From Bacteroidales bacterium (GTDB lineage: Bacteria > Bacteroidota > Bacteroidia > Bacteroidales > ML635J-15), in the NCBI GenBank assembly GCA_027858835.1, contig JAQIBY010000136.1, positions 1-38,389 on the forward strand: 38,389 nucleotides of DNA, in the 5' to 3' direction. The position numbers were made by a program, and so were the translations under genes. Below the pieces are notes generated by a model, which was given only the letters and a program-made list of their open reading frames with translations, was not told the DNA's origin and did not search any database. Positions 1 to 38,389 of the stretch are shown piece by piece (positions within the stretch are counted from its first letter, which is position 1; each line of letters opens with the position of its first letter).

Positions 1-664
1 CCATATCTCTAATATTCATATCTTTTTTAGCATATTCTTTATTTGCTTCTCTCCAATCTTTTGCCGTGCAATTAAACAAAACAACATTTAACAAGTCTGC
101 TTCTTCTGCATAAATCAACCATTCTTTATCTTTTTTATAATTCTTTGTTGGTAAAATATGATTTTCAACTGCATCTGTGTGAATATGATAATTTGCTTTA
201 CTTATTATTCGTTTAAAATTCCATTCAAGATTATATTGATTTGTTTCAACTTCTTTCAGTCGTTGATATTCAGTTATTAAATAAAGTTTAAAAGTTGGGC
301 TTATCCAAGTTCCAAACTCGAATGCAATATCTTTATGAGCATAAGTTCCTCCATATCTCCCTGCTTTTGAGAATATACCAATTGCATTTGTTTTATTTGT
401 CCATTCTTTTACACTTACTTTAAAACTGTTTAATCCCGATTGATTTCTAATTATGGCGAATTCGCCATAATTAAAATTAGGATTGTGGATTTTTTCCCAA
501 ACACTCAAAAATTCAAGAGTGTTGCGATTTCTCATCCAATCAGTTATGAAAAAATTACCGTCTTTAGCTTTTAGCATATCAGTCAGACAAATATAATCTT
601 CTTCATCTCTTTTTTCGATAGAAATAAATTTATCTTCGACTTGTATTTTTGTCAATTTGCCCAT
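1..664 (-). CDS. KilA-N domain protein, 3' end outside window
   Basis: Reading the minus strand from the ATG at 662-664 gives 221 residues open to the window edge, so the C-terminus is missing. The protein begins MGKLTKIQVEDKFISIEK and matches, from memory, chromosomal KilA-N proteins common in Bacteroidetes: the WMRNRNTLEFL segment at residues 43-53, GRYGGTYAHKDIAFEFGTW at 102-120, and the YNLEW and LHTD-like (IHTDAV) segments at 144-166. KilA-N is a DNA-binding fold first described in phage and large DNA virus proteins; the role of the chromosomal copies is unknown. A TAAATTTG promoter-like box lies 20 bases upstream (683-690, minus strand), so the gene may have its own promoter. It lies beyond the attC-like repeat at 759-829, in what looks like a cassette region. 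Family assignment is firm; function is not. Confidence 0.85.
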   Translation of the reverse strand, partial: MGKLTKIQVEDKFISIEKRDEEDYICLTDMLKAKDGNFFITDWMRNRNTLEFLSVWEKIHNPNFNYGEFAIIRNQSGLNSFKVSVKEWTNKTNAIGIFSKAGRYGGTYAHKDIAFEFGTWISPTFKLYLITEYQRLKEVETNQYNLEWNFKRIISKANYHIHTDAVENHILPTKNYKKDKEWLIYAEEADLLNVVLFNCTAKDWREANKEYAKKDMNIRDM

Positions 665-682
665 TAATCAAATTTTAAGACT

Positions 683-690
683 CAAATTTA
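683..690 (-). promoter_or_regulatory. Bacteroidetes -7 box for the KilA-N gene
   Basis: On the minus strand this reads TAAATTTG, an exact match to the Bacteroidetes -7 consensus TAnnTTTG. It lies 18 bases before the ATG of the KilA-N gene. No good -33 TTTG element is visible at the usual distance, so the call is tentative. Confidence 0.4.
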
Positions 691-758
691 ACGTTTTATT
701 TTACTGATAAAAAACTTTCAATAATAATACTGTTTTTCGTTGTTAAATTTCTTATGAA

Positions 759-829
759 CGCCAACGGTTGGGCTAAAAAGCGTTGCTGTCCCGCAGGGCA
801 GCTATGATTTTTTAGCCATTGTTGGCGGG
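759..829 (-). repeat. attC-like cruciform repeat after the 212-residue gene
   Basis: The plus strand holds CGCCAAC (759-765) and GGCTAAAAA (771-779), matched in reverse complement by TTTTTAGCC (809-817) and GTTGGCG (821-827). A short inner hairpin lies at 785-802 (seven pairs with one G-U, loop CGCA). Two outer paired boxes separated by unpaired spacers of unequal length (5 versus 3 bases), around a variable hairpin, is the R''-L''-L'-R' layout of integron attC sites. The boxes keep the AAC/GTT core but deviate from the strict RYYYAAC/GTTRRRY consensus. It sits just past the stop codon of the neighbouring minus-strand gene, where a cassette attC belongs. It could instead be a family-specific interspersed repeat or a terminator-like structure. 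Confidence 0.55.
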
Positions 830-838
830 TCGTGTTTT

Positions 839-1477
839 TTATTTTTTCGTTTGTTTAGTCGACAAAGCGAGTTTCATCACTTTATCGTAAAATTCTTTAA
901 AGTCTTCTTCGTTATATTTTGTCCGCATAGCTTTTAGAACATCTTCTGCTCCAAGTCCACCCCATTCCCAAAGCATAGTATCAAAGTTGTATTTCAGCAT
1001 TTGGGTTTTGACTTCCTTTCTTATCGAATTCACAATCTCTTCTGTCAGTCCATATTCATTTAAAAGTCTGGTTAGTCTTTCATCTGTTTCTTTTGTGAAT
1101 TCGGTGTCCAAGAAAGGTTCTAAAATCCAACCCCAAATGTCTGGTCGCTTTACTATTTTTAAGTCGTTTCTTCGAGCAAATTCTTTCAATTCATCCCTTT
1201 TCTCGGAAGTCAGAAATATGAGTTCATCTTTTACCTTAATTGTCGGTGGATAAGATTCAATGTCAATTTCGTCAATTGTGTCGACTAATATTCTTGTCTG
1301 CCCGTAGGCGATAGAAGGTTGAAAGGGATAGTCGTCAATTTGAATATAATCTCTTTCAATTCTTAACTGTCCTGAAGAAACGAGCAAGTCATTAACTTCT
1401 TTCTTTGAAGTACTGAACATCGTCCAACTGCCAGTCGGTTTTTCAGACGTTCCAAATATTTTTTTAAAGAAGTTCAT
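839..1477 (-). CDS. Unrecognised 212-residue protein in cassette-like unit
   Basis: I do not recognise the family. The ATG at 1475-1477 (MNFFKKIFGTSEKP) is preferred over upstream start codons because the upstream extension runs through the repeat boundary at 1505-1513 and encodes implausible sequence. No signal peptide or membrane helix is visible. Residues 30-110 alternate short strands and end in a helix (ILVDTIDEIDIES, then KVKDELIFLTSEKRDELKEF), a pattern resembling bacterial PH-like/GRAM-like domains; that is inference. Residues 111-212 are mostly helical, charged and rich in Trp/Glu. The gene is bracketed by a 9-base inverted repeat (821-829 and 1505-1513), with the attC-like structure directly downstream, so it may be a mobile cassette cargo. 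Confidence 0.7.
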   Translation of the reverse strand: MNFFKKIFGTSEKPTGSWTMFSTSKKEVNDLLVSSGQLRIERDYIQIDDYPFQPSIAYGQTRILVDTIDEIDIESYPPTIKVKDELIFLTSEKRDELKEFARRNDLKIVKRPDIWGWILEPFLDTEFTKETDERLTRLLNEYGLTEEIVNSIRKEVKTQMLKYNFDTMLWEWGGLGAEDVLKAMRTKYNEEDFKEFYDKVMKLALSTKQTKK

Positions 1478-1504
1478 TTTATGTTCTGTCGTCTTTTTTG
1501 CATG

Positions 1505-1513
1505 CCCGCCAAC
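1505..1513 (-). repeat. Second copy of the cassette boundary motif
   Basis: CCCGCCAAC on the plus strand (GTTGGCGGG on the gene strand) is identical in inverted orientation to 821-829. On the gene strand GTTGGCG therefore occurs 30 bases before the 212-residue gene and again at the far edge of the downstream repeat (765 to 759). Two direct copies would be the expected boundaries of one inserted cassette. A full second attC-like fold was not found here; only AACTCGT (1511-1517) pairs with ACGAGTT (1608-1614). Confidence 0.4.
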
Positions 1514-1515
1514 TC

Positions 1516-1614
1516 GTGTATATACACACCCCACTCACCAAAAGCCTGAAATACAGCCTCATATATTCGTGTATTAAGCATTTGTAAGCAAGTGTAAGCA
1601 TTTACAAACGAGTT
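1516..1614. repeat. Repeat-rich gene-free stretch beside the cassette region
   Basis: The gap between the start of the 212-residue gene (1477) and the end of yqhD (1811) holds no convincing gene. It has a perfect 12-base palindrome, GTGTATATACAC (1516-1527). It has a TAAGCATTT direct repeat at 1575-1583 and 1595-1603 with a GTAAGCA copy between them (1584-1590). It also has two inverted pairs, TTTGTAA (1581-1587)/TTACAAA (1602-1608) and AACTCGT (1511-1517)/ACGAGTT (1608-1614). The rest, 1615-1810, is AT-rich, with a weak CTAGG...CCTAG pair (1706-1740) and a CCGCAAG direct repeat. Dense small repeats next to accessory genes resemble a recombinase or regulator site, but nothing identifies which. 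Confidence 0.4.
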
Positions 1615-1810
1615 AGTATGGTTTCATGCGAAAGATAGCATAAAATATGCAATAAATGGCAGGTTTTTAAAATATTTTTGCGTGTTTTTGCTTTTACAGA
1701 ACGATCTAGGGCTCCGCTTAGGTTTCAATAATCAGCCTAGAAACAAATAAACAATCAAACCGCAAGTAGAAAAAACTTTCCGCAAGCTTCAATCAGTAAT
1801 TATGATGTTT

Positions 1811-2971
1811 TTACAATCTGCTCTCCAACAAACGCTTCACCCGTTCGGGAGTGAGCGTTTCGGTTTCTGAAAGTGCATCGAATCCTGGTCTGGACTCAAA
1901 TCGTTTCTGAATTTCGTCAATTGTTTCATGTCCGATATTGTGATCAGACAAACGGGTTTCCATCCCGAGTCGCTGAAAAAAATAATTTGTTTGCTTGATT
2001 GCCTCATCAATGCGTTCATCGTCATCACCAGCTCTGATTCCCCAGATTCTTTCAGCATATTGCAATAGTTTCTCCCGCTTTTCCTCACGCATTTCGTCCA
2101 TAACACCCGGCAGCACAATTGCCAGACTCAACGCATGATCAACTCCGTGCATAGCAGTTAGCTCATGTCCTATCATATGCGTTGACCAATCTTCAGGACA
2201 GCCAACTTTAATAATTCCGCCCAATGCCATACTTGCCAGCCACATTAGATTAGCTGCATGATGGTAATTATCGGGGGATTTCAATACTTCAGGTCCAATT
2301 TCAATTAAGCTTGTCAGAATTGACTCCGCCCATTTATCCTGCAGTTCAGCATGCACCGGGTAGGTAAGATATTGTTCAATCACATGTATATATGCATCCA
2401 CAATTCCGTTACGAACTTGTCGCTCCGGCAAACTTGCAACAACCTGAGGATCGAGTACCGAAAAAACAGGGAACAATCTCGGATGTCCGAATGCAAGTTT
2501 TTCCTGGGTTGATTTACGGGAGATAACAGAATTTCCGTTCACTTCACTCCCTGTTGCGGGCAATGTCAATACAGTAGCTAAAGACACTGCATCTTTAACT
2601 TTCGCTCCTTTGCTCAACAAATCCCAAGGATCATCTCCTTGATATTTAGCGGCTGCTGCAACAAATTTTGTCCCATCAATTACCGAACCACCTCCAACGG
2701 CAAGTAAAAAGTCAATATTTTTTTCATTTACGATTTTTACCGCCTCCATAAGTGTTTCGTAAGTCGGATTGGGTTCTATCCCGCCAAACTCAGTCAAATC
2801 GAAATCTTCCAATGCAATTTTAACCTGATCATACACTCCATTTGATTTAATGGATCCACCACCATAAAGCATTAAAATTTTTGCTTCGGAAGGTATTTCT
2901 TTTGATATTTTCTCAATTTGTCCGGCACCAAACAAAATTTTCACCGGATTGTAATACACAAAGTTATTCAT
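1811..2971 (-). CDS. yqhD: NADPH-dependent iron/zinc alcohol dehydrogenase, YqhD type
   Basis: This 386-residue group III alcohol dehydrogenase reduces short and medium aldehydes, using NADPH in the E. coli homologue, and is usually linked to detoxifying reactive aldehydes. The N-terminus (MNNF...ILFGAGQI), the YGGGS turn at 36-40, the AVGGGSVIDGTKF nucleotide-binding loop at 91-103, and GSEVNGNSVI follow E. coli YqhD closely along the whole length. The four metal ligands are in place: D192, H196, H265 and H279 (E. coli D194, H198, H267, H281). The ATG overlaps the lgt stop codon by eight bases, so it is the last gene of an overlapping leftward trio GH15-lgt-yqhD and probably translationally coupled. 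No clear terminator follows. Confidence 0.92.
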   Translation of the reverse strand: MNNFVYYNPVKILFGAGQIEKISKEIPSEAKILMLYGGGSIKSNGVYDQVKIALEDFDLTEFGGIEPNPTYETLMEAVKIVNEKNIDFLLAVGGGSVIDGTKFVAAAAKYQGDDPWDLLSKGAKVKDAVSLATVLTLPATGSEVNGNSVISRKSTQEKLAFGHPRLFPVFSVLDPQVVASLPERQVRNGIVDAYIHVIEQYLTYPVHAELQDKWAESILTSLIEIGPEVLKSPDNYHHAANLMWLASMALGGIIKVGCPEDWSTHMIGHELTAMHGVDHALSLAIVLPGVMDEMREEKREKLLQYAERIWGIRAGDDDERIDEAIKQTNYFFQRLGMETRLSDHNIGHETIDEIQKRFESRPGFDALSETETLTPERVKRLLESRL

Positions 2972-3770
2972 TTTGATATTTCATTTTAGGTCGTTTAAAT
3001 GCTCTTATCATTAACCACACACCTATTAAAACAAACGGGATGCTTAAAAGTTGACCCATTAGTAAAGGAAAATCCCAAGCTCCGGTTTCCATTTGCACTG
3101 TCTTTGTAAATTCGATAAAAAAGCGAAATGTAAAAACTGCAATAAAGAACAAACCGGTTAGGAGTCCTTCTCTCCTGCCCCAATCTTTTTTGTAATATAG
3201 TAACATCAACGCAAAAAAGAACAGCAAATAAAATATTGCTTCGTAAAGTTGGGTTGGATGTCGAGGCAACTCATCCACTCTGTGAAAAATAAACGCCCAA
3301 GGAACTTGAGTAGGAACACCTACAATTTCATGATTAATAAGATTACCAATCCGCACAAAGGAACCTGCCAGCACGGCAATAATTGACAATCTGTCAATCA
3401 AATATAAAAATGTAAATTCCTTACGCTTTCGCTGAAAGAGCCATACGGCGAGAAATATTCCGATTGCACCGCCATGACTTGCCAGGCCACCTTCCCAAAC
3501 TTTCAAAATATCAAGCGGGTTTTGCAGATAATGCGAAGGATTATAAAACAGGCAATGTCCGAGCCGCAAACCGACAATCACACCGATCACAACAAAAATT
3601 GCAAGTCGATCCACTAATTCTTGTTTCACACCTTCTTTTTTAGCGATACGGCTAAATACGAGATATGCGAGTAAAAAACCGGTTGCCAGCAAAATTCCAT
3701 ACCAGCGAACACCTCTTGCGCCAATTTCAAATGCAACAGGATCAACAGTCCAATCAATAAATCCTACCAT
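2964..3770 (-). CDS. lgt: Prolipoprotein diacylglyceryl transferase Lgt
   Basis: Lgt transfers diacylglycerol from phosphatidylglycerol to the lipobox cysteine of prolipoproteins, the first step of lipoprotein maturation in the inner membrane. The 268-residue protein has about seven hydrophobic segments. The conserved HGG at 100-102 (H100 corresponds to the essential His in E. coli), the Lgt signature RIGNLINHE at 140-148, and HPTQLYEA at 171-178 are all present. The length is normal for the family. It overlaps the GH15 stop upstream by seven bases and the yqhD start downstream by eight, so expression is coupled to metabolic genes. The window holds many lipoprotein substrates (for example at 7925, 10637, 33311 and 37407). 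Confidence 0.95.
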   Translation of the reverse strand: MVGFIDWTVDPVAFEIGARGVRWYGILLATGFLLAYLVFSRIAKKEGVKQELVDRLAIFVVIGVIVGLRLGHCLFYNPSHYLQNPLDILKVWEGGLASHGGAIGIFLAVWLFQRKRKEFTFLYLIDRLSIIAVLAGSFVRIGNLINHEIVGVPTQVPWAFIFHRVDELPRHPTQLYEAIFYLLFFFALMLLYYKKDWGRREGLLTGLFFIAVFTFRFFIEFTKTVQMETGAWDFPLLMGQLLSIPFVLIGVWLMIRAFKRPKMKYQNE

Positions 3771-5563
3771 AATTTTTCTTTATTTAATCCATGAGTTCTA
3801 TCTTCAGAAATGGTAATTGCAGTTTCAATCAATGCCAAATGAGAATATGCCTGCGGAAAATTCCCCAACAATGCTTTGGTCTCAAAGTCAATGTCTTCAC
3901 TGAATAACCCAAGATGGTTTGAATATCCCAAAACGCGTTCAAACATCGCTTTTGCTCTGGCTTTTTCCCCTATGCGATAAAGTGCGGTAATTAACCAGAA
4001 AGTGCAAATTGTAAACGAAGATTTCGGAGCTCCGAAGTCATCCTTATTTTTGTATCGATACATCAAGCCGTCCCGACTTAATGCTTTTTCCGTGGCATGA
4101 ACTGTCGATTGAAATTTAGGATCATCTGCAGAAATAAAGCCATAAGATTCCATCAACAGATTTGAAGCATCAAGCTCTTTTGAGCCATAAGTTTGAGTAA
4201 ACGCACCCACCGATTCGTTCCAAGCATTTTGCATGATATCTTCTTTTATTTCATCTCGAAAGACAGTCCATTTATTGACATAATCAGGTAAGTTTATCAT
4301 TTTTGCAATTTTCACTCCCCGGTCCAAAGCAACCCAACAAAGTACTTTTGAAAAAGTAAAATGCTTTTGTTCATTACGGATTTCCCAAATTCCGCGATCC
4401 GGATTCCGCCACGAGTGCTGTACTACTTTCATCATGCTGCGTGTGACTGTCCATAATTCCTCAGAATTTGACAAACTCACATCAAAACGTTTGAATAACT
4501 GAAAAATCACATCAACCAACACTCCATATATATCGTTTTGTTTTTGCTTGTATGCGGCATTTCCAATCCGAACAGGTTTTGAGCCTTCATAACCATCCAG
4601 ATAATCAAGATGTTTTTCGCTCAATTTCTTTTCGCCATTGATGCCGTACATAATCTGAATTGGTTCATCTTTAACAGGCACAAGTTTAAGGATATAGTTC
4701 AGGTAGCGTCTGGCAACATTAAGATGTCCCAAATTCGACAACACTTTAATTGTCATGGAGGCATCGCGCATCCAACAAAATCGATAATCCCAGTTTCTTT
4801 CCGCCCCGATTGTCTCAGGTAAAGAAGTGGTTGCCGCTGCGAGAATTGCTCCGCTCGGATTATAAGTCAACAATTTCAATACCAACGCCGAGCGAATAAT
4901 TTTATCATTGTACTGTGAATATTTTTGTGTGCGATCGGCCCAGTTCAACCAATAAACCTTCGTGCGCTCCAATTTCAAAAGCGCTCGCTCAACAGAGGGC
5001 AAGTGGAGTTTTTGATGATAAGACAGCAATATATACTCATCCTCAGACAGCAACATCTCTTTGGAGTCTAATAAACTTTCAAAATCGAAACTGCTGTAAA
5101 GATATGCAGAATCGTAATCGCCTTCGGTGGTAGTGGATTTAATGTACTTGCTATGGATATTCGAATTCGTGCCCCCCAAGGCATAGTTCATTTTCGGATT
5201 ATAGTTTACCCGAATTTTGGGTTTTCCTGAAATCACACGAAAATACCGAATAATATCAGGCGGGGCATAATAATCATTATCGCCATTCATGTAGCGCGGC
5301 ATGAAATCAGTAATTTCAAACGCATCGGTTCCATTATCAAAACGAGTCAATAACAGATTGGTTTTGCGCATGTACTTTTGTGTGATTTTATAATCATCAC
5401 TCGTTACGATGGAAAATTCTCCCCCAATTTTTTTATCCAAGATTTTTGCAAAAATTGATGGACTGTCGAATTTCGGCAAACAAAACCACTCTATTGCTCC
5501 CTTATCCGACACCAATGCAGCGCTTCGACAATTTCCTATAAGTCCATAATTCAATGTTCTCAT
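3764..5563 (-). CDS. GH15 family glucoamylase/trehalase-like hydrolase
   Basis: The 599-residue protein has the bacterial GH15 layout: an N-terminal beta-sandwich region (about 1-210) beginning NYGLIGNCRSAALVSDKGAIEW, then an (alpha/alpha)6 barrel. Family motifs are ERNWDYRFCWMRDAS (255-269), GYEGSKPVRIGNAA (324-337), GIWEIR with the likely catalytic acid E394, and LFSED with the likely base E556, followed by LGNFPQAYSHLAL. No signal peptide is visible, so it acts in the cytoplasm. GH15 members hydrolyse alpha-glucosides or, in several bacteria, trehalose. Being divergent from the trehalose synthase/phosphatase fusion 77 bases away argues for trehalase, but sequence alone does not settle the substrate. 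It is the first gene of the overlapping trio GH15-lgt-yqhD. Confidence 0.88.
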   Translation of the reverse strand: MRTLNYGLIGNCRSAALVSDKGAIEWFCLPKFDSPSIFAKILDKKIGGEFSIVTSDDYKITQKYMRKTNLLLTRFDNGTDAFEITDFMPRYMNGDNDYYAPPDIIRYFRVISGKPKIRVNYNPKMNYALGGTNSNIHSKYIKSTTTEGDYDSAYLYSSFDFESLLDSKEMLLSEDEYILLSYHQKLHLPSVERALLKLERTKVYWLNWADRTQKYSQYNDKIIRSALVLKLLTYNPSGAILAAATTSLPETIGAERNWDYRFCWMRDASMTIKVLSNLGHLNVARRYLNYILKLVPVKDEPIQIMYGINGEKKLSEKHLDYLDGYEGSKPVRIGNAAYKQKQNDIYGVLVDVIFQLFKRFDVSLSNSEELWTVTRSMMKVVQHSWRNPDRGIWEIRNEQKHFTFSKVLCWVALDRGVKIAKMINLPDYVNKWTVFRDEIKEDIMQNAWNESVGAFTQTYGSKELDASNLLMESYGFISADDPKFQSTVHATEKALSRDGLMYRYKNKDDFGAPKSSFTICTFWLITALYRIGEKARAKAMFERVLGYSNHLGLFSEDIDFETKALLGNFPQAYSHLALIETAITISEDRTHGLNKEKLW

Positions 5564-5640
5564 GCTATTTTTATTAAAATATCAGTATTTTTATGGTCAG
5601 GTTCGAATTTATTTGTATTTTTTCACAAAACTGATGCAAT

Positions 5641-7842
5641 ATGAAAAGAATTATTATAATTTCAAACCGATTGCCGGTAAGTTTAAATTTTGACGACAAT
5701 AAAATCACTGCCAAACAGGGCATCGGCGGATTGGCGACGGGCATGAAACCTGTTCATGAAAATTATGATAGCTTATGGTTTGGATGGCCCATGTTTGATC
5801 CGAAAGCCATTGGGAAAGAAAAAACGAAAGAAGCGGAAGCTTTGCTGGCTGATTATAAATGTGCACCGGTTTATTTGGACCCCGAAGACATTGATGATTA
5901 CTACTACGGTTTCAGCAACCGAACAATTTGGCCCTTATTTCATTATTTCTTGCAATACACCGAATACAAAGCAGAATATTGGGAAGCTTATGTACGAGTA
6001 AATCAAATTTTCGCAGATACTATTGCAGAACACATCAACGAAGAAGATCACATTTGGATTCACGATTATCATTTGTTTTTATTGCCTCAGATGCTGCGAA
6101 AACGCTTTCCGAACATTGGAATCGGTTTTTTCCTTCATATTCCATTTCCATCTTACGAGGTTTTCAGATTATTACCATGGCGAAATGAGATTATTGAGGG
6201 TATTCTCGGTTCCGATTTAGTCGGATTTCACACCTACGATTACGAACGACATTTCCGCTCATGTGCCCACAGACTTTTGGGTTATGATGCCGATTTCAAT
6301 CGAATTCAGTTAAATACACGAGAAATTAATCTGGATGTTTTCCCGATGGGAATTGATTATGATTATTTTGAGCAAGCTGCCATTGAAAAACGAAATCGCT
6401 CCGTAAAAGACAAATCGGAAATTCAGAAAGAAATTGACAAGTACTTCTTAACACAACCTGATAGAAAGTTGATTTTAAGCATCGACCGTTTAGATTACAG
6501 CAAAGGAATACCAAATCGGCTTTGGGCCTATGAACGTTTTCTTGAAAAATATCCTGAGCATCGCGGAAAAATCACTTTGCTAATGCTTGCCACACCAACA
6601 CGCAGCAATGTCCCTCAATATCAACAAATGAAAAAAGAGGTTGATGAATTGGTCGGCAGAATTAATGGGGAATACGGAATGATCAATTGGACACCAATCT
6701 GGTATTTTTATCGCAGCATGCCTTTGGATAAATTGATTGAATTATATCTAGCGAGTGATATTGCGCTGCTAACTCCTATCCGTGACGGAATGAATTTGGT
6801 CGCAAAAGAATATCTTGCTTCCAAACCGGATGATAAGGGCGTTTTAATTTTAAGTGAAATGGCCGGTTCTGCAAAAGAAATGAGTGAAGCATTAATTATT
6901 AACCCAAATAATACGGAAGAAATTGCAGATGTCATTCATCAGGCGATTATTATGCCAGAAGAAGAACAATTAATGCGGAACAAAATATTAAAAACCCGAC
7001 TTAAACGATATAATATTGATAAATGGGCAACCGATTTTCTTGGCACACTTGAAAAACATTCCAAGCGAAAAGCAATATATCGTCCGAAAAACTTAAGTGC
7101 GGTTAAAACGAAACTCTTAAAACAATATAAGGAATCTAAAAAGCGCATTTTGCTACTAGATTATGATGGAACATTGCAAACATTCCATAATGATCCGCAG
7201 CAAGCATATCCTGACAAAGCATTGTATGAGCTCCTAGATAAACTCAGCAAAAACCCGAATAACACAGTCGTAATTATTAGTGGCCGAGACAAAGAAACCC
7301 TACAAAAATGGTTTGGGAACACCGACTTAAAACTTATTGCAGAGCACGGAGTTTGGGTGTGCAAAAATAATGAGTGGGTAATGACTGCCCAAATGAATGA
7401 CGAATGGAAAGACATTTTCCGTCCGATTATACAGTGGTATGTTGATAGAACTCCGGGTAGCTTTTATGAAGAGAAAAACTATTCATTAGTATGGCATTAC
7501 CGAAAATCAGATCCTGAATTAGGTAAAAACCGTGCCATTGAATTGAAAGACGAAGTCAACAGTTTAATTGCAAATCACAATCTCGAAATTATGGAGGGCA
7601 ATAAAGTAGTTGAATTAAAAACATCAGGAATTAATAAAGGACAAGCAGCACTTAACCACATGGCAGGTGAAAGTTATGATTTCATCATGGCAATTGGTGA
7701 TGACTGGACGGATGAATTCTTATTTAAAGCCATGCCAGCCTCTGCACATACTATAAAAGTAGGAAGTATAAATACAGTAGCTCATACGCTAATTGATTCT
7801 GTTCAGGAAGTTAGAGATTTTCTAAAAGATTTAACCGAATAA
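5641..7842 (+). CDS. otsAB: Trehalose-6-phosphate synthase/phosphatase fusion (OtsA-OtsB)
   Basis: One 733-residue chain carries both steps of trehalose synthesis. Residues 1-470 are a GT20 synthase that joins UDP-glucose and glucose-6-phosphate: RLPVSL at 9-14, GGLATGMKP near 30, WIHDYHLFLLP near 139, DRLDYSKGIPNR from 282 (R283 and K288 match the donor-binding Arg/Lys of OtsA), and DGMNLVAKEY near 382. Residues 495-733 are a HAD-type phosphatase with the nucleophile motif LLLDYDGTL (D507, D509), ISGRDKETL, AEHGVW, and the metal-binding GDDWTDEF (686-693). Both halves look intact. The fused arrangement is known in Bacteroidetes and in eukaryotic TPS proteins. It is divergent from the GH15 gene, with a 77-base shared regulatory gap. 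Confidence 0.95.
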   Translation: MKRIIIISNRLPVSLNFDDNKITAKQGIGGLATGMKPVHENYDSLWFGWPMFDPKAIGKEKTKEAEALLADYKCAPVYLDPEDIDDYYYGFSNRTIWPLFHYFLQYTEYKAEYWEAYVRVNQIFADTIAEHINEEDHIWIHDYHLFLLPQMLRKRFPNIGIGFFLHIPFPSYEVFRLLPWRNEIIEGILGSDLVGFHTYDYERHFRSCAHRLLGYDADFNRIQLNTREINLDVFPMGIDYDYFEQAAIEKRNRSVKDKSEIQKEIDKYFLTQPDRKLILSIDRLDYSKGIPNRLWAYERFLEKYPEHRGKITLLMLATPTRSNVPQYQQMKKEVDELVGRINGEYGMINWTPIWYFYRSMPLDKLIELYLASDIALLTPIRDGMNLVAKEYLASKPDDKGVLILSEMAGSAKEMSEALIINPNNTEEIADVIHQAIIMPEEEQLMRNKILKTRLKRYNIDKWATDFLGTLEKHSKRKAIYRPKNLSAVKTKLLKQYKESKKRILLLDYDGTLQTFHNDPQQAYPDKALYELLDKLSKNPNNTVVIISGRDKETLQKWFGNTDLKLIAEHGVWVCKNNEWVMTAQMNDEWKDIFRPIIQWYVDRTPGSFYEEKNYSLVWHYRKSDPELGKNRAIELKDEVNSLIANHNLEIMEGNKVVELKTSGINKGQAALNHMAGESYDFIMAIGDDWTDEFLFKAMPASAHTIKVGSINTVAHTLIDSVQEVRDFLKDLTE

Positions 7843-7864
7843 AGTGCAAATAACAAGTAAATGT

Positions 7865-7895
7865 TTTGGATTTTTGGAATTATTCTGTACTTTTA
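7865..7895 (+). promoter_or_regulatory. Promoter for the acidic lipoprotein
   Basis: TTTG (7865-7868), 19 bases, then TACTTTTA (7888-7895) fits the Bacteroidetes -33/-7 pattern with one mismatch in the last base of TAnnTTTG. It ends 29 bases before the lipoprotein ATG at 7925 and lies just after the otsAB stop, arguing that the lipoprotein has its own transcript. Confidence 0.6.
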
Positions 7896-7924
7896 CAATT
7901 ATAACTTTTAAACGAAACTATATT

Positions 7925-8257
7925 ATGAAAAAACTATCAATTTTTGCAGTAGCAGCAGTATTCGGATTGTTTGCTGTATCATGTAACAACGGTGAGGAAG
8001 CCACTGATGAAGAAACCAAAACTGAAGAAGTGAAAAGCGACGAAACTCAAGATGAAGTTGCAGAAACCGAAGAAGAGATTGTAACAACCGAAGCAGACGA
8101 AAGTGTTGTTGCTGAAGACAACAAAACTGTTGAAAAAGATGAAGATGTAGTTAATTCGAACCCTAAAGCACAACAAATTAAAGAAGTTGAGATAGACGAA
8201 AAAGAGGTTGCTAAAAAAGGCGAGATTGAAGAAAAAGGCACTGAAATTCAACCTTAA
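7925..8257 (+). CDS. Small highly acidic lipoprotein
   Basis: The 110-residue product begins with a clear lipoprotein signal (MKKLSIFAVAAVFGLFAVSC), lipidated at C20. The start at 7925 is chosen because the signal peptide begins there and a promoter lies between it and the upstream in-frame start at 7844. The mature part is low-complexity and almost entirely Glu, Asp, Lys, Thr and Val, with repeated TEE/DEE/EVE runs, so it is probably disordered and strongly negative except near its Lys-containing end. The residues after the lipidated Cys are N-N-G-E. No enzyme motif is visible and the function is unknown. It ends at a strong intrinsic terminator (8281-8303). Confidence 0.8.
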   Translation: MKKLSIFAVAAVFGLFAVSCNNGEEATDEETKTEEVKSDETQDEVAETEEEIVTTEADESVVAEDNKTVEKDEDVVNSNPKAQQIKEVEIDEKEVAKKGEIEEKGTEIQP

Positions 8258-8280
8258 TTCACTGAAAAATATTAATTTAG

Positions 8281-8303
8281 GGGGCTAAATGCCCCTTTTT
8301 TTT
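8281..8303 (+). terminator. Rho-independent terminator of the lipoprotein gene
   Basis: GGGGC (8281-8285), loop TAAAT, GCCCC (8291-8295), then eight T (8296-8303). It closes the lipoprotein transcript 24 bases after its stop. The T-run abuts the ATG of the next gene. Confidence 0.85.
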
Positions 8304-9197
8304 ATGCTGTCAATTTGCATCCCGATTTATAATTCTGTTCCGCTGAAACTTATTGAGCAACTCAGCGCTCAAATTTTCCATGAAAATATTGAGGCTGAAA
8401 TGCTTTTGCTTGATGATGCATCCCCTGAAAACATACAGCTTGAATTAAATAAAGCAAATGCAATCCCGGGGGTAACTGTCCACCAATCCCCGAAAAACTT
8501 GGGACGATCCGAAGCAAGAAATCGTCTCGCTGAAATTGCAAAATATCCTTACCTCCTCTTTATAGATTGTGATTCAGGTATTGATAATGAAACCTATCTG
8601 CACAACTACATTCAAAATGCAAAACCAAATACGGTGTGTTGTGGCGGGACAAGCTATGAAACAGAAAAACCACAGAAAGTATTTATGCTCCGTTGGAAAT
8701 ACGGTCATCAGAGAGAGAGTAAATCGGCAGAGAAAAGAAACAGAAATCCGTATTATGCATTTACAACCCATCATTTTCTGATTGATAAAAACACATTTCA
8801 AGCCATAAAATTTGACACTTCAATTCAAGGATATGGGCACGAAGACAGTATATTTGGCTTGGAATTAAAAAAGCAAGAAATCCCAATTATCCACATTGAC
8901 AATCCCTTACTGCATCTGGGATTAGAGCCTGCATCAGTATTTCTGAAAAAATCTGAGCAAGCCGTGAAAAATTTAAAAATACTTTACTTTAAACATCAAT
9001 CTGAGCCGGATTTCATCAAAAGCAATCAACTTTTACAATTTTATGAAAAACAAAAGAAGATGCGACTCATCTGGTTTTGGAAAATCCAGTTTTTCCTATT
9101 TAAACCCCTCATTAAAATTCAATTACAAAGCAACAATCCGTCTTTGAAACTATTTGATTTTTACAAATTCGGATTTTTCATCACAATAAGAACATAA
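8304..9197 (+). CDS. Family 2 glycosyltransferase
   Basis: This 297-residue GT-A protein begins MLSICIPIYN, the usual GT2 first strand. LLLDDASPEN (34-43) is the nucleotide-binding Asp region, NLGRSEARN (65-73) a conserved helix, FIDCDSG the metal-binding DxD (D88, D90), and GYGHEDSIFGLEL (177-188) the acceptor-side ED motif. The ATG at 8304 is preferred over 8289, because 8289 lies inside the terminator hairpin and would add residues before the first strand. There is no membrane segment, although the C-terminal third is basic and aromatic. The acceptor is unknown; envelope polysaccharide or glycoprotein sugars are likely. The start directly follows the upstream terminator, so its promoter must lie inside the lipoprotein region or it depends on readthrough. 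Confidence 0.88.
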   Translation: MLSICIPIYNSVPLKLIEQLSAQIFHENIEAEMLLLDDASPENIQLELNKANAIPGVTVHQSPKNLGRSEARNRLAEIAKYPYLLFIDCDSGIDNETYLHNYIQNAKPNTVCCGGTSYETEKPQKVFMLRWKYGHQRESKSAEKRNRNPYYAFTTHHFLIDKNTFQAIKFDTSIQGYGHEDSIFGLELKKQEIPIIHIDNPLLHLGLEPASVFLKKSEQAVKNLKILYFKHQSEPDFIKSNQLLQFYEKQKKMRLIWFWKIQFFLFKPLIKIQLQSNNPSLKLFDFYKFGFFITIRT

Positions 9198-9217
9198 TAA
9201 CAAGCAAACAGCAAATC

Positions 9218-10600
9218 ATGAAATATAGTAGAAAACAACTATCAATTCTTGGCATTGTTGCAATTACTGCCTTTATGGGAACTTTTCTCATTTCATCAGT
9301 TAATATTGCACTGCCTGCCATTGAAAAAAGTTTCGGATTAAACGCAATTGCTTTGAGCTGGGTCATTACTGCATTTTTACTTGCAATGGCAATTTTTCTG
9401 CTCCCGGTTGGTCGCTTGGGTGATTTAACCGGAATCCGAAGAATGTTTAAAATAGGAGTAATTATATTTACTGCAGCATCCATCGCTTGTGGCCTTGCTC
9501 CAAACGGAACCTGGCTAATAATTTTTCGATTATTTCAAGGTATCGGCGCAGCACTTACCAGCACAACTGGTCCCGCAATTCTCGTTTCTGCATTTCCCCC
9601 GAAATTTCGTGGTCGTGTACTCGGAATGTCAGTTGCAGCCGTTTATCTCGGATTAGCATTCGGACCCTTTGCAGGCGGAATTATCACACAATATCTCGGA
9701 TGGAGAGCAATCTTTTTTATCGCTTCTGGACTCGGGATTATCACAATTTTAATTGCATTTCGCTTTTTAGGCAAAGACACAATTCCTGAAATCAAAGGAA
9801 GAAAAATTAATTTAACAGGTAGTGTTTTTTACATGTTCGGCTTGATTGCCTTAGTATATGGTTCATCAAAAATTCCGGAAACCTTTGGATGGTTACTTAT
9901 GGTAGCTGGCATTATTTTCATGACAATTTTCTGGCAAGTTGAACGCAAATCAAAGCTCCCGGTTATCGAAACAAAACTTTTCACAAAAAACCGCCTTTTT
10001 GCGTTTTCAAATCTTGCCGCACTAATTAATTACAGTGCTACTTTTGCAATTGTTTTTTTGCTCAGTTTATATCTGCAGAAAATTCAGGGATTATCACCAC
10101 GCGACGCCGGTATTATACTTGTCGCCCAACCCGCAATCATGGCAATTTTCTCTCCAATATTTGGAAGCATGTCAGACAAAATACAGCCACGTATTTTAGC
10201 AACCGCCGGAATGAGCATTTGTACAATTGGCTTAGTGTTTTTTGCATTTTTGAGCGCAACGAGTCCAATTTGGCTAATAATAATTCTCTTAATTTGGATG
10301 GGTTTTGGATTTGCGCTTTTTTCATCCCCAAATATGAATACTATCATGAGTTCTGTTGACAAAACCCAATACGGATTAGCATCCGGCTCTGCATCAACAA
10401 TGCGTGTACTTGGACAGATTGTAAGTATGACTGTTGTAACATTCTCATTTGCTATTATTATTGGTAATCAAACAATTGAACGGGTATCTGACCCCGACTT
10501 TTTATCTGCCATGCAGTGGGGATTTATCAGCTTCGCATCAATTAGTATTTTTGGCATTTATTTTTCATATAATCGTGGAAAAATCCGCAGAGAAAACTAA
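9218..10600 (+). CDS. MFS efflux transporter, DHA2 (EmrB/QacA) type
   Basis: The 460-residue integral membrane protein has about 14 hydrophobic segments, which points to the 14-helix drug:proton antiporter branch. The N-terminal FLISSVNIALPAIEKSFG segment and the following SWVITAFLLAMAIFLLPVGRLGDLTGIRRMF (motif A loop between helices 2 and 3) are typical. RLFQGIGAAL is motif B, with the proton-coupling Arg, and a glycine-rich FGPFAGG segment matches motif C. The substrate cannot be inferred; drugs, metabolites or lipids are all possible. It lies 20 bases after the GT2 gene in the same direction, so the two may be cotranscribed. Confidence 0.9.
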   Translation: MKYSRKQLSILGIVAITAFMGTFLISSVNIALPAIEKSFGLNAIALSWVITAFLLAMAIFLLPVGRLGDLTGIRRMFKIGVIIFTAASIACGLAPNGTWLIIFRLFQGIGAALTSTTGPAILVSAFPPKFRGRVLGMSVAAVYLGLAFGPFAGGIITQYLGWRAIFFIASGLGIITILIAFRFLGKDTIPEIKGRKINLTGSVFYMFGLIALVYGSSKIPETFGWLLMVAGIIFMTIFWQVERKSKLPVIETKLFTKNRLFAFSNLAALINYSATFAIVFLLSLYLQKIQGLSPRDAGIILVAQPAIMAIFSPIFGSMSDKIQPRILATAGMSICTIGLVFFAFLSATSPIWLIIILLIWMGFGFALFSSPNMNTIMSSVDKTQYGLASGSASTMRVLGQIVSMTVVTFSFAIIIGNQTIERVSDPDFLSAMQWGFISFASISIFGIYFSYNRGKIRREN

Positions 10601-10636
10601 AATACAAGATATTTACACAATATTTGCTTAAATAAA

Positions 10637-11452
10637 TTGAAAATTTTGAAAACGACACGACATATATTAATACTGCTGGCAACCGCTACCTTGATTGCAT
10701 GTTCAACAGTGCCCTTAATTAACAGGAAACAAGTTTTATTGGTTCCACAATCTGAAATGCTTACTATGAGCCATTCATCATATCGTCAGTTTTTAGACAC
10801 CAATGATGTTACTACCACCACAAAAGATGCAAAACGCATTCAGACTATCGGGAATAATATTTCAAGTGCGGTAGAAAGCTTTTTGACTGAAAAAGGACTA
10901 GAAAATCGAATAAAACAGTTCTCATGGGAGTTTAATTTAGTGAATGACCAGACTCCGAATGCATGGTGCATACCCGGCGGGAAAGTGGTTTTTTACAGTG
11001 GCATCCTACCCTATTGCGACACAGATGAAGGCATTGCAGTTGTGATGGCGCATGAAATTGCCCACGCTGTTGCACGACACGGAAACGAACGCATGAGCCA
11101 AAACCTAATGGTATCAATGGGTGGCATGGCATTAAGTGAATTTATTAATGAGAAACCGCAAGAAACCCAACAGCTCTTTTTATCAGCATTTGCAATTGGC
11201 TCACAAGTTGGCGTGCTTCTGCCATATTCCAGAAAACACGAATATGAGGCTGACAAATTAGGACTTATTTTCATGGCTATGGCCGGATATAATCCACAAG
11301 AAGCTGTGAATTTCTGGGAACGTATGATGAATAGTGGCGGAGTAAAACCCCCTGAATTTTTAAGTACACATCCTGCTGATAAAAATCGTATCGAAGCAAT
11401 GCAGAAAGCAATGCCTGAGGCAATGAAATATTACGAAGCATCAAAGCAATAA
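10637..11452 (+). CDS. M48 family metalloprotease lipoprotein
   Basis: This is a periplasmic or outer-membrane-anchored zinc protease of the Oma1/BepA/LoiP-like M48 group. An N-terminal signal ends in the lipobox LIAC (C22). The zinc site HEIAH lies at 139-143 (H139, E140, H143), with the third ligand probably E202 in EYEAD. The C-terminal LSTHPADKNRIEAM is the usual end of this family. The 271-residue length is normal. No ATG fits: the frame begins with TTG at 10637, with a second TTG at 10646 that would also give a good signal peptide. The family usually takes part in outer-membrane protein quality control. It follows the MFS gene by 36 bases. Confidence 0.9.
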   Translation: MKILKTTRHILILLATATLIACSTVPLINRKQVLLVPQSEMLTMSHSSYRQFLDTNDVTTTTKDAKRIQTIGNNISSAVESFLTEKGLENRIKQFSWEFNLVNDQTPNAWCIPGGKVVFYSGILPYCDTDEGIAVVMAHEIAHAVARHGNERMSQNLMVSMGGMALSEFINEKPQETQQLFLSAFAIGSQVGVLLPYSRKHEYEADKLGLIFMAMAGYNPQEAVNFWERMMNSGGVKPPEFLSTHPADKNRIEAMQKAMPEAMKYYEASKQ

Positions 11453-11506
11453 TTCAAAAAAATCTCAAAAACCAAAAATATCATGAAATATTTCTGGTTT
11501 TAATAC

Positions 11507-11514
11507 TATATTTG
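11507..11514 (+). promoter_or_regulatory. -7 box for the dihydroorotate-dehydrogenase-like gene
   Basis: TATATTTG matches the Bacteroidetes -7 consensus TAnnTTTG exactly and lies 25 bases before the ATG at 11540. No convincing -33 element is present at 17-22 bases upstream. Confidence 0.5.
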
Positions 11515-11539
11515 TTAACCGAATATAAAAACTGTAAAC

Positions 11540-12520
11540 ATGACAAATATTACAACAAAATTTTTGGGACTAGAACTTAAATCACCTGTAGTTGTAAGCA
11601 GCTCAGGACTAACAAAATCTGTTGAAAGTTTAAAAGAAATGGAATCATACGGCGCAGGTGCTGTCATCCTAAAATCGCTTTTTGAAGAACAGATTAATGT
11701 AGAAGCCGGTCGCCTAATAAGCCAAAGCCACGATTATCCCGAAGCGGAAGATTACATTCGCGGATATGCAAAACATAATTCCGTTGATGAATATCTGAAA
11801 CTCATCCGTGATGCCAAAGCAAACGTCAAAATCCCAGTTATTGCAAGCATTAATTGTGTCTCAAGTAAAGATTGGACAGGTTTTGCAAAAAAGATTCAGG
11901 ATGCCGGTGCAGATGCTCTGGAATTAAATATCAATATCATCCCGCAAAACGGAAATGTTGAAAGCCTGAATATTGAATCAAAATATTATGATATTGTTGA
12001 AAAAGTGCTTGAGGAAATTGATATTCCATTGGCAGTGAAAATTGGCCCGCATTTTACAAACATCATGAGACTGGTAAAACAGTTACAGTTCAGAGGCGTA
12101 AAAGCAGTAACTTTATTTAACCGTTTTTACGAACCGGAAATTAATATTGACAAGATGGAAATGGTATCTGCTTCAGTTTTCAGTAAAGATACTGATATTC
12201 GCCACTCACTTCGCTGGGTAGGAATGGTAAGCGGCAGCATTAAAAACATTGAAATTGCAGCATCAACCGGAATACATGATGGCGGCGCGGTTGTAAAACA
12301 ATTGCTTGCAGGTGCTCAGGTTGCTCAGGTTTGTTCCGTACTTTATAAGAAAGGCGCGAAACAAATTAAGATTCTGAATGATGAAGTAAAAACATGGATG
12401 CAAGAACATAATTTCGAAAATATTGAAGATTTCAGAGGAAAAATGTCCTGGGAAAATATTCCTGATTCTCAAATTTATATGAGGTCTCAATTCATGAAAT
12501 ACTTTTCAAGTGTAGAATAA
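11540..12520 (+). CDS. Dihydroorotate dehydrogenase-like FMN protein
   Basis: The 326-residue TIM-barrel protein resembles the dihydroorotate-dehydrogenase superfamily: a MTNITTKFLGLELKSPVVV start, the GAGAVILKSLFEEQ segment (38-51), an ASINC strand (102-106), AVKIGPHFTNI with the FMN-contacting Lys K167, and a SGSIKNIEIAASTGIHDGGAVVKQLLAGAQ phosphate-binding end. True class 1 enzymes have an NxSCPN motif around the catalytic Cys; here that strand reads LELNINIIPQ (127-136), so the canonical motif is absent. This pattern is typical of a widespread 'DHOD-like' group of unproven activity, so I do not call it pyrD. It has its own -7 box and a terminator at 12543-12573. Confidence 0.82.
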   Translation: MTNITTKFLGLELKSPVVVSSSGLTKSVESLKEMESYGAGAVILKSLFEEQINVEAGRLISQSHDYPEAEDYIRGYAKHNSVDEYLKLIRDAKANVKIPVIASINCVSSKDWTGFAKKIQDAGADALELNINIIPQNGNVESLNIESKYYDIVEKVLEEIDIPLAVKIGPHFTNIMRLVKQLQFRGVKAVTLFNRFYEPEINIDKMEMVSASVFSKDTDIRHSLRWVGMVSGSIKNIEIAASTGIHDGGAVVKQLLAGAQVAQVCSVLYKKGAKQIKILNDEVKTWMQEHNFENIEDFRGKMSWENIPDSQIYMRSQFMKYFSSVE

Positions 12521-12542
12521 TCCTAAACCTATGATATTGATG

Positions 12543-12573
12543 AAAAACAGCTTTTAAACGGGCTGTTTTTTTT
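12543..12573 (+). terminator. Rho-independent terminator
   Basis: AAAAACAGC (12543-12551), a ten-base loop, GCTGTTTTT (12562-12570) and further T residues. It closes the dihydroorotate-dehydrogenase-like gene. Confidence 0.85.
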
Positions 12574-12669
12574 GTTTTGCTAAAAATCATTGACAAGGTA
12601 TTATTATCAGAAACAGTCACATCAAGAAAAAAAATTCATCAAAAATCAACAAAACAGCGCATTTCCCTG

Positions 12670-12700
12670 TTTGCAGTTTAACTTAAAGATTGTACTTTTG
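12670..12700 (+). promoter_or_regulatory. Consensus promoter of thrS-infC-rpmI-rplT
   Basis: TTTG (12670-12673), 19 bases, then TACTTTTG (12693-12700) is an exact Bacteroidetes -33/-7 promoter. It ends 16 bases before the thrS ATG, giving a short leader with no Shine-Dalgarno sequence. It also shows that upstream in-frame starts within 12690-12716 are not used. Confidence 0.85.
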
Positions 12701-12716
12701 TAAAAATTTAATTAAG

Positions 12717-14657
12717 ATGATAAAAATTACATTACCGGATAATTCTGTTCGTGAGTACCCTAACGCACTCACCGGAATGGATATTGCGAAAGATATAAGT
12801 CCCCGCCTTGCAAAAGAGGTATTATCAATTACTGTTAACAATGAAATATGGGATTTAACCCGCACAATTAATACTGATGCTCACATTAAATTGCATAAAT
12901 TTGATGATCAAGAGGGGAAATTAGCGTTCTGGCATTCTTCGGCACACTTAATGGCTGAAGCTTTGGAAAAGCTTTATCCCGGCATAAAACTGGGTATCGG
13001 CCCAAGTATTGATAATGGGTTTTATTACGATGTTGATTTACCGGAAGGAACCATAATCTCCGAAAACGATTTTTCGAAAATCGAAAAAACCATGTTGGAG
13101 CTGGCGCGTCAGAAAAATGAATATGTCCGTAAAGAAACACCAAAAGATGAAGCGCTGAAGCACTACACCGAAAAAGGAGATGAATATAAAATGGAGTTAA
13201 TTAAAGATCTCGAAGACGGGACAATCACATTTTATACTCAAGGAAATTTTACTGACCTATGTCGCGGCCCACATTTACCGAACACCGGTTTAATCAAAGC
13301 AATTAAACTGATGAACATTGCCGGCGCATACTGGCGTGGTGACGAAAAAAACAAACAGTTAACCCGTATTTACGGCGTAAGCTTTCCAAAGCAAAAACTA
13401 TTGGAAGAGTATCTCGTTTTGTTGGAAGAAGCAAAAAAACGTGACCACCGAAAAATCGGAAAAGAACTTGAACTTTTTACTTTCTCTCAAAAAGTTGGAA
13501 TGGGGCTTCCTTTATGGTTGCCACGTGGCACTGATTTGAGAACCCGTCTGGAGGATTTTCTTAAAAAAGAACTGCGTCGTCGCGGATATCAAATGGTGAT
13601 GTCACCACATATCGGTGATGTAAACTTGTACAAAACGTCAGGACACTATTATAAATATGCCGAAGACTCTTTCCGCCCGATTACGACACCTCAAGAAGGC
13701 GAAGAATTCATGTTAAAACCCATGAACTGTCCGCATCATGTTGAGATGTTCAAGTTTTCACAATATTCCTATCGGGATTTACCGGTGCGCATGGCAGAAT
13801 TTGGAACAGTTTATCGCTATGAGCAACATGGTGAGCTTCACGGATTAACCAGAGTACGCTCTTTCACTCAAGATGACGCCCATGTTTTCTGTCGTCCTGA
13901 TCAATTGAAAGATGAATTCAAATCCATCATTGATTTGGTGCATTATATTTTCAAAATCTTTGATTTTAAAGAATTTACCTCACAAATTTCATTAAGAGAT
14001 TCCGATAATCATGAAAAATACATCGGAACTGATGAAAATTGGGATAAAGCAGAAAAAGCAATACAAGAAGCGGCTGAAGAAAAAGGACTCAAAACCGTTG
14101 TTGAGTACGGCGAAGCAGCATTTTACGGACCGAAACTTGATTTCATTGTCAAAGATGCACTCGGCAGAAGCTGGCAATTGGGAACAGTTCAAATTGATTA
14201 CAACTTACCGGAACGTTTTGAATTGCAATATAAAGGCAGTGACAATGAAAATCATCAGCCAATAATGATTCATCGCGCGATTTTTGGCTCAATGGAGCGC
14301 TTTATTGCCGTTATGATAGAGCATACAGCAGGAAAATTTCCGCTGTGGCTTACTCCTGATCAGGCGGTTATACTTCCAATCAGCGAGAAATTCAATGATT
14401 ATGCAAAAAAAGTTTCAGAATTGTTAAATAATTACGATATTCGCAGCCTGATTGATGATCGCAACGAAAAGATTGGCAGAAAGATACGCGACAATGAATT
14501 AAAACGCATACCTTATCTGCTAATTGTGGGTGAAAACGAAGCTAAAAACGGCACAATCTCTGTCAGAAGACAAGGTGAAGGAGATCAAGGCGTTGTAAGC
14601 ATTGAGGAATTTGCAAAAATGGTCAATCAGGACGTAAAAACAGAATTAGATTATTAA
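12717..14657 (+). CDS. thrS: Threonyl-tRNA synthetase
   Basis: The 646-residue class II synthetase charges tRNA-Thr. The N-terminal TGS domain starts [15 protein letters not shown]. The editing domain carries HSSAH at 73-77 and, further on, the CRGPH zinc-like motif that removes mis-attached serine. The catalytic core has the zinc-binding C338 in MNCPHH (336-341), motif 2 around [23 protein letters not shown], and motif 3 near the [11 protein letters not shown] segment. An anticodon-binding domain forms the last ~100 residues. The ATG at 12717 is chosen because the consensus promoter ends at 12700. It heads the conserved thrS-infC-rpmI-rplT operon, with 38 bases to the infC start. Confidence 0.97.
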
Positions 14658-14679
14658 AGTATTAGTATAAACCAAAATA

Positions 14680-14686
14680 AAGGAGG
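14680..14686 (+). promoter_or_regulatory. Strong Shine-Dalgarno sequence of infC
   Basis: AAGGAGG, a near-perfect anti-16S match, ends nine bases before the AUA codon at 14696. Most other starts in the window lack such a sequence, as expected for Bacteroidetes, so this site identifies the infC start and suggests special initiation control. Confidence 0.8.
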
Positions 14687-14695
14687 AACCTAGCC

Positions 14696-15259
14696 ATAGG
14701 AAAAAAAAGACATAGCCCAAGAAAGAGAGACACTGGTCCATCGTATCGAATTAATGACGAAATTCGGGTACCCGCAGTGCGTCTTGTCGGTGACAACATT
14801 AATGAACCTGGCGTTTACAGTACACGGGAAGCATTGCAAATTACCGACGAATTAGGATTGGACTTAATTGAAATTTCACCAAAAGCTGACCCACCGGTTT
14901 GCAAAGCTGATGACTATCAAAAGTTTTTGTATCAACAAAAAAAGAAACAAAAACAAATGAAAGCCAACACCGTAAAAATGGTGGTTAAAGAGGTACGCTT
15001 TGGTCCGAATACGGATGACCATGATTATAATTTCAAATTAAATCATGCGAAAAAATTCCTGCAGGATGGTGCAAAAGTAAAAGCATTTGTGTTTTTCAAA
15101 GGTCGGTCAATCTTGTTTAAAGAACAAGGTGAAATTCTGTTGCTGAGACTGGCACAAGACCTCGAAGAGTACGGAAAAGTTGATCAGTTACCAAAGTTAG
15201 AAGGAAAACGAATGATTATGTTTTTCTCACCTAAGGTATCATCAAAAAATAAGAAATAA
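14696..15259 (+). CDS. infC: Translation initiation factor IF-3 with AUA start
   Basis: IF-3 binds the 30S subunit, prevents premature 50S joining and rejects non-standard start codons. The conserved core is clear: [51 protein letters not shown] and the C-terminal [14 protein letters not shown]. In-frame codons from the stop at 14678 contain no ATG, GTG or TTG before a GTG at 14777, which lies inside the conserved VRLVGDN. The AUA at 14696, nine bases after AAGGAGG, gives the expected basic N-terminus ([11 protein letters not shown]) and 187 residues. E. coli infC uses AUU and is autoregulated by IF-3 because of it; AUA would allow the same. A start at 14777 would cut off conserved residues. 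Confidence 0.9.
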
Positions 15260-15287
15260 TTATTTTTATAATCAAAACAAGTGGTAT

Positions 15288-15485
15288 ATGCCTAAGATGA
15301 AAACAAAATCCGGTGCAAAGAAAAGATTCCAAATCACCGGAAGTGGGAAAATTAAGAGAAAACATGCGTACAAAAGCCACATTTTGACCAAAAAGTCAAA
15401 AAAACGCAAACGCAGATTGGGACATTTCACAACAGTTGATAAAACTGCTGAAGACAGCATCAAACATCAATTGGGAATGAAATAA
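15288..15485 (+). CDS. rpmI: 50S ribosomal protein L35 (bL35)
   Basis: The 65-residue basic protein begins [14 protein letters not shown] and continues with [20 protein letters not shown], the L35 signature. It lies 28 bases after infC and 93 bases before rplT in the conserved translation operon. There is no Shine-Dalgarno sequence before its ATG. Confidence 0.97.
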
Positions 15486-15537
15486 TCCCCTCAATTAATT
15501 TTCAAAAACAAAGTTATTAACCTGGTTTAGCTGAAAG

Positions 15538-15564
15538 ATTCGTCGGTTGACGGACGCTGAATCA
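15538..15564 (+). promoter_or_regulatory. Hairpin in the rpmI-rplT spacer
   Basis: GATTC (15538-15542) and GAATC (15560-15564) enclose CGTC-GGTT-GACG (15542-15553). In enterobacteria and Bacillus, L20 represses rpmI-rplT by binding leader RNA. A fold so close to the rplT ATG (15579) could serve that role, but no specific L20 site can be proven by eye. Confidence 0.35.
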
Positions 15565-15578
15565 CAAAACTAAAAATT

Positions 15579-15926
15579 ATGCCAAGAAGTGTAAATGCAG
15601 TAGCCTCAAGAGCTCGCAGAAAAAAAGTACTAAAACAAACCAGAGGGTATTTTGGTGCACGTAAAAACGTTTGGACGGTTGCAAAAAACAGCTATGAAAA
15701 AGCACTATGTTATGCGTACCGTGATCGCAAAACGAAAAAACGCATGTTCAGAAGACTGTGGATACAACGTATCAACGCAGCTTCAAGACTCCATGGAATG
15801 TCCTACTCACAATTTATGGGTGGTGTTCACAAACATGGAATTGAACTAAACCGTAAAGTACTCGCCGACCTCGCAATGAATGATCCAAAAGCATTCAAAG
15901 AACTTGCGAAAATTGTAAAAAAATAA
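15579..15926 (+). CDS. rplT: 50S ribosomal protein L20 (bL20)
   Basis: The 115-residue basic protein begins [31 protein letters not shown] and carries [26 protein letters not shown], the L20 core that binds 23S rRNA during early 50S assembly. The length is standard. It is the last gene of the thrS-infC-rpmI-rplT operon, followed by a strong terminator. A possible regulatory hairpin lies 15 bases upstream. Confidence 0.97.
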
Positions 15927-15944
15927 CACAAGAACATTTATAAA

Positions 15945-15981
15945 ATTAAAGCTGTGCGCCTACTGGCGTACAGCTTTTTTT
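15945..15981 (+). terminator. Terminator of the translation operon
   Basis: AAAGCTGT (15948-15955) pairs with ACAGCTTT (15970-15977) and CGCC (15957-15960) with GGCG (15965-15968), followed by a T-run to 15981. A strong rho-independent terminator after rplT. Confidence 0.9.
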
Positions 15982-15988
15982 ATGTTAG

Positions 15989-16018
15989 CAAAAAATAGGA
16001 TGCATAAATGCATCCTAT
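15989..16018 (-). terminator. Terminator of the 1141-residue T9SS gene
   Basis: ATAGGATGCAT (15995-16005) pairs perfectly with ATGCATCCTAT (16008-16018) around a two-base loop. On the minus strand it is followed by TTTTTT (15994 down to 15989). It faces the rplT terminator, so the two convergent operons are insulated. Confidence 0.85.
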
Positions 16019-16040
16019 ACTTCTATTATTTAGTGAATTT

Positions 16041-19000
16041 CTATTCTAATATAATCTTCTTAAATCGGACACCTGTATCAGTTTCAAGCTTGATAAGATA
16101 CATTCCTGCTGAGAAATTACTTAAATCAAGCGTAAACATGTCTGTGCTTACCGTTTTTTGAAGCATCTGTTTTCCATCAAGTGAACTGACACTAATCATA
16201 TTGAGGTTTTTTGATTCAACCGTTACGATTCCTGTTGATGGATTCGGATAAATAGTTGCATCAATTAAAATCTCACTTCCCGGGTCACTTATTGACATTG
16301 GAAACACTTCATTTCCGCTAAGCATAAAATTCACTTCATAATCATCATCAGTATTTGTTTGTAAATTATATGGTGTCCATTGTGAATATTCAAAACTACT
16401 AACAAATAATTCAAGATTCGCATTATCCGGAACTTCAGAAAACTCATATTCCCCAGCATCATTCGTTACCGATACATCAATCACACTTGCATCATCTATG
16501 TTTCTCAAAATTACAACCATATTTTTCTTGGGATCCAGATCTGCTTTCGTGTTTCCTACACCAACGACACCAGTAACCGTATTACTACCAGTGTTTCCAG
16601 ACATTGCAGGATGATGCAATGTGGCATATAGCAAATCATCCGAATCAAGGTTTACCAAAATTGCATCTTCATAAATTAAAGCCGACTCGTAGTAAACATG
16701 TGGACTTACGAAATAGTCATCAGGATTTAAAATTGTAGAACTCAAATAAAACTGTCCAGGTTCCACATTTTCAAAAATCACATTGCCATTATCAGACAGC
16801 ACTTGTTGGTCTTCAACAGCAATATCAGTTGTGAAGCGATACAAAGTTACTTCAACTTCTCCGGTGAAAAACTGCTCTGCATTATATCCATATGTTACAT
16901 TTACAACAATCTGGTTATTTTCACTTTCTTCAATAAAAGTAACTGAACCTTGTAGCACGGTACAATCAGCATTATTACGACTCCATATTTCATATGTTCC
17001 AGCAGGGTAATTATTTCCAAGCGAAAGCATACCTCCTGTTCCTTCTATTTCATCCAAAACAACAGAACCACCACAAGTGACCCAATAATATTGACTTGCA
17101 TAGCTAGATTCTAAACCAATCTCTCCCATATTTCCATACTGAAGAATACCATCCGAAGGATATTGAATTAAGTCTTGATAAGCAGGGTTTGGATAATAAA
17201 GCAATTGAAGGACATAAGAACTATCACAACCTAATTGCTCAGTGGAATAATGAGCATAAAAAGTACCTTCGTCGAAATAAATACTATCATGCCAAGTAAA
17301 AGAGTCTCCCTCACAAATATATTGAAGCGTATGAAACATATAACCTGGTGTCACAAAAAGCTCAAGCTGATAAACGCTATCGCAACCTGATTCAACAGAT
17401 TCATATTCTGCAAAATAAATTCCACTTTCGGAATAATATTGATTGTGCCAGAATAAACTATCTTCATAACAAATAGTTGCATCTTCACTAAAGAAATAAC
17501 CTTCATTTACAGTTACTGTCCAATTCTCTGAAGCATATGAATTAACCAAAGTGTAAATTACAGCATCACTAAAATCATTAACAGTAACACCAGAAACCTG
17601 CTCTACCCCATCTATGTAAGCAGTTGTCTGATCTGACAATGTAAAATCACTAACTAACTGCGTTAAATCAGTTCCTGCCTCAACATTGAGATTTATTGTC
17701 TTTTCAAAATAATTAATATCAATTTCAGAGCCATTATGCTGAGGGAAAGTATAAGACATAAACATTGGAGTGGTTTCTTCTGAAACAATTTCATTGGTTT
17801 TTAAGCGAATACCAAGGCCACCATGTGTCCATAAATCTGAATAAAACCATTCGTAATTACCCCCTGAAAAATTCCAAGCAATACCATATTTACTGGTATT
17901 CATGCTATTATCATAACCAATAAAACAATTACTTTCTGAATCTTCATAATAAAACTCAACTGCAACACGCAATGTGTTATCACTCGGAGCTTCACCGGGA
18001 TAAAAATTATATATCTCCGAAAAAGAAAATGAATACCATTCTCCCAACATGCTTTCTTCAATTGTAATAAATTCACTATAAGCAACAGTTTCCCATTTAT
18101 CTGAACTTTCATCATATTGTTTAATATGCACTAACATCTGACTTTCAGGATCTGAAGCCTCATGAATATAGACATCGACTTCTTCAATCGAACAATCATA
18201 CAAAACGACATAATCCGTTGCAATCATATCTCCGTTATTGCCAGCATCCATTGACATTCTGGGTCCAATTGCATAATTAACATTTCCTAAATCACGGCCA
18301 AAGGTATTTTCAGTAACATTGAAATAGGTTGTATCTACGTTGTTAATTAAATTTTGATCATTTGTTTCATTGAGATTATAAACCACTGTATATTCACCAA
18401 TTACCGGATCATTTAACAAAAATTCTGTCAACAAATCCAATGTGTCGGTTTCAAAAGCAGCAAGTGAAGTCCCTATCACGGCCTCATCATAAATTAATGC
18501 CAAATCCGGATTATAAACTTTAACATTAAACTCTGGGATTACATCTTGATTGCCAAAATTTGTAACAATCCCATTAAAAATCATTGTGGCATCATCTGAT
18601 TCAAACTGTTTTTGGGGAATCATTCCATAATGCGAACTCATATGAAAATAATCAAAAAAATCCTGTTCATTATAATCTGCATACGTAAAGAAATTCATCA
18701 CTCCTTTTTCCAATTTAATATCAACATCTGGGTTTTCAACTATTTGGACATCATCAATTTGCCAGCCGTATCCATATCCCGCATTATTAGCAGATGTTGT
18801 TTGCCATCTAAAACGTAAAGAAACATTTACTTCATTTGCAATGTAATCAGACAAAATCAATTCACAATAATCATCGCCATAATCATGCACCTCCACATTT
18901 TCATTCATTAGAATCTCATTATCCCATGTCAAACCGCCATCAGTACTTATATCCAAATAACAATAAGCAGTATTCAACTGCTTGAAATTCTGATAAAAAC

Positions 19001-19466
19001 AAAGCTTTGGCACATCAACCTCAGACAAATCTAATCCATCAAACTGAATCCATGTATTTTTAATTTCCTCGGTTCCCATAAGTATATCAGTAACACCATC
19101 AATCCACGCAAAATTTCCTCCGGATGCAGAAAATTCGCCCACATCTCGTTGCCCACAATAATACCACGCTGAACTCACCATGGTTCCTGTTGGCAAATCT
19201 GGATTAATAAAATCAACGCCAACTTCATAGTCAACCCCTGTAATTGTCGTGTCAGAAACAGTCCAATCAGCATCTCCTTGGTTGTGACCCAAAGTCCACA
19301 CGGCCGGCGTCTCATCAAAAGTCACCTCCCAAACTACATCCTGATTTTTTAGATGTTTTTCTGTGGTGGTCATCGACTTTGTTGAATTCAAATTATGAGA
19401 TTGACTGAATGCAATAATCGAAAATAAAATTAATTGGACAAATAATAGAATTCTACTGGCTTTCAT
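16041..19466 (-). CDS. Large secreted multidomain T9SS cargo protein
   Basis: The 1141-residue protein has a Sec signal peptide (MKASRILLFVQLILFSIIAFSQS). About 45-250 form a jelly-roll like MAM/choice-of-anchor domains (WEVTFDETPAVW, FQNFKQL-like strands, YLDISTDGGLTWDNE). The next ~300 residues are beta-rich. A DUF5018-like domain (near 575-650) ends in ENWTVTVNEG. Two short tandem modules (about 660-750) share C-x-GDS/EDS...W...G.Y...GCDS...L, and a carboxypeptidase-regulatory-like fold follows (VVILRNIDDASVIDVSVTND). The last ~75 residues, from IYPNPSTG to GVRFKKIILE, are a type A T9SS sorting domain, so the protein is exported across the outer membrane and probably surface-bound. No catalytic site is visible; adhesion is plausible. 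Confidence 0.88.
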   Translation of the reverse strand: MKASRILLFVQLILFSIIAFSQSHNLNSTKSMTTTEKHLKNQDVVWEVTFDETPAVWTLGHNQGDADWTVSDTTITGVDYEVGVDFINPDLPTGTMVSSAWYYCGQRDVGEFSASGGNFAWIDGVTDILMGTEEIKNTWIQFDGLDLSEVDVPKLCFYQNFKQLNTAYCYLDISTDGGLTWDNEILMNENVEVHDYGDDYCELILSDYIANEVNVSLRFRWQTTSANNAGYGYGWQIDDVQIVENPDVDIKLEKGVMNFFTYADYNEQDFFDYFHMSSHYGMIPQKQFESDDATMIFNGIVTNFGNQDVIPEFNVKVYNPDLALIYDEAVIGTSLAAFETDTLDLLTEFLLNDPVIGEYTVVYNLNETNDQNLINNVDTTYFNVTENTFGRDLGNVNYAIGPRMSMDAGNNGDMIATDYVVLYDCSIEEVDVYIHEASDPESQMLVHIKQYDESSDKWETVAYSEFITIEESMLGEWYSFSFSEIYNFYPGEAPSDNTLRVAVEFYYEDSESNCFIGYDNSMNTSKYGIAWNFSGGNYEWFYSDLWTHGGLGIRLKTNEIVSEETTPMFMSYTFPQHNGSEIDINYFEKTINLNVEAGTDLTQLVSDFTLSDQTTAYIDGVEQVSGVTVNDFSDAVIYTLVNSYASENWTVTVNEGYFFSEDATICYEDSLFWHNQYYSESGIYFAEYESVESGCDSVYQLELFVTPGYMFHTLQYICEGDSFTWHDSIYFDEGTFYAHYSTEQLGCDSSYVLQLLYYPNPAYQDLIQYPSDGILQYGNMGEIGLESSYASQYYWVTCGGSVVLDEIEGTGGMLSLGNNYPAGTYEIWSRNNADCTVLQGSVTFIEESENNQIVVNVTYGYNAEQFFTGEVEVTLYRFTTDIAVEDQQVLSDNGNVIFENVEPGQFYLSSTILNPDDYFVSPHVYYESALIYEDAILVNLDSDDLLYATLHHPAMSGNTGSNTVTGVVGVGNTKADLDPKKNMVVILRNIDDASVIDVSVTNDAGEYEFSEVPDNANLELFVSSFEYSQWTPYNLQTNTDDDYEVNFMLSGNEVFPMSISDPGSEILIDATIYPNPSTGIVTVESKNLNMISVSSLDGKQMLQKTVSTDMFTLDLSNFSAGMYLIKLETDTGVRFKKIILE

Positions 19467-19757
19467 GGCGTTTAATTTTAAATATTAAGAAATAATTACG
19501 GCTTTATAGAACATATAACTGTAAATATAGTCAATTTATTTCATATATAAAAAGTTTTTTTTCTAAAAGTCCATCATGTCTGTTCTGTCTAACTGAAAAA
19601 TGAGTAGAATAAAACTACATTTCGCCATAAACATTTTAAACAAAAATGCAGCAAACAAACTATCCCGAAGCGTTTGATGTTTCCTTTAAGCTTCATTTAA
19701 CAGGATATTCAGATTTTTTAAACTCAAATTCAAGCATTTTTTATACCTTTGAAAGCT
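19467..19757. other. Gene-free gap between the T9SS gene and dapB
   Basis: This 291-base divergent gap is AT-rich and holds the promoters of both flanking genes. A 52-codon frame starting at 19646 overlaps the dapB start in another frame and has no recognisable features. No RNA gene or strong hairpin is seen. Confidence 0.5.
19744..19751 (+). promoter_or_regulatory. -7 box immediately before dapB
   Basis: TACCTTTG matches TAnnTTTG exactly and ends only six bases before the dapB ATG (19758). Bacteroidetes transcription usually starts about 5-7 bases after this box, so the mRNA may be leaderless. No good -33 element is visible. Confidence 0.5.
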
Positions 19758-20480
19758 ATGAAAGTTGCGATTATCGGATATGGAAAAATGGGGCATATGA
19801 TTGAAGCCACCTGCCTTGAACGTGGGCATGAAATTGCTTTGGTTGTTGACAAAGCCAATCAAAATGATTTGAATTCGGAGAATTTAAGCAGAGTTGATGC
19901 TGCAATTGACTTCAGCACTCCAGATTCTGCCTTTGATAATATTATGAAATGTATTGAGGCGAATACTCCGATTGTTTCAGGAACAACGGGCTGGTTAAAC
20001 AGAAAATCAGAAATTGAAAACGCCTGCAAAGCTAACAATGCAAGTTTCTTTTATGCATCAAACTTTAGCATAGGCGTTAACCTATTGTTTGCAATCAATC
20101 AAAAACTCGCTAGGCTGATGGATGGTTTTGACAATTATCAATGTGAAATTGAAGAGACACATCATATCCATAAACTGGATGCACCAAGCGGCACAGCAAT
20201 TTCACTTGCGGATGACATTGTAAAAAATATTCGCCGCTTGGATAAATGGAAACTCGCTGAAAATACGGAAATAAACCGAAATGATTTGCAAATTACCGCA
20301 ATTCGTGAAGGAGAAGTAACCGGAAAACATACGATTACATACGAAAGTAACGTTGATACTATCAGCCTCAGCCACGAAGCAAAAAACCGCAAGGGATTTG
20401 CACTCGGAGCGGTTATGGCTGCAGAATTTTCAAGAGATAAAAAAGGAATATATACAATGCAAGATATGCTTGCAATTTAA
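19758..20480 (+). CDS. dapB: 4-hydroxy-tetrahydrodipicolinate reductase
   Basis: DapB makes tetrahydrodipicolinate in the lysine and meso-diaminopimelate pathway, using NAD(P)H. The 240-residue protein has the Rossmann loop GYGKMG (7-12), DFSTPDSA (51-58), SGTTGW (74-79), and the active-site [16 protein letters not shown] (132-147), with the catalytic His pair H135-H136 and K139. The ATG at 19758 is chosen over the TTG at 19749 because GYGKMG then sits at the usual position and a -7 box overlaps the TTG. The following lepB starts 11 bases after its stop, so the four genes dapB, lepB, lepB-like and wbqC probably form one operon. Confidence 0.95.
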
Positions 20481-20491
20481 GAAAAAACATC

Positions 20492-22072
20492 ATGAATAAA
20501 ATCAAATCAATTTGGGAAAACCGCTACTTTCGCTTCGCACTTGTTAGTACATTGTATATTTTATGGGTCATTTGGCTCGGCGGATACTGGTGGCTGCTCG
20601 GCGAACTCGTAATTATTGATCTGTACATTACAAGAAAGGTGAGATGGGCGTTTTGGAAACCGAAAAAAGACAAAAAATACAAATATCTCCACAAAAAAGC
20701 CTTGGAATGGACAGATGCCATTATTTTTGCCGTGATTGCAGCATCATTTATTCGCATGTTTTTCTTTGAAGCATTCACCATTCCTACGGCATCTATGGAA
20801 AAGTCCATGCTTCGCGGTGATTATTTGTTTGTTTCAAAACTCGCCTATGGTCCCAGAAAACCGATGACTCCCCTATCATTCCCATTTGTGCATCATACCT
20901 TGCCACTATCAAAAACAAAAAAATCATACTCAATGGCAATTCAGAAACCGTATGAGCGAATGAAAGGGTTAGGTAAAGTTAAGCGGGATGATGTGGTTGT
21001 TTTCAATTTTCCTTCAGGAGATACGGTTTGTCTCGAGCAACAAGACAGAGACTATTACGATATCATCAGGGAAAATGCGCACACAATGAAGTCATTTGAC
21101 AATCAGGCAAATAACGACTCTGCCATGAGATATCAAATGAAAGATTCCGAATTTTATTATCAGTTGGCATATACAATTTTCCATCCACAAAGAAATCCGG
21201 GTTTCCATACAAACCAACTAATTCAGGAAGCTGCAAGCCATTTGAGAAATTACGATAAAAACTTTTATAACACACGTGGTAATGTGCCAAAGCCAGATAA
21301 AATCTATCAGGAACACTCAAGGCAATTGGTTTGGGCCATTTATGAAGTTATTTCACGCCCTGTCGATAAACGGGAAAATTACATTAAGCGCTGTGTCGGA
21401 ATTCCAGGTGATAGTTTGGAAATCCGTAATGGATATTTGTATGTGACCGGAAATCAACAGACAACTTACGATGGAATTCAGTACAATTATGAAATGATTA
21501 CTGACGGCACAAAACTTACAAATGAAATGCTAAATCGCATGCACATCGACTCTGAAGATGCTTATGTACAAGGCAGAGGTGTTTATCTTCCTTTAACAAA
21601 TGAAAACTTCCAAAACTTCAAATCTGTGCACTTTGTAAATTCGATAACCCGCCTTACAAAATATGAAGGAGCCAGAAACTATCGGGTTTTCCCTCATGAC
21701 GAGCAATACGACTGGAATGAAGATTGGTTTGGGCCACTTTATGTTCCGCAGGCCGGCAGCGAAATCCCGCTCAATACCTATATTTTGCCGCTGTATGAGC
21801 GCATCATAGGATATTATGAAAAAAATGACTTAGAAGTCAAAGGCGAGGACATTTACATTAATGGCGAAATTGCTGATTCATACACTTTTAAAATGAATTA
21901 TTATTGGCTGATGGGTGACAATCGTCACAACTCATTAGATAGTAGATTCTGGGGGTTTGTCCCTGAAAATCACGTGGTTGGAAAAGGCTCGATAATATGG
22001 TTATCGCTTGACAAATCGGAGCCATTCCCAAAAAACATCAGATGGAATCGGCTATTTAAACGCGTCAAATAG
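20492..22072 (+). CDS. lepB: Signal peptidase I
   Basis: LepB removes signal peptides from exported proteins at the periplasmic face of the inner membrane. The 526-residue protein is longer than E. coli LepB (324) because of a large insertion between the catalytic boxes, common in Bacteroidetes. Two N-terminal hydrophobic segments (about 15-48) and a third near 75-95 precede [12 protein letters not shown], with the nucleophile S101. The catalytic Lys is K299 in [15 protein letters not shown]. Box E is [33 protein letters not shown] near the C-terminus. All active-site elements are intact. It is followed 77 bases later by a paralogue lacking them. Confidence 0.95.
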
Positions 22073-22149
22073 TGTTTGTCCATAATGTCTGAATGAGACA
22101 GCAATTTTATTGGATACAAAATGGATTTTGACATTTTAAATGCTTTATT

Positions 22150-22986
22150 ATGAAAAAATGGACTTGGATAATCCTTGCCCTTTTAATTACAGGAACTGTA
22201 TTTTTTATCAGTCAGTATAAATTCGTAAAAATGCCTGACAATGCAATGCTCCCTCAATATATGCAAAGGGAAACCATACTGATAAAAAAACAAAACGCCT
22301 CTGATTTAGAACAAAAACAACTAATTGCGTTTTATGATCCGTCTGTTTCAGATAAAGCAATTTCAAAAAAACCGATTAAGTTGTCACGATTAATAGCCCT
22401 CCCGGGAGACACATTATTGATTTACGAGAAAACAATTTATGTGAACGGAGAACAAGTAAACTTGAATGTTCCTGTTTTCATGAAATACAGAATCAGTACA
22501 ACTCCGGATTTTGATAAAAGCCTATTAACTGACATGCCGCATGACGCATTTAATGAACTTGTGGAAAACATTGCTTATGAACTGCATTGCAGCCCGAAAA
22601 CAGCGGCAGAAATTGGTCGTTTAGACGGAGTTACGGCTGTGCATTTAAAATGGGACATGCGTGGAAAAGCTTCTTATGACATTTTCCCGATTAGCCAATA
22701 CCTTGCCTGGAATAAAGACTATTACGGACCATTAGTTATCCCAAAGAAAGGAATGCTTGCCGAACTTAACTTCCGAAATTACGATTTGTACAAACGCATA
22801 ATTAATGTATATGAAGGAAATCGAAGTTATGTAAATTCACAAAAAATTTACATAAATGATGAGCTTGCAGAAAATTATCGTTTCACTCAGGATTATTATT
22901 TTGTCATCAACGATAACAGAGATTTACCCAGTGATTCACGCGGTTTCGGCCTCCTTCCCGAAAACCACATCATAGGAGGCAAATAA
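22150..22986 (+). CDS. Signal-peptidase-I-like protein lacking catalytic Ser and Lys
   Basis: The 278-residue protein has one N-terminal membrane segment (about 4-21) and aligns with the S26 signal peptidases. Where LepB has PTASMEKSM, this reads PDNAMLPQYM, placing A32 at the nucleophile. Where LepB has [10 protein letters not shown], this reads LSRLIALPGD, placing S79 at the general-base Lys. The structural box survives as NDNRDLPSDSRGFGLLPENHIIG, but the chain stops right after it, without the final strand. The most likely reading is a catalytically inactive paralogue, perhaps a substrate- or partner-binding subunit of LepB. Its reading frame is clean, so it is not an obvious pseudogene. 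Its stop overlaps the wbqC start (TAATG). K77 lies two residues from the Lys position and could compensate, but the missing Ser argues against activity. Confidence 0.82.
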   Translation: MKKWTWIILALLITGTVFFISQYKFVKMPDNAMLPQYMQRETILIKKQNASDLEQKQLIAFYDPSVSDKAISKKPIKLSRLIALPGDTLLIYEKTIYVNGEQVNLNVPVFMKYRISTTPDFDKSLLTDMPHDAFNELVENIAYELHCSPKTAAEIGRLDGVTAVHLKWDMRGKASYDIFPISQYLAWNKDYYGPLVIPKKGMLAELNFRNYDLYKRIINVYEGNRSYVNSQKIYINDELAENYRFTQDYYFVINDNRDLPSDSRGFGLLPENHIIGGK

Positions 22987-23618
22987 TGGCAAGTATTTAT
23001 TTATCAACAGCGTATTTTCCGCCGATACAATATTTTTGCAAGCTGCTTGAATACGATTCTGTGATTATTGAAGCGGAGGAACATTACCAAAAGCAATCTT
23101 ATCGAAATCGTTGCCGCATTTTAGCCCCGAACGGGATTCAGTCTCTTAGCATTCCCGTAGTACGAGGAAGATCACGAGAAATCCCCATTCGTGACATTAA
23201 AATTGATTACAGCATGCCTTGGCAACTCAATCATTTACGCAGCATTAAAACGGCTTACCGCTCTGCGCCCTATTTTGAGCATTACATGGATGATTTAGCA
23301 CCGGTGTTTCAAACCCAAGACAAATTTTTATTTGATTACAATCTCAAAATTCTGGAGAAATTAAACCAGCTTTTGGAAATAAATCCGAAACTAATTATCA
23401 GCGAAACATTTGAGAAAATACCGGAAGCTGATGATTTTCGGGACAGCATTCATCCGAAAGATCGTATGCAAAAAGAGGACCCTCACTTTCAACCGGAAGA
23501 ATATATGCAGGTTTTCATGGAGAAACACAGATTTCAGAAAAACCTAAGCATTTTAGATTTATTACTGAACGAAGGCCCTTTGAGCATAGCCACTATGAAG
23601 GAAAGCGTTAAGCTGTAA
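22986..23618 (+). CDS. WbqC family protein
   Basis: The 210-residue protein begins MASIYLSTAYFPPIQYF and has LSIPVVRGR (53-62), DYSMPWQLNHLRSIKTAYRSAPYFEHY and LFDYNLKILE, all typical of the WbqC family. Named after an O-antigen-cluster gene, the family is widespread, but its biochemical role is not established. No signal peptide or membrane helix is visible. The ATG overlaps the stop of the LepB-like gene by one base, and AGGAGG lies six bases upstream, although those bases also encode the end of the previous protein. The 3' end overlaps the hybrid kinase gene tail-to-tail by 11 bases. Confidence 0.88.
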   Translation: MASIYLSTAYFPPIQYFCKLLEYDSVIIEAEEHYQKQSYRNRCRILAPNGIQSLSIPVVRGRSREIPIRDIKIDYSMPWQLNHLRSIKTAYRSAPYFEHYMDDLAPVFQTQDKFLFDYNLKILEKLNQLLEINPKLIISETFEKIPEADDFRDSIHPKDRMQKEDPHFQPEEYMQVFMEKHRFQKNLSILDLLLNEGPLSIATMKESVKL

Positions 23619-25473
23619 TTGGCTCCAATTCAAGATAATGTTTTAAGGTATCAATAAAGTTTGCTTTATGAATTGGTTTAGCCAAATAATCATTACACCC
23701 TGCCTCAAGACACAAATGTTTATCGTGAGAATCAGCATAAGCAGTTTGTGCAATAATCGGACAGAGAATCTGGTTTTTTCGTAATTTTTTAGTTAATTCA
23801 ATCCCGTTGCCATCAGGCAAACGAATATCCATCATTATCAAATCAATGTCGGGGTTTTTCTCAATGAAGTTTTTAGCATCTGTAGCCGTAACAACGTGAT
23901 GAAGATCAACCAAATAATTTTTCAAATACGCTCTGATTAACACAAAGTTATCTCTGACGTCTTCAACGATTAAAATTTTTCGGGCTTTTGGCAAATTGGA
24001 CATGTCTTTCATATCTATTGTTGCTTTTGGTAAGTTCATATAATTCACTGGAATTCGAATCAAGAAACGGGTACCTGTTCCGGGAGTTGAATTCACAAAT
24101 ATTTCAGCATTAATTAAATCTACGATTTCCTTCACAATTGATAATCCCAGTCCATTTCCGGCAAGCGGTGTTAAATCATCTGCATGCAATTGTGTAAATC
24201 GTTTGAACATTTCAGGAATTTGATCTTTGGGAATTCCAATGCCTTCATCTTCTACGTATATATCCAGCGCATTATCTTCACTACGTAAAAGTCCTAGACG
24301 AATTGGAGTGTCATCATTTGAAAACTTAACTGCATTATCAAGCAATCGCACCAAAACCCTCATAATTGCATCCTTATCAAGTTTTACCTCATAATGAAAA
24401 AGCGTTTTGTCAAAATTCACAAGGAGACGACGTCTATATTCTTTCCTACTAAAAAACTCAGTTGCAACATGTTGAATTTCAGTCCAAACCCTTTCAACAC
24501 AAACACTTTTTAGTTTAAAATCATATTGTCCCGATTCTAATTGTGCCATAAGCAGAACATCGTCAATAATCGTCAACAGTTTCTGTCCGCTTTGCGAGAT
24601 AATACGACTGTATTCAAAAATTTCTTCTTTATCAAGTTGATCAGAAGCAATAATCTGCGAAAAACCAATAATACCATTTAAGGGAGTGCGAATTTCATGA
24701 CTCATATTTGTAAGAAAGCTCGTTTTTAATCGGTCACTCTCTTCGGCGCTTTCTCTGGCTTTTTTCAATTGTTCATTTAGTTCCTGCAAGTCAATATTTT
24801 GCTGTATTAGCAATGAATTTTGATGATAATATTCCTTGTAAAGATTTTGAAATTCCTGCCTTTTCAGTTTTAATTCATCAATTGAATTGTACAAATCCGT
24901 CACATCCGTCACGACAATCAAGCCGGCAAAAATCACTTTTTTCTCATTTTGCAAACCAAGTCCTGAAATTTGAAAATATTTATCCTCATAATCATAAACA
25001 TCCTCAACCTTTACACCGCTCAACACACTGTTAATCAATGGCTTAATGTGATTCTTAGTGCGCTCAGTCAAGCTACTTTCCTCAATAAATTTTCCCGTAA
25101 CCTCATCAAGATTAACGCCCATAGATGGCAAAACAGAGCCTTGAGATAAAATCAAACGTCCATCGGGATCAAATAAATAAATATCAACATTTGGAATGTT
25201 TGAAACCATGAGATTGTACCAATGCTCACTTTTATTCAAAAATTCAATGAGATGATTTTTCCTTCGCAATTCACGATTTACCAAAAAATATATCAATAAA
25301 GCTGTGGATAAGACAAAAAATGCACCTTTCATCATCTGAAAGTTCACAATTGAAGTGGTATCCTCAAACAAACTATTCGAAACCAAATCCGAAAAGAAAA
25401 TCCAAAGTAAGCCCACAATAAGGAATATGAGAGCAATTCGCAGACTTGTATTTTTCGTAGTACGAGAGGACAT
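23608..25473 (-). CDS. Hybrid sensor histidine kinase with receiver domain
   Basis: The 621-residue membrane protein, started at the ATG at 25471-25473 (MSSRTTKN), has two N-terminal helices (about 9-27 and 48-66) around a short periplasmic loop. A PAS-like domain follows (about 80-190, LFDPDGRLILSQG), then a coiled coil. The kinase core has the phospho-acceptor H259 in MSHEIRTPL, the N box DNAVKFSN, DEGIGIPKDQI (G1) and GNGLGLSIVKEI (G2). A C-terminal receiver carries D549 in MMDIRLPDG and the conserved Lys in YLAKPI. There is no DNA-binding output domain, so a separate response regulator or phosphotransfer protein must be encoded elsewhere. The signal is unknown. The upstream in-frame extension to 25593 is AT-rich and implausible. 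Confidence 0.9.
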   Translation of the reverse strand: MSSRTTKNTSLRIALIFLIVGLLWIFFSDLVSNSLFEDTTSIVNFQMMKGAFFVLSTALLIYFLVNRELRRKNHLIEFLNKSEHWYNLMVSNIPNVDIYLFDPDGRLILSQGSVLPSMGVNLDEVTGKFIEESSLTERTKNHIKPLINSVLSGVKVEDVYDYEDKYFQISGLGLQNEKKVIFAGLIVVTDVTDLYNSIDELKLKRQEFQNLYKEYYHQNSLLIQQNIDLQELNEQLKKARESAEESDRLKTSFLTNMSHEIRTPLNGIIGFSQIIASDQLDKEEIFEYSRIISQSGQKLLTIIDDVLLMAQLESGQYDFKLKSVCVERVWTEIQHVATEFFSRKEYRRRLLVNFDKTLFHYEVKLDKDAIMRVLVRLLDNAVKFSNDDTPIRLGLLRSEDNALDIYVEDEGIGIPKDQIPEMFKRFTQLHADDLTPLAGNGLGLSIVKEIVDLINAEIFVNSTPGTGTRFLIRIPVNYMNLPKATIDMKDMSNLPKARKILIVEDVRDNFVLIRAYLKNYLVDLHHVVTATDAKNFIEKNPDIDLIMMDIRLPDGNGIELTKKLRKNQILCPIIAQTAYADSHDKHLCLEAGCNDYLAKPIHKANFIDTLKHYLELEPITA

Positions 25474-25637
25474 AAAAATAAACTTCAACTTAGCTTTACT
25501 ATTGTACGCAATATAACGAAAAAAGTTGATAGTTTTATAGAAAAAATCTGTTTTTCTTAAAATAATCTCATAACGATGTAAGAAAAAACTCATTTCAATA
25601 AAACAAAGCCTTACAATCTGCTATTTCAATCCAAAAA

Positions 25638-27836
25638 TTAATATCGATATAAGCTATGGACAGTTTTCTCTTGATTTGATTCATCCGATATTTGTAAAAA
25701 CAGAACATGCAACGATTTTTCAGGACAAGATATCTGTATAACTGATTGTCCTTTTTCTAACTGAATCCATTTATCAACAAGCAATTTCCCCGACTCCTCA
25801 AAAATTTGACATAAGTATTTTCCAGCTTGTTTAGTATTAAATCTGATATTGATTTTATCCTGAAACGGATTTGGAAAAACTTCTGTTTGAAAATCGGTAA
25901 GAATGGAAGATATTGAGATAATTCCCAGATTATGCATTGCTCCATTCAAATCGTATTGCAAAAGCCGATAATATGTTTTCTCCGATATCGAATCCGCAAA
26001 ATCATACGTGTTGATCTGAAATGAATTTCCTTGTGCTTTGCATTTAAACACTTGTTGAAACTCCATAGACTCATCTGCCTTTTGCAAAACGAAATATTCA
26101 CTGTTTATTTCACTTGCCGTTTCCCAAGATAGCATCACCTGAAAATCATCAATATGTTTCGCCGTAAAATACAATAATTCAACCGGTAAAGGTTTAAAAT
26201 AGGTTTGCACATATACGGGCAAGCCAATACCGGAAGCATTTCCACCGAGATAAACTCCTTTATCCACATAGTTTACATTTGCCTTCCCTCCAAAATCATC
26301 ATTAGGGTTTTCAATATATCCCAAATACCCATTCAATTCATTAATATTATTATTAATCCCATTTGCATCTTTTGCAACGTAGATTCGCCCATCCGGACCT
26401 AACTGCAATGCTCCCAATCCACTGTAATTTGATCCACCGGACACCGCAGAAACCCCAATCTCCATTTCAGATGCTGCAATGGAAGTTTCATCGCTCAAAC
26501 TCAAATCGTATTGTAGGATATTGTTGTGTTCCCAAGCTGTTGTATATAATTTACTTGCATCGGGAGAGAATTCCAAACCATATGCCTGATTTCGTGTAGT
26601 ACTCAGAGTCATTGGATTTGAAACAATTCCGGTAGCCGGATTAAAATCAAAAACCTGCGTGGTATGTGCACCGAGAATGTTTAATGCGATTTTATCTCCG
26701 TTTGGGGACACTTTCATATATCCGCCGGCATACCAACCATTAAAATTATCATAATGCACTAAGCCGGTTTCTGACTCCACCGGAGTGGTATTCAATCCAC
26801 TTGATGACAACAAGTAAGCTAAAAATTTATTGTTTCCCCAATCATGGGTTAACACCCAAATATCTTCACCATTATCATGATTTACAGCCGTGATTTTCTC
26901 GGTATTCGGATTATTCAATTCAATGTTTTTCTGTCCTGAAATTACATCGCCCAAACCACCGTTTAAACTCATATCAACAACAGAATAGCACAAGCCTTTA
27001 TATCCAGATTCATAGTCTCCATTTCTATCCAAGGTAAACAAATAATAATTTGTAGTGCTTCCCGGTTGGGGCACAACAACCGCACTTTGCGATGAGGAGG
27101 GAGAACCGTATAGTCCAGTTCCATTTGACATGAAATTGTGATTGGCATCCCACACGTAAAGTCCGTTTGTATAAAACAACAAATCACCTGCTGCATCAGA
27201 AATAGAAGCGCATCCCTCCCATTGGCTCATATTGCTTCCCTGCAAAGCCAAAGGCGGATCATAACGAAAATCTAAGCCGGCGCCAAAGCCAAAATGCCAA
27301 ACGGATTCAGGACCACCATCACCAATAAAATTGGCTTCTGCATACATTTCCAATTCAGCAAAACCCATGAATGTACTGCCATTATTTTCGGTTATATTGA
27401 TTCGGTATTCTGTATATGCCACCGTATTTGTGAATTCATAATCCCTGCGTTCTGCTGCGACCCAACCTGTTTGTCCTAATTGCTCATCTAACTCTACCCA
27501 CTGACTGCCATCCCATGCCTCCAATTTCCAGTCTCTCGGGGCAGAATTATCTGCAGTCGAATAATCGCGGTTAAATATACTGTACTTAATAATGGTTTTT
27601 GGTTCAGTAAATTCGTATGCTAACCAACCATTTGTTAGTCCGGAAGATGTAAACCATCCGTTATAATTAGCATCAGAGAAAACACCGTCAAATGCTCGTT
27701 CAGCGATGTGAATTGCACTATATTCAGTACTTGCAGTTGCGGTTCCATCAAGGCATTGATTGTGAGTATAAACAACTGCACTGCAATTCATTATACACAT
27801 TAGAAAAGCAATTCCGCTTGTAATAATTTGTTTCAT
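25638..27836 (-). CDS. Secreted discoidin/propeller protein with T9SS-type C-terminus
   Basis: The 732-residue protein has a signal peptide (MKQIITSGIAFLMCIMNCSA). About 25-165 form an F5/8 type C (discoidin) carbohydrate-binding-like fold: GTATASTEYSAIHIAERAFDG, WLAYEFTEPKTI, WKLEAWDGSQWVEL, YRINITENNGS. About 175-540 form a beta-propeller-like domain (WEGCASISDAAGDLLFYTNG, VSPNGDKIALNI, LEFSPDASKLYTTAWEHNNI, LGPDGRIYVAKD) similar to proteins found next to PKD/T9SS cargo. A spacer with the common LPVELLYFTAKHIDD start precedes the final FPNPFQDKINIRF...EKTVHSLYRY, a type A T9SS sorting domain of slightly unusual end. It is probably a surface protein that binds polysaccharide. No catalytic motif is seen. 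Confidence 0.85.
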   Translation of the reverse strand: MKQIITSGIAFLMCIMNCSAVVYTHNQCLDGTATASTEYSAIHIAERAFDGVFSDANYNGWFTSSGLTNGWLAYEFTEPKTIIKYSIFNRDYSTADNSAPRDWKLEAWDGSQWVELDEQLGQTGWVAAERRDYEFTNTVAYTEYRINITENNGSTFMGFAELEMYAEANFIGDGGPESVWHFGFGAGLDFRYDPPLALQGSNMSQWEGCASISDAAGDLLFYTNGLYVWDANHNFMSNGTGLYGSPSSSQSAVVVPQPGSTTNYYLFTLDRNGDYESGYKGLCYSVVDMSLNGGLGDVISGQKNIELNNPNTEKITAVNHDNGEDIWVLTHDWGNNKFLAYLLSSSGLNTTPVESETGLVHYDNFNGWYAGGYMKVSPNGDKIALNILGAHTTQVFDFNPATGIVSNPMTLSTTRNQAYGLEFSPDASKLYTTAWEHNNILQYDLSLSDETSIAASEMEIGVSAVSGGSNYSGLGALQLGPDGRIYVAKDANGINNNINELNGYLGYIENPNDDFGGKANVNYVDKGVYLGGNASGIGLPVYVQTYFKPLPVELLYFTAKHIDDFQVMLSWETASEINSEYFVLQKADESMEFQQVFKCKAQGNSFQINTYDFADSISEKTYYRLLQYDLNGAMHNLGIISISSILTDFQTEVFPNPFQDKINIRFNTKQAGKYLCQIFEESGKLLVDKWIQLEKGQSVIQISCPEKSLHVLFLQISDESNQEKTVHSLYRY

Positions 27837-27887
27837 AAGATATCCCTCTATCAGTCAAAGATAGATAAATAGAATAAAATAGGCAAA

Positions 27888-27914
27888 AAAAATCCCGGCA
27901 AAACCGGGATTTTT
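27888..27914 (-). terminator. Strong hairpin terminator, bidirectional in shape
   Basis: AAATCCCGG (27890-27898) pairs with CCGGGATTT (27904-27912), flanked by A and T runs on both sides. On the minus strand it follows the stop of the 187-residue membrane protein (27934) and has the U-tract expected of its terminator. Confidence 0.85.
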
Positions 27915-27933
27915 AAATCATGAAATAATAAAA

Positions 27934-28497
27934 TTATTTTTTTGTATTGTTGGCAATTTGCACAAGTGCTCTGGCCTGCTCAGCAATAAAACGGAAAACA
28001 ATAATAATTAAAAATCCTTGTAAAGGAGCGATAATAATGTATATAAATCCTCCACCTAACATATCTAAATCTAAACCCGGAAGACCACCGGTGCCAAAAA
28101 TAGTACCAACTAAAGCAATACCAAAACCGGCAATTGCAACAAAGCTACCTAACCATTCTCCAAAACTTTGAATAAAGTGAGTAAAAACCGGAGTTGATAC
28201 AAACTCATCGGAATCAGTAGTCGTCGCCAATACTTTATCTTTACGATTCCACCAAATTTGAAAACCGACCCATGATGCTGCGGCAACAAAAATCCACATG
28301 AGAATAAATGACGCTACAAATTTAAAGCCTCCACTGAATGCTTTGCCCTGAATTGCCTGATACAAAATGAATAATGGCATTAACAAATTCAATACCGCAA
28401 AAACAACGTACAACCAAGAAAATGGACGCTTAAAGAAACTCCCATTATCAACCATGTTAATGGCTGGTTTAATAAAATCAAAAAATTTACCTTTCAT
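27934..28497 (-). CDS. Four-helix membrane protein, DUF4282-like end
   Basis: The 187-residue protein has about four hydrophobic segments (near 28-48, 55-80, 115-135 and 145-170) separated by a charged loop (WWNRKDKVLATTTDSDEF). A glycine-rich stretch GTIFGTGGLPGLDLDMLGGG lies before the last helix. The C-terminal VFRFIAEQARALVQIANNTKK resembles the end of DUF4282 proteins, where a membrane helix is followed by an amphipathic arm; that similarity is from memory and weak. The function is unknown. It is followed by a strong terminator and preceded by about 95 bases of AT-rich DNA, so it is probably a single-gene transcript. Confidence 0.75.
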   Translation of the reverse strand: MKGKFFDFIKPAINMVDNGSFFKRPFSWLYVVFAVLNLLMPLFILYQAIQGKAFSGGFKFVASFILMWIFVAAASWVGFQIWWNRKDKVLATTTDSDEFVSTPVFTHFIQSFGEWLGSFVAIAGFGIALVGTIFGTGGLPGLDLDMLGGGFIYIIIAPLQGFLIIIVFRFIAEQARALVQIANNTKK

Positions 28498-28592
28498 AGT
28501 TTTAATCGTTTAAGTTAGTGATTATTCTTTTTTTTTCAAATGTAAATAAAACAAAGGAGATAAAAAAATCGAGCAGGCTTTTTTTCTGCGGT

Positions 28593-29783
28593 TCAAGACG
28601 TTAAGAATGATTTTACTGCAGAAACAACTTGTGCTTGAAATGGATTTTTACGTATTAATTCCTGCATTTGAACTTGTTTATCTGTTTTTCCTTCAGCAAT
28701 TAATTTGTGCATCTGTGGAAAAATATCATCCATTTTATTTGGCTGAATAACTTGTCCGAGTTGTAATTTCTGAATCCGATGCGCATTCCATGCCTGTTCA
28801 AAAAATGCAGGAATAAGCAGTAGTGGAATTCCGGCAGCTAATGCCTGATAAATAGAACCATTTCCGCCATGTGAAATAAACAAACTCACATGCTGTTGTA
28901 TTTGCTCAAAATTCACAAATTTTTGATATCTTAAATTATCAGTAATAGCAATCTGCTTTACACCACTGACAACAAAGCGAAACTCCTGAGCGCTTGGATG
29001 GCTTAAGAAGTCGAACTTTACATCGCCTCCACTGCTGCCAAGACTAAGATAAACTAGCGGCCTATCATCCCCGGACTGCACCCATTGAAGTAAATCAGGT
29101 TCTTTCCGTTCAGAATGATAGATTACAGGACCAATTGTTGCAAAATTTTCGGGCAACTCATGTGTTGGAAAAAGCTCAGGCAAATCACATAGCAAGTTAA
29201 AATCACCTTCAAATTCATCCAACAACCATTGTTTTTTTGATAAATTTAATTCTTTTCGAAGCCGGGCAAATGATTTATGCACGAATTTCATACTCGCTTT
29301 CTCTGCAGTATTCAAAACTTTCTCCCAGACTGCCTGCTTCATTTTAAACTGATATATATAAGCTTTATGCCGGTATGGTAACGGACGAATATCAGCATAA
29401 TAATTACTCACATAAGCATTCATAATTGAAATGATAGGGATATTCAAATATTCTGCAACCATTGGCAAAGTAAAGGAAGTATCGGAAAAAACGAGATCAG
29501 GCTTATAAGTTTTTACAATATCCATCTGTGCATCAAACATAGTACGAATGGAATGTGAATTTATCCAATCAAAATTAAAAGACCCTGCTTTTTCTAAAAT
29601 CTCATCTACTGCCTGATGTTGATAATCGATCGTTTTAAATCCATGAGCAAGAATTAAATCAGAGTATTCCTCACTATCAAGAAAGTAAATATCAAATTCA
29701 TAACGCAGCGCATCTGCAATACACAAGCACCGCAAGTAATGGGACATTAAGTTAAACGGGAAAAATATGACAGTTTTTTTCAT
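28593..29783 (-). CDS. UGT/MGT-family glycosyltransferase
   Basis: The 396-residue GT-B (GT1-like) enzyme begins KKTVIFFPFNLMSHYLRCLCIADAL, the acceptor-domain start of macrolide-, sterol- and lipid-type UGTs. LVYLSLGSSG (about 245-254) begins the donor domain. FISHGGNGSIYQALAAGIPLLLIPAFFEQAWNAHRI (about 307-342) is the nucleotide-sugar signature, with HGGNGS matching the usual HGGxGT and QAWNA the EQxxNA-like end. No signal peptide is visible. The acceptor is unknown; a membrane lipid is likely given the small membrane protein encoded five bases upstream, but this is inference from context. Confidence 0.88.
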   Translation of the reverse strand: MKKTVIFFPFNLMSHYLRCLCIADALRYEFDIYFLDSEEYSDLILAHGFKTIDYQHQAVDEILEKAGSFNFDWINSHSIRTMFDAQMDIVKTYKPDLVFSDTSFTLPMVAEYLNIPIISIMNAYVSNYYADIRPLPYRHKAYIYQFKMKQAVWEKVLNTAEKASMKFVHKSFARLRKELNLSKKQWLLDEFEGDFNLLCDLPELFPTHELPENFATIGPVIYHSERKEPDLLQWVQSGDDRPLVYLSLGSSGGDVKFDFLSHPSAQEFRFVVSGVKQIAITDNLRYQKFVNFEQIQQHVSLFISHGGNGSIYQALAAGIPLLLIPAFFEQAWNAHRIQKLQLGQVIQPNKMDDIFPQMHKLIAEGKTDKQVQMQELIRKNPFQAQVVSAVKSFLTS

Positions 29784-29788
29784 TTACA

Positions 29789-30262
29789 CTACTGTTTGCT
29801 TGTTTTTGTCAAAAACATGCAGCGCAACAAGGGATGCTTTTCAGCAACTCCGCTGCAATACATCCATGCAGTGATTGTAAAAATCGGCAAATTGAAAAAT
29901 CCTTGCCAGTAAGTGCTATGCCATGCTTGTGGGGTTTGCCCAATCCAATGTACCAAGAAAACGCTCCCTGTAGCAATCACAGCAGGCAAGAATCCGCCTA
30001 AAAGAATGGCAAGCCACTTTTCATCAATTCGATAAACCAACCTTTCAATTAGTTTTGTGTTGTAAGAAGCCATTAAGAAATTGAAAAGAAATTGTTTTAC
30101 AAAAGCAAAACTTGCATTAAATAAACCAAAATCATAATTGATATAAAAAACGATAGATCCAGTAATAATACCAGCTAATGCCCCCATCTTCATATTAAAA
30201 CGATGATGCGCCAAATGCTTAATATATCCAAACCCTTTATTTAAACTCCGACTTATCTTCAC
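29789..30262 (-). CDS. Small membrane protein paired with the UGT
   Basis: The 157-residue protein starts at a GTG (30260-30262) and has about three hydrophobic segments (near 28-46, 85-105 and 125-140). The N-terminus is basic (KISRSLNKGFGYIKHLAHHRFNMK). I do not recognise the family. Its stop lies five bases before the ATG of the glycosyltransferase, so the two are almost certainly cotranscribed and may act together, for example as a membrane anchor or lipid carrier. A TACTTTCG box about 15 bases before the start on the minus strand is one mismatch from the -7 consensus. The GTG start is the weakest point; the next ATGs are at codons 24 and 26. Confidence 0.65.
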   Translation of the reverse strand: MKISRSLNKGFGYIKHLAHHRFNMKMGALAGIITGSIVFYINYDFGLFNASFAFVKQFLFNFLMASYNTKLIERLVYRIDEKWLAILLGGFLPAVIATGSVFLVHWIGQTPQAWHSTYWQGFFNLPIFTITAWMYCSGVAEKHPLLRCMFLTKTSKQ

Positions 30263-30429
30263 AGCAATTATTTCAGCCCCGAAAGTAAAAAAATATTTTC
30301 ATCGGACAAAAAGCATCTATTTAATCAGTAAAAAAGCAGAGTGAAAATAAGCATAATAACGGATATGCCTTTTATCAATCAAAGCCTATCTTTATCATAC
30401 AATAAATTCAACTTGGCGAATTGGAGTAA

Positions 30430-30469
30430 AGAGGTCAGTGACACTTTGAGGAGAGTGAATCTGACCTCT
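30430..30469. repeat. Long imperfect inverted repeat downstream of hutH
   Basis: AGAGGTCAG (30430-30438) pairs exactly with CTGACCTCT (30461-30469), with an inner CACT/AGTG pair (30442-30445, 30454-30457). It lies just past the hutH stop and could end that transcript, though it lacks a U-tract on the minus strand. The rest of the 230-base gap (30263-30492) shows nothing else. Confidence 0.5.
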
Positions 30470-30492
30470 CCTATTTTTAACAGGGAACAAAT

Positions 30493-31983
30493 CTATTCGA
30501 TTGAAACATTTTGAATAAAACCTACGGCGGCATCAATATGACGGTACATTTCAACATCTTCCTTAATGAAAGGTATTGTTTTTCGAAATTCAGCAACAAA
30601 TACTTTTAAGTTGTCAGATGTTTTTTCAAGCCCTTTAAACTCAAGAGCCTGCGTTGCAGCAAACAATTCAATCGCAAGAATTCGTTCCAGATTTTCAACA
30701 ATGCGAATTAATTTGGTAGCAGCGTTTGCTCCCATGCTCACATGATCTTCCTGTTCATTACTGCTAGAAATACTGTCAACAGAGGCTGGCGTACACAATT
30801 GTTTGTTTTGAGACACAATGGCTGCAGCAGCATATTGCGGAATCATAAATCCTGAATTAAGTCCAGGATTTGCAACCAAAAACTCCGGCAAATCACGTTG
30901 TCCGCTAATCAGGCGATAAACCCGACGCTCAGAAATACTTCCTAATTCCGCAAGCCCAATCCCGAGATAATCAAAATTAATTGCCAGCGGTTGTCCGTGG
31001 AAATTTCCACCCGAAACAATCATATCTTCATCGGGGAAAATTGTAGGATTATCCGTCACTGAATTAATTTCGGTTTTCAAAATATCTGCAACATGATAAA
31101 TGACCTCTTTACTTGCTCCGTGAACTTGTGGCACACAACGAAAAGAATAAGGATCCTGCACATGGGCTTTTGCTTGAGAAATAAGTTTTGAGCCAGCTAA
31201 CAAGTCACGCATCTGTTTTGCTGTTTCTATCTGCCCTTTGTGCGGACGAATGGTATGCAATGATTCGTAAAAAGGATCAATCCTGCCGTCATAGGCTTCT
31301 AAAGACAAGGCAGCTGCATAATCAGAAAGTTTGGACAATTTTTGCGCTTTTAACATGGCATATACGCCGTGTGCGCTCATAAATTGGGTGCCGTTTAATA
31401 AAGCCAAACCCTCTTTTGCTCCGAGAGAAATTGGCTTTAAACCCTCTGATTCCAGTGCTTGTGCAGAAGGCATGCGCACTCCTTTGTAAAACACCTCACC
31501 CAATCCTAAAATCGGGAGCACCATATTTGCAAGCGGAGCTAAATCGCCGGATGCACCAAGTGAACCAAGCTCAAAAACCAAGGGAATGATATTTCGATTA
31601 TACAATTCTATCAGCATTTTAACCGTATGCGGATAAACCCCAGAATTTCCAATGCTCAAAGCGTGAATTTTCAACAAAAGCATCAGTTTTACAATTTCTT
31701 TACGGACAGGATCCCCGATACCACAAGCATGAGATTTCACCAAATTCTCTTGTAATTTCGATAAATCATCAGCCCCTATAAAAACCTTGCACAACGAACC
31801 AAACCCGGTATTAATACCGTAAATCGGCGCATCCACTGATGCCATTTTTTCATCCAAATAATTACGACATGCCTGAATTGCATTTTCTGCATCACGACTC
31901 AATACTAATTGATGATCTTCGTTCAATAATTTAACTAAATCGCTAAAATCAAGCGGCTTATGACTTATTTCAAATGTTCTCAT
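30493..31983 (-). CDS. hutH: Histidine ammonia-lyase
   Basis: HutH deaminates L-histidine to urocanate, the first step of histidine breakdown. The 496-residue protein has the Ala-Ser-Gly triad (A144-S145-G146 in GSLGASGDLAPL) that self-cyclises to the MIO electrophile, the catalytic Tyr region YGINTGFG (Y55), SHACG (84-88, consistent with histidine- rather than tyrosine-specific enzymes), and the late EQEDHVSMG motif. The ATG at 31981-31983 (MRTFEIS) is chosen because the upstream in-frame start at 32016 lies within a palindrome at the promoter. No hutU, hutI or formiminotransferase genes are nearby, so the rest of the pathway is elsewhere or absent. A phenylalanine/tyrosine lyase is less likely. 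Confidence 0.93.
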   Translation of the reverse strand: MRTFEISHKPLDFSDLVKLLNEDHQLVLSRDAENAIQACRNYLDEKMASVDAPIYGINTGFGSLCKVFIGADDLSKLQENLVKSHACGIGDPVRKEIVKLMLLLKIHALSIGNSGVYPHTVKMLIELYNRNIIPLVFELGSLGASGDLAPLANMVLPILGLGEVFYKGVRMPSAQALESEGLKPISLGAKEGLALLNGTQFMSAHGVYAMLKAQKLSKLSDYAAALSLEAYDGRIDPFYESLHTIRPHKGQIETAKQMRDLLAGSKLISQAKAHVQDPYSFRCVPQVHGASKEVIYHVADILKTEINSVTDNPTIFPDEDMIVSGGNFHGQPLAINFDYLGIGLAELGSISERRVYRLISGQRDLPEFLVANPGLNSGFMIPQYAAAAIVSQNKQLCTPASVDSISSSNEQEDHVSMGANAATKLIRIVENLERILAIELFAATQALEFKGLEKTSDNLKVFVAEFRKTIPFIKEDVEMYRHIDAAVGFIQNVSIE

Positions 31984-32002
31984 TGTTTTGATATTTTGGT
32001 TC

Positions 32003-32026
32003 ATGCCATTTGGCATGGCAAAATTA
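32003..32026 (-). promoter_or_regulatory. hutH promoter box with overlapping palindrome
   Basis: On the minus strand TAATTTTG (32019-32026) matches the -7 consensus TAnnTTTG. Just downstream, around the expected transcription start, lies the perfect palindrome ATGCCATTTGGCAT (32003-32016), 19 bases before the ATG. Its place suggests a repressor operator or a leader hairpin. Confidence 0.5.
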
Positions 32027-32135
32027 AGAAATTAAAGGCATATATTGACAGGAAAACACTGATTAATTCCGTAAAATTAATAAAAAAAACAGATTAAATT
32101 AAAGCTTAAAAAGCAAAAAAAATGCAAATATTTCT

Positions 32136-32143
32136 TATTTTTG
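32136..32143 (+). promoter_or_regulatory. -7 box for the propeller protein
   Basis: TATTTTTG matches TAnnTTTG and lies 23 bases before the TTG at 32167. It argues that an ATG at 32122 upstream is not the translation start. Confidence 0.5.
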
Positions 32144-32166
32144 TTTTTCATACTAACAAAGGCAAC

Positions 32167-33237
32167 TTGCAAAAAAAAGGAACACATAAAATTTGTTTAT
32201 TATTAATTGTATCAATCTGTGCTTTCAGCATTGCATTTTCTCAAACAGATCAAGCGCTTAAGCTACAAAATCAATATCAGGCAAAATCAGCATTTTACGG
32301 TTCTCCACTGGTCACGGAAAGTTTGGTAATTTTAGGAAATCATGACAAGAACATTTACTTTTTCAATCATCAGGGAGAATTGGTGAATACATATAAAACC
32401 AATGGTTATGTACATGCAACTGCTGCTGAAATGAATAACGGCACGATTGTCATCGGATCTTATGATAAAAACCTGTATTTCTTTGATTCAGAGGGGAATT
32501 TTAAAAATAAAATCAGACTCGGAGGCCGGATTTTCACCAATGTCATAGAAAATCTTAACGGGGAGTTGGTTTTTGGATGCAATAATTCTGTGATTTTCCT
32601 GAATTATAATGATGAAAACATTTTTAAAATCCGAACAAAGAATCTGATTCATGGAAGTATTGTGAAATTAAGCTCAGGCTTGCTTGCCATCGGCTCAAAT
32701 GACAAGAAAATGTTTTTCATAAACTCCGCCGGAAAAGTTGTCAACAAGTACAAAACAAATGGGTGGGTGCTGCATTCCAAACCGCTTGAACTCAGTAACG
32801 GATTCATGGTTTTTGGCGCTTACGACAATAAATTACATTTCACAACAACTCAGGGAGAGCCCATCGGGCAAACATATATTGGAGGAAAAATTCACTCAAC
32901 GCCCATCGAAACAATAAATGGAGAAATTGTCTGTGGAACTTATAAGGGAAACGTTTATTTTATTTCTTTAACAGGAAAAATTCTCAGAAAATTCTCAACT
33001 GATGGCAAAATTATTGCCTCACCGGCCGAGCTTCCCAATGGAAACATTGTCATTGGCAGTTATGATAATTACCTGTATTTATTATCCCCCAAGGGTGAAA
33101 AAATTTCAAAATTCGACACACAAGGGAAAATATTTTCATCACCAAAAGTAGTGAATGACAGCACGATAGTTTGTGCAACAACCAATGGGCATGTTTGGTT
33201 TCTGTCGATACAAGAAAATAATCTAAATTCATTTTAA
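32167..33237 (+). CDS. Exported eight-blade PQQ-like beta-propeller protein
   Basis: The 356-residue product, taken from the TTG at 32167, has a good signal peptide (MQKKGTHKICLLLIVSICAF, cut after AFSQ). Starting at the ATG at 32122 would add residues in front of a promoter box and spoil the signal. The mature protein is eight tandem repeats of about 39-41 residues, each with the pattern NG.IVIGSYDKN.YF....G....K..T.G.....P.E, resembling PQQ/BamB-type propellers. No PQQ-binding or catalytic residues are recognisable, so it is probably a binding or scaffold protein in the periplasm or outside the cell. It lies 73 bases before the PEGA/SHOCT lipoprotein gene in the same direction. Confidence 0.8.
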   Translation: MQKKGTHKICLLLIVSICAFSIAFSQTDQALKLQNQYQAKSAFYGSPLVTESLVILGNHDKNIYFFNHQGELVNTYKTNGYVHATAAEMNNGTIVIGSYDKNLYFFDSEGNFKNKIRLGGRIFTNVIENLNGELVFGCNNSVIFLNYNDENIFKIRTKNLIHGSIVKLSSGLLAIGSNDKKMFFINSAGKVVNKYKTNGWVLHSKPLELSNGFMVFGAYDNKLHFTTTQGEPIGQTYIGGKIHSTPIETINGEIVCGTYKGNVYFISLTGKILRKFSTDGKIIASPAELPNGNIVIGSYDNYLYLLSPKGEKISKFDTQGKIFSSPKVVNDSTIVCATTNGHVWFLSIQENNLNSF

Positions 33238-33310
33238 CTTTGCAGGAGAGATATTTCAGGTGTGATTTTTGATGTCGAATAATATATTTACCAATCAAAA
33301 AACAAAAACA

Positions 33311-33829
33311 ATGAAAACAAAACAATTCATACTCATTCTCATTTTTTCAACCAGTTTGCTTTTTGCAGGTTGTAGCAGCACTACAATTATTCAAACAGAG
33401 CCAAGCGGAGCATCTGTTTATCTCAATGAAAAACATGTGGGAACAAGCCCTTACGAAATGAAAGACAAAAAAATCACAGCGACTTGCACAAACCTCAAAC
33501 TGAAAATGCCAGGATACAAAACAATATATCACTCAATTTGCAAAGATGAGCAGCTAAACCCGGGGGCACTAATCGGCGGACTTTTCGTTGTCATTCCCTA
33601 CTTATGGATTTTGGAATATTATCCGGTTCATTATTACGTGCTAGAGCGTGATGCAAATTCACCACAATTAGCAATACCACCAAAAGATGAACCCGTCACA
33701 AATCCATATGACAAAACAAACAGCAAAGTAGAAGCGCTTCGGGAATTACATAGCCTAATGGAAGCAGGCATTATTACAAAAGAAGAATTTGAAGTAGAGA
33801 AAAAACGAATTTTGTCAAAACAATATTAA
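33311..33829 (+). CDS. PEGA and SHOCT domain lipoprotein
   Basis: The 172-residue lipoprotein has a signal ending in LFAGC (C21). The ATG at 33311 is chosen over 33269 because it starts the signal peptide. Residues 25-75 are a PEGA domain (TIIQTEPSGASVYLNEKHVG, TSPYEM), a fold often found on surface-layer and envelope proteins. A hydrophobic stretch (about 92-104, ALIGGLFVVIPYLWIL) follows. The last ~30 residues (KVEALRELHSLMEAGIITKEEFEVEKKRIL) are a SHOCT motif, a short C-terminal oligomerisation helix pair. The function is unknown. It may cooperate with the propeller protein upstream; the threonine aldolase starts 15 bases after its stop. Confidence 0.85.
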   Translation: MKTKQFILILIFSTSLLFAGCSSTTIIQTEPSGASVYLNEKHVGTSPYEMKDKKITATCTNLKLKMPGYKTIYHSICKDEQLNPGALIGGLFVVIPYLWILEYYPVHYYVLERDANSPQLAIPPKDEPVTNPYDKTNSKVEALRELHSLMEAGIITKEEFEVEKKRILSKQY

Positions 33830-33844
33830 ACGAATATCATTAAA

Positions 33845-34873
33845 ATGAAATACTCTTTTCGAAACGATTATTCAGAAGGATGTCATCCAAAAATTTTAGA
33901 AGCGCTGACAAAACACAATCTCAATCAAGAAGACGGATACAGCGAGGATATCTACTGCAATCAGGCAAAACAATTAATTCAAGAAAAATGCAATCAATCT
34001 GATGCTGATGTTCATTTTCTAACCGGCGGAACGCAGGTGAATTTAACACTGATTGCACATGCACTAAGACCATATGAATCTGTCATTGCAAATGAAATGG
34101 CGCATATTGCAACCCATGAAGCCGGTGCTATTGAAGCAACCGGTCATAAAATTAACACCATATCACGTGCAGACGGAAAATTGGGCACGGATGACATTCA
34201 AGCGGTTCTGGATGCACATTATTTTGAACATATGGTTGCACCAAAACTTGTGTTTATTTCGAATAGCACCGAAATCGGGACAGTATATTCGGCTGAGGAA
34301 TTAAATGAGTTGTATGATTTTTGCAAAAAGAATAATTTATTCCTTTACATTGACGGAGCCCGACTTGGCGCAGCAATTACAGCAAAAAACAGTGGGCTCA
34401 GCCTTGAAACCATTTCTGCCAATTGCGATGCATTTTATATTGGAGGGACAAAAAATGGATTTTTGCTTGGAGAAGCGCTCGTCATCACAAATGACAAACT
34501 AAAATCTCACCTGCGTTACCAGATGAAACAGCGTGGTGCCTTACTGGCAAAAGGAAGAATTTTTGGACTGCAATTTCAGACCATGTTGGAAAATGATTTA
34601 TATAATTCATTAGCAAAGCACACCAATGAAATGGCAAAAATGCTTAGCGATGGATTGAGAAATCTGGGTTTTTCATTCCTCATTGAACCGGAAACGAATC
34701 AAATTTTTCCCATTTTTCCGGTTGAAATCATAAAAAAAATTGAATCTGATTACGGATTTTATATTTGGGAAGCGATTAATTCTGAAACTGCTTGCGTACG
34801 ATTAGTGACGTCTTGGCAAACAAAAACAAGCGATATTCAAACTTTTTTGAAAGATTTAAGCCAAATAATGTAA
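33845..34873 (+). CDS. ltaE: Low-specificity threonine aldolase-like PLP enzyme
   Basis: The 342-residue fold-type I PLP enzyme of the beta-eliminating lyase family probably cleaves L-threonine or L-allo-threonine to glycine and acetaldehyde. FRNDYSEGCHPKILEAL begins the protein. HFLTGGTQVN (57-66) is the phosphate-binding turn, YIDGARLGAA carries D170, which contacts the pyridine ring, and YIGGTKNGFLLGE contains the Schiff-base K203. The length fits the family. The gene follows the lipoprotein by 15 bases and may be cotranscribed with it by chance of order; a functional link is not apparent. Confidence 0.88.
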   Translation: MKYSFRNDYSEGCHPKILEALTKHNLNQEDGYSEDIYCNQAKQLIQEKCNQSDADVHFLTGGTQVNLTLIAHALRPYESVIANEMAHIATHEAGAIEATGHKINTISRADGKLGTDDIQAVLDAHYFEHMVAPKLVFISNSTEIGTVYSAEELNELYDFCKKNNLFLYIDGARLGAAITAKNSGLSLETISANCDAFYIGGTKNGFLLGEALVITNDKLKSHLRYQMKQRGALLAKGRIFGLQFQTMLENDLYNSLAKHTNEMAKMLSDGLRNLGFSFLIEPETNQIFPIFPVEIIKKIESDYGFYIWEAINSETACVRLVTSWQTKTSDIQTFLKDLSQIM

Positions 34874-34928
34874 TGAAAAAGTCAGTAAGAGCCTTGATTT
34901 ACAATTATTTTAATTTTTTTTATGTTTT

Positions 34929-34962
34929 TTTGGTATTTGTCTCAAAATTTCTTTTACATTTG
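34929..34962 (+). promoter_or_regulatory. Promoter of the cold-shock gene
   Basis: TTTG (34929-34932), 22 bases, then TACATTTG (34955-34962) is an exact -7 match with a slightly long spacer. The leader to the ATG is about 20 bases, much shorter than the thermosensing leader of E. coli cspA. Confidence 0.65.
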
Positions 34963-34987
34963 TCATGAATTATAAAATAATATTACA

Positions 34988-35179
34988 ATGAACAAAGGAA
35001 TCGTTAAATTTTTCAATGAAACTAAAGGTTTTGGTTTCATCAAAGATCTTGAATCAGACAAAGAGTATTTTGTACACGTCAGCGGACTTATCGACAAAGT
35101 CGATAAAGATGACGAAGTAACTTTTGAATTAGCAGAAGGAAGAAAAGGACTGAATGCAGTTGATGTTAAACTAGCATAA
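34988..35179 (+). CDS. Cold-shock domain protein (CspA family)
   Basis: The 63-residue protein is a single cold-shock OB-fold: MNKGIVKFFNETKGFGFIKD carries RNP1-like GFGFI, and YFVHVSGL is RNP2 (the usual VFVHVS). It binds single-stranded RNA or DNA and acts as an RNA chaperone. It is slightly shorter than E. coli CspA (70). It has its own promoter and terminator, so it forms a monocistronic unit. Confidence 0.95.
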   Translation: MNKGIVKFFNETKGFGFIKDLESDKEYFVHVSGLIDKVDKDDEVTFELAEGRKGLNAVDVKLA

Positions 35180-35201
35180 GTCCACAAGATACCGAGTTGC
35201 T

Positions 35202-35229
35202 AAGCCCTGTTTTTAACAGGGCTTTTTTT
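35202..35229 (+). terminator. Terminator of the cold-shock gene
   Basis: AGCCCTGTT (35203-35211) pairs perfectly with AACAGGGCT (35215-35223) around a three-base loop, followed by a T-run to 35229. Confidence 0.9.
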
Positions 35230-35273
35230 ATTGCCTGAAATTCCATATTTTTAGCACTAAATTCTGTTGCATC

Positions 35274-36722
35274 ATGTCATTACTTTCACTAAGAAAATAT
35301 CAAGAACATCAACTTAATATTGGTTTCTGGTTATTGACTATTGCGATATTTATTGGGCTAATTGTTCCAACACTGATTCGTGAAGGCATGTTTATGGATG
35401 GGCAGCAATACGCATGTGTAGCAAAAAACCTTGCTAATGGCAAAGGCAGTTTCTGGTTTCCAATTCTCAGCGACACCTGGTGGAAAGCCGGATCAGCAAA
35501 TTTCATGGAACACCCACCTTTGGTTTATGGATTGCAATCTATTCTTTTTAAGCTGTTTGACAATTCAATTTATAGTGAACGGATTTATTCTTTTCTAACG
35601 GCAATTTTTCATTTTTTGTTAATAACCAAAATATGGAAAACAATTTATAAATCAAAAAAATACGCTTGGTATCCGGTTTTAATTTTACTTAGCATGCCGG
35701 TTGTCAGTTGGTCTTTTCAAAATAACATAATGGAAAACACCATGAGTGTTTTCACACTAACAGCCATATTATTTTTACTTAAAAGCCTGACACAAAAAAA
35801 ATACATTTATATCTTTTCAGCAGCAGCAGGCTTGTCTGTTTTTTTTGCGTTTCTAAGCAAAGGAGCTCCCGCACTATTCCCTTTTGGTGCCGGAATCATT
35901 TATTTGCTGATTTTCAGACAAAAAAATCTTAAACAATTCATCACATCACAAATAATATTTTTTTTAATCCCAATAACTATATTCTTTATTTTACTTTCCT
36001 TTCCAGTTCCGGCAGAAAGCCTGTTGTTTTATCTCAAAGAACGCTTACTTTATCGAATAAGCAATGAACCAACTGTGGGAAACCGACTGTTTATCATATT
36101 GAATTTAATTCAGCAACTTGCAATCCCGCTTCTGATTGTACTTTTACTCCTAATATTCCGCAAAATCCACATCAATCAAATTGAAAAACGGTATGTGATA
36201 TTTTTTACACTCATCGGTTTAAGTGCCTCTTTGCCACTATTATTAACATCTGTTCAACGCAGTTTTTATCTGACACCATCACTCCCATTTTTTGCCATTG
36301 CATTAGGAATACTTTCAAAAAACGCAATAATGGATTTAACACAGCGCATAAAGCAAAAAAGAATCATCACAATTACAGGCGCAATACTCCTCTGTTTATC
36401 CATCACCCTATCCGTTGTAAGCATTGGAAAATACAGTAGAGACAAAGACATGATATTGGATGTTAAAGCCATGGGAGAAATCATTTCAAGCAATAGTACT
36501 ATCTGCATTTCTGACGATATTTATAATGAATGGAATTTACAGATGTACCTCATTAGGTACAATGATATAAGCGTAAAACCTGGATGTACAGATGAACCAT
36601 ATTTATTAGTTAGGAAAACTCCAAAACAAGATATTCCAGTTGAATTTGAAAGAACAAAACTCAATTTGTTAAATTATGAGTTATTTAAAAAAAGTTTGCA
36701 TAAAAAACAATCAAGATATTAA
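35274..36722 (+). CDS. GT39/ArnT-like membrane glycosyltransferase
   Basis: The 482-residue polytopic protein has about 11-13 hydrophobic segments and resembles the GT-C fold of PMT, ArnT and related lipid-linked sugar transferases. The first periplasmic loop after helix 1 has GMFMDGQQYACVAKNLANG with the likely catalytic Asp (residue 40), and FMEHPPLVYGLQ is the conserved EHPPL-type motif of bacterial GT39/GT83 proteins. A soluble C-terminal part (about 395-482) follows the last helix. It would move a sugar from a polyprenyl-phosphate carrier to a periplasmic acceptor such as lipid A or protein; neither can be named from sequence. It starts 45 bases after the cold-shock terminator. Confidence 0.82.
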   Translation: MSLLSLRKYQEHQLNIGFWLLTIAIFIGLIVPTLIREGMFMDGQQYACVAKNLANGKGSFWFPILSDTWWKAGSANFMEHPPLVYGLQSILFKLFDNSIYSERIYSFLTAIFHFLLITKIWKTIYKSKKYAWYPVLILLSMPVVSWSFQNNIMENTMSVFTLTAILFLLKSLTQKKYIYIFSAAAGLSVFFAFLSKGAPALFPFGAGIIYLLIFRQKNLKQFITSQIIFFLIPITIFFILLSFPVPAESLLFYLKERLLYRISNEPTVGNRLFIILNLIQQLAIPLLIVLLLLIFRKIHINQIEKRYVIFFTLIGLSASLPLLLTSVQRSFYLTPSLPFFAIALGILSKNAIMDLTQRIKQKRIITITGAILLCLSITLSVVSIGKYSRDKDMILDVKAMGEIISSNSTICISDDIYNEWNLQMYLIRYNDISVKPGCTDEPYLLVRKTPKQDIPVEFERTKLNLLNYELFKKSLHKKQSRY

Positions 36723-36723
36723 A

Positions 36724-36754
36724 TTGTGATTTATTAATAGAAAAACTATCTTTG
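36724..36754 (+). promoter_or_regulatory. Promoter of rubrerythrin
   Basis: TTG (36724-36726), 20 bases, then TATCTTTG (36747-36754), an exact -7 match. The leader to the ATG at 36783 is about 22-24 bases. Its own promoter suits a stress-responsive gene. Confidence 0.65.
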
Positions 36755-36782
36755 AAACAGAAGAAACCACAAAACAAATAAT

Positions 36783-37346
36783 ATGTCAATTAAAGGGTCA
36801 AAAACAGAACAAAATTTACTAAAAGCCTTTGCTGGAGAATCACAGGCAAGAAGCCGTTACACCATGTTTGCAAAGAAAGCAAAAGAAGAAGGCTACGAAA
36901 AAATAGCAGGTATCTTTATGGAAACTGCAGAACAAGAATTACAACATGCAAAACGCTTTTTTTCCTTCCTCGAAGGTGGAATGGTAGAAATTACGGCTGC
37001 TTACCCTGCCGGCAAAGTCGGTACAACAGCTGAAAATTTGAAAGAAGCTGCTGACGGAGAAAATGAAGAATGGGAAGAGTTATATCCAGAATTTGCAAAA
37101 ATTGCTGAAGAAGAAGGCTTCAAAAAAGTTGCCACATTATTCAAAATGATTGGTAAAGCAGAAGTTACACATGAAAAGCGTTACTTGAAAGTTTTAGAAA
37201 CGCTGGAAAGCGGAAAAATGTTTGAACGTGATGAACCAGTGAAATGGTATTGTCGCAAATGCGGATATATTCACGAAGGTACAAAAGCACTTAAAACTTG
37301 CCCTGCCTGTCTGCACCCGCAAGCTTATTTTGAAGTGCAATGTTAA
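36783..37346 (+). CDS. Rubrerythrin
   Basis: The 187-residue protein combines a diiron four-helix domain with a C-terminal rubredoxin-like site and reduces hydrogen peroxide in anaerobes and microaerophiles. The N-terminal FAGESQARSRYTMFAKKAKEEG carries the first Glu ligand, ETAEQELQHAKRF the E-x-x-H pair, and EEEGFKKVATLFKMIGKAEVTHEKRY the second set. The rubredoxin iron site is C157-x2-C160 and C173-x2-C176 in WYCRKCGYIH...TCPACLHP. All ligands look intact. Rubrerythrin suggests a strictly anaerobic or low-oxygen lifestyle, in keeping with a sediment Bacteroidete. It has its own promoter and terminator. Confidence 0.95.
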   Translation: MSIKGSKTEQNLLKAFAGESQARSRYTMFAKKAKEEGYEKIAGIFMETAEQELQHAKRFFSFLEGGMVEITAAYPAGKVGTTAENLKEAADGENEEWEELYPEFAKIAEEEGFKKVATLFKMIGKAEVTHEKRYLKVLETLESGKMFERDEPVKWYCRKCGYIHEGTKALKTCPACLHPQAYFEVQC

Positions 37347-37360
37347 AGTTAACACATACA

Positions 37361-37386
37361 AAAACGGCAGTTCTTCTGCCGTTTTT
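37361..37386 (+). terminator. Terminator of rubrerythrin
   Basis: AAAACGGCAG (37361-37370) pairs with CTGCCGTTTT (37376-37385) around a five-base loop, followed by T. It separates rubrerythrin from the next gene. Confidence 0.88.
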
Positions 37387-37406
37387 ACTTCCGAAGCATA
37401 AAACCG

Positions 37407-38117
37407 ATGAAAAAACTAACAATCATTGCCCTGACAAGTTTTTTTATTTATGGTATGTTTTCATGCAAAAACGAAGACGACATTTCTGATACAGTCGATA
37501 ACATTGTTGAAGACTATATTGCAATTCTAACTCCAGAAAAGGAATTCACAAAAATTTACCCAAACACTACAGCTACAATCAACTGGAATACAAATATTTC
37601 CGGAAATGTTAGCCTTGATGTTTTCGATGAAAATGGTAGCATTTATAGTATGGGTGAGGAGATTTTTCCAGAAGACAAGCAATTTATATGGAATGTTCCC
37701 TCAGATATTGCTTACGCTTCTGAAGCAAGGTTCAGAATTCGTTCTATCGAAAAACCTGAATTGTTTTCCGAAAGTAAATATCCTTTTAGGCTAGGTATCC
37801 CCACTCAAAATGAGTGGGTTAGAGTCATTGAACCAAATGGAGGTGAATCTTATGCTCAGAATGAATTTACACGTGTAAAATGGAGTTCAAATAGTACAAG
37901 CCAAGTCCTTCTTAAAGTATATTATGAAAACACCGAGGTAGCATATTTCGCTTCTCCTCAGACATATAATGATACCGTTATTTATGCATATTGGACAAAT
38001 ATGTTCCCTGGGAATAAATACAGAATCAAAGCCAGCCTAGAAAACAAACCGAGTGTTTTCGATTTTTCTGACACCTATTTTACAATTACTGAAGCCACTG
38101 AGGATGATGAAGACTAA
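37407..38117 (+). CDS. Lipoprotein with two Kre9/KNH-like domains
   Basis: The 236-residue lipoprotein has a signal ending in MFSC (C20) followed by an acidic linker (KNEDDISDTVDN). Two similar beta-sandwich repeats follow. The first runs about 40-130 (ILTPEKEFTKIYPNTTATINWNTN...VSLDVFDENG...FIWNVPSDI...ARFRIRSIEKPELFSESKYPF) and the second about 140-227 (VIEPNGGESYAQNEFTRVKWSSN...VLLKVYYENTE...YRIKASLENKPSVFDFSDTYFTI). This is the pattern of the 'Ser-Thr-rich GPI-anchored' (Kre9/KNH) domain used as a binding module in bacterial surface proteins. The acidic tail TEATEDDED ends the protein. No catalytic motif is seen; a sugar- or protein-binding role is inferred. Confidence 0.82.
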   Translation: MKKLTIIALTSFFIYGMFSCKNEDDISDTVDNIVEDYIAILTPEKEFTKIYPNTTATINWNTNISGNVSLDVFDENGSIYSMGEEIFPEDKQFIWNVPSDIAYASEARFRIRSIEKPELFSESKYPFRLGIPTQNEWVRVIEPNGGESYAQNEFTRVKWSSNSTSQVLLKVYYENTEVAYFASPQTYNDTVIYAYWTNMFPGNKYRIKASLENKPSVFDFSDTYFTITEATEDDED

Positions 38118-38265
38118 ACTTGTTAATACGAACTAATATTGTATTTTAATGTTGTTAAAATAAAAGGTTCTACTGCAAATTTAGTGGGTAATGATTGAAT
38201 TATTAATATTGAATGAAATTAGGAATTGAAAAAATATGCGCTCATCAATGAAAATCATACTGTTA

Positions 38266-38277
38266 GGGCTAAAGCCC
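38266..38277. repeat. Short GGGCT-AA-AGCCC hairpin, possible interspersed repeat
   Basis: GGGCT (38266-38270), AA, AGCCC (38273-38277). This core with a following C/T-rich stretch resembles intergenic repeats I associate with Bacteroidetes genomes. No second copy is in the window to confirm it. The rest of the terminal gap (38118-38389) contains no convincing gene. Confidence 0.3.
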
Positions 38278-38389
38278 ATTTCATCTTCCATATCCTTACC
38301 ACCCCGACCTCGTATGTTTGCAAAAGAAAAAGAAGGTTTAGCAAGCTAGGTTTTTAAGTTTTTGGAAATGAAAATTGTTTAAAGTATGT

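Follow-up and report, generated by a model that had tools for sequence, protein, structure and literature searches.

A hairpin-bounded gene in a Bacteroidales contig as a probable one-gene cassette of an integron-like system with IntB-type integrases

A gene of 212 codons in the window (the whole 38,389-nt stretch of DNA analysed here, which is a whole contig of a Bacteroidales bacterium) is followed by a hairpin resembling the attC site of an integron cassette. This raises the question of whether the gene is a mobile cassette and, if so, which recombinase moves it. A sequence-only reading had proposed a one-gene cassette with a 3' attC in a Bacteroidota-specific variant, and comparative data support that proposal. 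As judged from sequence, the feature is very probably a cassette holding a single gene, within a Bacteroidota integron-like system served by a family of tyrosine recombinases, and we infer that it moves by recombination. The family is given here the working name IntB, for the relatives of an integrase on contig C116 of the source genome. The same reading had noted that no integrase was visible. This holds for the window, whose left edge is an assembly end; it does not hold for the genome, which has an integrase of the right family on C116.

The attC-like site of the window cassette was assigned to positions 757-829 on the minus strand by folding, covariation and a covariance model (R1). On the gene strand it consists of R'' CCCGCCAAC (829-821), the spacer AAT, L'' GGCTAAAAA (817-809), a loop, L' TTTTTAGCC (779-771), the spacer CAACC and R' GTTGGCG (765-759). 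On the plus strand, the order is CGCCAAC (759-765), GGTTG, GGCTAAAAA (771-779) and the loop, followed by TTTTTAGCC (809-817), ATT and GTTGGCG (821-827). The arms comprise 7 and 9 bp with spacers of 3 and 5 nt, and the crossover is expected at G^TT, between 765 and 764. Folding of the gene strand as single-stranded DNA gave -17.9 kcal/mol compared with a mean of -9.45 for 200 shuffles, none of which was as good (z = -3.7). The heptamer CGCCAAC alone occurs 5 times in the window, near the chance expectation of 2.4. The site scored 39.9 bits (E = 2.6e-8) against R1, the window copy being part of the training set of that model.

An exact search of public genomes for the frame of the site yielded two true relatives, Aquimarina sp. 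AU474 and Flagellimonas pacifica, in which the sites lie within arrays whose short genes share a strand, one site behind each gene. When 15 sites were aligned by their R and L stems, 43 double-change cells were observed compared with 18.8 in shuffled alignments, and 86% of the cells were paired compared with 28-34% after sliding. Pairing, folding and covariation together confirm the attC-shaped cruciform that had been proposed downstream of the gene. Some of the L arms in Aquimarina and Flagellimonas are nearly the same as that of the window, and others are GTATAACC or GTGTATA; since the L arms vary between sites, the structure has been kept while the sequence was changing. No Rfam family matched the site, and a similarity search of plasmid DNA with the site alone as a query gave no match. 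Two matches to the exact structural pattern in viral contigs were both chance matches within coding DNA. Strict attC patterns applied across the class mostly returned chance matches in coding DNA or proved overly restrictive (2 of 349 genomes). R1 works locally; the search filters lose sites with long loops, so genome counts obtained with R1 are lower bounds, and the integrase was therefore used to gauge prevalence.

The gene (842-1477 on the minus strand; ATG at 1477, stop codon at 841-839) encodes a protein of 212 amino acids, and 9 nt separate its stop codon from the site. The protein shows weak similarity to DUF7079 (E = 2.8e-5), under the family cut-off, and the window cassette matches no immunity family. 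The gene was present in 4 of 395 genomes of the class, and among near kin only in the source genome. It is hence not common to all relatives, an outcome that would have spoken against a cassette. The other three sampled genomes of the class hold distant homologues. Their searched flanks gave no boundary words around any of the three loci, and the homologues were rejected as cassettes elsewhere.

The recurrence of GTTGGCG upstream of the gene proved to be longer than had been noted: a 5' boundary word of 9 nt, GTTGGCGGG, lies at 1513-1505 on the minus strand and is the reverse complement of the cassette's own R''. The chance of this 9-mer in the 334 nt upstream is approximately 1e-4. The mobile unit would thus extend from 765 to 1512 on the minus strand, with 748 bp between two G^TT points. 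The R'' of an integron cassette and the first bases of that cassette derive from one circular attC; complementarity is therefore expected across the cassette and not within the site. In the window, the word matches over 9 nt across the cassette and over 7 nt inside the site. On the other side of the site, as had been read, lies a KilA-N gene (PF04383, E = 1.5e-22; 2-664 on the minus strand), which runs off the contig. It is possibly the next cassette, in which case it would begin with GTTGGCGTTC at 765-756 and have its own attC beyond the contig end.

The same signature was found in longer arrays. In an array on Flagellimonas contig C8, matches within the same cassette were 10, 9, 9, 10, 10 and 10 nt in 6 of 10 cassettes and two further cassettes were off by one base, whereas matches within the same site were 0-6 nt and the mean of other pairs was 3.5. 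Across 85 cassettes (median length 804 bp), the word matches were 9-11 nt, the median distance from the stop codon to R'' was 11 nt, and the commonest spacers were 3 nt combined with 5 to 7 nt. The longest ORF lay on the expected (integrase) strand in 69 of 78 cassettes. Because inverted pairs read alike both ways, chains of words are blind to strand, and the strand was taken from the integrase and the ORF direction. Copies of the frame follow gene ends and are not scattered without relation to genes. The boundary word (approximately 9-11 nt) is private to each cassette, as in GTTGGCGGG and GTTGTACACA, with only GTT and the L frame fixed. GTTGGCG/CGCCAAC as a boundary motif therefore stands as far as GTT and the L frame are concerned, and gives way otherwise to a cassette-private word of 9-10 nt. 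The proposed deviation of the R boxes from RYYYAAC/GTTRRRY also agrees with these data, GTT alone being fixed across cassettes. Other cassettes carry TIR, MazF/PemK, trypsin-like and RDD genes. The TIR-domain gene is a Flagellimonas cassette (L094 4300-5244), and the site behind it is cut to one half. In length, most attC-like sites belong to one of three classes, approximately 62-78, 135-140 and 199-206 nt, with a spacing of about 65 nt between the classes.

An attI-like platform that lies upstream of the cassette in the window was delimited at 1514-1751 on the minus strand by BLAST copies and their alignment. The platform is approximately 150-240 bp long and occurs in at least 10 dispersed copies in the source genome; the core common to all copies corresponds to approximately 1514-1667, and two copies are longer. 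BLAST detected further copies on contigs C28, C78, C109, C153 and C68 as well as in G649, a member of the same family, and the one congener sampled gave just a short platform match. The platform has inverted arms, AACTCGTTT[G/A]TA ... TATA[T/A]ACGAGTT, and TATAAACGAGTT occurs 19 times in the source genome compared with 2 occurrences of a reversed control. The aligned copies agree through ACGAG or ATGAG plus TT and diverge exactly at G^TT, which is the breakpoint expected for an integron crossover. The words that follow are GTTGGCGGGC in the window and GTTGTGGTGC, GTTGGCTGCA, GTTACCCATT, GTTAGGTTTC and others elsewhere. Cassettes with matching words were found behind the platforms on C28 (1191 bp, 9 nt), C78 (688 bp, 10 nt) and C153 (1109 bp, 10 nt). 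The window cassette is thus located at one of many dispersed platforms and is not a simple array remnant. In view of its inverted arms, the platform could be an unusual attC instead of an attI. Among the sampled genomes, no strain pair with gain or loss of the window cassette was found. Between the platform arms, at 1585-1660, there are near-direct repeats, AAATGCTTACA, TTGCTTACA and AAATGCTTA, which are possibly recombinase-binding repeats. The C78 cassette (L231 11420-12107) contains a small ORF and a MazF/PemK toxin gene and is likely a toxin-antitoxin cassette. The C153 cassette (L232 2587-3695) contains a nuclease-like gene, apparently broken by an in-frame stop or frameshift.

Contig C116 of the source genome encodes a tyrosine recombinase of 441 amino acids, with GATAAACGA^GTT located 85 nt downstream; the core there, ATAAACGAG^TT, is the same as that of the platform. 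No cassette end was found in the 602 nt searched after this attI-like core. Cassettes directly follow the relatives of this integrase in Flagellimonas (375 amino acids; L118/L149; GTTACAGGCA...TGCCTGTAAC) and in G470/G622 (367 amino acids; L146/L151; GTTGTACGCA...TGCGTACAAC), G470 and G622 being apparently the same genome and counted once. A profile built from these three integrases and applied at a threshold of E = 1e-60 was positive in 148 of 295 genomes sampled evenly across the class, and in 91 of 156 genera. This class is probably GTDB Bacteroidia, since G622 belongs to the class of the window and its apparent duplicate G470 to the Flagellimonas family.

The sequence-only reading had suggested looking for a tyrosine recombinase linked to these sites, and IntB is such a recombinase. 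In 17 of 29 distinct IntB loci with at least 1 kb of downstream sequence, a word pair starts within 165 nt past the stop codon, compared with 10% of control windows (p = 2e-10), a background that accounts for a few of the 17. The other 12 loci have no exact first-cassette word, and some deeper IntB lineages may behave differently. Units of 10 nt formed chains of at least three at 5 of 22 integrase loci, and in none of 17 control stretches or of the shuffles. At many IntB loci the attI region forms a near-perfect palindrome, after which come a few bases and then ^GTT, as in ACGTACCATGGTACGTTTAGCCAATT^GTT. In addition, breaks in the draft assemblies fall within 500 nt of IntB in 18 of 73 cases on the downstream side and in 1 of 76 on the upstream side (p = 1e-5), as expected because the array is variable and repetitive.

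The window feature might instead be a remnant of a canonical integron (CALIN), an ordinary attC cassette placed by a classical IntI from elsewhere. The two share the logic of the cassette, the G^TT core, AAC-AA beside R'' and the asymmetric spacers; a CALIN is defined by at least two clustered attC sites without an integrase, and the window contains one, ahead of the contig end. However, the R boxes are private over approximately 10 nt, unlike RYYYAAC/GTTRRRY, and the integron integrase model TIGR02249 gave no match above its cut-off in any of the 349 Flagellimonas-family genomes sampled, on which ground a canonical IntI was rejected as a partner. The single TIGR02249-like match, in G470 (= G622), turned out to be IntB. 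The associated integrase itself remains under the cut-off, at 212-228 bits compared with 265, and is without the IntI insertion: the IntB profile matched IntI4 in two pieces, with approximately 17 model positions facing approximately 60 IntI4 residues in the gap, and IntI1 has residues at the same gap that IntB is without. A canonical remnant is accordingly improbable. In NCBIfam, IntB falls, barely above the cut-off, into NF040815 (site-specific tyrosine recombinase/integron integrase).

It is slightly less probable still that XerC/XerD, rather than IntB, moves these cassettes. This idea draws on the cassette array of Aquimarina sp. AU474, which is without IntB; a search with PF00589 found two recombinases only in that genome, both XerC/D-like. 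The array nevertheless fits an integrase-less remnant, and in many genomes arrays start directly behind IntB. By sequence, the closest structures to IntB are XerA/XerC-like enzymes and IntI4; in a tree, the Xer genes cluster apart from IntB with full support, IntI1 being a long branch of unsure placement. That the hairpin is a mere transcription terminator or REP-like intergenic repeat is scarcely credible, for although it lies just past the stop codon and contains a terminator-like stem, its outer arm pairs with the far end of the gene's own unit, beyond local pairing, the upstream copies diverge at G^TT, and its geometry is conserved while its sequence varies; termination may be an added role.

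For a cassette served by IntB, the following mechanism can be proposed. IntB, as an IntI/Xer-type tyrosine recombinase, would recognise the folded gene-strand hairpin by binding to its stems, and the strand would be chosen by the unpaired spacers, which differ in length (3 versus 5-7 nt). IntB would then carry out strand exchange at G^TT, and cassettes would leave and enter as circles, which would make R'' and R' complementary by descent. In class 1 integrons, attI is the attachment site and Pc the promoter; the platform would likewise give an attachment site and perhaps a promoter. Hairpin folding, cutting of the gene strand by IntB, movement as circles and expression from the platform are all extrapolated from integron biology.

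The likeness to integrons covers several features: one-gene cassettes with the ORF and a 3' attC on the same strand; a palindromic 3' site composed of R and L arms, with unpaired spacers of unequal length; a G^TT junction, R'' being the complement of the first bases of the cassette it closes; an attI-like site beside a tyrosine recombinase, found in 17 of 29 loci; and a cargo of toxin-antitoxin and orphan genes. Unlike integrons, the IntB system has private words of approximately 10 nt in place of RYYYAAC/GTTRRRY boxes; IntB is without the IntI-specific insertion, carries an extension of at least approximately 90 residues at its N terminus and is co-oriented with the array; and in the source genome the attI-like platforms occur in many dispersed copies. 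Xer/pdif modules belong to the same recombinase superfamily, whereas the sites of the IntB system are long structured hairpins with cassette-private arms, and no 28-bp dif-like XerC/XerD site was incidentally encountered.

The 2019 Nature paper on recombinase-associated acquired interbacterial defence (rAID) arrays of Bacteroidales may have remarked on integron-like features. In a rAID array, a recombinase is accompanied by short genes of one orientation and by conserved motifs between the genes; the biogenesis of such arrays was called unresolved in a paper in which integrons go unmentioned (PMC12247911). They share with the IntB system the co-oriented short genes, the intergenic motifs (PMC12247911) and a recombinase of the same family: the Bacteroides ovatus rAID recombinase nests inside IntB with support of 99/95. 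On the B. ovatus plasmid NZ_CP081918 (L244 7080-13056), the 5' and 3' ends of 8 of 10 rAID genes bear an inverted word pair private to the gene, 8-10 nt long and starting at TT. The same cassette boundary rule applies there, with a core of ATT at the 5' end, unlike G^TT. The rAID cargo consists of T6SS immunity genes, whereas the gene of the window cassette is unrelated.

On Acinetobacter plasmids, tet(X3) and tet(X5) lie approximately 190 nt past a fragment of an IntB-type recombinase (L241 3632-3822, L242 5181-5371). They are preceded by GGCGTATAGCCACTT^GTTATGTGCC, in agreement with the attI pattern, and the attI-like palindrome ends in CCACTT^GTTATGTGCC; a closing word was sought at these loci and not found. 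This suggests, as a lead only, that both genes were captured from a Bacteroidota integron.

Taken together, it is reasonably likely that these features represent a second integron lineage of Bacteroidota, having IntB without the IntI-specific domain, private attC arms of approximately 10 nt, attI sites with a short, perfect palindrome as their basis, dispersed platforms in some genomes and rAID arrays as specialised members, with tet(X3)/tet(X5) possibly exported from the first-cassette position. What sets this lineage apart from IntI integrons is the architecture of its integrase and the arms of its attC sites. Surveys have reported next to no integrons in Bacteroidota: IntegronFinder 2.0 names Salinibacter and the Chlorobi/Ignavibacteria group alone as having complete ones (PMC9024848), and integron surveys appear to miss the IntB-type system. 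If the proposal is true, cassette capture would be a routine source of gene novelty in Bacteroidota, which are among the largest phyla of soil, sea and gut; it would provide a mechanism for rAID immunity arrays and a source route for tet(X), and the need for an IntI-specific domain in hairpin recombination would be put in question.

Other mobile elements were also encountered at these loci. The Flagellimonas array at L149 10714-12449 contains an inserted IS3-type transposase, and on a Chryseobacterium plasmid (L243 12269-16051) an IS110 element and a group II intron are present downstream of the integrase.
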